In this document: positions 1-64,000 of the stretch, piece by piece
How positions within the stretch are numbered: the stretch's first letter is position 1
How the letters are laid out: each line of letters begins with the position of its first letter
NCBI RefSeq assembly: GCF_016863135.1
Contig: NZ_BOOH01000004.1
Span: forward strand, 1-64,000
Source: Planobispora longispora
Lineage (GTDB): Bacteria > Actinomycetota > Actinomycetes > Streptosporangiales > Streptosporangiaceae
Length of the DNA stretch: 64,000 nt
Direction: 5' to 3'
Notes under the pieces: generated by a model
What the model was told of the DNA's origin: nothing
The model's database searches: none
Seen by the model: only the letters and a program-made list of their open reading frames with translations
Program-made: the position numbers and the translations under genes

Positions 1-141
1 GCGGCGCTCGGAGCGGAAGCCGCGGCTGTCGGCGCGGAAGCCGCCACGGGAGCCGCCGCCGCGGGAGTCTCCACCGCGCGGGGCGCCGCCGCGGCCTCGA
101 CCGCGTCCATCACCGGACGGGGTGCTACGCCTGTTGTTCAC
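1..141 (-). CDS. rluB: Pseudouridine synthase RluB, N-terminal end (partial)
   Basis: This is the first 47 codons of a gene that runs off the left edge. GTG at 141 overlaps the scpB stop as GTGA (4 bp) and is preceded by GAGGAG, so it is translationally coupled. The visible peptide is almost only Gly, Arg, Ser and Asp, with repeated GGF/SRGG-type segments, matching the disordered RNA-binding extension that actinobacterial large-subunit rRNA pseudouridine synthases carry before the S4 domain. No catalytic domain is visible. The call rests on this composition and on the conserved scpA-scpB-rluB order, in which the enzyme modifies 23S rRNA. Confidence 0.75.
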   Translation of the reverse strand, partial: MNNRRSTPSGDGRGRGRGGAPRGGDSRGGGSRGGFRADSRGFRSERR

Positions 142-896
142 TGTCTGTGCTCCTCTAGGGTTTCCACGTCGTCGGGCAGGAAGGGCGCGAGTTCGGGAAG
201 CTCGCCGAGATCCCGCAGGCCCATCCGCTCGAGAAAATATGAAGTCGTCCGGTAGAGCACGGCCTGGCTCTCCGGTTCGGTGCCGGCCTCCTCGACCAGC
301 CCCCTGGCCACCAGCGTGCGCATGACGCCGTCGCTGTTGACCCCTCGGATGGCCGCCACCCGAGCCCGGCTCACGGGCTGCCGGTAGGCGACCACGGCCA
401 GGGTCTCCAGGGCGGCCTGGGTGAGCCGCGTCTGCTGGCCGTCGCGGACGAACCGCTCCACGAGGGAAGCGCACTCGGCCCGCGTGTAGAACCGCCAGCC
501 GCCCGCGACCTCTCTCAGATCGAAACCACGGCCCGTCGCGGTGTATTCCGCCGACAGCTCCCGCAGCGCCGCCGCGACCTCGTGCGTGGGCCGCTCCAGC
601 ACCTGGGCGAGCGTCACCTCGGCGACCGGCTCGTCCACGACGAGCAGGATCGCCTCCAGCCCGGCGCGCAGACCGGGCTCGGGCGTCTCGGGCCCGCCGG
701 GCCCTCCCACCGCGGCGGGTGCCCCGGACGCGTCGGACGCCTCGGACGCGTCGGGCGCGTCGGGCGCCGAAGACCCGGGCAGTGCGGGAAGCGCCCCTGA
801 GGACGCCTCAGAGACGAGGAGACCGGAGGGCTCCTGGAGACCCCGGGACGCCGGAGACGCCGTCCCAGCCGCCGTCTCAGCCACCGGCTCGGCCAT
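138..896 (-). CDS. scpB: Segregation and condensation protein ScpB
   Basis: ScpB is the winged-helix kleisin-associated subunit of the Smc-ScpA-ScpB condensin that organises and segregates the chromosome. The 252-residue product has about 75 N-terminal residues of Ala/Ser/Pro/Asp/Glu low complexity, then two winged-helix domains with the family signature LAVVAYRQPVSRARVAAIRG near residues 165-185. It is longer than typical ScpB (about 190-220 aa) because of the tail. It overlaps scpA by 20 bp at its start and rluB by 4 bp at its end, so all three are probably one coupled transcript. A start further inside the low-complexity region is possible. Confidence 0.93.
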   Translation of the reverse strand: MAEPVAETAAGTASPASRGLQEPSGLLVSEASSGALPALPGSSAPDAPDASEASDASGAPAAVGGPGGPETPEPGLRAGLEAILLVVDEPVAEVTLAQVLERPTHEVAAALRELSAEYTATGRGFDLREVAGGWRFYTRAECASLVERFVRDGQQTRLTQAALETLAVVAYRQPVSRARVAAIRGVNSDGVMRTLVARGLVEEAGTEPESQAVLYRTTSYFLERMGLRDLGELPELAPFLPDDVETLEEHRQ

Positions 897-1734
897 CGGC
901 GGGCTCCTTCCTCGCTTCGTCGTCGTAGTCGTCGGCCACGACGACGTCCCCGTCGTCGCTGCCGGTCCAGGTCACGTGCAGCTCGCCGAGCGGTTCGATC
1001 TGCTCGAAGGAGACCGCCGCCTCCCGGAAGAGCTCCAGGACGGCCAGGAAGCGCGCGACGACTTCGAAGGTGCCGGCGCAGTCGGAGGTGAGTGCCCGGA
1101 AGGTCGCCCGGCGCAGCCGCCGCAGCCGCTCGACAAGGATAACCGCCTGCTCGCGGACATTGGCGAGCGGTTGGTAGATGTGGGAGACGGAGACCGACGG
1201 CGGGGCCTTGGGCGCGAAGGCGCGCTGGGCGATCTGGGCCAGTCGCTCGGGGCCGATGCCGAGGACCAGCTCGGGCAGGAGGTTGGCGAACCGGGCCTCC
1301 ATCGGCACGATCCGCGGGAAGCGCAGGGCCTCCTCGGCCATCCTGCCCGAGAAGACCTTGGCGACCTCCTTGTAGGCCCGATACTGCAGGAGGCGGGCGA
1401 ACAGCAGGTCCCGCGCCTCCAGCAGGGCGAGGTCCTCCTCGTCGTCCACCTCGCCGGAGGGCAGCAGCCGGGCGGCCTTGAGGTCGAGCAGGGTCGCGGC
1501 GACGAGCAGGAAGTGGCTCGTCTGGTCCAGGTCCCACTCCGGCCCCCGGGCCCGGATGTAGGAGATGAACTCGTCGGTGACCTTGCTGAGCGAGACCTCG
1601 GTGATGTCCAGCTTGTGCTTGGAGATCAGGCCGAGCAGCAGGTCGAAGGGGCCCTCGAAGACCTCCAGGCGCACCCTGAAGGTGCCGTCATCGGTCACCT
1701 GCGGCTGCTCGGTCATCTCGCCATTGTCCCGCAC
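877..1734 (-). CDS. scpA: Segregation and condensation protein ScpA
   Basis: ScpA is the kleisin that bridges the Smc heads and binds ScpB. Of 285 residues, the N-terminal part contains the family motif FEGPFDLLLGLISKHKLDI (about residues 25-43), and the C-terminal winged helix ends in an acidic tail. The start used is GTG at 1734. An ATG at 1716 (MTEQPQ...) is an equally plausible start, since neither has a strong Shine-Dalgarno. It lies between the ParA gene (63-bp gap) and scpB (20-bp overlap), a conserved actinobacterial arrangement. Confidence 0.94.
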   Translation of the reverse strand: MRDNGEMTEQPQVTDDGTFRVRLEVFEGPFDLLLGLISKHKLDITEVSLSKVTDEFISYIRARGPEWDLDQTSHFLLVAATLLDLKAARLLPSGEVDDEEDLALLEARDLLFARLLQYRAYKEVAKVFSGRMAEEALRFPRIVPMEARFANLLPELVLGIGPERLAQIAQRAFAPKAPPSVSVSHIYQPLANVREQAVILVERLRRLRRATFRALTSDCAGTFEVVARFLAVLELFREAAVSFEQIEPLGELHVTWTGSDDGDVVVADDYDDEARKEPADGRAGG

Positions 1735-1797
1735 CCGGCGGTGGAGCGGGCCACTGCGCTCCGGGGCGCGGGAGCGCGGCCGCCTCCCGGGAGGCGG

Positions 1798-2742
1798 CTA
1801 CCTCCCGGTCTCCCACCGGGCGAGGACCTCGCGCGCCAGCTCGCGGTAGGCGCTCGCGCCGAGCGAGGACGGGTCGAAGCTGGTGATGGGCTCACCGGCG
1901 ACCGTGGCGTCGGGGAAGCGGACCGTACGGTTGATCACCGTGTGGTAGACCTTCTCGTCGAAGGCCTCGACCACCCGGGCCAGCACCTCGCGGCCGTGCA
2001 GGGTGCGCGCGTCGTACATCGTGGCGAGCAGGCCCTCGATCACCAGCTCGTCGTTGATGCGCTCCTGGACCTTCGTGATGGTGTCCATCAGCAGCGCGAC
2101 GCCGCGCAGCGCGAAGAACTCGCACTCCAGCGGGATCATGACGCCGTGCGCGCAGGCCAGGGCGTTGATCGTGAGCAGGCCCAGGGAGGGCTGGCAGTCG
2201 ATCAGGCACACGTCGTACTCGGGCAGGAGGGGCTTGATCACCCGGCCGAGCACCTGCTCGCGGGCGACCTCCGTGACGAGCTGGACCTCGGCCGCGGACA
2301 GGTCGATGTTGCTGGGCAGCAGGTCCATGTTCTCGACGCCGGTCTCCAGCAGCACCTCCTCCGCGGTGACCTGGCGGTCCATGAGGAGGTTGTAGACCGT
2401 CAGGTCCAGCTGGAGCGGGTTGATCCCCAGGCCCACGGACAGGGCCCCCTGCGGGTCGAAGTCGACCAGCAGCACCTTCAGCCCGGCCTCGGCCAGCGCC
2501 GCGCCCAGGTTGATGGTGGTGGTCGTCTTCCCGACGCCGCCCTTCTGGTTGACCATGGCGACGACACGGGACGGTCCGTGGACCGTCCGCGGGCGCGGGT
2601 CGGGGAACACCGGACGGGGTCGCCCGGTCGGCCCCAGGACTCCCCCCGCTCGGGGGGGCCCGGAGGCCTTGGTGTCCCCCCAGGGATTCTCGGGGTTTCC
2701 CGAGTTCGTTTCCCGGATAGAACCGTCGGTGGTCACACTCAC
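1798..2742 (-). CDS. ParA/Soj-family ATPase
   Basis: This is a deviant Walker-A ATPase of the ParA/MinD group, which forms dynamic nucleoid-bound dimers. From the GTG at 2742 the protein has 314 residues: about 60 disordered Pro/Gly/Arg-rich residues, then VNQKGGVGKTT (Walker A, about 64-74), DFDPQG and LIDCQPSLG (Walker A'/B). I prefer 2742 because GGGAGG lies 8 nt upstream; an open frame continues up to 2835 without a good ribosome site. No parB follows. The scpAB neighbour is typical of the actinobacterial orphan ParA at this locus, not of the origin-proximal parAB, so a chromosome-organisation role is inferred. Confidence 0.9.
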   Translation of the reverse strand: MSVTTDGSIRETNSGNPENPWGDTKASGPPRAGGVLGPTGRPRPVFPDPRPRTVHGPSRVVAMVNQKGGVGKTTTTINLGAALAEAGLKVLLVDFDPQGALSVGLGINPLQLDLTVYNLLMDRQVTAEEVLLETGVENMDLLPSNIDLSAAEVQLVTEVAREQVLGRVIKPLLPEYDVCLIDCQPSLGLLTINALACAHGVMIPLECEFFALRGVALLMDTITKVQERINDELVIEGLLATMYDARTLHGREVLARVVEAFDEKVYHTVINRTVRFPDATVAGEPITSFDPSSLGASAYRELAREVLARWETGR

Positions 2743-2841
2743 CAGTTGAACCTCCCTGACGGTCTCGAACCGGACCGTCCGGACGGACACTACGACGACA
2801 ACACGTATGCGGCAAGGCGGCACGCCCTGCCGCATCGGCAG

Positions 2842-3762
2842 TCAGCGCCGCCCGCGCGGATGCGCCGCGGCGTATATCTCACGTATCTCGCGGAGCCTGT
2901 CGGCCGCGGCCGGGGCGGACACCTGGCTGGTGATCACCGAAGCGTGGCCGAGCAGTTCCTGCACCACCCTAACGTCCGCGCCGCCGTCCAGGAGGTGCGT
3001 TGCGAACGAATGCCGCAACATATGCGGTGACACACCGGCCAGCCCGGCGCGCTCGGCCGCGGCCTGGAGGACCTCCCACGCGCCCTGGCGGGTGAGCCTG
3101 CCGCCGCGGGCGTTGAGGAACAGCCCGGGGGTGGCGCCCCGGCCGTGCGCGGCGATGTCCGGGCGGGCCCGGGCGAGGTAGGCGTCCAGCGCCTCCCCGG
3201 CGGGCCGGCCGAGCGGCACCGCGCGGGCCTGCCCGCCCTTGCCGCGCAGCCTGACCTGGCGGGCGGGCGGGTCGAGGTCGACGTCGTCCACGGCCAGGCC
3301 GACGGCCTCGGAGATGCGGGCGCCGGTGCCGTACAGCAGCTCCAGCAGCGCCCGGTTGCGCAGGGTGAGCGGGGCCCCGGCGGGACCGGCGGCGGCGATC
3401 AGGCGTTCGACCTCCGCGACGCCGATCGCCCTGGGCGCCCGCCGGAGCTGGCGCGGCGGGCGGATCCGCAGGGCCGGGTCGTGCCCGGAGACGCCCTCGC
3501 GCAGCGCGAAGCGGTGCAGGCCGCGCACCGCGGAGACGGCCCGGGCCGCCGAACTGGCGACGAGGGCCCGGTGGGTCTCGTCGCCTTCGCGCAGCGCGGC
3601 CAGGAAGGCCGTGACGTCGGCCTCGGCGACCTCGCCGAAGGTGACGCGGCCGCGGTTCTTCAGGTGCTCCACGTACCGCACGAGGTCACGCCGGTAGGAG
3701 GCCAGTGTGTTGGCGGCCAGGCCCCGCTCCCCCGCCAGGTGGGCGAGGTAGCTGGAGAGCAC
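2842..3762 (-). CDS. xerD: XerD-like tyrosine recombinase lacking the catalytic Tyr
   Basis: XerC/XerD recombinases resolve chromosome dimers at dif. The 306 residues show the SAM-like N-terminal domain (1-95) and the catalytic domain with Arg149 (GTGARISEA), Lys175 (RGKGGQ), His247 and Arg250 ([12 protein letters not shown]) and His273 (LLGHAS). The position expected to hold the nucleophilic Tyr, in the family context TTQ[IV]YT, reads TSQVSA, so it is Ser282 (codon TCC at 2917-2919, one base from TAC). A three-residue insertion (IRE) follows before the normal AHPR end. The frame stays intact, so this is not a frameshift. GTG at 3762 is used; a CTG at 3780 with GGGAGG upstream could add six residues. 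It may be a catalytically altered Xer protein or a sequence error. Confidence 0.88.
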
Positions 3763-3792
3763 GGCCTCCGTCTCGCTCAGGGTGTCCTCCCG

Positions 3793-6146
<2,354 letters not shown>

Positions 6147-6319
6147 CTACAGGTCCACGGGCTCTCAGAATATCAAACCCTGCTCACGAGACGCCCGTAT
6201 GACCCCTTCTTCCCGGGTGTTCTGCCGGCACGCCATGCCCCGGGGGTCAACCGCGCGGCGGCCGGCGAGGCGCGGCACGACCGGCTCGCCCTGCGTTCCG
6301 CCCGCGAGTGACCAAGCGG

Positions 6320-6325
6320 TAACTT
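6320..6325 (+). promoter_or_regulatory. -10 element, probably leaderless transcript
   Basis: TAACTT ends 8 nt before the ATG at 6334 and no Shine-Dalgarno is present, as expected if transcription starts at or next to the start codon. No convincing -35 is seen. Confidence 0.35.
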
Positions 6326-6333
6326 TGGCTCTT

Positions 6334-7098
6334 ATGTCGCTTCGTGGCCTGGTACGGCGTGCCGCCGGCACCCTCATTCACCGCGGCTGGAGTGTGATCC
6401 GCGCGGCCGGCGCGGTCAGCCCGGCCAACCCCGCCGGCTACCGGTTCCGCCGCCTCGGCGACGGCGCCTGCCTGTCCTTCCCGGTCGGGGCCATCTTCGG
6501 CGAGGCCTGGATCGAGATCGGCGAGCACACCCTCGTGGGCGAGCGCGTCTCCATCTCCGCGGGCATGGGGCCGGGGGTGGACCTCGGCCCGGACTCGATC
6601 GTGCGGATCGGCGGGAGCTGCTCGATCGGACGGGGCAGCCACATCGTCGGCCACCAGTCGATCGACATCGGCGACCACGTGTTCACCGGGCCGTACGTGT
6701 ACATCACCGACCAGAACCACGTCTACGACGATCCCGAGATGCCGATCGGCCGCCAGTGGCCGCGCAACAAACCGGTCTCGATCGGTTCGGGCTCATGGCT
6801 GGGCACCGGGGCGATCATCCTGCCGGGCACCCGGATCGGCCGCCAGTGCGTGGTCGCGGGCGGCGCGGTGGTCCGCGGCGAGTTCCCCGACCACAGCGTG
6901 ATCGCGGGCATCCCGGCCAAGGTCGTGCGCCGCTACACCCCCGGCGAGGGCTGGCAGCCTCCCCACCTGAACGGCGTCCGCCCCGGCTCCGCCGAGCCCT
7001 CGCCGGCGGAGCTCCTCCCCGTGGGGCTCCCCGGCATGGACTCCCCACTCGCGGAGCTGCCCCTCGCCGATCCCCCGGCGGGACTCCCCACTCCGTAG
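6334..7098 (+). CDS. Left-handed beta-helix acyltransferase (hexapeptide family)
   Basis: This is a 254-residue acyltransferase of the LbH/hexapeptide superfamily (maltose or serine O-acetyltransferase-like). Imperfect hexapeptide repeats (I-G-x-x-x-x) run from about residue 50 to 190, e.g. IEIGEHTLVGERVSI, SIGRGSHIVG and IAGIPAKVV. ITDQNHVYDD near residue 125 carries the likely catalytic His loop. The last 55 residues are a Pro/Leu/Ala-rich tail atypical of the family. ATG 6334 is chosen because the homologous region begins just after it (MSLRGLV); the frame is open further upstream without coding character. The acceptor substrate is unknown. Confidence 0.85.
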   Translation: MSLRGLVRRAAGTLIHRGWSVIRAAGAVSPANPAGYRFRRLGDGACLSFPVGAIFGEAWIEIGEHTLVGERVSISAGMGPGVDLGPDSIVRIGGSCSIGRGSHIVGHQSIDIGDHVFTGPYVYITDQNHVYDDPEMPIGRQWPRNKPVSIGSGSWLGTGAIILPGTRIGRQCVVAGGAVVRGEFPDHSVIAGIPAKVVRRYTPGEGWQPPHLNGVRPGSAEPSPAELLPVGLPGMDSPLAELPLADPPAGLPTP

Positions 7099-7141
7099 GC
7101 TCCTCTCCCCGCGAGCCCTGGACCGAACATGGTTCTGGAAT

Positions 7142-7147
7142 TACGGT
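7142..7147 (+). promoter_or_regulatory. -10 element, leaderless transcript
   Basis: TACGGT (TAnnnT) ends 6 nt before the ATG at 7154. There is no Shine-Dalgarno between, so the mRNA probably begins at the start codon. Confidence 0.45.
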
Positions 7148-7153
7148 CACGGC

Positions 7154-8299
7154 ATGCGGACCGCGATCTGTGAAATGTTCGATGTCGATTTCCCCCTCTT
7201 CGCCTTCAGTCACTGCCGCGACGTGGTCGCCGCGGTGACCAACGCGGGCGGTTTCGGCGTGCTGGGCGCCGTCGCCTACTCCCCCGAGCAGCTCGACACC
7301 GAGCTGTCCTGGATCGACGAGCGGGTCGGCGGCCGGCCGTACGGCGTGGACGTGCTCGTGCCCGGCAGAATCGACTCCTCGGCGGCCGACGCGAACGTCC
7401 GCCTGGCCGACGTCATCCCCCAGCGACACCGCGACTTCGTGACCCACCTGTTCGGCAAGTACGGCCTGGGCGCCCCGGAACCGCTGTCGGCCTCGCTGTC
7501 CGCCTTCGCCGACGAGCTGGGGCGGCGGGTGACGGCCAGCGGCGCGGGCGGCCTCGTCGACGTGGCGCTGAGGCACCCGATCCGCCTGATCGCCAGCGCG
7601 CTCGGCCCGCCGCCGCCCGAGATGGTGGACAAGGCCCGGGCCGCCGGCGTCCCGGTCGCCGCCCTGGTGGGGACCGTCGAGCACGCGCGGCGCCAGGTCG
7701 CCGCCGGGGCCGACGTGATCGTGGCGCAGGGGACGGAGGCGGGCGGGCACACCGGCGAGGTCTCCACCATGGTCCTGGTCCCCCAGGTGGTCGACGCGGT
7801 GGGCGTCCCGGTGCTGGCCGCCGGCGGGATCGCGGACGGCCGCCAGATGGCGGCGGCGCTGGCGCTGGGCGCCGAGGGGGTGTGGTGCGGCTCGGTCTGG
7901 CTGACCACCGAGGAGGCCGAGACGCCGCTCTCCGTCAGGAGCAAGATGCTGGCCGCCACCTCCTCCGACACCGTGAGGTCCCGCTGCCGGACCGGCAAGC
8001 CCGCCCGGCAGCTGAGGTCGGCCTGGACCGAGGAGTGGGACGAGGCGCAGGAGAGCCCGGGGGCGCTGCCGATGCCGTTGCAGATGCTGCTCGCCGAAGG
8101 CGCCATGGCCAGGATCACCCGCGCGGCCGAGCGCGGCGACCCGGGCGCGCGCGAACTCGCCGGTTATTTCGTGGGCCAGGTCGTCGGCCAGCTGAACCAG
8201 GTGAAGCCCGCCCGGCGGGTCGTCCACGACATGATCGACGAGCTCGCCGCCGCCGTCGCACGGGTGCGGGACATCACCTACGACGACGCCCCCGCGTGA
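7154..8299 (+). CDS. Nitronate monooxygenase family FMN enzyme
   Basis: The 381-residue TIM-barrel flavoprotein belongs to the nitronate monooxygenase/2-nitropropane dioxygenase family, which oxidises nitronates using FMN and O2. Diagnostic segments are NAGGFGVLGAVAYSPEQL (about 31-48), the phosphate-binding GTEAGGHTGEVST near 195, and LAAGGIADGRQMAAALALGA near 220-240. The C-terminal part is longer than in class I bacterial enzymes, as in many actinobacterial paralogues, so the physiological substrate may not be a nitronate. It is a single gene with its own leaderless-type promoter and a hairpin terminator. Confidence 0.88.
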   Translation: MRTAICEMFDVDFPLFAFSHCRDVVAAVTNAGGFGVLGAVAYSPEQLDTELSWIDERVGGRPYGVDVLVPGRIDSSAADANVRLADVIPQRHRDFVTHLFGKYGLGAPEPLSASLSAFADELGRRVTASGAGGLVDVALRHPIRLIASALGPPPPEMVDKARAAGVPVAALVGTVEHARRQVAAGADVIVAQGTEAGGHTGEVSTMVLVPQVVDAVGVPVLAAGGIADGRQMAAALALGAEGVWCGSVWLTTEEAETPLSVRSKMLAATSSDTVRSRCRTGKPARQLRSAWTEEWDEAQESPGALPMPLQMLLAEGAMARITRAAERGDPGARELAGYFVGQVVGQLNQVKPARRVVHDMIDELAAAVARVRDITYDDAPA

Positions 8300-8612
8300 G
8301 CGATCCCGCGGGGGAAACCGGCGTGCGGCGCGTCGACATCATCGGCCGTCACTGAGCGGCCCCGCGCGCGGGGAAACCACCGGGTCCGCCCCGGGCGCGC
8401 GGAGGAGCCACCGGGCGGGCCCGGACGGCCGTCCCGGATCCGTCCGGGCCGGTCCGCCGCGCGACGGACACGATCTCCCCCGCCCGGTGGAATTCGCCGC
8501 CGCGCGGGGCTGATTCCGATCAAGATCCCTTGTGCCGGCGATCACGCCGCTCGTAGCTTCTCCGTTGCCCGACCGCGCCATCGGACGCGCGGGACGTCCG
8601 GCGGAGGAGATC
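8300..8612. other. Intergenic region
   Basis: This 313-bp gap holds the terminator hairpin of the monooxygenase gene (8418-8450) and, presumably, the promoter of the secreted propeller gene. I see no ORF or RNA gene with support and no clear -35/-10 pair. Confidence 0.6.
8418..8450 (+). terminator. Hairpin terminator of the monooxygenase gene
   Basis: Perfect 11-bp inverted repeat GGCCCGGACGG/CCGTCCGGGCC with an 11-nt loop. No T-run follows, which is common for terminators in high-GC actinobacteria. Confidence 0.6.
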
Positions 8613-9776
8613 ATGATGAGCGGAGTTCGTAATCGTCGGCTGCTGACGGCGGCCGCGGCGGGAATCGCGGTGTCGGCGGTCACCGCGGCGGCCGCGCCCG
8701 CCGCGACGGCGGAGGCCGCCGACGGCGCCGTCGAGGTCGTCGCCAAGGGACTCGACAGCCCGCGCGGACTGTCCTTCGGCCCCGACGGCACGCTGTACAT
8801 CGCCGAGTCCGGCCACGGCGGGAAGCTCAAGTGCGCCACGCCGCCCGCGGCCCCCGGCGAGAAGGCGGAGAAGATCTGCTTCGGCCTCACCGGCAGGATC
8901 AGCACGGTCAAGGACGGCAAGACCTCCGTGCTGCTGAAGGGTCTGCCCTCGGCGGCCAGCGGCCCGTTCGCGCTCGGCCCGCACGACGTCGCGCTCACCG
9001 GGAAGGGCGACCTGCTGGTCACCGTCGGCTTCTCCGGCGACACGGAGTTCCGCGCCGAGCTCGGCCCCAAGGCCAGGACCCTCGGCACGTTGCTGACCCT
9101 GTCGCCGCGCGGCAAGCGGCTCTCGGTCGCCGACCTGGCCGCCCACGAGACCAGGCACAACCCCGACCGCAAGGACAAGGGCAGCGCGGTCGACTCCTAC
9201 CCGTTCGGGGTCGCGCCGCTGCCCGGCGGCGGCGCGCTGGTCACCGACACCGGCGGCAACACGGTGCTGCGGGTGAGCGCGAAGGGCAAGGTCAGCACGG
9301 AGGCGGTCTTCCGCGCCCGCTCCGTCGCGGCCCCGCCGGAGCTCAAGATGCCCAAGGGCAGCAAGATCCCGATGCAGTCGGTCCCGATGGGCATCGTCCG
9401 GGGCCCGGACGGCGCGTTCTACGTCGCCGAACACGGCGGCTTCCCCAATCCCGAGGGCTCGGCCCGGGTCTTCCGCCTGAAGGACGGCAGGGTCACCACC
9501 GCGGCGAAGGGCTTCACCACGGTCGCCGACGTGGCCTTCGACGCCGAGGGACGGCTGATCGTCCTCGGCTCGGTCGGGCCGCTGCCCGCCGATCACACGG
9601 CCAAGACCTCCGTCTACCGGATCGAGGCCGACGGCGCCCGCACCGAACTTCTCAAGCCCGGCACGCTGACCACTCCGCTCGGCGTGGCCGTCGGCCCCGA
9701 CGGCGCCGTCTACGTGGCCGACAAGGCCATGACGCCCGGTAAGGGCGAGGTGCTCCGAATCCCCGTATCGGAGTAA
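8613..9776 (+). CDS. Secreted ScyD/ScyE-like beta-propeller protein
   Basis: The protein (387 residues) has an Arg-rich, Ala-rich signal peptide (about 1-38) followed by NHL/SMP-30-like propeller blades such as GLDSPRGLSFGPDGTLYIAE, DVALTGKGDLLV and LGVAVGPDGAVYVAD. This matches the ScyD/ScyE family, named from cyanobacterial scytonemin clusters. In actinomycetes it is a common exported protein of unknown function. The start is ATG 8613; ATG 8616 is equally possible, since GGAGGAG at 8603-8609 is 3 and 6 nt away respectively. No scytonemin genes are nearby, so that pathway is not implied. Confidence 0.82.
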   Translation: MMSGVRNRRLLTAAAAGIAVSAVTAAAAPAATAEAADGAVEVVAKGLDSPRGLSFGPDGTLYIAESGHGGKLKCATPPAAPGEKAEKICFGLTGRISTVKDGKTSVLLKGLPSAASGPFALGPHDVALTGKGDLLVTVGFSGDTEFRAELGPKARTLGTLLTLSPRGKRLSVADLAAHETRHNPDRKDKGSAVDSYPFGVAPLPGGGALVTDTGGNTVLRVSAKGKVSTEAVFRARSVAAPPELKMPKGSKIPMQSVPMGIVRGPDGAFYVAEHGGFPNPEGSARVFRLKDGRVTTAAKGFTTVADVAFDAEGRLIVLGSVGPLPADHTAKTSVYRIEADGARTELLKPGTLTTPLGVAVGPDGAVYVADKAMTPGKGEVLRIPVSE

Positions 9777-9790
9777 GCCCGCAGGAGAGG

Positions 9791-9826
9791 ACGAGGGGCG
9801 CGCCCGCATGCGGGCGCGCCCCTCGT
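9791..9826 (+). terminator. 36-bp perfect palindrome, terminator
   Basis: ACGAGGGGCGCGCCCGCA is followed directly by its exact reverse complement, 14 bp after the propeller-gene stop. It can form an 18-bp stem minus loop bases and is most simply a rho-independent-like terminator without a strong T-run. Confidence 0.75.
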
Positions 9827-9829
9827 TCC

Positions 9830-9906
9830 ATTCCCGGGCGTCCCTCGTCCCGTTCCCGGGCGTCCCTCGTCCCGTTCCCGGGCATCCCTCGTCCCGTTCC
9901 CGGGCG
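9830..9906. repeat. 22-bp tandem repeat, 3.5 copies
   Basis: Unit GTTCCCGGGCGTCCCTCGTCCC is repeated at 9830-9851, 9852-9873 and 9874-9895 (one internal base difference), with a partial copy to 9906. Each unit holds a CCCGGG palindrome. The array begins next to the 36-bp terminator palindrome and shares its CCTCGT end, so it may derive from local duplication. Confidence 0.85.
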
Positions 9907-9984
9907 CGCCGGATTCCGTCGGAACCGTCGGGATCCCTTTTCCTCCGGAAAACGTTGGAAGGGGAGACAGACGACGGAGGTGTG

Positions 9985-10587
9985 ATGCTCGCGGCACTGA
10001 CCGGCCTGGGCCTTTCCACCGCGGCCGGGCTGAACGCCTATATCCCGCTGCTGGTGGTGGGCCTGCTGGCCAACACGACCGACCAGGTACGGCTGCCCCA
10101 GGAGTTCGCCTGGCTGGCGAACGGCTGGGTGCTGGGGATCATCGGCGTGCTGCTGCTGGCCGAGATCGTGCTCGACAAGGTCCCGGTCGTCGACAGCGTC
10201 AACGACATGATCCAGACGGTGGTCCGCCCGGCCTCCGGCGGCGTGGTGTTCAGCGCCACCGAGGCCGCGGCCCGGCTCGACGGCTCGACCTGGATGGCCG
10301 AGCACCCCTGGGTGAGCTGGGTGCTGGGCATCGGGGTCGCGCTGGCCGTCCACGTGATGAAGACCACCGCCAGGCCCGTGGTGAACGCCTCGACCGCCGG
10401 GGTGGGCGCGCCGGTGGTGAGCACGGTGGAGGACGCCGGCTCGCTCGGCATCAGCCTGGTGGCGATCTTCCTGCCGGTCCTCGTCCTCGTGGTCGTCGCC
10501 GGGCTGGCCCTGCTCGCCTGGTGGGTGATCAGGAAGGTACGCCGCCGCCGCCGCATGCGCGGCCGCGGCGGAGTGCGCCCCGGCTGA
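9985..10587 (+). CDS. DUF4126 membrane protein
   Basis: The 200-residue integral membrane protein has about four hydrophobic segments, a Gly/Ala-rich start (LTGLGLSTAAGLNAYIPLLVVGL) and a basic Arg-rich C-terminus, matching DUF4126 proteins. The function is unknown. ATG 9985 follows GGAGG by 4 nt; the preceding GTG (9982) is too close to the ribosome site. It is monocistronic as far as seen. Confidence 0.8.
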   Translation: MLAALTGLGLSTAAGLNAYIPLLVVGLLANTTDQVRLPQEFAWLANGWVLGIIGVLLLAEIVLDKVPVVDSVNDMIQTVVRPASGGVVFSATEAAARLDGSTWMAEHPWVSWVLGIGVALAVHVMKTTARPVVNASTAGVGAPVVSTVEDAGSLGISLVAIFLPVLVLVVVAGLALLAWWVIRKVRRRRRMRGRGGVRPG

Positions 10588-10738
10588 CCAGGGCCCCCTG
10601 ACGGGTCCTCAGCCGTCTCTCAGCGGCCGCTCAGCGACGGGTCGCACGATACGAGGGTCCGTCCCATAAGCCCGGAAACCGCGTGCAGGCAAGCGCGCGG
10701 GATATGCTCGAAGAACCTCGAACGACCCCCACCGGGAG

Positions 10739-11359
10739 GTGGCTCCGATCGGCACTTTCCTCACCATCGTCCTGGTGATCCTGCTGTTCCTCCTCATCCT
10801 GGGAGGAGCCGGGCTGTACCTGCTGGTCAAGGTGGGCAAGAAGGCCACGAAGAAGGCGCGGAAGGTGACGACCCGGGTGGTCTCCCACGTGGCCGCGATG
10901 GACCCCGGCGACGCCGGTGAGGCCGAGCGCATGCGGCTGGACCTGCGCCGTGAGGTCTCCATCACCCGCCAGGCCGTGGACCACGCCCTCCGGGACGGCT
11001 GGGGCCTGGGCGAGCTGCCCCAGTTGATCGGCGAGATCGGCATGCACGCCGACCAGCTCGACGCCCAGCTCGGCCGCTACGCCCAGCAGAGCCGCGTGTC
11101 CCCCTACGTCGACCACGCCACGCTCGCCCGCCTGCGCGACCAGCAGGCCAAGCTGACCACGGCCTGCGCGCGGATCCGCGCCGACCTGATGAACGACCAG
11201 ATGACGCACACGGCGAGCGGCATCGACGAGATCCAGAGCCGCACCGACCTGGAGATCGAGGCCCGCCGCCAGGCCCCGATCCCCGACCCGCTGGACCAGA
11301 TCGACGAGCTCTACAACCGCACGATGATCGACCGCGCGCGCCCGGAAGAGCCCCGCTGA
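10739..11359 (+). CDS. Single-pass membrane protein with cytoplasmic helical domain
   Basis: The product has 206 residues: a strongly hydrophobic N-terminal helix (about 5-32), a Lys/Arg stretch (KKATKKARK), then a charged, probably alpha-helical domain with regular Leu/Ala spacing. I recognise no family function. The start is unusual: the GTG at 10739 sits inside its own Shine-Dalgarno (GGGAGGTG), whereas the in-frame ATC at 10748 lies 8 nt after GGGAGG. Initiation at ATC, or a leaderless mRNA, is possible. Confidence 0.7.
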   Translation: MAPIGTFLTIVLVILLFLLILGGAGLYLLVKVGKKATKKARKVTTRVVSHVAAMDPGDAGEAERMRLDLRREVSITRQAVDHALRDGWGLGELPQLIGEIGMHADQLDAQLGRYAQQSRVSPYVDHATLARLRDQQAKLTTACARIRADLMNDQMTHTASGIDEIQSRTDLEIEARRQAPIPDPLDQIDELYNRTMIDRARPEEPR

Positions 11360-11428
11360 CGATCACCCCCTGCGGCGTCACGAGCACGTCGCGTTGATCC
11401 CGGCTTTCGTCGGGGGGGAGGTCCACGG

Positions 11429-11634
11429 ATGACCACCGTGTTTCCCGAGTGGTTCTATCCGGGGCCTCCCCGCGGGCGGAGCAGGAGGACGAGCGGCCCG
11501 TCGTCTGCACCTTCGAGCCGGAACCGTCCGTGAAAGCCTACGTCCCCACCGGGATCCACCGCGGGCGCCTCCGGACGGACATCGGCTTCGGCGTGGACAT
11601 CGATCTCGACCTCGACGAGTTCATCCGCGGCTGA
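11429..11634 (+). pseudogene. Uma2-family endonuclease remnant (internally deleted)
   Basis: ATG 11429, with a Shine-Dalgarno 7 nt upstream, opens a frame reading MTTVFPEWFYPGPP, like the start of Uma2/DUF820 proteins, but it stops after about 34 codons. A second frame, shifted by two bases, gives a C-terminal Uma2-like end (AYVPTGIHRGRLRTD, then VDIDLDL) up to 11634. Uma2 proteins are normally about 180-200 residues, so roughly two thirds, including the PD-(D/E)XK core, is missing and the frame is broken near 11460-11490. The fragment overlaps the 3' end of the convergent zinc-ribbon gene by 14 bp. The family assignment is from remembered C-terminal motifs. Confidence 0.6.
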
Positions 11635-12292
11635 GCGCGTCGTAGGTCTCCGCCAGCTCCTCGTAGGTCGCACCGGCGTTGATCCTCGCCCGCATGGCCT
11701 GCGCCTGCGCCGTGCTCGGCAGGAAGCCCTCCAGCAGGAAGGGCAGGCCGGAGCGCCAGCCGAGCACCGCGCCGGGTGACTGCCGATGTGCGCCGCGGAT
11801 CACGGAGACGCCGACCCGGACCGCGTGCTCGTTGCCCGGCGGCACGCCCGGCCGGTCGGTCTCGATCGCCGAGTAGCGGAATCCGTCGGCCAGGTCGCAC
11901 GGCGGGCAGCCACGGGGGCCGCGTCCCAGCCGCGAACCGCACTCGGGGCACGCCAGCCGGTCCAGGGCCGCGTCCACGACCCGCCAGTCGTGCCGGGAAG
12001 GCTCGTCCACGACCATCTCGGCGATCGCCGTCTCATCCGCCTCGGACGGAACCGCCGTGGCGGACTCGCGCTCGGCGGTCACTGTCCCGCCCGCCCGGGG
12101 CAGGTCCGCCGTAGCGGACTCGCGTTCGGCGATCACCGTCTCATCCACCCCGGATGGAACGGCCGTACCGAACTCGCGCCGCAGGAACGCGCGCCAGCCC
12201 TCCTCGACGAGAGCGTCGACCAGGGCCAGGCAGCGGGCGCAGCCGGGGGCCCCGCCGTACTCCGGGCATCCACACTCGACGCACCTGCGCAT
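11621..12292 (-). CDS. Zinc-ribbon protein with internal repeats, function unknown
   Basis: The 223-residue protein has two cysteine clusters: CVECGCPEYGGAPGCARC at the N-terminus and CPECGSRLGRGPRGCPPC near residue 115, each able to bind zinc. Between them is a low-complexity region built from repeats of AERESATA and DET-IAE, encoded by diverged direct repeats at 12021-12056, 12129-12165 and around 12058/12114. The C-terminal ~80 residues (SVIRGAHRQSPGA to LPFLLEGFLPSTAQAQAMRARINAGATYEELAE) are helical and unfamiliar. ATG 12292 is preceded by GGAG 6 nt away. I cannot name a function. Confidence 0.7.
   Translation of the reverse strand: MRRCVECGCPEYGGAPGCARCLALVDALVEEGWRAFLRREFGTAVPSGVDETVIAERESATADLPRAGGTVTAERESATAVPSEADETAIAEMVVDEPSRHDWRVVDAALDRLACPECGSRLGRGPRGCPPCDLADGFRYSAIETDRPGVPPGNEHAVRVGVSVIRGAHRQSPGAVLGWRSGLPFLLEGFLPSTAQAQAMRARINAGATYEELAETYDALSRG
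12021..12165. repeat. Diverged direct repeats inside the zinc-ribbon gene
   Basis: A 36-bp segment at 12021-12056 recurs at 12129-12165 with a few changes, and a 26-bp segment at 12058 recurs at 12114. They encode the DET-IAE and AERESATA repeats. Confidence 0.7.
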
Positions 12293-12408
12293 CCCGTCTC
12301 CGTTCCCCCGCCCTCGTTCTCGGACCAGCCGCGACCATAGCCCCCGGCCCGCCCGCGGGCGAGCGGTTTAACCGGCTCGCCACGCCACCCGGGCCGGAAC
12401 GGCCGTCC

Positions 12409-12492
12409 GGACCGGGAGAGCCCTACCTGACCGGGAAGGCCGTCCGGGCCCGGAAGGCGGTGCCGGGGACCGGGAGAGCCGTACCTGACCGG
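12409..12492. repeat. 26-bp direct repeat pair downstream of uvrB
   Basis: GGACCGGGAGAGCC plus 12 further bases occurs at 12409-12434 and again at 12467-12492 with one mismatch, 58 bp apart, in the non-coding gap between uvrB and the zinc-ribbon gene. Confidence 0.7.
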
Positions 12493-12545
12493 TCGGAGAG
12501 GACGCCCGGCGGGGAGCGGCGTCGCAGGGCAGGCCGGAGCGAGGC

Positions 12546-14657
12546 TCAGGTGATCCCGGCCTCCCGCATGTCGCGGACCTCGCGCTTGAGTTCCTTGATC
12601 TCGTCGCGGAGCCGGGCGGCGACCTCGAACTGCAGGTCCGCCGCGGCCTGGTGCATCTGCTCGGTGAGCGACTCGATCAGCGACTCCAGCTGGGCGCGGG
12701 GCATCTCCCCGGCGATCGCCTTGGCGTGCTGCCCGGCCTGCTTGACCGCGAAGCCGGGCACCGGGGCCTTGCCGCGCGACTGCTGTCGGCCGCTGCCGCC
12801 GAGGAGCTGGGCGGTGTCGGCGTCCTCGCGGTTGAGCGAGTCGAGGATGTCGGCGATCTTCTTGCGGAGCGGCTGGGGGTCGATGCCGTTGGCCTCGTTG
12901 TACGCCTGCTGTTTGGCCCGGCGCCGGTTGGTCTCCTCGATCGCCCGCTCCATGGAGGGGGTGATCCGGTCGGCGTACATGTGCACCTGGCCGGAGACGT
13001 TTCGGGCGGCGCGGCCGATGGTCTGGATCAGCGACGTCTCCGACCGGAGGAAGCCCTCCTTGTCGGCGTCGAGGATGGCCACCAGCGACACCTCGGGCAG
13101 GTCGAGGCCCTCGCGGAGCAGGTTGATGCCGACGAGCACGTCGAACTCGCCGATGCGCAGCTCGCGCAGGAGCTCGATGCGGCGCAGCGTGTCGACCTCG
13201 CTGTGCAGGTAGCGCACCCGGATGCCGAGCTCCAGCAGGTAGTCGGTGAGGTCCTCGGCCATCTTCTTGGTCAGCGTGGTGACCAGGACCCGCTCGTCCT
13301 TCTCGGTGCGCGTGCGGATCTCGTGGACCAGGTCGTCGATCTGGGACGTGGTCGGCTTGACGACGACCTCGGGGTCGACCAGGCCGGTCGGGCGGATGAC
13401 CTGCTCGACCACCTCGCCCTTGACCCGGCCCAGCTCGTAGGAGCCGGGGGTGGCGGACAGGTAGACGGTCTGGCCGATCCGGTCCAGGAACTCCTCCCAC
13501 TTCAGCGGGCGGTTGTCCAGCGCCGAGGGCAGGCGGAAGCCGTGGTCGACGAGGGTGCGCTTGCGGGAGGCGTCGCCTTCGTACATCGCGCCGATCTGCG
13601 GGACGGTCTGGTGCGACTCGTCCAGGACCAGCAGGAAGTCCTCGGGGAAGTAGTCGAGCAGGGTGTTGGGCGCGCTGCCGGGGGGACGGCCGTCCATGTG
13701 ACGCGAGTAGTTCTCGATGCCGGAGCAGGTGCCGATCTGGTGCATCATCTCCAGGTCGTAGGTGGTGCGCATGCGCAGCCGCTGGGCCTCCAGCAGCTTG
13801 CCCTGCCGCTCCATCTCCTCCAGCCGCCCGGCCAGCTCGTCCTCGATGCCCCGGATGGCCCCGGCCATCCGCTCGGGGCCGGCGACGTAGTGGGAGGCGG
13901 GGAAGATGTAGAGCTCCTCGTCTTCCGAGATCACCTCTCCGGTCAGCGGGTGCATGGTGGAGAGCTTCTCGATCTCGTCGCCGAACATCTCGATCCGGAC
14001 GGCGAGCTCCTCGTACTTCGGGATGATCTCGATGGTGTCGCCGCGCACCCGGAACGTGCCCCGGGTGAAGGCGAGGTCGTTGCGGGTGTACTGCATGTCG
14101 ACGAGGCGGCGCAGCAGCTGGTCGCGCTCGACCTCCATGCCGACCTTCACCCGGGTCATGCGGTCGACGTACTCCTGCGGGGTGCCCAGGCCGTAGATGC
14201 ACGAGACCGAGGCGACCACGATCGTGTCGCGGCGGGTGAGCAGGGAGTTGGTCGCCGAGTGCCGCAGCCGCTCGACCTCGTCGTTGATCGAGGAGTCCTT
14301 CTCGATGTAGGTGTCGCTCTGCGGGACGTACGCCTCGGGCTGGTAGTAGTCGTAGTAGGAGACGAAGTACTCGACCGCGTTGTTGGGCATCATCTCGCGC
14401 AGCTCGTTGGCGAACTGGGCGGCGAGCGTCTTGTTGGGCTGCATCACCAGGGTGGGGCGCTGCAACCGCTCGATCAGCCAGGCGATCGTGGCGGTCTTGC
14501 CCGTGCCCGTGGCGCCGAGCAGGACGCTGTCCTTCTCCCCCGCCCGCACGCGCCGTTCGAGCTCGGCGATCGCGGTTGGCTGGTCGCCCGAAGGGGTCAT
14601 GTCCGTGATGACCTCGAAGGGGGCCACCGTACGCTGCAAATCTGTTACCGGCCTCAC
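12546..14657 (-). CDS. uvrB: UvrABC excinuclease subunit B
   Basis: UvrB is the damage-verifying DNA helicase-like subunit of nucleotide excision repair and acts with UvrA and UvrC. The 703 residues show Walker A GATGTGKT (about 49-56), the beta-hairpin region rich in Tyr ([15 protein letters not shown]), DESH (Walker B, about 330), the helicase motif TIGRAARN and a C-terminal UVR domain. GTG 14657 is chosen over an upstream in-frame ATG because a -10 hexamer sits exactly 7 nt before it and the conserved protein begins VRPVTDLQR. It is single-gene, with a DNA-damage-type promoter. Confidence 0.97.
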
Positions 14658-14664
14658 CTGTCCC

Positions 14665-14687
14665 ACTGTAGGCGGCAGGGCCGACAA
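14665..14687 (-). promoter_or_regulatory. PafBC/RecA-NDp-type DNA-damage promoter of uvrB
   Basis: On the minus strand the sequence reads TTGTCGG, ten bases, then TACAGT. This fits the RecA-NDp consensus tTGTCRgtg-N8-TAnnnT described for the LexA-independent damage response of mycobacteria, with exact spacing (the 'tg' after TTGTCRG is CC here). TACAGT ends 7 nt before the uvrB GTG, so the transcript would be leaderless. Confidence 0.7.
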
Positions 14688-14805
14688 TCCTTATTCAACC
14701 GTTCGGCAAGTGGTCCGCAAGCTCGATGCTCTTGAATCTCACCCGTGCCAGGCCCACCGGACGTTACATATCGGGCTTTCCGCACATGACTATCTCGGAG
14801 GTGTG

Positions 14806-16404
14806 ATGTCCCGGCCAAGAGAGGCCGTCCGGCAGGCAGCCGCGGCGGCGGCCCAGGCGATCGCGCAGGGTGGTGATCCACGCCAAGCGGTCGGGCAGGC
14901 GGTCGGCCAGGTCGCGGGGCAGTTCACCGGTCAGGGGCCCGGGGAGAAGGGCTTCTCGCTCAACCCCGGCGACTTCCTGGCGGCCCGTGATCAGGGCGTG
15001 TCCACCGGAACGGTCATCGAGGCCCGCAGCGCCTCGCTGAACGAGGCCGGCGAGATCGTCAACCGCAGCTTCAGCGAGCGCGGCGAGAACGGCGAGCCGG
15101 TCCACGTGATCTCCCCCGTCGTCATCCCCAAGGGGACCACCGCCCGGGTGGTCCTCCCGCTGATCGTGCTGGCGGTTCTCGGCGTGGTCGGCCTGGTCGC
15201 CACCGGCCTGCCCGAGGGCGCGCGGGTGCTGTTCGGCGTGCACTACTGGATCGTGCTGGCGCTGGCCGCCGCGTTCCTGTGGTGGCGGCGGAGCGTGGTG
15301 ATGGTGCCCGAGGGCTGCAAGGCGCTGATCACCAAGTTCGGCAAGCTCGTGCAGATCGCCGAGCCGGGGCGGGTGACGCTGTTCAACCCCTGGAAGCGGG
15401 TCAGCTACATCGTCAACACCACCCGCGAGTACCCGTTCAACGCCCCGATCCGCGAGGCCCCGACCCAGCAGGGCGTCAAGGCCAGCGTGGACCTGTTCCT
15501 GCAGTTCCGGATCGAGGACCCGGCGGAGTTCATCTTCGTCCTGGGCTCGGTCGGCGGCTTCCAGGCCAAGCTGCAGAACGCCATCAGCGAGGTCACCCGC
15601 TCCCTCATCTACGCCCAGCGCGCCGAGGACATCTACGACCTGGTCGGGGAGAGCACGCTCGGCATGCTGGAGAACCTCAACCAGCAGTTCCTGCCCGCCG
15701 TACGGCTCACCGACGTGAACATCACCCACGCCGAGCCGTCCAGCCAGGAGTACCGGATGGACCTGGCCGCCCCGGAGATGATCCGGGTGGCCAAGGAGGC
15801 CTACACCTACGAGTACGAGCTCCAGCTCCGCAAGGAGCAGAACGAGGGCGATCTGGTCAAGGAGCTCGCCGGACTCCAGGAGCAGCTCTCGGCCATCCAC
15901 GCCGAGATCGCCGGATACCAGGCCCGGATGGACACCGCGCTGGAACGCGCCTCCCACCAGGCCAAGGCCCAGGCGGGCCAGCGGCTGGTCGAGGCGGAGT
16001 CGACCGCCAAGGCCAACGCCGCGCTGCTGGAGGCCCAGGCGCTGGACATCCGGGCGCTGAGCGCCGCGGAGGCCCCCGAGATCCTCGACTACCGCTTCCA
16101 GCAGGACATGCTGGACAAGCTGGAGGCCGTGGCCTCGCACCTGCCCCGCGTGGTCCAGGTCGGCGAGACCGTCGACATCGACCTGCTGTCGCTGGCCCAG
16201 CAGCTCGTCGGCAGCCGCGAGGCGGCGCTGTTCTCCGAGACCGACATGGCCGCGATCCGCGCCCGGGTCGCCGAGATCGGGCACCGGGTCGAGTCCCGGG
16301 AGTCGGAGATCACCGCCCTGCTCAACCCGCCCGCCGAGACCGCGGCCACGAGTGCGGCGACCGCCGTGCAGAACGATGACGTGAAGGAGGCGAGCGACCA
16401 GTGA
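14806..16404 (+). CDS. SPFH/band-7 domain membrane protein A
   Basis: The 532-residue SPFH (stomatin/prohibitin/flotillin) protein has an Ala/Gln-rich N-terminus, two adjacent hydrophobic segments (about residues 107-127 and 146-163), an SPFH domain (VPEGCKALITKFGKLVQI onward) and a long Glu/Ala/Gln coiled coil (about 340-460). Such proteins scaffold membrane microdomains. ATG 14806 follows GGAGG by 4 nt. It is followed by a second SPFH gene and a Spo0M-like gene, apparently one operon, so a shared membrane role is inferred. Confidence 0.85.
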   Translation: MSRPREAVRQAAAAAAQAIAQGGDPRQAVGQAVGQVAGQFTGQGPGEKGFSLNPGDFLAARDQGVSTGTVIEARSASLNEAGEIVNRSFSERGENGEPVHVISPVVIPKGTTARVVLPLIVLAVLGVVGLVATGLPEGARVLFGVHYWIVLALAAAFLWWRRSVVMVPEGCKALITKFGKLVQIAEPGRVTLFNPWKRVSYIVNTTREYPFNAPIREAPTQQGVKASVDLFLQFRIEDPAEFIFVLGSVGGFQAKLQNAISEVTRSLIYAQRAEDIYDLVGESTLGMLENLNQQFLPAVRLTDVNITHAEPSSQEYRMDLAAPEMIRVAKEAYTYEYELQLRKEQNEGDLVKELAGLQEQLSAIHAEIAGYQARMDTALERASHQAKAQAGQRLVEAESTAKANAALLEAQALDIRALSAAEAPEILDYRFQQDMLDKLEAVASHLPRVVQVGETVDIDLLSLAQQLVGSREAALFSETDMAAIRARVAEIGHRVESRESEITALLNPPAETAATSAATAVQNDDVKEASDQ

Positions 16405-16495
16405 GCGCTGAGCGAACCCGACGCAGTGAGCGGAGCGGCTCGCGAGGGACGAGCGGTCCGCGGAGTGAACGAGGAGCGGTGAGCGACCAGTGAGC
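16392..16495. repeat. 89-bp insert bounded by 15-bp direct repeats
   Basis: GAGCGACCAGTGAGC occurs at 16392-16406 and 16481-16495. Each copy contains a GTGA stop/start overlap. Between them lies an AGTGAGCG/GAGCGG-rich filler. The first copy ends SPFH gene A; the second starts SPFH gene B. Removing one copy plus the filler (89 bp) would restore a direct GTGA overlap between the two genes, suggesting an insertion with target duplication or a repeat-family element. Confidence 0.7.
16401..16493 (+). CDS. Possible coupling micro-ORF within the insert
   Basis: Reading from the GTG that overlaps the SPFH-A stop gives 30 codons ending in a TGA that overlaps the SPFH-B GTG. The peptide is Ser/Arg/Glu-rich (e.g. 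RRSERSGSRG) and has no recognised domain. Its likely relevance is that ribosomes finishing gene A could be passed to gene B through it. It may equally be meaningless. Confidence 0.3.
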   Translation: MSAERTRRSERSGSRGTSGPRSERGAVSDQ

Positions 16496-17746
16496 AGGGA
16501 ATTCTCGAAGATCAAGGAGTCTCTGGCGGCCTGGTCCGACATCCGCCAGCTGCTGCGCGGCGGCGAGTCCGGGCAGCTCGTGCCGGTGGTGATCCCCAAG
16601 GACCGCCGCGGTTTCGCCTGGGTGACGCTGTTGTTCCTCGCGCTGTACATGGCGGGCACCGCGGCGTTCGCCGACGGGACGCTGCGCCTCCTGGCCGCCG
16701 CCGGAACGGTGTTCTTCCTCATCGCGGCGGCGATCTGGCTCTGGCGCCGGGCCATCATCGAGATCGAGGAGGGCACGACCGGCGTGCGCAGCCGCTGGGG
16801 CGCGATCGCCGGCACCCTGCCGCCGGGCCGGCACTACCTGTGGCTGCCGTGGGACCGGGTGGACGCGGTGGTGGACACATCCACCGAGATCCCCTACTCG
16901 GCGCCCATCGTGGCCTGCCCGACCGCCGAGAACGTGCCGCTGAAGTCCATCGAGTTCTTCCTGAAGTTCCGCATCATCGACCCGGTCGCCTTCGTCCGGA
17001 CGATCGGGGCGGGTAACTTCGACCTCGTGCTCAGCAGCGCCGTCCAGGACGCCATCCGCCAGCGCAGCCGCCTGGTGAACACCGAGCGCGCCTACGACCT
17101 GCGGGGCTCCGACGTCGGCGACATGCAGGAGGCGCTGAACCGCCAGCTCGGCCGGTACGGCGTGCGGGTCACCGGCGCCAACATCCCCGACGTCCAGCTC
17201 CCCGACACCTACCAGCAGCACCTCGCCACCCGGGAGAAGGTCGCCAAGGAGATGTCGGCCTTCGAGCGGGAGTGGGAGCTCACCCGCAAGCGGAGGATCG
17301 ACACGCTGCTGATGGAGATCGAACGCGCGAAGAAGACCCGCGACGCGCGTATCGTCGAGGTGAGAGCCGCAGCCAACACCGCGCGCAAGGACGTCGCCCG
17401 CATGCTGGAGGAGCACGAGACCGAGGCCCAGCGGGTCCGCTGGGAGATCGAGGCCCGGGGCCGGGCCGAGCTCACCTCGGCCGAGAACGAGGCGAAGGCG
17501 CTGCGCCGCCTGGCGGAGTCCTACCGCGACAACCGGGCCGTCCTCCAGTACGAGCTGGCCCGCCGCCGGCTGGACGTCGGCGCCAGGCTCGCCGAGAGCG
17601 CGCCGCGTCCCGTCGTCGTCCGCACCGCGGGCGCTCAGGGCGATTCATCCGCTCTGTCCACTCTGCTTCTGGCCCAGATCCTGCCGCAGCTCAGCGTCGG
17701 GAACGGTCAGGCCGCACCCCCCGTTGAACACAACGCAACCCACTGA
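16490..17746 (+). CDS. SPFH/band-7 domain membrane protein B
   Basis: The 418-residue SPFH protein has two hydrophobic segments (about 44-60 and 65-83), IEIEEGTTGVRSRWGAI at the start of the SPFH fold, then a charged coiled coil (about 230-360). It is clearly related in plan to the preceding protein but shorter. GTG 16490 overlaps the micro-ORF stop. Paired SPFH proteins often form hetero-oligomers, so A/B association is inferred from adjacency and shared architecture. Confidence 0.85.
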   Translation: MSREFSKIKESLAAWSDIRQLLRGGESGQLVPVVIPKDRRGFAWVTLLFLALYMAGTAAFADGTLRLLAAAGTVFFLIAAAIWLWRRAIIEIEEGTTGVRSRWGAIAGTLPPGRHYLWLPWDRVDAVVDTSTEIPYSAPIVACPTAENVPLKSIEFFLKFRIIDPVAFVRTIGAGNFDLVLSSAVQDAIRQRSRLVNTERAYDLRGSDVGDMQEALNRQLGRYGVRVTGANIPDVQLPDTYQQHLATREKVAKEMSAFEREWELTRKRRIDTLLMEIERAKKTRDARIVEVRAAANTARKDVARMLEEHETEAQRVRWEIEARGRAELTSAENEAKALRRLAESYRDNRAVLQYELARRRLDVGARLAESAPRPVVVRTAGAQGDSSALSTLLLAQILPQLSVGNGQAAPPVEHNATH

Positions 17747-17775
17747 TAACCGTCTCTACCTCTGGGAGTCTCCCG

Positions 17776-18546
17776 ATGGTGTTCCGTAAGCTGAAGGCCG
17801 CGTTCGGAGCCGGTGTCGAGGTCGACACCGTTCTGCAGAACTCCAACGTCCGCCCCGGCGAGATCCTGCGCGGGCAGGTCAACTTCCGCAGCAGCAGCTC
17901 CGACTACAAGGTCGAGGGCATCTTCATCGACTTCACCGCGGTCGTGGAGGTGGAGAGCGGCGACAACGAGTACAAGACGACCTTCAGCTTCCTGCGCCAG
18001 CAGGTCGCCGGACCGTTCCAGCTCGCCGCCGGCGCCGCGCACTCGACCCCCTTCGAGATCCCGGTCCCGTGGGAGACCCCGATCAGCGCCATCGGCGGCC
18101 ACCCGCTGCACGGCATGAAGCTGGGCGTGGCCACCGAGCTCGCCCTGGCGGGCGCGGTGGACAAGGGCGACCTCGACCCGCTGTTCGTCAACCCGCTGCC
18201 CGCCCAGGACTACGTCATCCGCGCCCTGGACGGCATGGGCTTCCGCTTCAAGAAGGCCGACCTGGAGCGCGGCACCCTGCACGGCTCGACCATGCCGTTC
18301 TTCCAGGAGATCGAGTACTACGCGGGCCACGAGTGGGGCCGCCACTTCAACGAGCTGGAGCTGACCTTCCTCGCCGGGCCGAACGCGATGGACGTCATCC
18401 TGGAGGCCGACAAGCGCGGCTCCTTCGGCGGCAGCCACGACACCTACAGCCGTTTCACCGTCCGCTACACCGACAACCCCGCCCAGGCCGACCAGGCCCT
18501 GCGCGGCGGCCTGCAGGCGATGGCCCAGAAGCGCGGCTGGTTCTGA
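17776..18546 (+). CDS. Spo0M-like sporulation-control protein
   Basis: This 256-residue protein of the SpoOM/Spo0M family has an arrestin-like beta-sandwich fold; in Bacillus Spo0M modulates sporulation. It starts MVFRKLKAAFGAG, then VEVDTVLQNSNVRPGEILRGQV, typical of the family, and has the characteristic PFEIPVPWETP segment near residue 95. ATG 17776 lies 29 bp after the SPFH-B stop with GGGAG about 7 nt upstream, so it is probably cotranscribed. A role in membrane or cell-envelope behaviour of spores is inference. Confidence 0.88.
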   Translation: MVFRKLKAAFGAGVEVDTVLQNSNVRPGEILRGQVNFRSSSSDYKVEGIFIDFTAVVEVESGDNEYKTTFSFLRQQVAGPFQLAAGAAHSTPFEIPVPWETPISAIGGHPLHGMKLGVATELALAGAVDKGDLDPLFVNPLPAQDYVIRALDGMGFRFKKADLERGTLHGSTMPFFQEIEYYAGHEWGRHFNELELTFLAGPNAMDVILEADKRGSFGGSHDTYSRFTVRYTDNPAQADQALRGGLQAMAQKRGWF

Positions 18547-18601
18547 TCCACCGGATCCGATCCGCTCACCGGGCTCCGGCCCGCCGGGTATGATCCGCTC
18601 A

Positions 18602-18652
18602 GCCGGCGGCCCCGGTCCGACCGTCACCGACGGCCGGACCGGGGCCGCCGGC
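18602..18652. terminator. Bidirectional-type terminator hairpin
   Basis: A perfect 18-bp inverted repeat (18602-18619 with 18635-18652) with a 15-nt loop lies between the convergent Spo0M-like and cupin genes and could serve both. Confidence 0.75.
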
Positions 18653-18721
18653 CTTCGCCGCTCTCCGCTCCGCCGAGGCGGTCAGCCGGTCCGGCTCAGG
18701 CCGGGGCACGACCGGCCCGGG

Positions 18722-19369
18722 TCAGGGGGACAGGCCGCAGGCGCGGGCCACGGGGTCCAGCAGGGCGAGGGCCTCCGCCGCCGGGCACCGCTCCCGGCGG
18801 CTGGTGGACGGCACGCCGTCCGGCGGGCCCAGCATCATGTTGTGGACCCCGGGGCGGTGCTCGCCCAGAACGACGGTCGCCGTGGGCCCGCGGTGCCCGC
18901 TCCGGTGGTACCGGCCGGCGGCCAGCCGGTAGATCCGGCCCGCCGGCACCTCCTCCAGGCGCTCGCGGGCGGAGACGACGAGACGCCCGGTCGGCATGAT
19001 CTCGTCCACCCCCTCCAGGCTGTCCACCCGGTACAGGCGCGGTCCCCGACCGGCCGCGTCGTCGCGGATCGACAGGATCTCGTTGAACACCGTTCCGGAC
19101 AGCACGTAGCTCCACAGATCCCAGCTGTGCGCGTGGACGACGGGATGCATCCTCTCGCCCGCGCTCTCCCACAGGTGCAGGCAGAGCCCGGCACGGCCGG
19201 CACGGTGCAGGGGCACGCACACGAATTCCAGGGGGTGCCTGACCGCCTCGATCGGACGGCGCCCCGAGCGCAGCTCGGCGACGACCTCCCGGATCCGGCG
19301 CCGCAGGCCCGCCGTGTCGCCGGCACGCAGCGCACGGGCCGCCGCACCGATCGGGGCGCCTTCACCCAT
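18722..19369 (-). CDS. Cupin-fold protein, possible cysteine-dioxygenase-like
   Basis: The 215-residue protein shows a cupin core: MHPVVHAHSWDLWSYVLSGTV (about 95-115) supplies an H-x-H metal-binding pair, and YHRSGHRGPTATVVLGEH (about 172-189) supplies the second motif. The pattern resembles cysteine-dioxygenase-like or other thiol-oxygenase cupins, but no substrate can be read. ATG 19369 overlaps the stop of the upstream 2-TM gene by 8 bp, so the two are translationally coupled and likely act together. Confidence 0.65.
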   Translation of the reverse strand: MGEGAPIGAAARALRAGDTAGLRRRIREVVAELRSGRRPIEAVRHPLEFVCVPLHRAGRAGLCLHLWESAGERMHPVVHAHSWDLWSYVLSGTVFNEILSIRDDAAGRGPRLYRVDSLEGVDEIMPTGRLVVSARERLEEVPAGRIYRLAAGRYHRSGHRGPTATVVLGEHRPGVHNMMLGPPDGVPSTSRRERCPAAEALALLDPVARACGLSP

Positions 19370-20366
19370 ACGGGTTGTCGGGGTCGACGGCATGCTTGAC
19401 GACCTTCGCGGCGTCCTCGTCGGAGTAGGACTCCGGGAGCGCCATCCCCAGGCGGGCGAACAGCTCGCGCGCCTCCTCCACCGTGGGAACGTCACTCAAC
19501 GCCGGGGCCCGGTTCAGCGGCACCGGCCGCGCCTGTTTGAAGCTCTCGTCGAGCTCGTTGCGCCAGTAGTCGTAGTAGAAGCGCCCTTCTTTGATCATCA
19601 TCGCCGGGAAGCGCGGGCCCCGCTCGGTGATGACCAGGCACGCCTGCGTCATGTCCCAGCGGAAGATGGTCATGGTGGACGAGAGCGCGACAGCGATCTT
19701 GAGACGGGGGTACTTCTGCTGCCACCAGCAGGTGGCGAGGATCGTGGCGTAGAGCTCTATCTGGGTCTCCTTCGCCGTCCAGGACCGCTCGTCCTCGTTC
19801 GGATCGTCGACGGTGTACCGGAAGTAGTTCGCGTAGCGGGCGCACAGGGCGTGGTCCGTCGGGTCGAGGATCTCCAGGCGCACGGTCAGCTCCCGGCGGT
19901 TCTGCCGCGCCCGCCGTACGCACTCGGGGATGACCACCGCCCGCACGAAGGTCGCCGTACCGCCCTTGAAGATCCACTCCTTGGCCTCGGCCCTCGCCTC
20001 CGTCAGGACGCGCGAGATCTCGCCGCCGGTCAGGACCCTGACGTTGATCGCCTCGTCCAGCGCCGCCCTGGCGTCCGATATCACGCCGTCGAGGCTGTTG
20101 ATCCGCTCGATCTGGTCCGGGAGCGCCCGCAGCGAGGTGTGCGCCGTCAGCAGGGCCTCACGGGTGTCCGGCTCGGACTCGCCGCGCCAGCGCTCGCGCA
20201 GCAGCGCCAGGGAGAGCGCCGCGAGCGTCACGAGGATGGCGCTGTTGACGTGCGCGACCGAGGCCACCCCGGTGAGCCCCAGGACTCCCGCCACAACCGC
20301 GATCATCAGCGCGATCAGGGCTTCGGCGTTGGCGCCCAGCCAGCCCAGCAGGACTTTCCCGCGCAT
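19362..20366 (-). CDS. Two-TM membrane protein with conserved soluble domain
   Basis: The 334-residue protein starts with two membrane helices (about 12-32 and 38-58, the latter followed by LLRERWRGE). A soluble domain follows with a helical linker (IERINSLDGVISDARAALDEA) and a core reading EWIFKGGTATFVRAVVIPE, then LTVRLEILDPTDHALCARYA. That core resembles a conserved actinobacterial domain sometimes attached to sensor or effector modules, but I cannot name it. ATG 20366 has GAAGG 7 nt upstream. Coupling to a cupin gene suggests a two-protein unit of unknown role. Confidence 0.65.
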   Translation of the reverse strand: MRGKVLLGWLGANAEALIALMIAVVAGVLGLTGVASVAHVNSAILVTLAALSLALLRERWRGESEPDTREALLTAHTSLRALPDQIERINSLDGVISDARAALDEAINVRVLTGGEISRVLTEARAEAKEWIFKGGTATFVRAVVIPECVRRARQNRRELTVRLEILDPTDHALCARYANYFRYTVDDPNEDERSWTAKETQIELYATILATCWWQQKYPRLKIAVALSSTMTIFRWDMTQACLVITERGPRFPAMMIKEGRFYYDYWRNELDESFKQARPVPLNRAPALSDVPTVEEARELFARLGMALPESYSDEDAAKVVKHAVDPDNPYG

Positions 20367-20507
20367 GCCACCGCCTTCGCCCGCCGGCCGATGTCTCCAC
20401 GTTAATGACTGGCCGGAGAAGGTCCAGTGGTTTGCCGACTTTGGCCGCCGCCAGTCGACGACGGCCCGCCGCCCGCCGGCTCCCGCCGGCCCGCGCTGCG
20501 GCAGTCG

Positions 20508-21101
20508 TCAGGCCCTCGTGGCGAGCTCGGCCCAGACCTCGTCCACCCGGGCGTCCAGCTCCTCCAGGGAGCCCTCGTTGACGATCACGATGTCGGCGAC
20601 CGCCAGCCGGTCCTCGCGGGTGGCCTGGGCGGCGATCCGGGCGCGGGCGTCCTGCTCTCTCATGCCGCGCATCTCCGCCAGCCGGGCCAGACGCACCTCG
20701 TCGGACGCGTCGACCACGATCACCACGTCGTACATCGGGGCGAGCTTGTTCTCCGCCAGCAGCGGCACGTCGTAGACGACGACCGTGCCCTCGCCGGCCC
20801 GGCCCTGCAGCTCGGCGACCCGGGCCCCGACCAGGGGGTGCACGATGGCGTTGAGCGAGGCCAGCTTCTCGGAGTCGGCGAACACGATCGAGCCGAGCTT
20901 CTCCCGGTCGAGCGCGCCGTCCTCGCGGAGCACCCCGGCCCCGAAGACCGCGACGACCCGCGCCAGCCCTTCGGTCCCCGGCTCGACCACCTCGCGCGCG
21001 ATCTTGTCAGCGTCGATCACCATCGCGCCCTTGGCCGACAGCCGCCGCGACACCTCGCTCTTGCCCGACCCGATCCCGCCGGTGAGCCCTACCTTCAGCA
21101 T
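20508..21101 (-). CDS. coaE: Dephospho-CoA kinase
   Basis: CoaE phosphorylates dephospho-CoA, the last step of coenzyme A synthesis. The 197 residues carry the P-loop [14 protein letters not shown] (about 4-17), DADKIAREV and the family's [13 protein letters not shown] segment (about 95-107). Some actinobacterial CoaE proteins have a C-terminal GrpB-like extension; this one does not. ATG 21101 is used because TATGCT lies exactly 7 nt upstream, consistent with a leaderless message; an in-frame ATG at 21113 lies inside that element. The location beside rpsA matches mycobacterial gene order. Confidence 0.95.
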
Positions 21102-21108
21102 GGTCGGC

Positions 21109-21114
21109 AGCATA
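21109..21114 (-). promoter_or_regulatory. -10 element of coaE, leaderless
   Basis: On the minus strand TATGCT is followed by 7 nt and then the coaE ATG, with no Shine-Dalgarno. Confidence 0.5.
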
Positions 21115-21195
21115 CGGGTACGGCCCGCCCGCCGGGAGGGCGGGCATGCGGCCACCCGGCGTCCGGAGGCGCCGTGCGCGGGGCAGAGGGTCCCG

Positions 21196-21651
21196 TCACA
21201 CCTCTCTGCGCATGTGCACCAGGGTGAGGTGGTCGCTCATCCGTTCCCTGCGGGTCTCACGGTAGCCGTGACGGCGGTAGAGCCGCAGGTTGCCCTCGGA
21301 CAGGTGCCCGGTGAACAGGTCGAACGCCAGCGCCGAGGCGGCCTCGTCGTGCAGGGCCGCCAGCAGCGCCCCGCCGATCCCCCGGCCCTGCAGGTCCGGT
21401 GCGACGACCAGCCGCCCGACCACGCAGGTCGTCCCGGACATCTGGCCCCGGACCGCGCCGACGACGCGCGAGGCGTCCCGGGCGACGAGCACGGTGGCCG
21501 TCTCGACGGCCTTGCGCACCTGCTCGGCCGTCTCGATCAAGGGCGGGATGAACGGGTCGCCGTAGAGCTGTGCCTCGCTCACGTAGGCCGCGCGCTGCAC
21601 GGTGAGGATCTCACCCGTGTCCGCGGGCCCCGCCCGCTCGATGGTCGTCAC
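21196..21651 (-). CDS. GNAT-family N-acetyltransferase
   Basis: The 151-residue single-domain GNAT has the acetyl-CoA-binding motif [18 protein letters not shown] (about 82-99) and a C-terminal beta-bulge region (LYRRHGY). The acceptor is unknown. The start is GTG 21651. It sits between coaE and rpsA on the same strand, separated from rpsA by the latter's terminator, so it probably has its own promoter. Confidence 0.85.
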
Positions 21652-21764
21652 GACGCCACCTTAGCGGCGTGATCGCCTCACCCGCCGGGAGACCGGAGCC
21701 GGAGGCCGGAGACCGGGCCGGGGCCTGGAGGCGGGAGACACGGAGGCAGGAGGCGGGAAAAGGA

Positions 21765-21792
21765 GAAGGGCCCCGCCGGAGCGGGGCCCTTC
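21765..21792 (-). terminator. Intrinsic terminator of rpsA
   Basis: GAAGGGCCCCGC pairs perfectly with GCGGGGCCCTTC over a 4-nt loop and is followed on the minus strand by a TCCTTTT tract, 26 bp past the rpsA stop. Confidence 0.85.
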
Positions 21793-21817
21793 ACCGGACT
21801 ACTCGTGCCTCACAGGC

Positions 21818-23311
21818 TCAGCTCTGGCCGCCCGCGAGCTTCTCGCGCAGGGCCGCGAGAGCCTCGTCGGAGGCGAGAGCGCCACCCGCCGGAGCGGAGG
21901 AGCTGCTGCTGCTGCTGGAGGAGGCGCCGGGGGTCTCACCGGAGTAGGACGTGGGGGCAGCCTCGCCCGCCTCGGCCTCGGCCTTGCGGGCCTCCTCGAC
22001 CTGCTTCTTGTGCGCCTCGAAGCGGGTCTGGGCCTCGGCGTACTGCCGCTCCCACTCCTCGCGCTGCTTGTCGAAGCCCTCGAGCCACTCGCCCGTCTCG
22101 GAGTCGAAGCCCTCGGGGTAGATGTAGTTGCCCTGGTCGTCGTAGGTCGCCGCCATGCCGTACAGCGTGGGGTCGAACTCGACGTCGGCGCCCATCGCAC
22201 CCTCGTTGGCCTGCTTGAGCGAGAGCGAGATCCGGCGACGGTCGAGGTCGATGTCGATGATCTTCACGAAGATCTCGTCGCCGACCTGGACGACCTGCTC
22301 GGGGATCTCGACGTGGCGCTCGGCCAGCTCAGAGATGTGGACCAGGCCCTCGATGCCCTCCTCGACCCGGACGAACGCGCCGAACGGCACCAGCTTGGTG
22401 ACGCGGCCCGGCACGACCTGGCCGATCTGGTGGGTGCGGGCGAACTGCTGCCACGGGTCTTCCTGCGTCGCCTTGAGCGACAGGGAGACGCGCTCACGCT
22501 CCATGTCCACGTCGAGAACCTCGACGGTGACCTCCTGGCCCACCTCGACGACCTCGGACGGGTGGTCGATGTGCTTCCAGGACAGCTCGGAGACGTGCAC
22601 CAGGCCGTCGACGCCGCCGAGGTCCACGAACGCACCGAAGTTGACGATCGAGGAGACGACGCCCTTGCGGACCTGACCCTTCTGCAGGGTGTTGAGGAAG
22701 GTCTGGCGGACCTCGGACTGGGTCTGCTCCAGCCAGGCGCGGCGGGACAGGACCACGTTGTTGCGGTTCTTGTCCAGCTCGATGATCTTGGCCTCGAGCT
22801 CGCGGCCGACGTACGGCTGCAGGTCGCGCACGCGGCGCATCTCGACCAGGGAGGCGGGCAGGAAGCCGCGGAGGCCGATGTCGAGGATGAGACCACCCTT
22901 GACGACCTCGATGACGGTTCCGGTGACGATGCCGTCCTCGTCCTTGATCTTCTCGATCGTGCCCCAGGCCCGCTCGTACTGAGCGCGCTTCTTGGACAGG
23001 ATCAGACGGCCTTCCTTGTCCTCCTTCTGGAGGACCAGGGCCTCGACGTGCTCGCCAACCTCGACGACGTCCGCCGGGTCGACATCATGCTTGATCGAGA
23101 GCTCACGCGAGGGGATGACGCCCTCGGTCTTGTAGCCGATGTCGAGCAAAACTTCATCTCGATCGACCTTGACGACGGTGCCCTCGACGATGTCGCCGTC
23201 GTTGAAGTACTTGATGGTCAGGTCGATCGCGGCGAGGAACTCTTCCTCGGACCCGATGTCGTTGACCGCTACCTGCGGGGTGCTCGAGGTGGCCTCAGTG
23301 CTGCTCGTCAT
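21818..23311 (-). CDS. rpsA: 30S ribosomal protein S1
   Basis: S1 binds mRNA on the small subunit and aids initiation on leadered messages. The 497-residue protein has four S1 (OB-fold) repeats (about 33-110, 118-190, 205-275, 290-365), e.g. VRKGVVSSIVNFGAFVDLGGVDGLVHVSELSW. It then has an acidic, Ala/Glu-rich tail containing a run of eight or nine serines before the Ala/Pro-rich end. Four repeats is normal for actinobacteria. ATG 23311 follows GGAG about 9 nt upstream. A candidate -35-like ATGACA lies in the 235-bp leader but the -10 is weak. Confidence 0.97.
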   Translation of the reverse strand: MTSSTEATSSTPQVAVNDIGSEEEFLAAIDLTIKYFNDGDIVEGTVVKVDRDEVLLDIGYKTEGVIPSRELSIKHDVDPADVVEVGEHVEALVLQKEDKEGRLILSKKRAQYERAWGTIEKIKDEDGIVTGTVIEVVKGGLILDIGLRGFLPASLVEMRRVRDLQPYVGRELEAKIIELDKNRNNVVLSRRAWLEQTQSEVRQTFLNTLQKGQVRKGVVSSIVNFGAFVDLGGVDGLVHVSELSWKHIDHPSEVVEVGQEVTVEVLDVDMERERVSLSLKATQEDPWQQFARTHQIGQVVPGRVTKLVPFGAFVRVEEGIEGLVHISELAERHVEIPEQVVQVGDEIFVKIIDIDLDRRRISLSLKQANEGAMGADVEFDPTLYGMAATYDDQGNYIYPEGFDSETGEWLEGFDKQREEWERQYAEAQTRFEAHKKQVEEARKAEAEAGEAAPTSYSGETPGASSSSSSSSSAPAGGALASDEALAALREKLAGGQS

Positions 23312-23546
23312 GTGTGGAATTGCTCCGAACGCGGACAGATGTCGATGTTGGCGAACGCGCGGCAGGCTTTTGAATCGTTCAGCCGAAGGAGTTTGTCATC
23401 GACATGATCGAGCGCGAGCCCACTCCGTCCGAGACACGCGCGAGCCCACAGCGCAGCGATCAGCATATGAGACCAGACGGGCCTGGTCAATCCGGAGAGC
23501 GGAGACGCCACGCCCCCCGAAGGGACGAAAACGGCGGCGGGCAGCC

Positions 23547-24698
23547 TCAATAGGCGTTGACCTGCTGTCTCCGCTTGGAGCTGATATTACCCTGAAGTTC
23601 CTGCGGGATGGAGATGCGTTCGGGGTCGCCGTCCGCGGTGTAGCGCTTGCCGGGGTGCTTGTTCAGCCACTCCAGCCAGTACTGCGAGCACCACCGCCGA
23701 CACTCGCCCTTCTTGCCGTTGCTCTGGATCCGCTGGATGGCCCGCCAGTCGTAGGCCTTGGAGAAGGGCGACTCCGACGGCTGCGCGCCGGCGAGGAAGA
23801 CCCCCTTGAAGCCGAAGCGGGTCCCGTCCCACTTCCCGCGCTGCACGCTGGAGCGCGGGTGCGGCATGGCGCCGAACGGCAGGGCGAGCGTCTCCGAGGG
23901 GCCGGCGCCGAGGGCCTCGAGCATCCGTTCGACCCGGACCAGCTGCTCCGCGATCCGCTTCTTCGACATCCCGGGCAGCGCCGGATGGCTCCAGGTGTGG
24001 TTGGCCACCTCGAACCCGCGCGAGGTCAGCCACTGCACGGCCCGCGCCTGGTCGGCCCGGCTCCGCAGGCCGAACGGCTGCTGGTTCACCCAGAAGGTGG
24101 CGACGGGCCGGAAGTCAGGATATTTCCGGGCGACCTGGTAGATGATGCCGACCGCCGTGTTCGCCACCGGCATGCCCTTCTCGTCCAGCGCGAAGTGGCT
24201 GGGGTGACCGTCGTCGAAGGTCAGCACGACCGGGTGCTTCCCGGCCGGGATGTCCATCTTCCCGGTGGCGAACTCCCGCGCGGTGACCGGCACGTAGCCG
24301 TCCCTGGCCAGTTTCTCCATCTCCCCCCGCACCTGGGCGGGGGTCCGGTCGATGGAGGCGAACCGCTTCTTCATGATCCGGTGGTACATGATCACGGGGA
24401 CCAGGCCGGCCTCGTTCGCCTTCACCTGCCGGGCGAACTCCGGGGTGGCGGTGACCGGCGGGGGCAGGTCGGCGGAGGGCAGGTCGGGCGCGGGCGGCTC
24501 CGAGGCGTCGCCCTTCGGCCCGCCGGGGTCCGCCGTGCCCGAGGCGCCCGGGGTGGCCGGGGTGGCCGGGGTGGCCGAACCCGCCGGCGCGGACCGCCGT
24601 TCGGGGGCGGGCAGGACCTGGAGCACCCCCACGGCGATGATCACGACCAGCGCGTTGGCCACCATGACGATCTGAGTGAGAAGGGATGGACTCCGCAC
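23547..24698 (-). CDS. Membrane-anchored polysaccharide deacetylase
   Basis: The 383-residue NodB/CE4-family protein probably deacetylates peptidoglycan or another cell-surface polymer. It has one N-terminal membrane helix (about 7-28), a Pro/Ala/Gly linker to about 85, then the NodB domain with the metal/catalytic motif LTFDDGHPSHF (about 160-170) and HTWSHP (about 237-242). A Cys pair (CRRWC) lies near the C-terminus. GTG 24698 has GGGAG 4 nt upstream. It lies between polA and rpsA, the same strand, with separate transcription likely. Confidence 0.88.
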   Translation of the reverse strand: MRSPSLLTQIVMVANALVVIIAVGVLQVLPAPERRSAPAGSATPATPATPGASGTADPGGPKGDASEPPAPDLPSADLPPPVTATPEFARQVKANEAGLVPVIMYHRIMKKRFASIDRTPAQVRGEMEKLARDGYVPVTAREFATGKMDIPAGKHPVVLTFDDGHPSHFALDEKGMPVANTAVGIIYQVARKYPDFRPVATFWVNQQPFGLRSRADQARAVQWLTSRGFEVANHTWSHPALPGMSKKRIAEQLVRVERMLEALGAGPSETLALPFGAMPHPRSSVQRGKWDGTRFGFKGVFLAGAQPSESPFSKAYDWRAIQRIQSNGKKGECRRWCSQYWLEWLNKHPGKRYTADGDPERISIPQELQGNISSKRRQQVNAY

Positions 24699-24838
24699 AA
24701 AACTCCCGTGCCCGTCGAGGTGTCGGCCTGCCGTCCAACCCTAGAACAGACTCAGACAAGCCTGGCCACTCCGACACCCACCCCACAGTCGGGCGAAGCC
24801 TCGCCTTCCACTCGGACCGCCGGCACGGCGGCGACGGC

Positions 24839-27544
24839 TCAGTGCCCGGCGTCCTCCCACGTGCGGCCCACGCCCACGGAGACCTCCAGCGGCACGCGCA
24901 GCACGTAGGCGGCGTTCATCCGCTCGCGCACCAGCTCGCGCAGGGTGTCCAGCTCGCCCGGCGCCACCTCGAACACGAGCTCGTCGTGGACCTGCAGCAG
25001 CATCCGGGAGCCCAGGGCCGCCTCCTTCATCGCGTCCCGAACGTGGAGCATCGCGAGCTTGATGATGTCGGCCGCCGACCCCTGGATCGGCGCGTTGAGC
25101 GCCATCCGCTCGGCCATCTCCCGGCGCTGCCGGTTGTCGCTGTTGAGGTCGGGCAGGTAACGGCGGCGGCCCAGGATGGTCTCGGTGTAGCCGTCCTGGC
25201 GGGCCTGGGCGACGATCGCGTTGAGGAAGTCGCGGACGCCGCCGAACTCCTCGAAGTACTCGTTCTTGAGCTCCCTGGCCTCCGCGACCGGGATGCCGAG
25301 CTGCGCCGAGAGCCCGAAGTCGGACAGGCCGTAGGCCAGGCCGTAGTTCATCGCCTTGATCTTGGCGCGCATCTCGCCGTTGACCTGCTCGGGCTCGATG
25401 CCGAAGACCCGGGCGGCGGTCGCCTGGTGGAAGTCGTGCCCGGACTCGAACGACGCGATCAGCGCCTCGTCGCCGGACAGGTGCGCCATGATGCGCAGCT
25501 CGATCTGGCTGTAGTCGGCCGTCAGCAGCGTCTCGTAGCCCTCGCCGACGACGAAGCCCTGCCGGATCCGGCGTCCCTCCGCGGTGCGGATCGGGATGTT
25601 CTGCAGGTTGGGCTGCTTGGAGCTGAGCCGCCCGGTCGCCGCCACCGTCTGCTCGAACGTCGTGTGGATGCGGCCGTCGTCGGAGATCTCCTTGATCAGG
25701 CCCTCGACGGTGGTGCGCAGCTTGTCCTGGTCGCGGTGGCGCAGCATGATCGTCGGCAACTCGTGCTCGGTCTGCGCGGCCAGCCAGGCCAGCTGCTCGG
25801 CGTCGGTGCTGTAGCCCGTCTTGATCTTCTTGGTCTTGGGCAGCGCCAGCTTGACGAACAGGATCTCCTGCAGCTGCTTGGGCGAGTTGAGGCTGAACTG
25901 CTCTCCCACGGACGCGTGGGCCGCCTCGACGGCCTGCTTGACCGCCGCGCGGAACTCGGCCTCCAGGCCGTCGAAGTGGGCGCGGTCGGCGGCGACGCCG
26001 TCGCGCTCCAGCTCGGCCAGGACGGTCACCAGCGGCAGCTCCACCTCCCGGAGCAGGTGGGCGCCGCCGCGCGACTCCAGGAAGGCCTCCAGCGCCTCGG
26101 CGAGGTCGCGCACGGCCAGGGCCCGCAGGGCGAGGTCGCGGGCGACGTCGGCGTCCTGGTCGTCGAAGAGGGTGGCCTGGCCGTCCGCCGCGGCCCCGTC
26201 GCGCAGCTCCCGCTGGAGGTAGACCCGGACGAGGTCCTCCAGCGGGAAGGAGCGCTGTCCCGGCGTCGCCAGGTAGGCCGCCAGCGCCGTGTCGCACGAC
26301 AGCCCGCGGAGCTCCATCCCCTGGGCCCACAGGCCCAGCATGGGGCCCTTGGCGTCGTGCACGGCCTTGGGCCTGGACTCGTCGGCCAGCCAGGCGCGCA
26401 GGGCCGCCTCGTCGGCCTCGTCGAGCCCGGCCGGGTCGACGAACGCCGCCCGGGGCCCGGAGCCGTCGCCGCCGGGCGCGGCGATCGCGACGCCGTCGAC
26501 GCGGCCGGTGCCGCGGCCGTACGCGCCGGTGAAGGCCAGACCGGCCCGCCCCGCGGGCAGCCCCTCCAGCCACGCGGCCACCTCGCCGGCGCCGAGCACG
26601 GCGACCTCCACCTCGAAGCCGCCGGAGCTCTCCGGCTCGGGCGAGCCCAGCGTCTTGAAGAGCCGGTCGCGGATCTCGCCGCGGAACTCCAGCGTGTCGA
26701 GGATCTTGTCGATCTCGCCGCGGTCCCACTGGCCGATCGCCAGCCCGGAGACCTCGTGCTCCAGCGGGACGTCCCGGATGAGCTGGGTCAGGCGGCGGTT
26801 CATCAGGACCTGGTCGAGGTGCTCGCGGAGCTTCTCGCCGACCTTGCCCTTGACCTCGTCGACCCGGTTGACCAGCTCCTCCAGGGAGCCGAACTCGCGG
26901 ATCCACTTGGCCGCGGTCTTCTCCCCCACGCCCGGGATGTTCTTGAGGTTGTCGCTGCTGTCGCCGCGGATCGCGGCGAAGTCGGGGTACTGCACCGGGG
27001 TGAGCTCGTATTTCTCCAGCACGACCTCGGGCGTGAACCGGGTCATGTTGCTGATCCCCACGCGGGTCATCAGCACGGTGATCCGATCGTCGACGAGCTG
27101 CAGCGCGTCGCGGTCGCCGGTGACGACCAGCACGTTCATGTCCTGCGCCGCGGCGCGGGTGGCCAGCGTGGCGATCAGGTCGTCGGCCTCGTAACCGGGC
27201 AGCGACAGGTGCGGCACGCGCAACGCGTCGAGCATCTCGTGGATCAGGCTCATCTGGCTGCGGAAGCTGTCGGGGCTGGCGGTGCGGTTGGCCTTGTACT
27301 CGGCGTACTCCTCATGCCGGAAGGTCGGCTCCGAGCGGTCGAAGCAGACCGCCACGTGGGAGGGCTGCTCGTCGCGGAGCACGTTGACCAGCATCGAGGT
27401 GAACCCGTAGACCGCGTTGGTCTTCTGCCCCGTCGAAGTGGAGAAGTTCTCCTCGGGCAGCGCGTAGAACGCCCGGTAGGCCAGGGAGTGTCCGTCCAGC
27501 AGCAACAGACACGGACGAGTGGGGGTCGCTTCGCTCTTCGGCAC
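24839..27544 (-). CDS. polA: DNA polymerase I
   Basis: DNA polymerase I fills gaps and removes RNA primers. The 901 residues hold the 5'-3' exonuclease/FEN domain (about 1-300: DGHSLAYRAFYALP, GYEADDLIATLA), a degenerate 3'-5' exonuclease-like domain (about 305-500) lacking the DxE/DEDD residues, and the family A polymerase domain with motif A DYSQIELRIMAHLSGD, motif B RAKIKAMNYGLAYG and motif C VHDELVF. Loss of proofreading residues is usual in actinobacterial PolA. The start is GTG 27544, with TAGGCT 6 nt upstream (leaderless type). Confidence 0.97.
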   Translation of the reverse strand: MPKSEATPTRPCLLLLDGHSLAYRAFYALPEENFSTSTGQKTNAVYGFTSMLVNVLRDEQPSHVAVCFDRSEPTFRHEEYAEYKANRTASPDSFRSQMSLIHEMLDALRVPHLSLPGYEADDLIATLATRAAAQDMNVLVVTGDRDALQLVDDRITVLMTRVGISNMTRFTPEVVLEKYELTPVQYPDFAAIRGDSSDNLKNIPGVGEKTAAKWIREFGSLEELVNRVDEVKGKVGEKLREHLDQVLMNRRLTQLIRDVPLEHEVSGLAIGQWDRGEIDKILDTLEFRGEIRDRLFKTLGSPEPESSGGFEVEVAVLGAGEVAAWLEGLPAGRAGLAFTGAYGRGTGRVDGVAIAAPGGDGSGPRAAFVDPAGLDEADEAALRAWLADESRPKAVHDAKGPMLGLWAQGMELRGLSCDTALAAYLATPGQRSFPLEDLVRVYLQRELRDGAAADGQATLFDDQDADVARDLALRALAVRDLAEALEAFLESRGGAHLLREVELPLVTVLAELERDGVAADRAHFDGLEAEFRAAVKQAVEAAHASVGEQFSLNSPKQLQEILFVKLALPKTKKIKTGYSTDAEQLAWLAAQTEHELPTIMLRHRDQDKLRTTVEGLIKEISDDGRIHTTFEQTVAATGRLSSKQPNLQNIPIRTAEGRRIRQGFVVGEGYETLLTADYSQIELRIMAHLSGDEALIASFESGHDFHQATAARVFGIEPEQVNGEMRAKIKAMNYGLAYGLSDFGLSAQLGIPVAEARELKNEYFEEFGGVRDFLNAIVAQARQDGYTETILGRRRYLPDLNSDNRQRREMAERMALNAPIQGSAADIIKLAMLHVRDAMKEAALGSRMLLQVHDELVFEVAPGELDTLRELVRERMNAAYVLRVPLEVSVGVGRTWEDAGH

Positions 27545-27550
27545 AGCAGA

Positions 27551-27573
27551 AGCCTAGTCTCCTGGTGCGACAG
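27551..27573 (-). promoter_or_regulatory. Possible PafBC/RecA-NDp-type promoter of polA
   Basis: The minus strand reads cTGTCGcac, eight bases, then TAGGCT, which ends 6 nt before the polA GTG. The TGTCR core and the spacing to TAnnnT match the RecA-NDp consensus; the flanking 'gtg' does not. Confidence 0.4.
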
Positions 27574-27606
27574 AAAACCCGGCCTCGCACGACAGGAGAC
27601 ATCCCC

Positions 27607-28029
27607 TTGACTCTGACCGGTCCCGACGACGCCTCACTGCAGGAGCTGATCAACTCGGTGCACGAGAACACCCTCGCCCAGCGGATGGGCATCGAGATCA
27701 TCGAGGCGAGCGCCGAGCGCGTGGTCGCGCGCATGCCCGTCGAGGGCAACACGCAGCCGTACGGCCTGCTGCACGGCGGCGCCTCCTGCGTGCTCGCCGA
27801 GAGCATCGGCTCCACCGGCGCGGCCATCCACGCCGGCCCGGACCGCATCGCCGTCGGCATCGAGATCAGCGCCACCCACCACCGCTCGGCCACCTCCGGA
27901 TACGTCACCGGCGTGGCCACCCGCCTGCACGGCGGCCGGACGCTCGCCACCTACGACATCGAGATCACCGACGAGCAGGGCCGGCGCGTGTGCACCTCCC
28001 GGCTCACCTGCATGCTCCGCGACGCCTGA
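27607..28029 (+). CDS. PaaI-type hotdog thioesterase
   Basis: This 140-residue hotdog-fold acyl-CoA thioesterase is of the PaaI/YdiI type. The motif TQPYGLLHGGASCVLAE (about 54-70) supplies the helix N-cap HGG and catalytic acidic residue, and ISATHHRSA (about 92-100) is the usual second motif. TTG 27607 is chosen because AGGAG is 8 nt upstream; an upstream in-frame start has no ribosome site. It diverges from polA, sharing a short promoter region. The substrate is unknown. Confidence 0.88.
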   Translation: MTLTGPDDASLQELINSVHENTLAQRMGIEIIEASAERVVARMPVEGNTQPYGLLHGGASCVLAESIGSTGAAIHAGPDRIAVGIEISATHHRSATSGYVTGVATRLHGGRTLATYDIEITDEQGRRVCTSRLTCMLRDA

Positions 28030-28156
28030 CCGCCCGCCCCGGCCGGCGCGCCCGGCCCGGCCCTTCCCGCGCGGGACTCCTCGCGAGGCCCGCCCTCCCG
28101 CGCGGTGATACTCGCCGGACACGTGAGAATGCCCGCCGGAAGGCCGGCGAGATGCT

Positions 28157-28162
28157 TATAGT
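28157..28162 (+). promoter_or_regulatory. -10 element of the candidate ncRNA
   Basis: TATAGT, the best -10 match in this gap, places a start near 28169. No clear -35 is seen at 17 bp. Confidence 0.5.
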
Positions 28163-28168
28163 GGGACC

Positions 28169-28422
28169 GAAATCCCGCCGCGCAGGCGAAACGGGATCGT
28201 GAAAACCCAACCGCGACACGAAGGATTCCCGCTCCGCGCCGACGGGTAAGGGAATCAACGCGAGTGACGCAGGCGTCCGCGGGGAGACCGAGTAGAAAAC
28301 GTGCAGGGTCGGGGAAGCTCTGTACGGCGCCAAAGGTCTCTCCCGGGCCCTGCTCGCTCGTGGAGCCGGGACCACGCGGCACCGCACACACCAGTGCCGG
28401 GCCGTACGGTCCCGGCTCTTTT
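28169..28422 (+). ncRNA. Candidate free-standing structured ncRNA (~250 nt)
   Basis: Between a -10 (TATAGT at 28157) and an intrinsic terminator (28364-28422) lies about 250 nt with no supported ORF. Visible helices: ATCCCG/CGGGAT (28172-28177 with 28192-28197), GATTCCC/GGGAATC (28224-28230 with 28250-28256), and a 9-bp GGGGAGACC/GGTCTCTCC with one G-U (28281-28289 with 28335-28343). The next gene is convergent, so this is not a leader riboswitch. Size and isolation would suit a 6S-like or other housekeeping regulatory RNA, but I do not recognise the sequence. A purely spurious structure is possible. Confidence 0.5.
28364..28422 (+). terminator. Intrinsic terminator of the candidate ncRNA
   Basis: AGCCGGGACC (28364-28373) pairs with GGTCCCGGCT (28408-28417), enclosing a smaller CGGCAC/GTGCCG helix, and is followed by CTTTTC. 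Confidence 0.75.
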
Positions 28423-28470
28423 CGTGACCGCGCACGTTTCATGACCACGCGCGTTTCGTGACCGCGCACG
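28420..28470. repeat. 17-bp tandem repeat, 3 copies
   Basis: TTTCGTGACCGCGCACG at 28420-28436 and 28454-28470, with a variant copy (TTTCATGACCACGCGCG) at 28437-28453, immediately after the ncRNA terminator. Confidence 0.8.
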
Positions 28471-28501
28471 GACAGGCCCGCACGAGCGGGCCCGCAGCCG
28501 C

Positions 28502-28534
28502 GTGCGGCCCGCGCCGGGCGGGCGCGGGCCGCAC
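28502..28534 (-). terminator. Terminator hairpin of the amino-acid ABC operon
   Basis: Perfect 14-bp inverted repeat GTGCGGCCCGCGCC/GGCGCGGGCCGCAC with a 5-nt loop, 17 bp past the stop of the ATPase gene. Confidence 0.75.
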
Positions 28535-28550
28535 GGGGACTCCGGAACCC

Positions 28551-29312
28551 TCAGACGTCGGTGTGCGTCGGGTCGAGCACCCGGCGCAGGAACGACTTGG
28601 TCCGCTCGTGCTGCGGGGAGCCGATCACCTGGGCGGGCGGGCCGTCCTCGACGATGACGCCGCCGTCCATGAACACCACCCGGTCGGCGACCTCGCGGGC
28701 GAACGCCATCTCGTGGGTGACCACCAGCATGGTCATCCCCTCCTCGGCCAGCTTGCGCATGACCGTCAGCACGTCGCCCACCAGTTCGGGGTCGAGCGCC
28801 GAGGTGGGCTCGTCGAAGAGCATCAGCGACGGGTTCATGGCCAGGGCGCGGGCGATGGCCACCCGCTGCTGCTGGCCGCCGGAGAGCTGCGCCGGGTAGG
28901 AGGCCGCCTTCTCGCTGAGACCGACCCTGTCCAGGTTGTCCCGCGCGATCCGCTCGGCCTCGGCCTTGCCGCGCTTCAGCACCCGGCGCTGGGCGATCGT
29001 CACGTTCTCCAGCACCGTCATGTGGGGGAACAGGTTGAACTGCTGGAAGACCATGCCGACCCGGCGCCGGGCCGCGTCGAGGTCGACGTCGCGGTGGGTC
29101 AGCTCGACGCCCTCCACGAACACCTTGCCCGCGGTGGGCTGCTCCAGGAGGTTCACGCAGCGCAGCAACGTGGACTTGCCCGACCCCGACGGCCCGATGA
29201 CGCAGACCACCTGACCGGGCTCGACGGTGAAGTCGATGCCCCTGAGCACCTCGAGCTTGCCGAAGTGCTTGTGCAGATCGCGGATCTCGACCGCGTGGCT
29301 CACCGGGGTCAC
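28551..29312 (-). CDS. Amino-acid ABC transporter ATP-binding protein (GlnQ type)
   Basis: This 253-residue ATPase belongs to a polar amino-acid importer. It has Walker [14 protein letters not shown] (about 40-52), signature [15 protein letters not shown] (about 142-156) and Walker [13 protein letters not shown] (about 162-173). The start overlaps the permease stop by 4 bp. It is the third gene of the binding protein-permease-ATPase operon; the glutamine/glutamate or basic amino-acid specificity cannot be told from the ATPase. Confidence 0.95.
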
Positions 29313-30160
29313 CGTCCCTTCCCCTGGCGCTTCTCCAGCCGGGTCGCGAGGTAGCCCAGCGGGATGGTGACGAGCAGGTAGGTCACGCCGACCACGAGGA
29401 TGGGCGTGGCGTTGGCGTGCGTGGAGGCCAGGTCGTTGCCGAACTTCGTCAGCTCCACGTACTCACCGGAGACGCCGAGGAACAGCACCAGCGACGAGTC
29501 CTTGAGCAGGGACACGAACTGGTTGGTCGTCGGCGGGATCACGATGCGCACGGCCTGCGGGATGATGATCGTGGTCATCGACCTGCCGTACGACATGCCC
29601 AGCGAGCGGGCCGCCTCCATCTGTCCCTTCGGGACCGCCTGCAGGCCCGCGCGGAGCGTCTCGGCCATGTAGGCCGCGCCGACGATGGTCAGGCCCAGGA
29701 TGCCCTGGCCGTACAGGTCGCCGGGCACCTCGAAACCGGGCAGCGCCAGCGGCAGGAACAGGATCATCAGGAAGATCAGCAGCGCCGGGAGGCCCCGGAA
29801 GATCTCGATGTAGGCGATGGCCAGCCACCGGTACGGCCGTACCGGAGACAACCGCATCAGGGCCAGGATCAGGCCGAACAGGAACGCGAAGAAGAACCCG
29901 CCGACCGAGTAGATGAGGGTGTTCTTCAGCGCGATTGTGAACAGCTCGGGCAGAGCCTGCTCGGCGACCTCGGCCTTGGCGAAGTTCTGCGCCAGGCTCG
30001 CCCAGTCGACGAACAGAACGGCGGCGACCGCGGCGGCCACCAGTACGACGTACTGGACGGCCCTGCTGATCTGCTGCCTTTGACGGGGGCTGAGCCCGGT
30101 CCCGGCGGGGGGAGTCCCGCCGGGACCGGCCGGCTCAGCCTTGATGGGCTGGTCGGTCAT
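29309..30160 (-). CDS. Amino-acid ABC transporter permease
   Basis: The 283-residue HisM/GlnP-type permease has a Pro/Gly-rich N-terminus (1-30), about five to six membrane helices, and the inner-membrane EAA loop ([26 protein letters not shown], quoted here only as the region near 185-210). It lies 3 bp after the binding-protein gene and overlaps the ATPase gene by 4 bp, so all three are translated together. It acts as the pore of the importer. Confidence 0.94.
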
Positions 30161-30163
30161 GGA

Positions 30164-31030
30164 TCAGCCGAGCTCGCCGGGCTTCTTGCCGAACCACTTG
30201 ACGTAGATCTGCTCGTAGGTGCCGTCGGCCTTGGCCTCGGTGATCGCGTCGTTGACCGCCTTGAGGATGACCGGGTCGGCGCCCTTCTTCAGGCCGACGC
30301 CGTACTGCTCGCCGGTGTCCAGGCTGGCGATCAGCTCGAACTTCTCGGCGATCTCCGGCTTCTTCAGCCAGGTGAGCACGACCGGCAGGTCCTGGATGAT
30401 CACGTCGACCTGGCCGGACTGCAGGCCCAGCAGCTCCTTGGGCGAGTCGGCGAACTCACGCGGGTTGAAGCCGTTCGCCTTGGCGTGGTCGAGGCCGGTG
30501 GTCGACGCCTGCGCGCCGAGCTTGAGGTTCTTGGCCTTGACGTCCTCCAGCGACGCGGCGCCCGTGCCCTTCTTGGCCAGCAGCGCCTGGGTGGCGTCGA
30601 AGTACGGCACGGAGAAGTCGATGTTCGCCTTGCGCTCTTCGGTGATGGTCATGCCGGCGGCGGCGACGTCGCACTTGCCCGCGGCCATGGCCGCGCCGCT
30701 CTTGATGACGGCGAAGTCGATGTCGACGATCTCCTGCGTCACTCCGAGCTTCTTGGCGGCCAGGTCGACGATGTCGACGTCGAAGCCGACCACCTTGTCG
30801 CCCTCCTTGAACTGGAAGGGCTCGTACGGCAGGTTCGTGCAGGTCGTCAGCTTGCCCGGGGTGACCAGCTTGGGACCTCCCGCGGCCGCCGGGGCGCTGG
30901 TCGTGGCCGCCCCGCTCGGGCTGGCGCTGGTCTCGCCGCCACCGCTGCCGCAGGCCGACAGGCCGAGCGCGCCGGCGAGGACCGCCGCGCCCACCGTGAG
31001 CGCGCGGCGGGAAATGAAACTCAGGCCCAC
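30164..31030 (-). CDS. Amino-acid ABC transporter substrate-binding lipoprotein
   Basis: The 288-residue extracellular solute-binding protein of family 3 has a twin-Arg-like basic start, a hydrophobic stretch and lipobox LSAC (Cys27), then a Ser/Ala/Gly linker. SBP_bac_3 features include YEPFQFKEGDKVVGFDVDI (about 73-91) and CDVAAAGMTIT (about 123-133). GTG 31030 has GGAGG 5 nt upstream. It is the first gene of the operon and the most likely determinant of specificity. Confidence 0.94.
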   Translation of the reverse strand: MGLSFISRRALTVGAAVLAGALGLSACGSGGGETSASPSGAATTSAPAAAGGPKLVTPGKLTTCTNLPYEPFQFKEGDKVVGFDVDIVDLAAKKLGVTQEIVDIDFAVIKSGAAMAAGKCDVAAAGMTITEERKANIDFSVPYFDATQALLAKKGTGAASLEDVKAKNLKLGAQASTTGLDHAKANGFNPREFADSPKELLGLQSGQVDVIIQDLPVVLTWLKKPEIAEKFELIASLDTGEQYGVGLKKGADPVILKAVNDAITEAKADGTYEQIYVKWFGKKPGELG

Positions 31031-31154
31031 AACGGCCTCCTTCGATCAACGTCGCTTCTCTGTATGGATACCTCAGTGCACGTGATGCTGCCTCACATCC
31101 GTGGCCGAGCAGGTCACCGCTGTGACACGATTCGGACAACAAGCATGGTCATGA

Positions 31155-31183
31155 GTGACACCTTGCACTGTCGTGACTAGATT
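31155..31183 (+). promoter_or_regulatory. Promoter of the lipoprotein gene, leaderless
   Basis: -35 GTGACA (31155-31160), 17-bp spacer, -10 TAGATT (31178-31183). The predicted start falls at or next to ATG 31192. Confidence 0.6.
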
Positions 31184-31191
31184 TGATCTTT

Positions 31192-31767
31192 ATGTCGCGC
31201 CTTGCCGCATCAGCCGGGACGGCCCTGCTCCTCGCCGCGACGCTCGGCGCCTGCTCCGGCGGCGCCGCGGATCCCGAGCCCACGGCGACCCCCACGCCGC
31301 TGTACGACCTGGCGCCCCGGCACGTGCGGGACTTCGAAGTGCCGGTCACCGCCGCCCCCGTCACCGTGGGCAAACTCAAGATTACCGCGATCGGGCTGCG
31401 CACCGGTTTCTGCTGCGTCGTCGGGACGCACGCCGAGTGGCCCGCCAAGGGCCAGTACGTCTTCGTGCGCGTCCAGCTCCACAACACCGACCGGGACCGG
31501 CAGAAGTTCGAAGGGCTCGAACAGCTTCTGATCACCCAGGACGGCCGGAGCCACAAGGTCGACATCACCGCCATGAACATCAGGCGCCAGGACTACCGGC
31601 TCACCCTGGGCGCCGGCAACATCCTGGAAACCGACCTCATCTACGACGTCCCCAAGGACGCCAAGGTCAAGGCCATCCGCTTCACCGCCAAGGTGACCAC
31701 CGCCATCGGCGGCATCAACGTGGAGACCCAGCAGAAGGAGGTCCCCCTGCCGCCCACCTCCCGGTGA
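31192..31767 (+). CDS. Secreted lipoprotein, DUF4352-like
   Basis: The 191-residue lipoprotein has a short hydrophobic signal and lipobox LGAC (Cys about 21), a Thr/Pro linker, then an immunoglobulin-like beta domain (VTVGKLKITAIGLR, YVFVRVQLHNTDRDRQ, LIYDVPKDAKVKAIRF) typical of DUF4352 proteins. ATG 31192 is preferred over TTG 31183, which lies in the -10 box. It diverges from the amino-acid transporter; a functional link is not evident. Confidence 0.8.
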   Translation: MSRLAASAGTALLLAATLGACSGGAADPEPTATPTPLYDLAPRHVRDFEVPVTAAPVTVGKLKITAIGLRTGFCCVVGTHAEWPAKGQYVFVRVQLHNTDRDRQKFEGLEQLLITQDGRSHKVDITAMNIRRQDYRLTLGAGNILETDLIYDVPKDAKVKAIRFTAKVTTAIGGINVETQQKEVPLPPTSR

Positions 31768-31835
31768 GTCTCCCCCGGGCGCGTGGGAAGGTCTCGCCCC
31801 AGCCGGGAGGATCCGGAGCCGTGCGCCTTTGCGTG

Positions 31836-34697
31836 TCATCGCCCGGCGACGAGGACACGGACCTCTTCGGCCTCGGGAACGCCGAGATCCGTCAACTCCG
31901 TCAGAGCCTCCTCCCAGCACCGCCGCGCCGACTCGGCGTCACCCGCGCTCCGGTAGAGACGTCCCAGCAGCCGCAGAGCGCGGCCCCTGCCGTAACGGTC
32001 GGAGGTCTCGCCGAAGATGCCGACCGCCCGCGTCACCGGGGCGATCCCGCCCACGGCGTCGTTCCCCGCGAGACGCGTCTCCCCGATCTCGCAGAGGAGA
32101 TTCGCCACACGGGTCACGTACCCGATGCGCTCGGCGATCTCGAGGGCGCCCGTGAGGGCCTCGAGCGACTCGCCGAAACGACCGGCCGCCCGATGGGTGG
32201 TGGCCAGGTCGTCCAAGGCGTCTATCTGGCCGGGGTTGTCGCCGAGTTCCCGGCACAGCTTCACCGACGCCGCGTTGCACGCCTGCGCATCGTCATAGCG
32301 TCCCGCCTCGCGGTGGACGGCCGCGAGGTTGGCCAGGGCGTACCCCTGTGCCAGCCGGTCGCCGGCCTGCTCGGCGGCGGTCAGAGCGATCCCGTAGTGG
32401 TGGGCGGCTTCATCCGTGGATCCCATCAAGTGGTGGGCGACGCCCAGGTTGATGTGCCCCCGGACCTCCCCTCCGATGTCCCCGATCTCCTGGCGGACCT
32501 TCAAGCAGTTCTGGGCGTACGCCAGGGCAGCGGGGAGATCTCCGCGCTCCCTCCTCAGCTTGCCCAGTTCGTCCAGGGTGTCCGCCACATGGGCCGGGTT
32601 TCCCCGCCTCCTCGCGGCCGACAGCACCGACTCGTTGACACGGACCCATTCCTCCGTGGACCCGCGGAACCGGAACAGCCAGGTCAGTGCCCGCACCGTT
32701 GCGACGGCCGCTTCTTCGCACTCCGGTGACCGCAGGCCGGCGCGGATCGCCGCCAGCAGGTTCGGGCGCTCGGCGTCGAACCACGTGAGGGCCTCCTGCG
32801 CTCCGGCGAAAGGATGAGAGGGGGAGGACGCCTCGGATGACCTTTCCGTCAGCACCCGCACCGCGTGTCCGGCCAGGGCGCGGTACGCGTCGAGCAGCCG
32901 GTTCACGGCGCCGGAGAGCTCGTCCGGTGAATCGATCCCGGCCCGCTGGGCGGCGTAGAGCCGGACGAGGTCGTGCATCCGGTACCTGCCCGGCCGGTAC
33001 GGCTCGAGAAGCTGCGTCCGGACGAGATCGAACAGCGCCGTCGCCGCGGCGACGGGTGAGACGCCGAGAAGAGCGGCCGCGCTTTCCACTGTGATGTCCG
33101 GGCCGTCGATCAGGCCCAGGAGGCGGAACGCCCGGGCGGCTCGCGGCCGGTTCCCGAGCAGTTCGTAGCTCAGCTCGAAACTGGAGTTCACCGACAGGTC
33201 GTCCAGTTCGAGCTCCGCGAGGCGACGGCGGTGGTCCGCGAGGCGCTCGGCGAGCATCGTGAGGGACGAGCCCATCAGACTCTCGGCACGGGCTCCCGCG
33301 ATCCGCAACGCGAGCGGGAGGTGACCGCAGAGCCGGGACACCTCGGCCGCCGTCTCCGCGTCGGGCCGCTCGTCACGCCCGCCGACGATTCTGCCGAGGA
33401 ATTCGACCGCCTCGTCCTCGGCGAACATCCCCAGCCGGATCCGCCGCCCGACGGGCAGCGTCGCCAGGGAGTCCCTGCTGGTGATGACCGTGGCGCAGGC
33501 CGGGCCCGTCGCCAGCAGGGGCCTCACCTGGGAGACGTCGGCGGCGTTGTCCAGCACCACCAGCACCCGCCGGCGCGACAGGACGCTGCGGTAGAGGGCG
33601 ATCCGTTCCGTCTCGGAGGAGGGCGGCGGGCCGGTGGAACCGAGCGCGCGCAGGAACCCGGCGAGCACGTCGGCCGGCCGCTCGGACGCGCGCTGGACGC
33701 CTCCGAGGTCGACGTGGAGCTGGCCGTCCGGGTACCGATCGCGCAGCCGGTGGGCGACGTGTACGGCGAGCGCCGTCTTCCCCACTCCCGCCGGACCGGC
33801 GATCAGCATGACGGGGGACTCTTCGGCATCGGCCGCCGCGACCAGTTCGCCCACTTCCCGGGACCGGCCGGTGAAGTCGGCTATGCCGGCGGGCAGCTGC
33901 GCGGGGACCGGCCTTTCCTCCGCCCCGTCGGTGGGTGACCCGTCCGGCGGCCGGGTCACCGCCCCTTCGAGGATCTCCCGGTGCAGCTGTTGCAGCTCCG
34001 CCCCCGGTTCCATGCCGAGTTCCTCGACCAGGCAGCGCCGGGCCCGCGCGTAGGCGGCCGCGGCGTCCCCCCTGCGCCCGGCCCGGCGCAGCGCCATCAC
34101 CAGGGAACCCCACAGGGACTCGGAGAGGGGGTACTGACGCACGAGGGATTCCAGCTCCGCCACCAGTTCGCCGTCGCGGCCGAGGGCCAGCTCACCGCGG
34201 ACGCATCGCTCCAGGGCCGCCAGCCGCATCGAGTCGTACCGGGCCCGTTCGTCGGCGACGCTCCGCACGTCGATGCCGGCCAGCAGTTCCCCGCGCCACT
34301 CGCGCAGGGCAGCCCGCAGACGCGGGACCGCCTGACACGGATCGCGGATGTCGGCGGCCGCGGAGACCGCCCGCTCGAACCGTTCGACGTCCCGGCTCCC
34401 GGCCGCGACCCTCAGGCGGTACCCGTCCCCGTCCCTCCGCAACGCCACGCCCTCGCCTCCGGCGAGTTCCTTGCGGAGCCGGTAGACGTAGGCCTGCAGG
34501 CTCGACCGGGCCGCGGCGGGCGGGCTCCCGTTCCACAGCTCGTCGATCAGCCGTTCCTCGGTGATCACCTGGTTGGCGTCCAGGAGCAGCAGGGCCAGCA
34601 GGACTCTCTGTTTCGGAGCGGTGATCCGGATCTGCCGGCCGTTCTCGTGGATTTCCAGCGGACCAAGCATCCGGAAGTCCACCGAGCCCCCCGTCAC
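31836..34697 (-). CDS. AfsR-type SARP regulator with NB-ARC and TPR domains
   Basis: The 953-residue regulator has an OmpR-like winged helix (about 5-98: MLGPLEIHENGRQIRI), the BTAD domain (about 105-245), an NB-ARC NTPase with Walker A GPAGVGKTAL (301-310) and Walker B VLVVLDN near 385, and C-terminal TPR repeats (about 690-930, e.g. GHINLGVAHHLMG). This is the AfsR domain order; such proteins integrate signals and activate SARP genes. The start used is GTG 34697; GTG 34682 (VDFRMLG) would match SARP starts better. It diverges from a small SARP gene, whose promoter it may control (inference). Confidence 0.92.
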   Translation of the reverse strand: MTGGSVDFRMLGPLEIHENGRQIRITAPKQRVLLALLLLDANQVITEERLIDELWNGSPPAAARSSLQAYVYRLRKELAGGEGVALRRDGDGYRLRVAAGSRDVERFERAVSAAADIRDPCQAVPRLRAALREWRGELLAGIDVRSVADERARYDSMRLAALERCVRGELALGRDGELVAELESLVRQYPLSESLWGSLVMALRRAGRRGDAAAAYARARRCLVEELGMEPGAELQQLHREILEGAVTRPPDGSPTDGAEERPVPAQLPAGIADFTGRSREVGELVAAADAEESPVMLIAGPAGVGKTALAVHVAHRLRDRYPDGQLHVDLGGVQRASERPADVLAGFLRALGSTGPPPSSETERIALYRSVLSRRRVLVVLDNAADVSQVRPLLATGPACATVITSRDSLATLPVGRRIRLGMFAEDEAVEFLGRIVGGRDERPDAETAAEVSRLCGHLPLALRIAGARAESLMGSSLTMLAERLADHRRRLAELELDDLSVNSSFELSYELLGNRPRAARAFRLLGLIDGPDITVESAAALLGVSPVAAATALFDLVRTQLLEPYRPGRYRMHDLVRLYAAQRAGIDSPDELSGAVNRLLDAYRALAGHAVRVLTERSSEASSPSHPFAGAQEALTWFDAERPNLLAAIRAGLRSPECEEAAVATVRALTWLFRFRGSTEEWVRVNESVLSAARRRGNPAHVADTLDELGKLRRERGDLPAALAYAQNCLKVRQEIGDIGGEVRGHINLGVAHHLMGSTDEAAHHYGIALTAAEQAGDRLAQGYALANLAAVHREAGRYDDAQACNAASVKLCRELGDNPGQIDALDDLATTHRAAGRFGESLEALTGALEIAERIGYVTRVANLLCEIGETRLAGNDAVGGIAPVTRAVGIFGETSDRYGRGRALRLLGRLYRSAGDAESARRCWEEALTELTDLGVPEAEEVRVLVAGR

Positions 34698-34792
34698 TCA
34701 TCCCGCGGGCGAACCCCGCATCCGGCCACCGATCCATTCGAATGCCAGCATCCCGTCATCCGAATGGAGGCAGGACGACACGGAAAAACATT

Positions 34793-34808
34793 TCATGATT
34801 GATCATGA
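34793..34808. promoter_or_regulatory. 16-bp inverted repeat, possible operator
   Basis: TCATGAT and ATCATGA flank TG, about 95 bp upstream of the AfsR-type start on one side and 190 bp upstream of the SARP start on the other. It is AT-rich against its surroundings. Confidence 0.4.
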
Positions 34809-34869
34809 CTCACAAGTCACCCTCCGATATGAAATGCCTCTTTCTTCATCCGAAGTCCGGGAACCTGGC

Positions 34870-34898
34870 GCCAGCGGTCCGCCAGCGGTCCGCCAGCG
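34870..34898 (+). promoter_or_regulatory. SARP-type operator upstream of the small SARP gene
   Basis: Three perfect heptamers GCCAGCG at 34870, 34881 and 34892 are separated by 4 bp (11-bp period). Exactly 8 bp after the last one is GATGAT (34907-34912), a plausible -10. SARPs are known to bind such heptameric direct repeats 8 bp upstream of the -10. Confidence 0.7.
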
Positions 34899-34995
34899 AC
34901 GACGGTGATGATGACGCCTGCCTGCGACCCGGCAGGTGATCGCGACCGGCGAACCCGGCCGCAGACCGGTTTCGAGAGCATCGACCGGAGGTCAT

Positions 34996-35988
34996 ATGGA
35001 ATTTCGCATTCTGGGTGCGCTGGAAATAGCGCACGCGAACAGGACCATCCCACTCGGCGGATCGCGGCGGCGGGCCCTGCTGGCCGCGCTCCTCCTGCGG
35101 GCGAACGAGGCGGTCAGCGTCGGTTATCTGGCCGAAGCGATCTGGGAACGGATCCCCGCGTCCGCGTGCTCCAACCTGCGCACCCATATCGCGGGGCTGC
35201 GTCACGCGCTCACCCCCGCGGGGGCGCGCCTGGTGACGGAGCCCTCGGGCTACCGCCTGAGCGTCGGAGACGGCGAGCTGGACCTCCTCCGATTCGAGGA
35301 GGCGGCCGCGCGGGGCGCCGAGCTGATGGGCAGGGGCGAGATCGACGCGGCCGCCGACCATATCCACGCGGCACTGCGCATCTGGCGTGGCACACCCCTC
35401 CAAGGGCTGCCGCTCGGGCCGTTGCTGCAGGCGGAGGTGGCCCGGCTGGAGGAGCGGCGGCTCCGGGTCGTCGAACAGTGGCTCGCCGTACGGCGCGCGT
35501 GCGGCGCCCATCACGACGCCGTCGGCGAATTGCGCCGCCTCGTGGCAGAGCATCCTCTCCGGGAGAGCCTGTGGTCGCACCTGATGGCGACCCTCCACGA
35601 ATCCGGGCGTACGGCCGAGGCCCTGCAGGCGTACCAGGAGGCGCGGAGGCTGCTGCGGGAGCAGTTGGGCATCGATCCCGGCCCCGAGCTGCAGAGGGCC
35701 CACCAGCGGATCCTGCGGGGACAGACGGTCCCGCAGGCACCGAAGATCGCACAGCCCCGGGCGCTCCGCCGCGAGACGACCCCCGGCGGGACGCCGGCGC
35801 GGTCCCCGGCGGAATCCGCCGTACCGCGGGAAGGGCCGCCGTCGCTGGTCACGCTGCTGCGCGTCCAGAACACCGCCCTGCTCGAGCAGTGCGCCCGGCT
35901 CACGGCGGCGAACGAGCGCCTGACCTCACGCGTGGCGGAACTTGAGGGGCGACCGGCCCATCCGCGCAACCGGATGGGCGTCGGCTGA
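34996..35988 (+). CDS. Small SARP transcriptional activator
   Basis: The 330-residue SARP has a winged-helix DNA-binding domain (about 1-90: FRILGALEIAHANRTIPLGG) and BTAD (about 98-240, ending RLLREQLGIDPGPELQRAHQ), then a linker and a C-terminal predicted coiled coil (about 288-320) not usual in minimal SARPs. ATG 34996 has GGAGG 4 nt upstream; upstream in-frame codons lack a ribosome site. It immediately precedes the peptide/export genes, and SARP-like repeats lie before both this gene and the peptide gene, so it is the likely local activator. Confidence 0.92.
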   Translation: MEFRILGALEIAHANRTIPLGGSRRRALLAALLLRANEAVSVGYLAEAIWERIPASACSNLRTHIAGLRHALTPAGARLVTEPSGYRLSVGDGELDLLRFEEAAARGAELMGRGEIDAAADHIHAALRIWRGTPLQGLPLGPLLQAEVARLEERRLRVVEQWLAVRRACGAHHDAVGELRRLVAEHPLRESLWSHLMATLHESGRTAEALQAYQEARRLLREQLGIDPGPELQRAHQRILRGQTVPQAPKIAQPRALRRETTPGGTPARSPAESAVPREGPPSLVTLLRVQNTALLEQCARLTAANERLTSRVAELEGRPAHPRNRMGVG

Positions 35989-36067
35989 CGCGCACCGGAG
36001 GAACCCGGTCTTCCGGGGAGATCGGGAAACCCCCGGAAAAAACCGGCTCTCCCGGTCACGGCCCGCG

Positions 36068-36096
36068 CTGTGCCCGCCGTGTGCGCCGCCTGTGCG
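36068..36096 (+). promoter_or_regulatory. SARP-type operator upstream of the precursor peptide
   Basis: Heptamers CTGTGCC, GTGTGCG and CTGTGCG begin at 36068, 36079 and 36090 (11-bp period, 4-bp spacers; TGTGC invariant). A weak -10 candidate (CATCCT at 36107, or GACATC exactly 8 bp downstream) follows. The gene start is 36165. Confidence 0.65.
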
Positions 36097-36164
36097 GGCG
36101 AGAGGACATCCTGACGCCGTGTCCGGCTCTCCGAGGCCGGCTTCCAACGGAAGGGAAGTGAGTG

Positions 36165-36329
36165 ATGCTCCGTACCGCCGAGAGGATCGGGGACCGCCTG
36201 CTGTCGATGGTGGTGCCGCGCGCCGAGGCGAAGGCGTACTGGTGCCTCCACTGCACGCTCGCGTGGTCGCAGCGCTGCTACAACACCCCCAGCGGCACCT
36301 ACTGCACCTACCAGTGCATGTCCTGCTGA
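36165..36329 (+). CDS. Six-cysteine precursor peptide (candidate RiPP/bacteriocin)
   Basis: The 54-residue peptide starts at ATG 36165, 6 nt after a GGAAGGGAAG purine tract. Residues 1-24 form a charged leader with a mildly hydrophobic LLSMVVP segment but no Sec-type hydrophobic core, ending A-K-A at 22-24. The next 30 residues contain all six Cys (27, 30, 38, 47, 51, 54; spacing CX2C, X7, C, X8, C, X3, C, X2, C) plus several Tyr/Trp. Six Cys allow three disulfides. Genes for a thioredoxin-like protein, ABC exporter, MauE-like protein and S26 peptidase follow. A-K-A followed by Tyr25 is the inferred cleavage site. No homologue name comes to mind; activity is unknown. Confidence 0.75.
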   Translation: MLRTAERIGDRLLSMVVPRAEAKAYWCLHCTLAWSQRCYNTPSGTYCTYQCMSC

Positions 36330-36344
36330 TCTGAGATGACACGC

Positions 36345-36413
36345 CGGCTCAGCGCGGAGTGACTCCCATCAGCGAACCGGAGACTCCTGGCGGCCGTTCA
36401 CCGCGCTGAGCCG
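36345..36413 (+). terminator. Attenuator-like hairpin after the precursor gene
   Basis: Perfect 13-bp inverted repeat CGGCTCAGCGCGG/CCGCGCTGAGCCG enclosing 43 nt, between the precursor and the export genes. Partial termination here would make peptide mRNA more abundant than exporter mRNA, as is common for such precursors (inference). Confidence 0.6.
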
Positions 36414-36457
36414 CTTCTCCTCGTCAGAGATTCCCCGGGGTCGAAAGAAGGTTGTCC

Positions 36458-37018
36458 GTGCCGTATCTCGTTGCCGCCGTGGTCTTCGTCGGAGCCCTCG
36501 GCCTGCTCAATCTCCTGCTGGGTGTCGCGGTCATGGCCAGGCTCCGTGAGCACGCCCAGCAGATCGCCAAGCTGGGAGACCCCGCCAGACGGCCCGGCAC
36601 GGTCTCCGCGGGAGACTCCGTCGAGGCCTTCTCCGCTGTCACGACGTCGGGCGAACCGGTGGCCAGGGAACGGCTCGCGGACGGGACCCTGGTGGCGTTC
36701 TTCTCGCCCGGCTGCCCTTCGTGCGTCGAGCAGGCGGCCGAACTCGTCAGGCACGCCCCGGACTGGCCCGGCGGGCGGGACGCCGTCCTGTCCGTCGTCA
36801 TAGCGGATCCCGGTCAGGACGTCTCGGCACTGGTGGGCGAGCTCGAGCCGGTCTCCAAAGTGGTGGTCGAGCGCAACGGCGGCCCCCTCATGGCCGCCTT
36901 CCGGGTGGACTCCATCCCCGCGATGTGCGTGGTCGACGGCTTCGGCGTGGTCCTCGCCAGCGGCGGCAGGATGGAGCAGGTGCTCGTCACCCAGGTCACC
37001 CAGGTCACCCGGGCATGA
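36458..37018 (+). CDS. Membrane-anchored thioredoxin-like protein (TlpA/MauD type)
   Basis: The 186-residue protein has one N-terminal membrane helix (about 4-24), then a thioredoxin-like fold with FFSPGCPSC (Cys86 and Cys89), and the cis-Pro-type segment SIPAMCVVDG near residue 155. The fold faces outward if the helix is a signal anchor. MauD/TlpA proteins exchange disulfides in secreted substrates. GTG 36458 is preferred over TTG 36452 because GAAGG (36447-36451) is 6 nt away. Its stop overlaps the ABC gene start as ATGA. Confidence 0.88.
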   Translation: MPYLVAAVVFVGALGLLNLLLGVAVMARLREHAQQIAKLGDPARRPGTVSAGDSVEAFSAVTTSGEPVARERLADGTLVAFFSPGCPSCVEQAAELVRHAPDWPGGRDAVLSVVIADPGQDVSALVGELEPVSKVVVERNGGPLMAAFRVDSIPAMCVVDGFGVVLASGGRMEQVLVTQVTQVTRA

Positions 37019-38910
37019 ACGGCCGCGCGTCCCGCCTGGCCGCAGCGGCCAGGGCCGTCTCGCTGGGGTGGCGCGCCGCCCCTCGTCTCCTGGCGGCTTA
37101 CACGGCCTTCACCGTGGTCTCGGCCGGGCTTCCGGTGCTGGTCGCCTGGCTGACCAAGGTCGTACTGGACGGCCTGGTCCGGGGGGCGGCGGAGGACGTC
37201 CTCCTCGGGCTGGCCGCCGCGCTGGCCTGCGCCGGACTCCTGTTCTCCATAGCCCAGCACGCGGCGGAGTTCCTGCGCGCCGAGGCGCACCGGCGCATCG
37301 GGCTGGCCAGCAAGAACCTCCTCTTCCGCGCGGTGGAGCGATTCGTCGGTCTCGCCCCGTTCGAGCGGCCCGAGTTCCACGACAGGCTCCGGCTCGCCGA
37401 GGAGGCCGGCGCGACCTCACCCGGGAACGTCGTCAACGGGCTGCTCCAGGGGGCGCGGGGAGTCCTGGTGCTCGCCGGTTTCGCCGGCTCCCTGGTCTTC
37501 ATCAACCCGCTGCTGGCGCTGATCGTCGCCGTTTCGGCCCTTCCGGCGCTGGTCGCCGAGAACTCGCTGGCCCGCGAGAAGGTCGGGATGATGGCCAGGA
37601 TCAGCCCGATGATGCGGCGCGAGATGTTCTTCAGCCAGCTGCTGACCGACAGCCAGTCGGCCAAGGAGGCCAGGCTCTTCGGCTTCTCCGCCTTCCTTCG
37701 CGGGCGCATATCGGCCGAGCGGACGGCCGCCAACGAAGCCGAGCACCGGCTGGACCGCAAGCAGTTCACCACGCAGAGCGGGCTGTCGTTCGTCTCGGCG
37801 GGAGTCGCCGGGCTGGGCCTCGTCTGGGCCGTGCTCGCCGCCCGGAGCGGCGCCCTGTCGCTCGGCGACGTGTCGATGCTGGTGGCGTCCCTGGCCGGGA
37901 CCCAGACCGCCCTGTCGCAGCTCGTCCAGCACTACGCCGCCACGCGGCAGGCGCTGCTGCTGTTCACCCACTACCTGGAGATCGTCGAGGCCGAGGCCGA
38001 CCTGCCGGTCCCGGCGCCCGCCCGGCAGGCCCCCCCTCTGCGAAGCGGCATCGAACTGCGCGACGTGTGGTTCCGCTACTCCGACGAGCATGACTGGATC
38101 CTGCGCGGAGTGGACCTCTTCATCCCCCGCGGCTCGGCCCTGGCGCTGGTCGGCCGCAACGGCGCGGGCAAGAGCACGCTGGTCAAGCTCCTGTGCCGGT
38201 TCTACGACCCCACCCGCGGGGCGATCCTGTGGGACGGCGTCGACCTGCGCACCATGGACCCGCACTCCCTGCGGGCCCGCATCTCCGCCGTCTTCCAGGA
38301 CTTCATGCAGTACGACATGACCGCCGCCGAGAACATCGGCCTGGGGGACGTCGACGCGCTCGGCGACCGGGAGGCGCTGACCCGGGCGGCGGGCATCGCG
38401 GGGATCCACCGGACCCTCGCGGCCCTTCCGGGCGGGTACGACACCATGCTGAGCCGGTCGTTCGCCGCCGAGCCGGCATCGCCCCCGCCCGCCGGGGAGA
38501 CCGGCGGCGATCAGACCGGCGAGCCCTTCTCCCCGGCCTCCGGCTTCACCCTCTCCACCGGGCAGTGGCAGCGCCTGGCCGTCGCCCGCGCGTTCCTCCG
38601 CGGGCGACGCGATCTGATGATCCTCGACGAACCCAGTTCGGGCCTGGACGCCGCCGCCGAGTACCGGCTCCACTCTGTCCTGAGGCGCCACCGGTCGGGC
38701 CGGACCAGTGTGCTGATCTCGCACCGCATGAACACGCTGCGGGACGCCGACCTCATCGTGGTCCTGGTGGACGGGCGCGTCACCGAGCGGGGAAGCCACA
38801 CCGACCTCATGGCGTCGGCGGGCGAGTACGCCCGGCTCTTCTCCCTGCAGGCCGAGGGATACACCGAGCCGGCCGCCAGTCTCGGCATGAGCGACACCGG
38901 GTCGCGTTGA
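37015..38910 (+). CDS. ABC exporter (fused TM and ATPase)
   Basis: The 631-residue half-transporter has six membrane helices (about 20-330) and a nucleotide-binding domain with Walker A GRNGAGKSTL (about 380-389), signature LSTGQ (about 513, in place of LSGGQ) and Walker B LMILDEPSSGLD (about 533). A Pro/Gly/Glu-rich insertion (about 483-508) sits just before the signature. It lacks the N-terminal C39 peptidase domain that processes double-glycine leaders, which fits a separate protease in the operon. The likely cargo is the six-Cys peptide. Confidence 0.92.
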   Translation: MNGRASRLAAAARAVSLGWRAAPRLLAAYTAFTVVSAGLPVLVAWLTKVVLDGLVRGAAEDVLLGLAAALACAGLLFSIAQHAAEFLRAEAHRRIGLASKNLLFRAVERFVGLAPFERPEFHDRLRLAEEAGATSPGNVVNGLLQGARGVLVLAGFAGSLVFINPLLALIVAVSALPALVAENSLAREKVGMMARISPMMRREMFFSQLLTDSQSAKEARLFGFSAFLRGRISAERTAANEAEHRLDRKQFTTQSGLSFVSAGVAGLGLVWAVLAARSGALSLGDVSMLVASLAGTQTALSQLVQHYAATRQALLLFTHYLEIVEAEADLPVPAPARQAPPLRSGIELRDVWFRYSDEHDWILRGVDLFIPRGSALALVGRNGAGKSTLVKLLCRFYDPTRGAILWDGVDLRTMDPHSLRARISAVFQDFMQYDMTAAENIGLGDVDALGDREALTRAAGIAGIHRTLAALPGGYDTMLSRSFAAEPASPPPAGETGGDQTGEPFSPASGFTLSTGQWQRLAVARAFLRGRRDLMILDEPSSGLDAAAEYRLHSVLRRHRSGRTSVLISHRMNTLRDADLIVVLVDGRVTERGSHTDLMASAGEYARLFSLQAEGYTEPAASLGMSDTGSR

Positions 38911-38920
38911 GGAGATGATC

Positions 38921-39463
38921 ATGCACTACCTGGAGCTGTCGTGCCGGGCGCTTCTGGCCCTCGTCTTCACCGTGTCGGCGGCGGGCAAGGCCAGGAACAC
39001 GGCCTCGTGGCGGTCCTTCACCCGATCCCTGACCGACCTCGGGATCGCCGCCCGGTGGGCGCCTCCCGCGGCCGTGACCGTCACCGCCGCCGAGGCTCTG
39101 ACCGCGGCGTCACTGGTCTGGGCACCCTCCGCGCGGATCGGCTACATGCTCGCGGCGGGCATGTTGCTGATCTTCACCACGGTGATCTGGCGCACCGTCC
39201 GGCGTGAGGCGACCGTACGGTGCGCCTGCTTCGGACCGTCCGGGGCGCCGATGAGCCGCCGCCACCTGTTCCGCAACGGCCTGCTCCTGGCCGTCACCGC
39301 AGGCGGCTGGGCGCTCGCCCGTCCCGGCGGGGCCCATGAGGCCGCCGGCGTGGCCATCGCCCTGGGCGCCGCGTTCACCGCCGGGATGCTCGTCGTCCGT
39401 TTCGACGACCTGGCGGCCCTCGTCGCCGGACCCCCGCGAACGCGCCGGGAGAGCGCGCGGTGA
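38921..39463 (+). CDS. MauE/DoxX-type redox membrane protein
   Basis: The 180-residue protein has four to five membrane helices and a conserved-looking Cys pair C101-A-C103-F, matching MauE/DoxX-like proteins that accompany MauD thioredoxins and pass electrons or maintain disulfides across the membrane. The start at ATG 38921 is supported by GAGGAG 6 nt upstream; ATG 38915 abuts the ribosome site. It is placed between the ABC exporter (10-bp gap) and the S26 peptidase gene (7-bp gap), in one operon. Confidence 0.88.
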   Translation: MHYLELSCRALLALVFTVSAAGKARNTASWRSFTRSLTDLGIAARWAPPAAVTVTAAEALTAASLVWAPSARIGYMLAAGMLLIFTTVIWRTVRREATVRCACFGPSGAPMSRRHLFRNGLLLAVTAGGWALARPGGAHEAAGVAIALGAAFTAGMLVVRFDDLAALVAGPPRTRRESAR

Positions 39464-39470
39464 ACCGGAC

Positions 39471-40013
39471 ATGCTCGGTGTGATCCTCGCCGGCGCGCTG
39501 TCGGCGGCCGGTCTCCTGTTCGTGTGCGCGCTCGTCCCGGTGCTGACCGGCCGGGTGTTCACGGTGAACGTGAACGGCCGGAGCATGGAGCCGACGCTCC
39601 GGCCGGGCCAGAGAGTGCTCATCCGGCGCCGTCCGGGCCGAGGGCTCCGGCCGGGAGCCCTGGTGCTGCTGCGGGGCCCCGGCACCGCCGCAGGCCCCGC
39701 CCCGGGAAACGCGCCTCACGGCGCGCCGGACCTGCCGGGTACGGCGCCGCTCCTCATCAAGAGGGTGATCGCCGTACCCGGTGATCCGGTGCCCGCGGAG
39801 TTCGAACGCAGCACGGGGACGCCCGCGGGGTCACCCGTGCCGGAAGGAAAGATCATCATCCGGGGCGACAATCCCCGCTACAGCGTGGATTCCCTCATGA
39901 CCGGGTTCTACGGAATCGACATGGTCGTCGGCACGGCCCTGCGCCCCGCGGCCGTGTTCCGCGGCCTCTTCCGGCCGGTCATCCGCCGGGACCCGTCCGG
40001 CGCCGGCCGATGA
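39471..40013 (+). CDS. S26 signal peptidase
   Basis: The 180-residue type I signal peptidase has one membrane anchor (about 5-26), catalytic Ser38 in NGRSMEPTL and catalytic Lys97 in LLIKRVIAVPGD, plus GDNPRYSVDS near 140. It is a Ser-Lys dyad enzyme with a single TM, as in chromosomal SipW/LepB-like enzymes. Being the last gene of the peptide operon, it is inferred to cut the precursor after A-K-A once the exporter has delivered it. No Sec signal is evident in that precursor, which makes the pairing unusual. Confidence 0.92.
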   Translation: MLGVILAGALSAAGLLFVCALVPVLTGRVFTVNVNGRSMEPTLRPGQRVLIRRRPGRGLRPGALVLLRGPGTAAGPAPGNAPHGAPDLPGTAPLLIKRVIAVPGDPVPAEFERSTGTPAGSPVPEGKIIIRGDNPRYSVDSLMTGFYGIDMVVGTALRPAAVFRGLFRPVIRRDPSGAGR

Positions 40014-40118
40014 AGCGGACCGCTCGGCGCCGGCGGCGGTGATCCGTCGCCGGGCCGGTGCGTCCGTGGCGCGGGCGGGAGAGCCGGCGGGGCCGGTTCC
40101 TCTCCCACCCGGCCCGGA

Positions 40119-40832
40119 TCAGTGCTCCAGGCCCGCGCCCAGGTAGGCGGCCTGGACCGCGGGGTCGTTCAGCAGCTCCGACGCCGGGGCGCTCTTGACG
40201 ATCCTGCCGGTTTCCAGGATGTAGGCCCGGTGCGCGATCTGCAGCGCCTGCGAGGCGTTCTGCTCGATCAGCAGCACCGTCGTGCCGCGCCGGTTGATCT
40301 CCTTGACGATCTCGAAGATCTGCGCCACCAGCATCGGCGCCAGGCCCATCGAGGGCTCGTCCAGCAGCAGCACCTTCGGCTTGGTCATCAGCGCCCGGCC
40401 GATCGCGACCATCTGCTGCTCACCGCCCGACATGGTGCCGCCCAGCTGCGTGCGGCGCTCGGCCAGCCGGGGGAACAGCTCGTAGACCTCCGCGAGGTCC
40501 TTGTCCAGCTCCCCCTTGCGGGCGTACGCGCCCATCAGCAGGTTCTCGTGCACCGTCATGCCGGGGAACACGCCGCGGCCCTCGGGGGCCTGGCCGATCC
40601 CGGCGATCACCCGCTTGTGCCCGGGCACCTTGGAGATGTCCCGGCCGTCGAAGGAGATGCTGCCCGACGACAGGCTGCGGATCCCCGAGATCGTGCGCAG
40701 CGTCGTCGTCTTGCCCGCGCCGTTCGCGCCGATCAGCGTGACGATCTCACCCTGGTCGACCTCCAGCGACACCCCGTGGAGCGCCTGGATCTTTCCGTAG
40801 TGGACGTTGATGTCCTTGACCTCAAGAAGCAT
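40119..40832 (-). CDS. livF: Branched-chain amino-acid ABC transporter ATPase LivF
   Basis: The 237-residue ATPase of a branched-chain amino-acid importer has Walker A GANGAGKTTTLRT (about 32-44), signature MSGGEQQMVAIGRAL and Walker B LLLDEPSMGLAP. It is the last gene of the liv operon, overlapping livG by 11 bp. It converges with the peptide operon, 105 bp away. Confidence 0.96.
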   Translation of the reverse strand: MLLEVKDINVHYGKIQALHGVSLEVDQGEIVTLIGANGAGKTTTLRTISGIRSLSSGSISFDGRDISKVPGHKRVIAGIGQAPEGRGVFPGMTVHENLLMGAYARKGELDKDLAEVYELFPRLAERRTQLGGTMSGGEQQMVAIGRALMTKPKVLLLDEPSMGLAPMLVAQIFEIVKEINRRGTTVLLIEQNASQALQIAHRAYILETGRIVKSAPASELLNDPAVQAAYLGAGLEH

Positions 40833-41604
40833 CTGCGGGAGCCCCCAAGTACGCCTCGATGACCCTCGGGTCGCGCTGCACGTCGGCAGGGAGACCTTCG
40901 GCGATCTTCTGTCCGAAGTCGACCACCGCGACGCGGTCGCTGATGCCCATGACCAGGCTCATGTCGTGCTCGATGAGCAGGACCGTGCGGCCGGCGTCCC
41001 GGATCTTCCGGATCAGGCCCTGCAGCGCGACCTTCTCCGCCGGGTTCATGCCCGCCGCCGGCTCGTCCAGCAGCAGCAGCTTCGGATTGGTCGCCAGCGC
41101 CCGCGCGATCTCCAGGCGGCGCTGGTCACCGTACGGCAGGTTCTTGGCGAACTCGTGCGAACGCCCCGACACTCCGACGAAGTCGAGCAGCTCCTCGGCC
41201 AGCGCGCGGCCCTCCCGCTCCTCCCGGCGGTGCACCGGCAGGCCCAGACCCGCGCTGAGCGCCCCCGCCCGGTGGTGCGCGTCCGCGCCCACCAGGACGT
41301 TCTCCATCGCCGACATGTTCTGGAACAAGCGGATGTTCTGGAACGTCCGGGCGATGCCCCGCTTGGTGATCCGGAACCGCTTCATGCCGTCGATCCGGCT
41401 GCCGTCGAACAGCACCCGGCCCTTCGTCGGCCGGTAGACACCGGTGATCACGTTGAACACCGTCGTCTTGCCCGCGCCGTTCGGGCCGATCAGCGCGAAG
41501 ATCTCACCCTCACGCACGTTCAGCTCCATCTCACGCAGGGCGGTCACACCGCCGAACTGCATGACGACGTTGTCGAGCTTGAGGAGATCCTTGGCCTCGC
41601 TCAC
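40822..41604 (-). CDS. livG: Branched-chain amino-acid ABC transporter ATPase LivG
   Basis: The 260-residue ATPase has Walker [17 protein letters not shown] (about 36-51), signature [15 protein letters not shown] (a Liv-type variant of LSGGQ) and [16 protein letters not shown] 41604 overlaps the livM stop as GTGA; the frame is open upstream without coding character. It pairs with LivF to power import. Confidence 0.96.
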
Positions 41605-42722
41605 TTCGCCACCTCCGCGGCCTCGACGCTGTCCGGGCCGCCGACCTCGGCGCCCAGGCTGCCCATGCCGCCCGTTCCCGCTTTCAGCTCGGCCTTGCGC
41701 TGCCTCGACGGGATCAGGCCCTCCGGCCGGAGCGCCATCATGAGCACCAGCACCGCGCCGAAGACCAGGATCCGGTACTCCGCGAAGCCGCGGAACCGCT
41801 CCGGCAGCCACGCCACCAGGAACGCGCCCAGCATCACGCCGGGGATGTTCCCCGAACCGCCGAGCACCACGGCCGCCAGGATCGTCGCCGACAGCATGAA
41901 CGGGAAGTCCTGCGGCACGATCGAGATGACCTTGCCCGCCCAGAAGACGCCCGTCGCGCCGCCGATCGCCGCGCCGGTCGCGAACGCCAGCAGCTTGAAC
42001 TTGTACGTCGGGACGCCCATCACCTCGGCGGCGTCCTCGTCCTCCCGGATCGCCGCCCAGGCGCGGCCCACCCGGCTGTGGTCCCAGCGGACCGTCAGGA
42101 TGATCACGATCGCGCAGAGCAGCACCAGCAGGTAGTAGTACGGCCGGGAGTCCAGCAGGCCGTACTTGAAGATCTCGTGGCCGAAGAAGACCACACCCTC
42201 GACGCTCGGCGGGTGCGGGATGCCGGCGATGCCGTTGGTGCCGCCGATCGCCTCGGTGTTCACCGCCGTGATACGGACGATCTCACCGAAGCCCAGCGTG
42301 ACGATCGCCAGGTAGTCACCGCGCAGCCGCAGCGTCGGCGCGCCCAGGATGATGCCCGACACCGCGGCCATCAGCACCGCGATCGGCAGGATGGCCCAGA
42401 AGTTCCACTCGGTCTGGGTGCCGATGTACGCGATGTGGTAGGCGCCGATCGCGAAGAACGCCACGAACCCCAGGTCCAGCAGGCCGGCCTTGCCCACCAC
42501 GATGTTGAGACCGAGCGCGAGCAGGATGTACACGCCGATCGGGAAGAACAGGACGTCCCCCCACGACACGTGCGGCGACATGAAGGACGAGATCGGCAGG
42601 GACGGAAGCGCCAGCGCGAGCACGAACAGCGCGGCGTAGACGATCCAGCGCTGCCAGCCGGGCAACCCGGCCCAGGTGTCGTGGATCGTGTCGAAGACGC
42701 CGGAGACTCGGTTCTTTATCAT
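41601..42722 (-). CDS. livM: Branched-chain amino-acid ABC transporter permease LivM
   Basis: The 373-residue permease has about nine or ten membrane helices; [19 protein letters not shown] (about 154-172) and [18 protein letters not shown] (about 227-244) are LivM hallmarks. The start overlaps the livH stop by 4 bp. Its C-terminal tail ([19 protein letters not shown]) is poorly conserved. Confidence 0.95.
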
Positions 42723-43696
42723 GCGCGGGCCACCTGAAGGGATTCACCGAGAATACCGGTGGGGCGGAACATGAGCACCAGGACCAGGATGATGAACGCC
42801 ACCACGTCCAGCCAGGCGCTGCCGAAGAAAGAGGCGCCGTAGTTCTCGACGAGTCCCAGCACGAACCCGCCCACCAGCGCGCCCCGCACGTTGCCGATGC
42901 CGCCGAGCACCGCCGCCGTGAACGCCTTGATGCCCAGCAGGAAGCCGATGTTGAACCGGGTGTTCTCGTACTTCAGCAGCCAGAGCGTCCCGGCCACACC
43001 GGCCATCGCACCGCCGATGAGGAACGTCGTCCGGACCACCCGGTCGATGTTCACACCCATCAGCACCGCCGTCTGCGGATCCTGGGCCGTCGCGCGGATA
43101 CCGCGACCGATCTTGGTGCGGTTCACCAGCAGGTCGAGGAGGATCATCATCATCACCGCGGCGCCCAGAACCAGAACCTGGTCGTTGGTCACCGTCAGGT
43201 TCCCGATGGTGAACAGCTCCTCGCGCTGCATGAAGCGCTTGACGCCGATGATGTTCCGGCCCTGTCCCGGCCGGTCGAACAGCCAGGGGATGACCACCAG
43301 GGCGAAGAACTCCGCCAGGAACAGGGAGGCGCCGATCGCCGAGATCAGTGCCGCCAGCCGGGAGGATCCGCGCTTGCGCAGCGGACGGTAGGCGATCTGC
43401 TCCAGCAGCACCGCGGTGCCGCCCGAGGCGAGCATGCCCACCACCGCCATGAGCATGAGCAGCCCTATCAGGGCCACTCCGCTCACCGGGGAGCTGATCC
43501 CCAGAGTCGTCAGCACCACCAGCGAACCCATGGTGCCGATCATGAAGATCTCGGAGTGCGCGAAGTTGATCAGCCGCAGCACGCCGTAGACCATTGTGTA
43601 GCCGAGGGCGACCAGAGCGTAGATGGAGCCCTTGATGAGGCCGTCCATCGTTTGCGGCCAGAACTGGCTGACGAGGTTGTTGAAGTTATCCAGCAC
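42719..43696 (-). CDS. livH: Branched-chain amino-acid ABC transporter permease LivH
   Basis: The 325-residue permease has the LivH motif DGLIKGSIYALVALGYTMVYGVLRLINFAH region (residues about 18-48) and RATAQDPQTAVLMGVN (about 207-222). It lies downstream of a hairpin separating it from livK, so lower expression than the binding protein is likely. Confidence 0.95.
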   Translation of the reverse strand: MLDNFNNLVSQFWPQTMDGLIKGSIYALVALGYTMVYGVLRLINFAHSEIFMIGTMGSLVVLTTLGISSPVSGVALIGLLMLMAVVGMLASGGTAVLLEQIAYRPLRKRGSSRLAALISAIGASLFLAEFFALVVIPWLFDRPGQGRNIIGVKRFMQREELFTIGNLTVTNDQVLVLGAAVMMMILLDLLVNRTKIGRGIRATAQDPQTAVLMGVNIDRVVRTTFLIGGAMAGVAGTLWLLKYENTRFNIGFLLGIKAFTAAVLGGIGNVRGALVGGFVLGLVENYGASFFGSAWLDVVAFIILVLVLMFRPTGILGESLQVARA

Positions 43697-43739
43697 GTTC
43701 GTCGCTTTCAGGGATGAGGACCGACCCCGCGTGCGCGAG

Positions 43740-43767
43740 GAGCGAGGGCGCCGTGGCGCCCTCGCTC
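43740..43767 (-). terminator. Hairpin between livK and livH
   Basis: GAGCGAGGGCGCC and GGCGCCCTCGCTC flank GT, an almost perfect 28-bp palindrome just after livK. It probably terminates or stabilises most livK transcripts, with read-through into livHMGF. Confidence 0.7.
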
Positions 43768-43797
43768 CCGCGCTACACGAAGACCGTCAGGTCCGAA

Positions 43798-44997
43798 CTA
43801 GCCGATGGTCGCTTCCGTGGAGTTGCCGACGGAGACGATCTCGCCGCCCTTCACCTGGTAGATGTAGACGTTCTTGTCCTCGACCTCACCCTTGTCGGTG
43901 AACTTGACCTGCTTGCCCAGACCCTGGAAGTCAACGGTCTTCAGGAAGTCGTTGATCTTCACCGGGTCGGTGTTGCCGGCCTCGATCGCCTTGATGAACG
44001 CGCTGGCGGCGTCGTAGCCCTCGGTGGCGTAGATCTCGGGAAGCTGACCCGAGAACTTCGACTTGAAGGTGTCGGTGAACTTCTTGGAGTTCTCGTCCTG
44101 CGCGGCCCACGCGTAAGCGATCTTGCAGGGGCAGGACAGCAGCGCGCCCTCGGCCTGCTCGGCGCCCGCGCCCTCGATCAGCTGGGTGTGCAGCGAGCCG
44201 TCGCCGGACATGAAGCCGGCCTTGATGCCCTTGTCACGCAGCTGCTTGAGCAGCGGACCCGCCTGGGCGTAGTAACCGCCGAAGAACACGAAGTCCGGGT
44301 TGAACGCCGCGACCTTGTTCACGGTCGAGGAGAAGTCCGTCGCCGTGGCCTCGAAGGAGTCGGTCTGAACCTCGGCGCTGGAGCCCAGGGCCTTCTGCAC
44401 CGCCTGGCCCAGGCCCTGGCCGTAGGCGGACTTGTCGTCGATGACGAACGCCTTCTTCGGCTTCACCGCGCGGGCGACGAACTCGGCGGCCGCCGGGCCC
44501 TGGACGTCGTCGTTGGCCACGACACGGTGCCAGAACTGCATCCCGGCGTCGGCCAGCGCCGTACGCGTCGCGGACGGCGACACGCTCGGGATCTTCGCCT
44601 CCTCCAGGATGGGCTGCACCTGCTGCGACTCACCGGAGAAGGCCGGGCCGATGATGCCCACGACCTTGTGCTCAGTGATAGCCGTCTTCGCCAGGTTGGC
44701 CGCCGTGCTCGGGTCCGCCTTGGAGTCCAGCGGAACCAGCTCGATCTTCACCTTCGGGTTCTTCGCGTTGTACTCGTCGATCGCGAGCTGCGCGCCGTTC
44801 CGCGGCGGAATCACGATCGCCGCGTTGTCACCGGTCAAGTCGCCGATGAAACCAATCTTCACGCTCGTCGGAGCCGCACCCGTGTCGCCGCCCCCCGGAG
44901 TGGTCCCCGTCTCGCCCCCGCCACAGGCGGCAAGGGCAAGCGAGAGCGCCACGCCGGCAGCAAGGACTCCACCGAGGCGAGCAGTCTTAGGCCGCAA
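43798..44997 (-). CDS. livK: Branched-chain amino-acid binding lipoprotein LivK
   Basis: The 399-residue periplasmic-binding-type lipoprotein has a signal with lipobox LAAC (Cys about 25), a Gly/Thr linker and the ANF-receptor/Peripla_BP_6 fold (VKIGFIGDLTGDNAAIVIPP near residue 48). TTG 44997 has AGGAAGG 5 nt upstream; no ATG fits. It captures branched-chain amino acids or related ligands for LivHMGF. Confidence 0.95.
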   Translation of the reverse strand: MRPKTARLGGVLAAGVALSLALAACGGGETGTTPGGGDTGAAPTSVKIGFIGDLTGDNAAIVIPPRNGAQLAIDEYNAKNPKVKIELVPLDSKADPSTAANLAKTAITEHKVVGIIGPAFSGESQQVQPILEEAKIPSVSPSATRTALADAGMQFWHRVVANDDVQGPAAAEFVARAVKPKKAFVIDDKSAYGQGLGQAVQKALGSSAEVQTDSFEATATDFSSTVNKVAAFNPDFVFFGGYYAQAGPLLKQLRDKGIKAGFMSGDGSLHTQLIEGAGAEQAEGALLSCPCKIAYAWAAQDENSKKFTDTFKSKFSGQLPEIYATEGYDAASAFIKAIEAGNTDPVKINDFLKTVDFQGLGKQVKFTDKGEVEDKNVYIYQVKGGEIVSVGNSTEATIG

Positions 44998-45336
44998 GGT
45001 TGCCTTCCTTTCACCCGGTCCATGGTCAGGACCAGGTTCACAGATGCCCTCCCCTGGCGGAGTGGCCAGGGGGTGTGTCGGTTAGTACAGCCAGCGGATG
45101 TCACAGGTCGATACAGGAGAGCCCTACGTTACCGCTTCGTTATTACACCGATTCTTTTCGGCTACTAGCCACAAAAGCCATGGTCACCGCCAACCTGCGA
45201 TCTCTCCAAGCCGACACACCGGACATGAAGAAGCCCGCGCACGCCCTCCATCCAAAGCATGCGCGGGCTCACCCGCAAGACCCTCCTGCGTCCCAGCCGC
45301 CACACGGGCCCCTGACAGTCTCCGGTCAGAGTCCGG
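44998..45336. other. livK leader and pdtaR terminator region
   Basis: This 339-bp gap contains the livK ribosome site, a leader hairpin CCCCTGGC/GCCAGGGG (45051-45072) that could regulate or stabilise livK mRNA, and the pdtaR terminator (45232-45269). A livK promoter should lie around 45080-45200, but I see no strong -35/-10 pair. Confidence 0.6.
45232..45269 (-). terminator. Terminator of pdtaR
   Basis: 10-bp inverted repeat AGCCCGCGCA/TGCGCGGGCT with an 18-nt loop; the minus strand continues TCTTC. Confidence 0.65.
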
Positions 45337-45927
45337 TCAGCCCTCCGAGGCCCCCGGCGCCTCCCCCACCACGATCTGCGCCACCTGGCGCATGCTCAGC
45401 CGGCGGTCCATCGACGCCTTCTGGATCCACCGGAACGCCTGCGGCTCGCTCCACCCGTGCTCGGCCATCAGCAGGCCCTTCGCCCGCTCCACCAGCTTGC
45501 GCGTCTCCAGCCGCTCCGAAAGCGTCCCCACCTCGCGCTCCAGCGCCGCGATCTCCTCGTGACGGCTCACCGCCATCTCGATCGCCGGCACCAGATCCGA
45601 CTTCGTGAACGGCTTCACCAGGTAGGCCATGGCCCCCGCGTCCCGGGCCCGCTCCACCAGGTCCCGCTGCGAGAACGCGGTCAAAATCAGACACGGCGCG
45701 ATCCGGCGCGACACGATCTGCTCGGCGGCGGAGATCCCGTCCAGCACCGGCATCTTCACATCCAGGATCACCAGATCCGGCTTGAGCTCCAGCGCCAGCT
45801 TGACCGCCGCCTCCCCGTCCCCGGCCTCGCCGACGACGGCGTACCCGTCCTCTTCCAGCATCTCCTTCAGGTCGAGGCGGATCAACGCCTCGTCTTCCGC
45901 GATCACCACTCGCCGCTGCGTACTCAC
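45337..45927 (-). CDS. pdtaR: ANTAR-domain response regulator PdtaR
   Basis: The 196-residue regulator has a receiver domain (VVIAEDEALIRLDLKEML at 7-24, with phospho-Asp in LVILDVKMP near 61) and a C-terminal ANTAR RNA-binding domain (RKLVERAKGLLMAEHGWSE, about 140-158). PdtaR antiterminates transcripts in response to its kinase PdtaS, which is not in this window. GTG 45927 follows TACCCT by 7 nt (leaderless); the longer frame to 46080 runs into the region next to the tRNA and is not supported. Confidence 0.95.
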   Translation of the reverse strand: MSTQRRVVIAEDEALIRLDLKEMLEEDGYAVVGEAGDGEAAVKLALELKPDLVILDVKMPVLDGISAAEQIVSRRIAPCLILTAFSQRDLVERARDAGAMAYLVKPFTKSDLVPAIEMAVSRHEEIAALEREVGTLSERLETRKLVERAKGLLMAEHGWSEPQAFRWIQKASMDRRLSMRQVAQIVVGEAPGASEG

Positions 45928-45934
45928 GAGCAAG

Positions 45935-45940
45935 AGGGTA
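45935..45940 (-). promoter_or_regulatory. -10 element of pdtaR, leaderless
   Basis: TACCCT on the minus strand, 7 nt before GTG, without a Shine-Dalgarno. Confidence 0.5.
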
Positions 45941-46037
45941 CAGACGTCGGCTAGATTAGGACCACGCCGGTCTCCGCGACTGATCCACTTCCGGGTAAAC
46001 TCGGAGTAGGCACCCAATCCGGACAAATCCGGAATAT

Positions 46038-46113
46038 GCCCCGATATCCCAACGGCAGAGGAAATGGTCTCAAACACCATCTAGTGTGGGTTCGAATCCC
46101 ACTCGGGGCACCA
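46038..46113 (+). tRNA. tRNA with CAA (Leu) anticodon, type I fold, CCA encoded
   Basis: The acceptor stem GCCCCGA/TCGGGGC, a weak D stem (TCC/GGA), the anticodon stem ATGGT/ACCAT with loop CTCAAAC (anticodon CAA, codon UUG), a 5-nt variable loop (CTAGT), T arm GTGGG-TTCGAAT-CCCAC, discriminator A and encoded CCA are all present, 76 nt in all. Bacterial tRNA-Leu normally has a long type II variable arm; this one is type I, so its charging identity is uncertain. It lies upstream of and divergent from pdtaR. Confidence 0.85.
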
Positions 46114-46260
46114 CTCCACCTCACGATCATCGAGTCGGGAGGTTCCGCCACACCCGCTCGGGACGCCCTTCGCACCTGCGGCGTCACCGCGCGCAAGGGG
46201 CCCCGCCCCCTCTTCGAGAACGAGCCCGGGCACATGTTCCGCATGGCCGGGATACGCACG

Positions 46261-46298
46261 CGGGGACCTGCGCCCGTCGGGTGAGGCGCAGGTCCCCG
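46261..46298. terminator. Terminator hairpin between tRNA and pyk
   Basis: Perfect 14-bp inverted repeat CGGGGACCTGCGCC/GGCGCAGGTCCCCG with a 10-nt loop, 42 bp past the pyk stop; it may serve both strands. Confidence 0.75.
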
Positions 46299-46340
46299 GT
46301 CGTCTCGCGCGGCCGTCCCCGGGAAGGCCGCATCCGCCGG

Positions 46341-47771
46341 TCAGACGGGATGGGCGACGGCCGAGCCGATGGTGTGGACGCGCAGGGCGTTGGTGGAGCC
46401 GGCGGTGCCGGGCGGGGAGCCGGCCACGATGACGACCTTGTCGCCCTTCTCCAGGCGGGCGTGGGCCAGGAGGGCGGCCTCGACCTGGCGGACCATGTCG
46501 TCGGTGTGGTGGACGAAGGGGACCTCGAAGGTCTCCACTCCCCAGGTGAGGGCGAGCTGGCCGCGGACGTGGGGCGCGGAGGTGAAGGCGAGCAGCGGGA
46601 TGGGCGAGCGGTAGCGGGCCAGGCGGCGCGCGGTCTCACCGGACATGGTGAAGGCGACGAGGGCCTTGGCCCCGACGATGGCGCCGACCTCGGCGGCGGC
46701 GCGGGCGATGGCGCCGCCGGTGGTCTCGGGGCGCCGGTCGAGGCTGTGGGTGGCCTCCAGGACGGAGTGCTCGGCGGAGGTGGCGATGCGGCTCATGGTG
46801 GCGACGGACTCGATGGGATAGGTGCCGACGGAGGTCTCGCCGGAGAGCATGACGGCGTCGGCGCCGTCCATGACGGCGTAGGCGACGTCGGAGGCCTCGG
46901 CGCGGGTGGGCCGGGGGGCGCTCATCATGGAGTCGAGCATCTGGGTGGCGACGATGACGGGGCGGGCCTTCTCACGGCAGAGCTCGATGGCGCGCCGCTG
47001 GACGACCGGGACCTCTTCGAGGGGGAGCTCGACGCCGAGGTCGCCGCGGGCGACCATGATGCCGTCGAAGGCCTCGATGATCTCGGGGAGGCGCTCGACG
47101 GCCTGCGGCTTCTCGATCTTGGCGAGCAGGGGGAGGCGGACGCCCTCCTGCTCCATGATGTTGCGGACGACGTCGGCGTCGGAGGGACGGCGGACGAAGG
47201 ACAGGGCGATGAGGTCGAAGCCGGTGCGCAGGGCCCAGCGGAGGTCGGCCTCGTCCTTGTCGGTGAGGGCCGGGGCGCTGACGTTGACGCCGGGCAGGTT
47301 GAGGCCCTTGTTGTCGGAGATCATGCCGCCGATGACGACGCGGGTGGTGACGCGGGGACCGTCGACCCTGGTGACCTCGAGGTGGACGCGGCCGTCGTCG
47401 ACGAGGATGCTGTCGCCGGGGCGGACGTCCTTGGGGAGGCCGAGGTAGGTGGTGGAGACCTGCTCGCGGTCGCCGGGGACCCCTTCGGTGGTGATGGTGA
47501 AGACGTCGCCGAAGCCGAGGCGGACGGGACCCTCCTCGAACTTGCCGACACGGATCTTGGGGCCCTGCAGGTCGGCGAGGACGCCTACGCCGCGGCCGAG
47601 GTCGGCGGCCGCCTCCTTCAGCCTGTCGTAGACCTCTTTGTGCAGCTCGTGGCTGCCGTGGCTGAGGTTGAAACGGGCCACGTCCATGCCTGCGGCGATG
47701 AGTTCGCGGAGGCGTTCGAGTGAGGAGGTGGCAGGGCCGAGAGTGCAGACGATTTTCGCGCGACGAGTCAC
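46341..47771 (-). CDS. pyk: Pyruvate kinase
   Basis: Pyruvate kinase converts phosphoenolpyruvate and ADP to pyruvate and ATP in glycolysis. The 476 residues begin VTRRAKIVCTLGPA and contain LPLLAKIEKPQAVERLPEI (catalytic Lys) and MVARGDLGVELP, typical of bacterial class II enzymes. GTG 47771 is chosen because TAGGGT lies 7 nt upstream; an open frame continues to 47819 without support. Length is normal for actinobacteria. Confidence 0.97.
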   Translation of the reverse strand: MTRRAKIVCTLGPATSSLERLRELIAAGMDVARFNLSHGSHELHKEVYDRLKEAAADLGRGVGVLADLQGPKIRVGKFEEGPVRLGFGDVFTITTEGVPGDREQVSTTYLGLPKDVRPGDSILVDDGRVHLEVTRVDGPRVTTRVVIGGMISDNKGLNLPGVNVSAPALTDKDEADLRWALRTGFDLIALSFVRRPSDADVVRNIMEQEGVRLPLLAKIEKPQAVERLPEIIEAFDGIMVARGDLGVELPLEEVPVVQRRAIELCREKARPVIVATQMLDSMMSAPRPTRAEASDVAYAVMDGADAVMLSGETSVGTYPIESVATMSRIATSAEHSVLEATHSLDRRPETTGGAIARAAAEVGAIVGAKALVAFTMSGETARRLARYRSPIPLLAFTSAPHVRGQLALTWGVETFEVPFVHHTDDMVRQVEAALLAHARLEKGDKVVIVAGSPPGTAGSTNALRVHTIGSAVAHPV

Positions 47772-47778
47772 GGGTCCC

Positions 47779-47784
47779 ACCCTA
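47779..47784 (-). promoter_or_regulatory. -10 element of pyk, leaderless
   Basis: TAGGGT on the minus strand, 7 nt before the pyk GTG, with no Shine-Dalgarno. Confidence 0.5.
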
Positions 47785-47849
47785 ATTGGTACAGACCACT
47801 TGGGAGTGACGGGGGTCATATCGCCGATGAAAAACTCGGTGACGTAACG

Positions 47850-48233
47850 CTACTCCTGGTTGACGTGGGGTGGCGAATCGGCCCCCCGTTTCATGCGGAA
47901 GTAACCGATCCAGGAGATCAGCACGAGGGCGGCGACGGCGAGGCGGGCCAGATTCGTGTGTTCCTCCGGGTAGATCACTCCTTCGACGTAGTGGTCGATG
48001 AACCCGCTGGAGGGCAGCCCTTCCTGTCCGGCGTTGCGGCGCCCCCAGTCCTCGACGACGGTCAGGGGGCATTCCACCCCGGTGACGACGGACAGGACGC
48101 CCCAGGCGGCGACGGCGAGGTGGGCCGCGATGAGGCGGGGCCAGCGCCAGGAGAGGAAGCCGCCGACGGCCATGAAGACGAGGAAGAGGAAGTGCACGAC
48201 CATCGCCGCTTCCCCGATGAGGCGGTACGTCAT
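47850..48233 (-). CDS. DUF2784 membrane protein
   Basis: The 127-residue protein has three to four membrane helices and conserved-looking motifs VVHFLFLVFMAVGGFLSWRW, CPLTVVEDWGR and SSGFIDHYVEGVIYPE, all typical of DUF2784. The function is unknown. It lies between pyk and the subtilase, same strand, as a separate gene. Confidence 0.88.
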   Translation of the reverse strand: MTYRLIGEAAMVVHFLFLVFMAVGGFLSWRWPRLIAAHLAVAAWGVLSVVTGVECPLTVVEDWGRRNAGQEGLPSSGFIDHYVEGVIYPEEHTNLARLAVAALVLISWIGYFRMKRGADSPPHVNQE

Positions 48234-48372
48234 GTCTCCACGCTAGGCAGCGGGGGGCGGCTGCGGTATCCGTACTCCTACTCAGGTCGCGGATCTCGTC
48301 CCTGGCGCGCCGGGCTCTTCCGGCCGGGCCGCCCCGCCGGGGGCCGAGCCGTATGCCGGAGGGGCCGGGACG

Positions 48373-50067
<1,695 letters not shown>

Positions 50068-50189
50068 CGACTCTCCCCCCGTGGAACCAAGGAGCAGCAT
50101 CTTTCAGCCATACAGCCGACAAAGCAACTTGAGTACTGCCTGATCAGATACTTCCGGCATAAGACGACATGGGCACTTAGTACGGCGAA

Positions 50190-50237
50190 AGCCCGTTCCA
50201 CCCCCTCACCGGGCGGGCGGAGAGGGCGGAACGGGCT
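50190..50237 (-). terminator. Terminator of gltBD
   Basis: AGCCCGTTCC/GGAACGGGCT encloses CCCTC/GAGGG, and the minus strand then reads TTTCG. It lies 74 bp past the gltD stop. Confidence 0.75.
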
Positions 50238-50310
50238 GCGAGGCCGGTGACCCGCCCGCCGGAACCGTGACCGGACCGGCGGGGCGGGGCGGACGGGAAC
50301 CCCGCTGATC

Positions 50311-51789
50311 TCAGACCAGCGGGCGGGCGGTCGGCGGGATCGCGACCGGAAGGGCGGTCTCGCCGGACAGGTAGCGGTCGGCGGCCGCCGCGGCCGAGCG
50401 GCCCTCGGCGATCGCCCAGACGATCAGGGACTGGCCGCGGCCCATGTCGCCGGCGACGAAGACGCCCTCCACCTTCGACTGGTAGTCCCTGTCCCGGGCG
50501 ACGTTGCCGCGGGCGTCGTAGAAGTCCTCGCCGCCCTCGGCCGCCAGGTCGGACAGGAGCGCGCCCTTCTCCGGGCCGATGAAGCCCATGGAGAGGGTGA
50601 CCAGCTCGGCCGGGATCTCCCGCTCGGTGCCCGGGATCGGCTTGAAGCCGCTCTGCGGGCCCTCGACCTCGACCAGGCGCAGCGCCCGGACGTTGCCGTC
50701 GGCGTCGCCGACGAACTCGGTGGTCGAGACCGCGTAGACCCGGTCGCCGCCGCCGTCGGCCAGCTCCTCGTGGGCGCTCTCCATCTTGAACAGGATGGGG
50801 AACGTGGGCCACGGCTGGCTGCCGGGGCGGCCGGCCGGGGGCTGCGGCATGATCTCCAGCTGGGTCACCGAGGCGGCGCCCTGGCGGATGGCGGTGCCGA
50901 TGCAGTCGGCGCCGGTGTCGCCGCCGCCGATCACGACCACGTGCTTGCCCTCGGCCGAGATCGGGGACTCGGCGAAGTCGCCCTCCTGGACCTTGTTGGC
51001 CGGCGGGAGGTACTCCATCGCCTGGTAGACGCCCTTCAGGTCGCGCCCGGCGACGGGCAGGTCCCGCCACTGGGTCGCGCCGCCGGCGAGCACGACCGCG
51101 TCGAACTCCTCGCGGAGCCGGGCGGCGGTGACGTCCACGCCGACGTCGACGCCGGTGCGGAACTCGGTGCCCTCGGCCCGCATCTGCTCCAGGCGGCGGT
51201 CGATGTGCCGCTTCTCCATCTTGAACTCGGGGATGCCGTAGCGGAGCAGGCCGCCGATGCGGTCGGCCCGCTCGAACACCACCACGTCGTGCCCGGCGCG
51301 GGTGAGCTGCTGGGCGGCGGCCAGGCCCGCGGGGCCGGAGCCGACGACGGCGACGCGCTTGCCGGTCCTGACCGCGGGGATCTGCGGGGCGACCCAGCCC
51401 TCGTCGAAGGCGCGGTCGATGATCTCGACCTCGACCCGCTTGATGGCGACCGGGTCGGAGTTGATGCCGAGGACGCACGCCGCCTCACACGGAGCCGGGC
51501 ACAGGCGGCCGGTGAACTCCGGGAAGTTGTTGGTGGCGTGCAGCCGCTCGATGGCCTCGCGCCAGTCGTCGCGGTAGACGAGGTCGTTCCACTCGGGGAT
51601 GAGGTTCCCCAGCGGGCAGCCGTTGTGGCAGAACGGGATGCCGCAGTCCATGCAGCGGGACGCCTGCTTGGTCAGCTTCTCGGCGGGGAAGTCCTGGTAG
51701 ACCTCCCGCCAGTCGCGGATGCGCACGTCCACCGGGCGGCGCGCCGGCAGCTCGCGCCCGTGGTTCAGGAAACCCTTCGGGTCAGCCAT
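50311..51789 (-). CDS. gltD: Glutamate synthase small subunit
   Basis: GltD passes NADPH electrons to GltB in making glutamate from glutamine and 2-oxoglutarate. The 492 residues carry N-terminal iron-sulfur Cys ([17 protein letters not shown], about 42-58), FAD-binding [17 protein letters not shown] near 148 and NAD(P)-binding [16 protein letters not shown] near 290. ATG 51789 is 65 bp after gltB, so the two are cotranscribed. Confidence 0.97.
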
Positions 51790-51854
51790 CGGTGTTACCT
51801 CCCCTTATCCCTGGAATCCAGCACAGTCGGTCATCATGACCCTTCTCACGGCCC

Positions 51855-54800
51855 TCACCCCTGAACCGCGGCGGTCATGACCGCCTCGTCGATGTCCCTG
51901 CCCTCGAGGCGCGCGGCCTCGGCGGCGAGCAGGACCCGCTTGTAGTCGGTCGGCATGATCTTGCTGAAGCGCGCCGGGTCCCAGTCGGCGAGCAGCTCCT
52001 TGGCGACCGTGGAGCCGGTCTCGGCCAGGTGCTTCTCGACGATCTCCCGGAGCTCGTCGGCGTCGGCCTCGCCGACGGCTTCGATCTCGACCATCTCGCG
52101 GTTGACGCGGGCGGGGTCGAGGTCGAGCAGGTAGGCGACGCCTCCGGACATGCCGGCCGCGAAGTTGCGGCCGGTGGGGCCGAGGACGACGACCTTGCCG
52201 CCGGTCATGTACTCGCAGCCGTGGTCGCCGACGCCCTCGACGACGGCGGTGGCGCCGGAGTTGCGGACGCAGAAGCGCTCGCCCATGACGCCGCGGACGA
52301 ACACCTCGCCGGAGGTGGCGCCGTACAGGGCGACGTTGCCGGCGATGATGTGGCCGTCGAGGGGGGCCGCGTCGTGCGGCTGGACGGTGATCCGGCCGCC
52401 GGACAGGCCCTTGCCGAGGTAGTCGTTGGCGTCGCCGGTCAGGCGGAGCGTGATGCCCTTGGGCACGAAGGCGCCGAAGGAGTTGCCCGCCGAGCCGGTG
52501 AAGCGGATGTCGATGGTGTTGTCGGGCAGGCCGGCGCCGCCGTACCGCTTGGTCACCTCGTGGCCGAGCATGGTGCCGACCGTGCGGTTGACGTTGCGGA
52601 TGGGCAGTTCCAGGGTGACCCGGCGGCCCTCGTTGAGGGCGCCCTCGGCGAGCTGGATCAGGGTGTTGTCCAGCGCCGCGGCCAGGCCGTGGTCCTGCTC
52701 GACCGTACGGCGCAGCGCGGTGCCCTCGGGCAGCTCCGGCCGGTGCAGGATGGGCGACAGGTCGAGACCCGCGGCCTTCCAGTGGTCCTCGGCCGAGGCG
52801 GTGTCGAGCAGCTCGACGTGGCCGATGGCCTCGTCCAGGGAGCGGAAGCCGAGCGCGGCGAGATACTCGCGGACCTCCTCGGCGATGAACTCGAAGAAGT
52901 TGACCACGAACTCCGGCTTGCCGGTGAAGCGCTTGCGCAGCTCGGGGTTCTGGGTGGCGACTCCGACCGGGCAGGTGTCCAGGTGGCACACGCGCATCAT
53001 GACGCAGCCGGAGACGACCAGCGGGGCGGTGGCGAAGCCGTACTCCTCGGCGCCGAGCAGGGCGGCGATGACGACGTCGCGGCCGGTCTTGAGCTGGCCG
53101 TCGACCTGGACGACGATGCGGTCGCGCAGGCCGTTGAGCAGCAGCGTCTGCTGGGTCTCGGCCAGGCCGAGCTCCCAGGGGGCGCCGGCGTGCTTGAGGG
53201 AGGTCAGCGGGGAGGCGCCGGTGCCGCCGTCGTGTCCGGAGATGAGCACGACGTCGGCGTGGGCCTTGCTGACGCCCGCCGCGACCGTGCCGACGCCGAC
53301 CTCGGCCACGAGCTTGACGTGCACGCGGGAGGCGGGGTTGGCGTTCTTCAGGTCGTGGATGAGCTGGGCGAGGTCCTCGATGGAGTAGATGTCGTGGTGC
53401 GGCGGCGGCGAGATGAGGCCGACGCCGGGGGTGGAGTGCCGGGTCTTGGCGACCCACGGGTAGACCTTGTGGCCGGGCAGCTGGCCGCCCTCGCCGGGCT
53501 TGGCGCCCTGGGCCATCTTGATCTGCAGGTCGTCGGCGTTGACGAGGTACTCGCTGGTGACGCCGAAGCGGCCGGAGGCGACCTGCTTGATGGCGGAGCG
53601 GCGGGCCGGGTCGTAGAGGCGCTCGGGGTCCTCGCCGCCCTCGCCGGTGTTGGACTTGCCGCCCAGCCGGTTCATGGCGATCGCGAGGGTCTCGTGGGCC
53701 TCCTGGGAGATGGAGCCGTAGGACATGGCTCCGGTGGAGAACCGCTTGACGATCTCGCTGACCGGCTCGACCTCGTCGATCGGGACCGGCGGGCGCTCGC
53801 CGTCGCGCAGGCGGAACAGGCCGCGCAGCGTCATGAGCTTCTCCGCCTGGGAGTCCACGAGGTTCGTGTACTCCTTGAAGATCTCGTAGCGGCGGGTGCG
53901 GGTGGCGTGCTGGAGCTTGAAGACCGTCTCGGGGTTGAACAGGTGCGGCTCGCCCTCGCGGCGCCACTGGTACTCGCCGCCGACCTCCAGGCGGCGGTGG
54001 GCCCGGGAGCCGGCCACGCGCGGGTAGGCGCGGCGGTGCCGCTCGGCGGTCTCGCGCGCCAGGACGTCGAAGTCGACGCCGCCCAGGCGGGAGGTGGTCC
54101 CGGCGAAGCAGGTGTCGATGACCTGCTGGCCGAGTCCGAGCGCCTCGAAGATCTGCGCGCCGGTGTAGGAGGCGACGGTGGACACGCCCATCTTGGACAT
54201 GACCTTCAGGACGCCCTTGCCGTACGCCTTGATGAGGTTGCGCACGGCCTTGTGCCGGTCGACGGCGAGGGCGCCGGAGTCGACGAGGTCCTCGACGGTC
54301 TCGATCGCGAGGTAGGGGTTGACCGCGCCGGCGCCGTAGCCGACGAGCAGGGCCATGTGGTGGCACTCGCGGGCGTCGCCGGTCTCGATGACCAGGCCGA
54401 CGCGGGTGCGGGTCTTCTCGGCGATGAGGTGGTGGTGGACCGCGCCGGTGAGCATCAGCGACGGGATGGGGGCGAGCGTCTCGGAGGAGCCGCGGTCGGA
54501 CAGCACGATGATGCGCGCGCCGTCGCGGATGGCCTGGGAGACCTCGGCCCGGATCTCCTCCAGGCGGCGGAGCAGGGCCTCGCCGCCGCCCTCGACCTCG
54601 TACAGGCCGGAGACGACGTGCGGCTGGAAGCCGGGGAGGGCGCCCTCGTCGTTGATGTGGATGATCTTGGCGAGCTCGTCGTTGTCGATCACCGGGTACG
54701 GCAGGACCAGCTGGCGGCAGGAGGCCGGGCCCGGGTCGAGCAGGTTGCCCTCGGGGCCCAGGGTGCTGGCCAGGGAGGTGACGAGCTCCTCGCGGATGGC

Positions 54801-56387
54801 GTCCAGCGGCGGGTTGGTGACCTGCGCGAACAGCTGGCTGAAGTAGTCGAACAGCAGCCGGGGCTTCTCGCTGAGCACGGCGACGGGGGTGTCGGTGCCC
54901 ATCGAGCCGATCGGCTCGATGCCGGTCTTCGCCATCGGGCTGAGGATGACGCGCAGCTCCTCCTCGGTGTAGCCGAAGGTCTGCTGCCGCTTGACGAGCG
55001 CCTCGCGGGTGTCGCCCTCGACTCCGTCGGGCTGCACGCCGCGGGTGCGGGCGGGCAGTTCCTCGAAGCGGACCAGGCCGGCGTGGAGCCACTCCTCGTA
55101 GGGGAGTTCGGCGGCGAGCTCGGACTTGATCTCGTCGTCCTCGATGATCTTGCCGCGGGCGGTGTCGATCAGGAACATCCGGCCGGGCTGCAGGCGGCCC
55201 TTGCGGACCACGCGCTCGGGGGCGATGTCGAGGACGCCGGCCTCGGAGCCGAGGACCACGAGACCGTCGTCGGTGACCCAGAAGCGGCCCGGGCGCAGGC
55301 CGTTGCGGTCGAGGACGGCGCCGACGAGGGTGCCGTCGGAGAAGCTGATCGAGGCGGGGCCGTCCCAGGCCTCCATCAGGGAGGCGTGGAACTCGTAGAA
55401 GGCCCGCCGGGCGGGGTCCATCTCGGTGTGGTTCTCCCACGCCTCGGGGATCATCATCAGCACGGCGTGCGGCAGCGAGCGGCCGGCGAGGTGGAGCAGC
55501 TCCAGCGCCTCGTCGAAGGAGCCGGTGTCGGAGCTGTCGGGGTTGCAGATCGGGAACAGGCGCGACAGGTCGCCGGGGATGTTCGCGGTCGCCAGCATGG
55601 CCTCGCGGGCGCGCATCCAGTTGCGGTTGCCCTTGACCGTGTTGATCTCACCGTTGTGGGCGATGTAGCGGTACGGGTGCGCCAGCGGCCACGACGGGAA
55701 GGTGTTGGTGGAGAAGCGCGAGTGGACCAGCGCGATCGCGGTCTCGTAGCGCTCGTCGCTCAGGTCGGGGAAGAACGGCTCGACCTGGCCGGGGGTGAGC
55801 ATGCCCTTGTAGACGATCGTCCGGGACGACAGCGAGGGGAAGTAGACGTCCGCCTCGTGCTCGGCGCGCTTGCGCAGGCAGAAGGCCAGCCGGTCCAGCT
55901 CCAGGCCGGACTCGCCGCCCGGGGAGGAGACGAACAGCTGGCGGAAGAACGGCATCACGGCGCGGGCGCTCGGGCCGGGCAGCTCCCGGGTGACCGGGAC
56001 GTCGCGCCAGCCGAGGACGGTCAGGCCCTCTTCGGCGGCGATGCCCTCGATCAGCCGCTCGGCGGAGGCGCGGGCCTGCGGGTCGGCCGGCAGGAAGGCC
56101 GCGCCGGCGGCGTAGCGGCCGGCCGCGGGCAGCTCGAAGGGCACGACCGCGCGGAGGAGGCCGTCGGGGATCTGCGTGAGGATCCCGGCGCCGTCGCCGG
56201 TGTCCGGTTCACTACCCTGGGCCCCCCGGTGGTCAAGGTTGCACAGCGCCGTCAGGGCCTTCGTGACGATGTCGTGGCTGCGTCGTCCGGCCACGTCCGC
56301 GACCATGGCGACACCGCAGGCGTCATGCTCGTGCGAAGGGTGGTACAGGCCCTGGGGCTCGGGAAAGCCGAGGCGGGCAGCAGGCAT
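51855..56387 (-). CDS. gltB: Glutamate synthase large subunit
   Basis: The 1510-residue GltB starts with a short propeptide before catalytic Cys24 ([10 protein letters not shown]) of the class II amidotransferase domain, then the central and FMN-binding synthase domains with the 3Fe-4S motif [15 protein letters not shown] (about 1145), and the C-terminal beta-helix (GXXGXXXG-type repeats, e.g. GGRITVQ). ATG 56387 has GGGAGG 6 nt upstream. A GlnR-like box lies about 140 bp before it. It is central to nitrogen assimilation. Confidence 0.98.
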
Positions 56388-56526
56388 TGAATCCCTCCCG
56401 TCGTCTTCTTCTGCTTCGTCTGGACAAGCAAAGGGACGACGTTGGCCCTGCTGCGTGGTGTGTAGACATTACCGTACCCTGCCGGAAACCTGCCTACCCG
56501 GCCCTTACGAAGGCGATTTGGTGCGA

Positions 56527-56542
56527 GTTTCACCCATTTCAC
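56527..56542 (-). promoter_or_regulatory. Candidate GlnR box upstream of gltB
   Basis: The minus strand reads GTGAA, six bases, then GAAAC, one mismatch from the GlnR half-box pattern GTnAC-n6-GAAAC, about 140 bp before the gltB start. The second half-box is not clear. Confidence 0.4.
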
Positions 56543-56717
56543 CAACCAGCCGGAGAAGCATGTTATTCCAGCTCATAGCAGCTGGCCATACCGTTTCCCC
56601 CTTATAGACGTCTTCCTCCCCTGCCGGGCACGGGGGTCTTCTCCCCGTCTTGACAGGCGCGCGGCCCGCGGGTGAAGGGAGGCGTCCGCCGGTCGCCGCC
56701 GCCGCACCGCTCTCCCT

Positions 56718-56723
56718 TAGGGT
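56718..56723 (+). promoter_or_regulatory. -10 element of the BpsA-like gene, leaderless
   Basis: TAGGGT ends 6 nt before GTG 56730, with no Shine-Dalgarno. Confidence 0.45.
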
Positions 56724-56729
56724 TGGGCC

Positions 56730-58406
56730 GTGAACGGGATCGAGGAGCTGCTGGAACGGGCCGGGGTGGACGGCAGGCGGCTGCGGGTGGCGCTGGCCCT
56801 GCTGGGCGAGGGGCGCTGGTGGACGCTGGCCGACCTGGTCCGTGAGACCGCGACGTCGCGGCGGGCCGTGGAGGCGCTGCTCCGGGTGGTCGAGCTGGAG
56901 CGTTCCGGCGACCGGTTCCGGCTCCGCGCCCCGCTGACCGGCCGGACGGGACCGGCCGGGTCAGCCGGGTCGGCCGGGTCGGCCGCGGCGAACGGAGCGG
57001 CCGGGGCGGCGGATCCGGCCGGTCCGGCCTCTCTCGCGGACCCGGCCGATCTCGCGGCTCTGGACGCCGCCGGGGCCCGGGGCCCGGCCGACCCGGTGGC
57101 GCACCTGCTCCCCCGGCACGCCGGGATCCTCGCCCGGATGGAGGAGATGGTCGCCAAGGCACCCCGCGGCCGCCAGGCGCTGGACCACGTGGCCGCGACC
57201 GCCGAGACCGTGGTCCGGCGGGCCCTGCTGATGGAGACCCGGTTCTGGCTGCCCGGGGCCCGGCTGCTGTGCGTGGGCGACCACGACCTGACCTCGCTGG
57301 CGACGGCGATGCTGCAGCCGCGCGCCGAGGTGGCCGTGGTGGACATCGACGAGCGCATCCTCGCCTACATCGCCGAGCAGGCCGACCGGCTCGGGCTGAA
57401 CGTCCGCACCCGCTGGGCCGACCTGCGCCTGGGACTGCCCGCCTCGGTCCACGGCTGGGCCGACCTGGCGATCACCGACCCGCCGTACACGCCGGAGGGG
57501 GTGGGCCTGTTCACCGCCCGCGCGGTGGAGGGACTCGGGGACCGCGAGCGGGGCCGGATCCTGCTGGCGTACGGCGCCGGCGAGCACACCCCGGCGCTGG
57601 CGCTGAAGGTCCAGCACGCGCTGTCGGCGCTCAACCTCGTCAGCGAGGCGATCTACCCGGACTTCAACCGCTACCACGGAGCCGAGGCCATCGGCTCCGC
57701 CGCCGACCTCTACGTCCTGCGCCCCACCACCAAGACCTGGCCCGCCGTCGCCGCCCGCGTGGACGCCCTCAGCACCGCCATCTACACCCACGGCCCCCAG
57801 TCCGTCGAGTCCCGCCCCGCCGCCTCCGCCGCGGCGGACGGGATCGGGGCCGGGGACGGGTTCACCCCGGCGGTGCTGGTGGGCGAGTGGCCGCGGGAGA
57901 CGCTGCCCAAGACGCCCCGGGCGCGCCTGGCGACCTGGCTCGCCAAGCCGTACGCCAGCGACCCGGCCGAGGTCGCGATCTCCGTGCCGGCCGGCCTGGA
58001 GGCCGCGCTCCCCCGGCTGCTCCTGGCCACCCGGGCCGCCCGCGTCCGGGCGGTCCTGGCCGCGCCGCCCGCGGATCTCCCCTTCGCGCTGCTCTCCCCC
58101 GTCTACGAGCTGTCCTGCGACGGCCCGGTGGTCCATGCCGTACGGCGCCCGCTCCCGGAGACGGACGAGGGGCGGGTCCTGCGCCGCATCCTCGACAACG
58201 CCCACGGCAAGCTCGCCAACACCTGGCGCGAGGCCCTCATCAGGGCCCGGGGTGATCTGACGAAGAAGCAGGCCAGGGCGGTCGTCGCGGAGGCCGCCCC
58301 CTGGTGCGGGGACGTCACCGTGCTGGAGCTGCCCGCCCACCGGCTGGCGGAGCTCGCCGCCGCGGTGACGCGTTCCCTCCACGCCGCCGCCCCTGAAAGG
58401 GACTAA
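56730..58406 (+). CDS. BpsA-like aminopropyltransferase-family protein
   Basis: The 558-residue protein resembles N4-bis(aminopropyl)spermidine synthase (BpsA/DUF43) families: an N-terminal winged helix (1-70), an Ala/Gly/Asp-rich linker (about 75-115), a Rossmann methyltransferase-like core with LLCVGDHDLTSLATAML (about 180-196), DIDER and ITDPPYTPEG (about 250-259), then a large Ala/Arg-rich C-terminal half. Archaeal and thermophile BpsA makes branched polyamines; activity here is not shown. It could equally be a methyltransferase. GTG 56730 is leaderless type. Confidence 0.75.
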   Translation: MNGIEELLERAGVDGRRLRVALALLGEGRWWTLADLVRETATSRRAVEALLRVVELERSGDRFRLRAPLTGRTGPAGSAGSAGSAAANGAAGAADPAGPASLADPADLAALDAAGARGPADPVAHLLPRHAGILARMEEMVAKAPRGRQALDHVAATAETVVRRALLMETRFWLPGARLLCVGDHDLTSLATAMLQPRAEVAVVDIDERILAYIAEQADRLGLNVRTRWADLRLGLPASVHGWADLAITDPPYTPEGVGLFTARAVEGLGDRERGRILLAYGAGEHTPALALKVQHALSALNLVSEAIYPDFNRYHGAEAIGSAADLYVLRPTTKTWPAVAARVDALSTAIYTHGPQSVESRPAASAAADGIGAGDGFTPAVLVGEWPRETLPKTPRARLATWLAKPYASDPAEVAISVPAGLEAALPRLLLATRAARVRAVLAAPPADLPFALLSPVYELSCDGPVVHAVRRPLPETDEGRVLRRILDNAHGKLANTWREALIRARGDLTKKQARAVVAEAAPWCGDVTVLELPAHRLAELAAAVTRSLHAAAPERD

Positions 58407-58458
58407 TAGCGGCACATGTGGGCAAATACCCCACGGCCGTTCGGAAAGGGCGAGGGGT

Positions 58459-58839
58459 ATGCCGAACATCCTGGTCGTCGAGGACGACGACGACATCCGC
58501 GATCTGATCGTCTTGCAGCTGCTCCAGGACGGTCACCACGTGCGCGCGGCCGCGACCGGTCCGGAGGCGCTGGCCGCCGTCGAGCAGCAGCACCCGGATG
58601 TGATGGTGCTGGACTGGGTGCTGCCCTACCTGACCGGGCCGCAGATCTGCCGCCGGGTACGGGCGATGCCGCAGGGCGGGCGGGTCAAGGTGCTGATGCT
58701 GACCGTCCGCATCGCGGACGCCGACATGGCCGAGAGCCTGGCCGCGGGGGTGGACGCCTTCATGACCAAGCCCTTCGACATCCACGAGCTGCGGGCGCGC
58801 ATCATGGACCTGGCCCCGCAGGACAGCGGCGTGGGCTGA
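58459..58839 (+). CDS. Single-domain response regulator
   Basis: The 126-residue receiver-only protein has acidic EDDDD (8-12), phospho-Asp near 54 in MVLDWVLPYLTG, and Lys in MTKPFD near 105. It lacks an output domain, like CheY-type relays. It is convergent with the MASE1 kinase and overlaps its 3' end by 38 bp, which favours a functional pair, but phosphotransfer is inference. ATG 58459 has GAGG 3 nt upstream. Confidence 0.88.
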   Translation: MPNILVVEDDDDIRDLIVLQLLQDGHHVRAAATGPEALAAVEQQHPDVMVLDWVLPYLTGPQICRRVRAMPQGGRVKVLMLTVRIADADMAESLAAGVDAFMTKPFDIHELRARIMDLAPQDSGVG

Positions 58840-60919
58840 GATCCGGGGCGTCCGCGGCGGGCAGCGTGAAGTGGAACCGCGAGCCCCCGCCGGGGTTGTC
58901 CTCCACCCCGATCACGCCGCCGTGCCGCTCGACGACGCGCCTGCAGATGGCCAGGCCGAGCCCGCTGCCGTGGTACGGGCCGCCCACGTGCGCCCGGTAG
59001 AACCTCTCGAAGATCATTTCTTGCTGTCCCGGGGGGATGCCGATGCCCCGGTCGGCGATCTCGACCCGGACCCACCCCGGACGCTCGATCGCGGAGGTGA
59101 TGGTGATCTCCGGCCGCTCCCCCTCGGGGGTGTACTTCACCGCGTTTCCGATCAGGTTGTCCAGGAGCTGGCGCAGGAGCGCCCGGTCCGCCCGGACCGC
59201 GTCCAGCTCGCCGATGTGGAACACCGGGGCCCGCCCGTCGTCCGGGCCCGCCGGGAGGTCGCCGCGGGCCGCGGCCACCTCCCGCGTGATCCGCCCCAGT
59301 TCGATCGGGATGGGCGCGATGGGCGCGTCCCGGGCGGTGGCGTGCGCCAGCAGGTCGTGGATCAGCTCCCGCATCCGGGACGAGGCCCGCCGGATGCGGG
59401 TGACGCATTCGCCCACCCCGCCCGCGCCCTCCTCCCCGCCCGCCCGATTCCCGGCGGCGGCCAGGACCTGCGTCCAGCCGTCGATGGTGGTCAGCGGGTT
59501 GAGCAGGTCGTGGGCCACCACACCGGCGAAGGCCGCCAGCTCGTCGCGGTGCCGCCGCTCCTCGGTGACGTCGTGGAAGACCACGACCGCGGCCCGCTCG
59601 TCCGCCGGCAGCCGGGTCGCGCTGACGTTGAGCAGGCGGTTCTCGGCCATGCCGGGGGCCCGCACGAGCACGTCCATGTCACGGACCTCGTGCCCGGCCA
59701 GGGCCAGCATGTACGGCATCTGCTCCCTGCCGATGGGCGTGCCGTCGGGGTGGGACAGGTTGTAGGCGTCGGCCGTGCCCGGCGGATCGGCCGGACCGAG
59801 CAGCCGGTGGGCGGCCGGGTTCCGCATGACGAAACGCCCCCCGGCGTCGATGACGGCCAGCCCGTCGTGCATCGACTCGACGATCGCCGTCAGCATCCCC
59901 GCCTGCTCGGACGCCTCCTTCTCCGCCGCGGCCAGCCGCCGCAGCAGCGCCTCGCGCTCGTCCCGGCTGAGCGCCAGCGCCAGTCCGATCACGGAGACCA
60001 TCCCGACGAAGACCTGCGCCACGAGCACCCGGGAGATGGGCTCGGCGATCAGGGCGAACGGGCCCACGCCGTACAGGGTGAAGACGATGGCGGCGGTGCC
60101 CAGGACGAGGTCGTGCAGGGCCACGAAGGTGGTGCCGAACCGGACGGCGGCCCAGACCGTCACCGCGACCAGCAGGAAGGCCAGCGGCAGATCGTGCCTG
60201 ATGCTGAACGTCACCACGTACGCCGCCGCCGACGCCGTCACCAGGAGGCAGAACTCCGCGATCCGCCGGCCGGGCACGCGGCCCAGCGCGTCCGGGAGGG
60301 TCAGCCCGGCGGCCCGCCGGGCGAGCACACGCCCCACGCGCAGGCCCAGCGCGGTGATCGTCACGATGCTCACGACGTTGCGCGCCAGCCACACCATGCC
60401 GGTCAGCGGCGACCACTGGCCGGTGGCCGTCCCCAGAACGGCGGACCCGACGAGCGCGCCGAACAGCGCCCCGGCGAGAGAGGCCGCCAGCAGCCCCCAC
60501 AGGTGCCGTACCCCGTCGAAGTCCCCCAGCCCCGAGGAGTTCCACAGGTCGGGGCAGAGCCGGGCGAACACCCACAGGAACACCAGCGTCTGCCCCAGGT
60601 TCGCCACCGTGAAGACGACGCTGAGCCACAGGGGCACGCCGGTCGCCAGGTTGACCGCGAACGAGGCCGACGCCAGCAGCAGCGCGTCCATCCCTCGGGA
60701 CCGTCGGCGCCGCTGCGCCAGCAGCCACACCGTCCCCACCCCGGCCGCCGGCCACATCAGGCCCAGCACCGTCCCGCCGGCCGCGCTCAGCCGCCCGGCC
60801 TCCAGCGCGGCGACGTACAGCACGGTGAACACCGCCGTACGGCGCAGCGCCGCGCCGTCGCCGGACCTCATCGGCCGCCCGCCGCGCCGGGGACGGGAAC
60901 GGGCGGCGGGGCCGGGCAT
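58802..60919 (-). CDS. MASE1-type sensor histidine kinase with PAS
   Basis: The 705-residue kinase has about eight membrane helices in a MASE1-like sensor region (about 25-310), a PAS domain (about 340-440, TAIVESMHDGLAVIDAGG), HisKA with the H-box VVAHDLLNPLT (about 475) and a HATPase domain with GSGLGLAICRR (about 675). The signal is unknown. ATG 60919 or 60871 could be the start. It overlaps the response-regulator gene by 38 bp tail to tail. Confidence 0.9.
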   Translation of the reverse strand: MPGPAARSRPRRGGRPMRSGDGAALRRTAVFTVLYVAALEAGRLSAAGGTVLGLMWPAAGVGTVWLLAQRRRRSRGMDALLLASASFAVNLATGVPLWLSVVFTVANLGQTLVFLWVFARLCPDLWNSSGLGDFDGVRHLWGLLAASLAGALFGALVGSAVLGTATGQWSPLTGMVWLARNVVSIVTITALGLRVGRVLARRAAGLTLPDALGRVPGRRIAEFCLLVTASAAAYVVTFSIRHDLPLAFLLVAVTVWAAVRFGTTFVALHDLVLGTAAIVFTLYGVGPFALIAEPISRVLVAQVFVGMVSVIGLALALSRDEREALLRRLAAAEKEASEQAGMLTAIVESMHDGLAVIDAGGRFVMRNPAAHRLLGPADPPGTADAYNLSHPDGTPIGREQMPYMLALAGHEVRDMDVLVRAPGMAENRLLNVSATRLPADERAAVVVFHDVTEERRHRDELAAFAGVVAHDLLNPLTTIDGWTQVLAAAGNRAGGEEGAGGVGECVTRIRRASSRMRELIHDLLAHATARDAPIAPIPIELGRITREVAAARGDLPAGPDDGRAPVFHIGELDAVRADRALLRQLLDNLIGNAVKYTPEGERPEITITSAIERPGWVRVEIADRGIGIPPGQQEMIFERFYRAHVGGPYHGSGLGLAICRRVVERHGGVIGVEDNPGGGSRFHFTLPAADAPDLSPRRCPAGPGP

Positions 60920-61069
60920 CGCGGCATGGACGGCGGGCGTGGCTCCGACGGCGTCACGGGCGTCCCTTCAGCGGATGGGCCGGGCGGTGGCGGTGCCCGG
61001 GCGCCCCGTCCCCCGCAGGGTCCGCGCTCCCGGTGCTCTCAGAGGCCAAAAAGTAGCCGAGAGCGACCG

Positions 61070-61096
61070 GTCACCCCGGGGACGACACGGGGTGAC
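61070..61096 (-). terminator. Terminator-like hairpin after the 209-aa secreted protein gene
   Basis: GTCACCCC/GGGGTGAC with an 11-nt loop, 6 bp beyond the stop codon; a TTTTT tract appears about 20 bp further on the minus strand. Confidence 0.5.
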
Positions 61097-61101
61097 GGCG
61101 T

Positions 61102-61731
61102 TTACTTCACCAGCCGTTTCTGGATCACGAAGCCGAGACTGTCGAGCGCCACCTGCGGCTCGGTCAGGTCCACGCGGCCTCCGGTCCCCACGGGGGCGAC
61201 CCAGCTCACGGTGACGTAGTGGCCCAGCGCGCGGGCCTGGGCCCGGCTGCGGGAGCCGTCGAAGCCCTCGGGGGTGCCCGGCGCGGTCCGGACGAATCCG
61301 CCGCCCTTCAGCGCGGCCACGAGCCGGTCGGCGGCGGCGGAGTCGGCCAGGTTGAAGATGAGGAACTGCCCGGAGACCCGCCCGTCCGGGGTCGCGTAGC
61401 GGGCGCGCAGCGCCTGGGTGCATCCGGCGACGGCCGTCTCCACGGTTCCCCACACGGCCTCGGCGCAGCCGGTCAGCGTCTCGGTGCCCGCACGCAGCAG
61501 GGTGGTCCCGCCGGAGGCGACCGAGTCGGCCGGGAAGACCTCGGCGACGGTCAGCGGCTCGGGGTCGAGCGCGCGGGTGGCGATGGGGATGTAGTGGTCC
61601 GTGGTCCGCTCGCCGCGGAAGGTCGCCGCGCGCGGGGTCTCCTCCCCGCCCGCCAGCCACCGGAACGCCGCCGCCCCGGCGGCCGTGAGCAGAACGGCGG
61701 CGGCGACGGCGATCCACTTGCGCATGGGCAC
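61102..61731 (-). CDS. Membrane-anchored secreted protein, paralogue 1
   Basis: The 209-residue protein has a basic start and one hydrophobic signal/anchor (about 6-24), then a soluble domain with LDPEPLTVAEVF, a Cys pair in GCAEAVWGTVETAVAGCTQ, FLIFNLADSAAADRLVAAL and ARALGHYVTVSWV. It is clearly related to the C-terminal domain of the neighbouring 321-residue protein. I recognise no function. Its start lies 17 bp after that gene's stop, so they are cotranscribed. Confidence 0.72.
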   Translation of the reverse strand: MPMRKWIAVAAAVLLTAAGAAAFRWLAGGEETPRAATFRGERTTDHYIPIATRALDPEPLTVAEVFPADSVASGGTTLLRAGTETLTGCAEAVWGTVETAVAGCTQALRARYATPDGRVSGQFLIFNLADSAAADRLVAALKGGGFVRTAPGTPEGFDGSRSRAQARALGHYVTVSWVAPVGTGGRVDLTEPQVALDSLGFVIQKRLVK

Positions 61732-61747
61732 CGAGCTTACCGGGCTC

Positions 61748-62713
61748 TCACGGGGTCGGGGCGGCGCTCGGCGAGGCCGCGACGACCCGGCGGAACACGG
61801 CCTTCTCCGCGTTCCTGACGGCCAGGGCCAGGGAGACGAAGTCGTCCTTGGCGTCGGGCTCGGCCCCGTCGGTCCTGCCGATCCAGACCAGGCCCGCGTA
61901 GTGCCCCATCGCGTGGCCGCTGGCCTCGGTGTGCCCGCCCGCGGGGAAGGCCGCCGTGCCCGACTCCAGGGCCAGCGGCCAGCCGCCCCGGTGCAGGGTC
62001 GTCAGGGACGTCGCCAGCGCGTCGGCGGAGGCGGTGTCACGCAGGTTGAACAGGGTGTACTGGGCGACGTAGCGGCCGTCGGCGCTGAGGTAGACGCCCC
62101 GGACGACCTGGCTGCACCCGCCCGCGGCGAGCTGGGCGGCCAGTTCCCGGCCCCACACCGCCGCCGCGCAGTCGGCGCCGGCCTCGGTGCCGGCCAGCTT
62201 CAGCGTGATCCGCCCTTCCTTCAGCGTCTTCTCCCCGAAGACGTCCTTCACCGTCAGCGGCTTGGGGTCGGCCGTCCGCTGCGCGATCGGCGCGAACAGC
62301 TTCGGGGAGGGCCAGCCCTTGTAGGTGTCGGGCCGGGGCTGGGTGCCGATCGCCGCGGCCGTCTCCCGCGCGGGCGTGTAGTCGTCTCCGATGGAGGTGA
62401 CGAACATGACGAACGCGACCACGGCGGCCACCACCCCGGTCACCGTGCCGCCGACCACGACCAGCAGCCGCTGCCTGCGGCTCAGCCCCTTCTCCTCCAG
62501 CCAGGAGGGATCCCGTCCCTCCGCGCGGGCGGAGGCGCGGCGCTTGCGGGACCTGGCGGGGCGGGGCTCCCGGGCGGGGGGATGCTCCGGCGGGTCCGCC
62601 GGGCGGCGGGGGTCTCCCGGCGGGGGGCCGGGACGCGCTCCCGCGGCGGCGGGGGCGGGGCGGTCCTGGGATCCGGCCGCGCGGCGGCGCCTGCGGGCGG
62701 GGGTGGCGGTCAC
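61748..62713 (-). CDS. Membrane-anchored secreted protein, paralogue 2
   Basis: The 321-residue protein has a basic Arg/Pro/Ala-rich cytoplasmic region (1-80), one membrane helix (about 83-105), then an outer domain with ADPKPLTVKDVF, a Cys pair (DCAAAVWG...GGCSQ), YTLFNLRDTASADALATSL and AMGHYAGLVWIG. These match the 209-residue neighbour, so the pair is a tandem duplication. GTG 62713 overlaps the VIT gene stop as GTGA. The function is unknown. Confidence 0.75.
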   Translation of the reverse strand: MTATPARRRRRAAGSQDRPAPAAAGARPGPPPGDPRRPADPPEHPPAREPRPARSRKRRASARAEGRDPSWLEEKGLSRRQRLLVVVGGTVTGVVAAVVAFVMFVTSIGDDYTPARETAAAIGTQPRPDTYKGWPSPKLFAPIAQRTADPKPLTVKDVFGEKTLKEGRITLKLAGTEAGADCAAAVWGRELAAQLAAGGCSQVVRGVYLSADGRYVAQYTLFNLRDTASADALATSLTTLHRGGWPLALESGTAAFPAGGHTEASGHAMGHYAGLVWIGRTDGAEPDAKDDFVSLALAVRNAEKAVFRRVVAASPSAAPTP

Positions 62714-63429
62714 AGAGCGGTCCCTCCCAGGAGGTTGCCCAGGCCGAAGGTCAGTGCCGCGGCGGCCACGCCGACGGCGAGCTGGCGCAGCCCGCTGTAC
62801 CACCAGCTGCGCGCGGTGACCCGGGAGACCAGCGCACCCGCGCCGAACAGAGCCAGACAAGACACGATCGCCGAGGTTACCAGGCTGGTGACGCCCAGCA
62901 GGTACGGCAGGAGCGGCAGGAGCGCCCCCACGCCGAAGGAGAGGAACGAGGAGACCGCCGCGATCTTCGGCGAGGGCAGGTCGGCGGGGGTGACGCCGAG
63001 CTCGGCCCGGGTGTGCACCTCCAGGGCCTTGCCGGGGTTGCGGGAGATCTGCCGGGCCACCTCGGCGGCGAGGCCGGGCTCGACGCCCTGCGCCACGTAC
63101 ATCCCGGCGAGTTCCTCCTCCTCGGCCTCGGGGTGGCGCTGCAGCTCGCGGCGTTCGACGTCGATCTCGGCGAGGGCGAGCTCCCGCTGGCTGGCCACGG
63201 AGACGTACTCGCCTCCGGCCATGGAGAACGCGCCCGCCGCCAGCCCGGCCGCCCCGGCCAGGGCGATGACCTTCGTGTCGTCGCTGCCCCCGGCGACGCC
63301 GGCGATGAGGGCGAAGTTCGAGACGAGCCCGTCCATCGCGCCGAACACCGAGGGCCGCAGCCAGCCGCCGCTGACGTCCCGGTGCTCGTGGTGCATCTCG
63401 GCACGTCCCGGGGACCCGCCGGTGCTCAC
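62710..63429 (-). CDS. VIT/CCC1-family metal transporter
   Basis: The 239-residue protein matches VIT1/CCC1 transporters, which move Fe2+ or Mn2+ out of the cytosol: DVSGGWLRPSVFGAMDGLVSN near the start, a Met/Glu-rich region (MAGGEYVSVASQRELALAEID), a cytosolic helical hairpin (ERRELQRHPEAEEEELAGMYV), and membrane helices at both ends. GTG 63429 overlaps the lgt stop as GTGA. The metal cannot be told from sequence. Confidence 0.9.
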   Translation of the reverse strand: MSTGGSPGRAEMHHEHRDVSGGWLRPSVFGAMDGLVSNFALIAGVAGGSDDTKVIALAGAAGLAAGAFSMAGGEYVSVASQRELALAEIDVERRELQRHPEAEEEELAGMYVAQGVEPGLAAEVARQISRNPGKALEVHTRAELGVTPADLPSPKIAAVSSFLSFGVGALLPLLPYLLGVTSLVTSAIVSCLALFGAGALVSRVTARSWWYSGLRQLAVGVAAAALTFGLGNLLGGTAL

Positions 63430-64000
63430 GACGTGCCCTTCTCCCCCTCGGTGCTCGCGCTCACCGGCTGGGGAGATGTCTTGCCCTTGCTCTTGCCCTG
63501 GCCGGTCGCCGGGCCGCCCGTCTCGGGCTCGTCCGCCTGGTCCGCCGGGTGCGCGGGGTCGGCGGGCTCTTCGGAGTCTTCGGCGGTCGCACTGGTCGCG
63601 CCCTCCGCCACGGTGACCTCGTCCCCGGTACCGGCCTCGTCTCCCGCGGTCTCGGCCCCGGTGGTCTCGGCCCCGGCGCCGGTCTGGTCGCCGGTGTCCG
63701 GATCCGCCTGGTCCGCCGGGTGCGCGGGATCCACCGGCCCGCCGTCGGGATCCGCGTCCGCGACGACGTCCGCAGAGTCGTCCGCGGTGTCGCCGGCCTC
63801 GTCCCCGTCCGCCCTGTCCGTCCCGTCCGCCGGTGAAGCGGTCACGGTGGTCTTCTCGTCCTCGGACGCGGTGCCGACCGACTCCTCGGCGGTCTTGTTC
63901 CTGGCCCGCCAGAAGTAGAAGAGCGCGCCGAGCAGCAGGACGATCGAGGTCCACTGGTTGAGCCGCAGGCCCAGGATCTCGTGGGCGGCGTCGACGCGCA
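63426..64000 (-). CDS. lgt: Prolipoprotein diacylglyceryl transferase, C-terminal end (partial)
   Basis: The visible 191 codons begin in the last Lgt membrane segment (HEILGLRLNQWTSIVLLLG then ALFYFWRARNK), as in lipoprotein-modifying Lgt. They continue as about 150 residues of acidic, Thr/Ala/Asp/Glu-rich tail that includes two copies of DPAHPADQAD. Such a long cytoplasmic tail is unusual. The gene continues beyond the right edge. An open reading start within the tail (near 63845) is only part of this gene. Confidence 0.85.
   Translation of the reverse strand, partial: RVDAAHEILGLRLNQWTSIVLLLGALFYFWRARNKTAEESVGTASEDEKTTVTASPADGTDRADGDEAGDTADDSADVVADADPDGGPVDPAHPADQADPDTGDQTGAGAETTGAETAGDEAGTGDEVTVAEGATSATAEDSEEPADPAHPADQADEPETGGPATGQGKSKGKTSPQPVSASTEGEKGTS

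What the first reader, a model, noticed from the sequence alone, without database searches (positions are those of the whole stretch)
34870..40013. Candidate undescribed system: SARP-controlled export and oxidation of a six-cysteine peptide
One run of genes holds a SARP activator, a 54-aa peptide with six Cys, a CxxC thioredoxin-like protein, an ABC exporter lacking a C39 peptidase domain, a MauE-like redox membrane protein and an S26 signal peptidase. No lanthionine, YcaO, radical-SAM or lasso enzyme is present. The set suggests a peptide that is exported, oxidised to disulfides and cut by a dedicated signal peptidase. I do not recognise this combination as a characterised class.
Basis: partly seen in the sequence, partly recalled or inferred. 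Interest (0 to 1): 0.9.

Follow-up and report, generated by a model that had tools for sequence, protein, structure and literature searches.

The report
Widespread exported disulfide-rich peptide cluster
This is a small gene cluster, repeated with many variations in soil actinobacteria, that appears to make, export, fold with disulfide bonds and trim short cysteine-rich peptides; no member has been characterised, so it may be a large untapped source of toxin-like miniproteins.

Summary
Window 34996-40013 (+) encodes a SARP regulator, a 54-aa six-Cys peptide, a membrane-anchored CxxC thioredoxin-like protein, an ABC exporter without C39 domain, MauE and an S26 signal peptidase. The same genome holds two more such clusters. 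Of 80 loci from named genomes, picked only by exporter similarity, 72 carry a precursor, and 51 of the 53 with the full enzyme set do. Across 130 precursors a conserved non-Sec leader (consensus ..LGDRLLxxLVPxxxAxA) precedes a variable core of about 30-45 aa. Leaders were scored without looking at the core, yet 128 of 130 cores have 4, 6, 8 or 10 Cys, in 22 Cys orders. No other modifying enzyme recurs. The window cluster is an island of about 8.3 kb, absent from the same site in two same-genus genomes. Best reading: leader-guided ABC export, oxidation by the TlpA/MauE pair, S26 cleavage after AxA, giving a 30-residue peptide with three disulfides. Earlier literature only flags MauE-containing candidate families (decRiPPter, 2020); no characterised member was found. 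The SARP is optional (27 of 80 loci). Function is unknown; antagonism is my guess.

The parts
31768..40118 (.). Island boundaries: block present here and absent from the same site in two same-genus genomes, where livF, the DUF4352 lipoprotein and the solute-binding-protein gene are neighbours
   Evidence: L173, L174; also compare L081, L049, L120
31836..34697 (-). AfsR-type regulator (SARP + NB-ARC + TPR), divergent, inside the island
   Evidence: Pfam BTAD, NB-ARC, TPR; absent at the empty sites
34996..35988 (+). Small SARP regulator
   Evidence: BTAD 5e-44, Trans_reg_C 5e-7
36165..36236 (+). Precursor leader MLRTAERIGDRLLSMVVPRAEAKA, ending in A-x-A
   Evidence: leader profile; no Sec-like hydrophobic core
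36237..36329 (+). Predicted 30-residue core YWCLHCTLAWSQRCYNTPSGTYCTYQCMSC with six Cys, plus the stop codon
36345..36413 (+). Perfect 13-bp inverted repeat (36345-36357 / 36401-36413) between precursor and first enzyme gene; likely transcript stem-loop that favours the precursor over the enzymes
   Evidence: repeats of 10 bp or more within 150 nt downstream in 56% of 130 precursors against 4.7% of control stretches
36458..37018 (+). Membrane-anchored thioredoxin-like (TlpA/MauD-like) protein, CPSC
   Evidence: CxxC invariant in 20 homologues
37015..38910 (+). ABC exporter (TM + ATPase), no C39 peptidase domain
38915..39463 (+). MauE-family membrane redox protein with CxCFG motif
   Evidence: Pfam MauE 1.4e-25; motif near-invariant in 75 homologues
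39471..40013 (+). S26 signal peptidase, proposed leader peptidase
   Evidence: Pfam Peptidase_S26 1.1e-14; Ser38 and Lys97 invariant; one S26 gene per cluster in this genome

Best explanation
A biosynthetic cluster for a secreted disulfide-rich miniprotein. A SARP/AfsR pair switches it on and a stem-loop after the precursor gene favours precursor over enzymes (inferred). The 54-aa precursor has an amphipathic leader that is not a Sec signal; the dedicated ABC exporter recognises it and moves the reduced peptide across the membrane (inferred). Outside, the membrane-tethered CxxC protein oxidises the six Cys to three disulfides and is itself re-oxidised by MauE, the split of labour proposed for MauD/MauE in the methylamine dehydrogenase small subunit (inferred by family). 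The membrane-bound S26 peptidase cuts after the AxA at the leader end and releases a 30-residue product (inferred). Shown by sequence: gene set, conserved leader and AxA, even Cys counts, conserved catalytic residues, absence of other recurring enzymes, turnover of clusters at one chromosomal site. The product's role is not shown; antagonism between bacteria is the guess I favour (about 0.5), with signalling or development next.
For: Exporter-selected loci carry a precursor in 72 of 80, full sets in 51 of 53. 130 precursors in 71 core families: 69 families have only even Cys counts (4, 6, 8, 10), while other small ORFs with at least 4 Cys in the same loci are odd in 27% of cases (worked by hand from these counts, chance is near 1e-7). 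Ala at -3 in 125 and at -1 in 129 of 130 (partly selected by the profile), with an ungapped P-x3-AxA spacing that the first search did not require. Leader lacks a Sec-like hydrophobic core and is amphipathic. CxxC invariant, Ser/Lys invariant, MauE CxCFG near-invariant. The only widely recurring neighbour families are exporter, redox/peptidase proteins, regulators and the precursors. Two 4-Cys loci of Actinomadura have the exporter but no thioredoxin or MauE.
Against: No product, disulfide or cleavage has been measured. 24 of 80 loci lack a strong MauE match, so it is not essential everywhere. Whether the thioredoxin oxidises, isomerises or reduces cannot be read from sequence. Structure prediction of the precursor was of low confidence (pLDDT 64 and 55). 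One precursor has five Cys, and one poor match (possibly a frame error) has three.
Confidence: 0.82

Rival explanations
1. Metal-binding peptide (metallophore or metal store): the Cys stay reduced and bind metal, and the thioredoxin/MauE pair keeps them reduced.
For: The window core begins with CxxC and ends with a cluster of Cys; Cys pairs could ligate metal. Redox direction cannot be told from sequence.
Against: 22 different Cys orders under one leader do not look like one metal site; no metal-uptake gene recurs near the clusters; even Cys counts are expected for disulfides.
Confidence: 0.07
2. A RiPP whose Cys are joined to other residues (thioether or similar) by an enzyme encoded elsewhere, the redox genes being accessory.
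For: Cores are rich in Ser, Thr, Tyr and Trp, usable for cross-links.
Against: No modifying enzyme recurs widely in 115 loci; none in the window genes tested; an even number of Cys would not be needed for thioethers.
Confidence: 0.06
3. Same chemistry, but the product is a signal or surface peptide for development rather than an antagonist (not exclusive of the best explanation's chemistry).
For: SARP/AfsR-type regulators beside many clusters; no recurring immunity gene.
Against: Hypervariable cores, up to seven precursors in one locus, presence on plasmids and turnover at a fixed chromosomal site fit antagonism better; a conserved signal would change less.
Confidence: 0.3
4. Chance juxtaposition; the short ORF is not a gene.
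For: The ORF is only 54 codons and matches no NCBIfam or credible Pfam family.
Against: Conserved leader in 130 precursors, reversed-sequence control nearly empty, related ORFs annotated as genes on Streptomyces plasmids.
Confidence: 0.005

Closest known systems
decRiPPter candidate families with mauE/mauD in Streptomyces (Kloosterman et al. 2020, PMC7794033)
   Same: MauE (one also MauD) beside a Cys-rich predicted precursor; proposed to be RiPP clusters
   Different: Prediction only, three families, precursors of at least 8 Cys; the passages read do not describe the leader, S26 and exporter logic. Its table of precursors could not be read here, so identity with this system is likely but unproven.
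MauD/MauE of methylamine dehydrogenase maturation
   Same: MauE-family membrane protein plus MauD; MauE has been speculated to form disulfides in the enzyme's beta subunit (as told in PMC7794033)
   Different: Substrate there is an enzyme subunit; no small precursor family, dedicated exporter or S26 (from memory)
TMcin bacteriocins (PMC13252029, 2026 preprint)
   Same: RiPP with a disulfide bond made by a dedicated CxxC oxidoreductase, own ABC exporter and own leader peptidase
   Different: One disulfide, transmembrane-helix product, S2P-type intramembrane protease, DsbA-like protein, two-protein exporter, staphylococci
Actinodefensins and disulfide-bonded class II bacteriocins (from memory)
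   Same: Ribosomal Cys-rich secreted peptides
   Different: Defensin-like CxxxC...CxC order found in only 7 of 130 cores; double-glycine leaders cut by C39 exporters are absent here
Conotoxins and other animal venom peptides (analogy, from memory)
   Same: Conserved leader followed by a hypervariable core with many Cys orders
   Different: Unrelated genes; the leader there is a Sec-type signal

Membership tests
Lanthipeptide, YcaO-, radical-SAM- or lasso-type RiPP | The class-defining modifying enzyme in the cluster | tested here: not met
   Not in the window cluster or the flanking genes tested and not among widely recurring neighbours of 115 loci
Double-glycine/PCAT peptide secretion | C39 peptidase domain on the exporter and GG-type leader end | tested here: not met
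   No C39 match; leaders end in A-x-A
Sec-dependent secreted peptide | Hydrophobic core in the signal peptide | tested here: not met
   Maximum 10-residue Kyte-Doolittle mean: median 1.09, window 1.32, above 2.0 in 1.5% of 130 leaders
S26 signal peptidase | Catalytic Ser and Lys | tested here: met
   GxSM Ser and KR Lys invariant in 19 homologues; Pfam S26 above cut-off
MauE family | Pfam PF07291 above cut-off | tested here: met
   90.5 bits against cut-off 27
decRiPPter mauE candidate families | Same precursor families | not testable with these tools
Knottin / inhibitor cystine knot | C-C-CC-C-C order with knotted 1-4, 2-5, 3-6 bonds | tested here: inconclusive
   Order present in 24 of 130 cores but not in the window core; connectivity not testable
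Known NCBIfam or Pfam peptide family | Credible match of the precursors | tested here: not met
   0 NCBIfam matches for 40 precursors; Pfam only isolated single-member hits at 0.02 or weaker

The most novel reading that the evidence does not exclude
An undescribed, widespread class of ribosomal peptides: one leader, exporter, oxidation pair and S26 leader peptidase serve as a general platform on which actinobacteria (and at least one cyanobacterium) evolve and swap many disulfide scaffolds, including ones with the Cys order of venom knottins, much as cone snails do.
Probability: 0.65. Interest if true: 0.9.

Novelty: new variant of a known kind. Interest (0 to 1): 0.8.

Why it matters
It would give a simple genetic signature for a large set of uncharacterised secreted miniproteins, found here in more than 20 named genera and on plasmids, including the well-studied Streptomyces clavuligerus, where the two precursors are annotated only as hypothetical proteins. 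It would also assign roles to orphan MauE, TlpA-like and S26 genes, and offer a bacterial route to multi-disulfide peptides.

Tried and rejected
Chance ORF: rejected by the comparison. A DUF4352 lipoprotein at 31183-31767 was considered as an immunity gene because it accompanies four clusters at this site; rejected, since it stays at the site where the cluster is absent. A phylum-wide search with the precursor profile scored only 16 candidates per genome and found almost nothing; not taken as evidence of absence. AlphaFold models of two precursors were of low confidence and no fold search was run on them. The PDB sequence search gave nothing credible. Rfam gave no match. Several alignments failed because tblastn spans held stops. 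Ten paper searches found no characterised member; subscription papers are not held.

Full report
1. Observation. The exporter has no C39 domain. No RiPP-modifying enzyme is encoded in the cluster or among the ten flanking genes tested, which are mostly amino-acid transporter genes, plus a thioesterase and a DUF4352 lipoprotein.

2. Same genome. Searching the window's assembly with the exporter alone found two close paralogues, 54% and 53% identical, on other contigs. Both lie in clusters of the same kind, with a different order and orientation, and each has its own Cys-rich peptide: two 8-Cys peptides at L009 and one 8-Cys peptide at L010. The genome has seven Pfam matches to S26; the three clusters hold one S26 gene each, and two strong matches lie together on another contig.

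3. Relatives in the family. A search with the 54-aa peptide in 200 genomes of the family gave weak hits, most of whose best ones proved to lie in the same kind of cluster. The precursors share a leader; cores differ.

4. Unbiased test. 80 loci of named genomes were selected by exporter similarity only. A leader profile that does not look at the core found precursors at 72 of them. With thioredoxin, MauE and S26 all present, 51 of 53 loci have a precursor; of the two exceptions, one lies near a contig end (L093) and the other is a metagenome assembly in which the MauE reading frame is a fragment (L138). Reversed sequence (2.4 Mb) gave three hits at score 12 and one at 15, against 133 and 128. 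Caveat: the first profile was trained on precursors picked with a pattern that asked for P, AxA and at least four Cys, so the invariance of AxA is partly built in; the fixed spacing and the parity of Cys are not.

5. Cores. 130 precursors fall into 71 core families; 69 have only even Cys numbers (4, 6, 8, 10). The two odd cases are a five-Cys precursor in Actinomadura syzygii (L141), beside a six-Cys one, and a poor match in Fodinicola (L130). Other small ORFs with at least four Cys in the same loci are odd in 196 of 730 cases. In 81 of 130 the last residue is Cys. Mean pairwise identity is 43% in the leader and 27% in the core. There are 22 Cys orders, among them C-C-CC-C-C 24 times.

6. Enzymes. 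The thioredoxin CxxC, S26 Ser/Lys and MauE CxCFG are conserved. The leaders are too weakly hydrophobic for Sec and are more amphipathic than shuffled leaders. Clustering all neighbours within 7 kb shows no further widely recurring enzyme. A strong MauE match is missing at 24 of 80 loci and a SARP lies within 9 kb at 27 of 80, so the core is precursor, exporter, S26 and usually thioredoxin. Two Actinomadura loci with 4-Cys precursors lack thioredoxin and MauE.

7. Stem-loop. A perfect 13-bp inverted repeat lies between precursor and thioredoxin gene. Across 130 precursors, perfect arms of 10 bp or more occur within 150 nt downstream in 56%, against 4.7% of composition-matched stretches. The whole spacer is not more stable than shuffles, so this is a local hairpin, probably for processing or attenuation (inference).

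8. Mobility. At the window's site, two same-genus genomes have the flanking genes side by side with no cluster, which bounds an island of about 8.3 kb that includes the divergent AfsR-type gene. A third same-genus genome (L081), Actinomadura litoris (L120) and another family member (L049) carry clusters at the same site. There the flanking genes are mostly 64-94% identical but the cluster enzymes about 33-55%, and the cores are unlike the window's; L049 carries gene sets on both sides of the resident lipoprotein gene. Related exporters also occur on 29 plasmid records, mostly Streptomyces; on two of them that were read, precursors and thioredoxin are annotated as hypothetical proteins.

9. Range. 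Precursors were found in more than 20 named actinobacterial genera and in the cyanobacterium Komarekiella (8 Cys). A Myxococcus locus has thioredoxin, exporter and S26, but no precursor was recognised.

10. Literature. decRiPPter (PMC7794033) reported three candidate families with mauE, one with mauD, and precursors of at least 8 Cys. TMcins (PMC13252029) show that a dedicated oxidoreductase, exporter and leader peptidase can make a disulfide-bonded bacteriocin. No characterised member of the present system was found in ten searches; subscription papers are not held.

11. Verdict. The gene logic is shown by comparison; chemistry and function are inferred.

Noticed in passing
window 31768-40118; L173, L174, L081, L049, L120: The site between livF and the glutamate-type transporter genes is empty of clusters in two same-genus genomes, but filled with different clusters of this kind in others, on either side of a resident fast-evolving DUF4352 lipoprotein gene: an apparent insertion hotspot.
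   Followed up: partly
L053 8579-14465: One locus with at least seven precursors of the same leader type and different 6-Cys cores.
   Followed up: no
L112 and L122, near 9500: 4-Cys precursors beside the exporter (and S26 in L112) with no thioredoxin or MauE: a possible minimal form.
   Followed up: partly
L158 8910-9101: Cyanobacterial (Komarekiella) precursor with 8 Cys beside a 39%-identical exporter: the system reaches another phylum.
   Followed up: partly
L156 9435-12294: Myxococcus has thioredoxin, exporter and S26 in a row but no precursor was recognised.
   Followed up: no
L170 10287-10586 and L171 2952-3251: Same-genus precursors with long Pro/Gly-rich 8-Cys cores ending PPPTCPPFMMC, unlike the others.
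   Followed up: no

Follow-up and report, generated by a model that had tools for sequence, protein, structure and literature searches.

What controls the small regulatory gene that precedes a Cys-rich peptide gene in Planobispora longispora, and is the perfect repeat array in front of it an operator? In the window, i.e., the whole stretch of 64,000 nucleotides that was analysed, this array lies between two divergent genes, both of which encode SARP-domain proteins. The features of the locus were the following:

31836-34697, minus strand: divergent large SARP of the AfsR type, 953 aa, with SARP, NB-ARC and TPR domains
34869-34898, plus strand: three direct repeats CGCCAGCG with an 11-bp period, predicted SARP-type operator (scans; conservation in the ortholog locus L104)
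34907-34912, plus strand: GATGAT, candidate -10 hexamer (CACGAT in L104), placed by the spacing rule in PMC10936776 at 8 bp after the last heptamer
34996-35988, plus strand: small SARP, 330 aa, with winged-helix DNA-binding domain and BTAD; ATG at 34996 after GGAGG
36069-36097, plus strand: imperfect 11-bp triple TGTGCCC/TGTGCGC/TGTGCGG before the peptide gene
36165-36329, plus strand: 54-aa Cys-rich peptide, whose leader ends in AEAKA, followed by YWCLHC
36452-37018, plus strand: TlpA/redoxin-like protein of the thioredoxin family
37015-38910, plus strand: ABC exporter, fused permease and ATPase
38915-39463, plus strand: MauE-family membrane protein
39336-40013, plus strand: S26-type signal peptidase

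The 330-aa protein gave Trans_reg_C and BTAD matches above the cut-off and matched the AfsR and EmbR structures, which places it among the small SARPs. The domains of the divergent protein are those of the AfsR type, and its score of 568 bits, under the NCBIfam AfsR cut-off of 1430, indicated that it is AfsR-like and not AfsR itself. Past this gene the neighbourhood was ordinary, with an amino-acid-type ABC transporter and, further out, polA.

The heptamer GCCAGCG was found at 34870-34876, 34881-34887 and 34892-34898, all three copies being perfect and in register with an 11-bp period, and both spacers between them read GTCC. Since every copy is preceded by C, the true unit is the 8-bp CGCCAGCG plus 3 free bp. 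The last heptamer was followed by the 8-bp ACGACGGT and then by GATGAT, and the array (34869-34912) with its flanks is composed, in order, of CTGG, CGCCAGCGGTC, CGCCAGCGGTC, CGCCAGCG, ACGACGGT, GATGAT and GACG. The initial annotation, which had described three GCCAGCG copies with identical 4-bp spacers and GATGAT exactly 8 bp further on, was correct. GATGAT is a weak match to a -10 hexamer, and GCCAGCG is G+C-rich, as is the background.

An explicit period-11 scan scored the triple at 21/21; 40 copies of the window generated by a first-order Markov model (2.56 Mb) yielded no score above 19, and 3000 copies of the 298-bp intergenic region none above 18. When three mismatches were allowed, shuffled sequence contained on average 0.07 matches to the pattern of the triple per window, against one perfect match in the real sequence. 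Across the 8.84-Mb genome, no perfect instance other than the array at 34870-34898 occurred; the next best matches had two mismatches, and the other genomic matches (two or three mismatches) were no commoner than those of a reversed control pattern. On the opposite strand, the hexamer 8 bp away from the array was CCGGAC, which is not -10-like, so the array was assigned to the promoter of the small SARP gene, whose start lies 97 bp downstream.

These properties correspond to those described for SARP sites, in which direct repeats recur at 11 or 22 bp and the 3' copy is 8 bp from the -10 (PMC10936776). The one-turn heptameric repeats are present as a perfect triple, and the 3' repeat stands at that distance from the putative -10 GATGAT, with NANNNT also present in L104. 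Of every 11-bp repeat in the AfsR complex, a protomer touches bp 1 to 8 and makes no contact with the remaining 3 (PMC10936776). With GATGAT taken as the -10, the predicted transcription start falls near 34919, and units 2 and 3 extend from about -39 to about -18, which agrees to about 1 bp with the AfsR box at -40 to -19. Hence, the repeats at 34869-34898 are predicted, with a probability of about 0.82, to be a SARP-type operator of the small SARP promoter; the proposal that they serve this gene is well supported by their geometry and orientation, by the statistics and by their conservation in L104. From the sequence we infer binding to the array, activation and the identity of the binder. 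SARP protomers would line up along one face of the DNA, each on its own 11-bp unit. The two units closest to GATGAT would stand in for a -35 element and bring in RNA polymerase, and the third, upstream copy would add one protomer. A SARP seated on this operator would switch on the small SARP gene, whose output would be expected to feed the peptide operon. Elsewhere in the intergenic region, the A+T-rich stretch AAACATTTCATGATTGATCATGACTCACAAGTCA (34783-34820) was well conserved in L104 and may belong to the promoter of the large SARP or be a further binding site.

The only ortholog locus found in a DNA search of 345 genomes was L104, in a genome of another genus (G135). When the small SARP was searched against 84,980 genomes, distant matches alone were obtained (27–33%) and no close ortholog; in a plasmid collection no peptide homologue was detected and all SARP matches were below 60%. 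The DNA-binding region of the large SARP was 87% identical in L104, and the small SARP was 80% identical over residues 1-167. The L104 array reads GCCAGCG acgc ACCAGTG accc GCCAGCG gcaatgac CACGAT, with all three repeats in register. Heptamers were identical to those of the window at 19/21 positions, whereas spacers were identical at only 6/16 (Fisher p = 0.0011, from one pairwise comparison), so that the repeats are conserved above the spacers in the one orthologous promoter. Although the hexamer differs (CACGAT vs GATGAT), NANNNT is kept at the -10 position. The array being in register in both loci, it must predate their split (dS about 0.3), after which the repeats were retained and the spacers were not. 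The repeats, proposed earlier as something to look for in close relatives with the same genes, were thus present in the one relative available, in which the SARP is truncated and the peptide gene is gone. A single deletion there (window about 35,500-36,824) removed the C-terminal half of the SARP, the peptide gene and most of the thioredoxin gene. Because of these losses, the degraded middle heptamer (ACCAGTG) and the different -10, the constraint acting on L104 is uncertain, and relaxed constraint could lie behind the changes in the middle copy. The junction, at about 7765-7890 of L104, leads from SARP codon about 167 directly into the 3' end of the thioredoxin gene, and the reading frames of the large SARP, the ABC exporter and MauE have stayed open.

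The predicted GCCAGCG operator is a new example of an already well-known kind. In S. natalensis, the PimR site TGGCAAGaaagCGGCAGGtgttCGGCAAG lies between the divergent pimM and pimR (PMC3367932); it likewise consists of three heptamers with 4-bp spacers between genes for a multidomain SARP and a second regulator. PimR activates that second gene, the step for which the window counterpart is inferred. PimR is nevertheless a SARP-LAL whose target is a PAS-LuxR gene, whereas the window pairs an AfsR-type SARP with a SARP gene; the heptamers differ, and the window site occupies the -35 position, whereas that of PimR lies clear of the -35 region. The afs box of the afsS promoter is similarly built of 11-bp units in which 8 bp are conserved, and its downstream unit is at promoter distance from the -10 (PMC10936776), and the large SARP next to the window array has the AfsR architecture. 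That box, however, has two units of CGTT(T/C)ATCGNN and afsS as its target, as opposed to three units before a SARP gene. PolY of S. cacaoi, a large NB-ARC/TPR SARP, directly activates the SARP gene polR of the same cluster (as cited in PMC10972967), but in a polyoxin nucleoside pathway, and the corresponding cascade of the window is a predicted one. The operators of DnrI, ActII-ORF4, VlmI and FdmR1 also carry three heptameric repeats at the promoter (PMC10972967); they precede other cluster genes, whereas the window operator precedes a SARP gene.

As for which protein binds, the divergent large SARP alone is the leading candidate, held tentatively; binding by the small SARP to its own gene is a possibility held with some doubt, the use of the site by both SARPs is unlikely, and another regulator would be improbable. 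The earlier statement that the heptamer before the peptide gene differs from GCCAGCG held true, the copies being TGTGCCC, TGTGCGC and TGTGCGG. This box scored 17/21 (p about 0.005-0.02), and, with TGTGCGG taken as its final heptamer, no clean hexamer was found exactly 8 bp downstream; the closest NANNNT hexamer, CATCCT (36107-36112), is 9 bp away. The AfsR recognition helix residues are R87, T88, S91, R92, R94 and K95 (PMC10936776), and their counterparts lie in RTHIAGLRH in the small SARP and QAYVYRLRK in the large one. Most of the variable positions differ between these helices, each of which is nearly unchanged in L104.

Two helices so different are compatible with two different heptamers, and to that extent the idea of two regulators with two heptamers stood. 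In a linear cascade of the kind suggested by the initial annotation, the large SARP would bind the GCCAGCG operator only and the small SARP, once made, would alone bind TGTGCNC and activate the peptide operon. Besides the differing heptamers and helices, this tentative reading has precedents in PolY acting on polR, CpkO on cpkN and PimR on pimM (PMC10972967, PMC3367932). Against it, no specificity code could be derived, and in many related cassettes a large SARP was the only SARP found near the peptide, so direct action of a large SARP on peptide promoters is possible. A candidate recognition code, in which the Gly of the small SARP at the position equivalent to AfsR Arg92 would predict the base at position 3, was dropped: when the boxes of SARP genes without the Arg92 equivalent had been aligned into a motif and both window operators scored, the operator before the small SARP gene did no better than random triples (P = 0.57). 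The SARP-domain tree was uninformative as a pointer to the ancestral cassette regulator, since neither window SARP fell inside the clades of other peptide cassettes (long, weak branches).

Alternatively, the small SARP might occupy the GCCAGCG repeats of its own gene in a positive feedback, the large SARP acting elsewhere, possibly on the peptide promoter. This is possible, if doubtful. Lone SARP genes of the family often carry triples 77–97 bp before their own starts (e.g., L106, L206, L208 and L185), the small SARP has its site at 97 bp as well, and PieR binds upstream of pieR (PMC10972967). Nevertheless, a motif built from such self-proximal boxes fitted the window operator no better than random triples did (P = 0.57), and the most obvious target of the small SARP, the peptide gene, has a different heptamer. 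Autoregulation by the small SARP would account for the observations just as well, so the cascade from large SARP to small SARP to peptide is a plausible proposal.

A site for an OmpR-type response regulator, e.g., a PhoP-like protein, instead of a SARP is quite improbable: PhoP and AfsR do share an 11-bp repeat architecture and PhoP also binds the AfsR site (PMC10972967), but the array lies between two SARP genes, no response regulator was recognised among the adjoining genes scanned, and GCCAGCG is unlike the AfsR/PhoP repeat CGTT(T/C)ATCGNN (PMC10972967). The weakest explanation, a non-functional tandem duplication from replication slippage of an 11-bp unit, would account for the identical first two 11-mers (CGCCAGCGGTC twice in tandem) and is very improbable given the exact one-turn period, the 8 bp to a -10-like hexamer and the L104 array, whose shared register and conserved heptamers beside diverged spacers show that the array did not arise by recent slippage.

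To return to the predicted SARP-type operator, similar boxes were frequent in the family, where 29 of 121 SARP genes (those of the window and L104 included) had an upstream 11-bp triple at p ≤ 0.05, compared with an expectation of about 6. Many such triples were 77–97 bp before the start, and their heptamer sequences varied widely. In another genome (G372; L194/L213), a divergent SARP pair has between its genes a triple of the CCAGC type (GTCCAGC/GGCCAGC/GTCAAGC), and no peptide cassette was found there. A second triple of the window, CTCAGCC/CTCAGCG/CTCAGCG at 10608-10636 with CACGAT exactly 8 bp on, has the anatomy of a SARP operator and CAGCG in common with the array. It is upstream of a 206-aa gene (10739-11359) of no Pfam family, and none of the genes scanned around it encoded a SARP.

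Furthermore, at E ≤ 0.01, 49 of 297 family genomes, counting that of the window itself, had a relative of the peptide. Most of the peptide loci inspected had the same cassette, many with a large SARP nearby. It comprises a short Cys-rich peptide, MauE, a TlpA-like thioredoxin, an ABC exporter, an S26 signal peptidase and a SARP (window 36165-40013; loci L033-L072). The peptides share the leader GDRLL..VVPxAxAxA, and no Pfam or NCBIfam model matched those tested; such peptides, exported and folded by oxidation, may form a class of their own that has yet to be described. Strong 11-bp triples preceded the peptide or SARP gene in several cassette loci, with triples of 19/21 in L041, L042, L043 and L045, and no GCCAGCG-like triples were found in the other cassette loci. 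Alignment of the related peptide promoters gave an 11-bp repeat of the T(A/T)GCGC type, which resembles either window operator too weakly for an assignment. L050 has two perfect 11-bp triples (8322-8350 and 12349-12377; heptamers GTAGCGC and CTGACCG), the first or second of which precedes the peptide gene and the other the sole SARP gene found nearby, a natural arrangement that parallels the window but has a single SARP in place of two.

Taken as a whole, the locus might be a two-tier relay, from an AfsR-type sensor SARP to a small SARP through two orthogonal heptamer codes, set over a conserved, undescribed cassette in which MauE, the TlpA-like protein, the ABC exporter and the S26 peptidase would serve to oxidise a Cys-rich peptide and to export it. 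Many relatives of the cassette have a single large SARP. This comprehensive reading is possible, if doubtful. The regulated cassette is more unusual than the operator, and the GCCAGCG site offers an exact, testable handle by which a silent peptide cluster, one of a little-studied type, could be activated. For the DNA choice of SARPs, for which no simple code gave a prediction here, two adjoining SARPs with very different helices and two heptamers would be a compact system.
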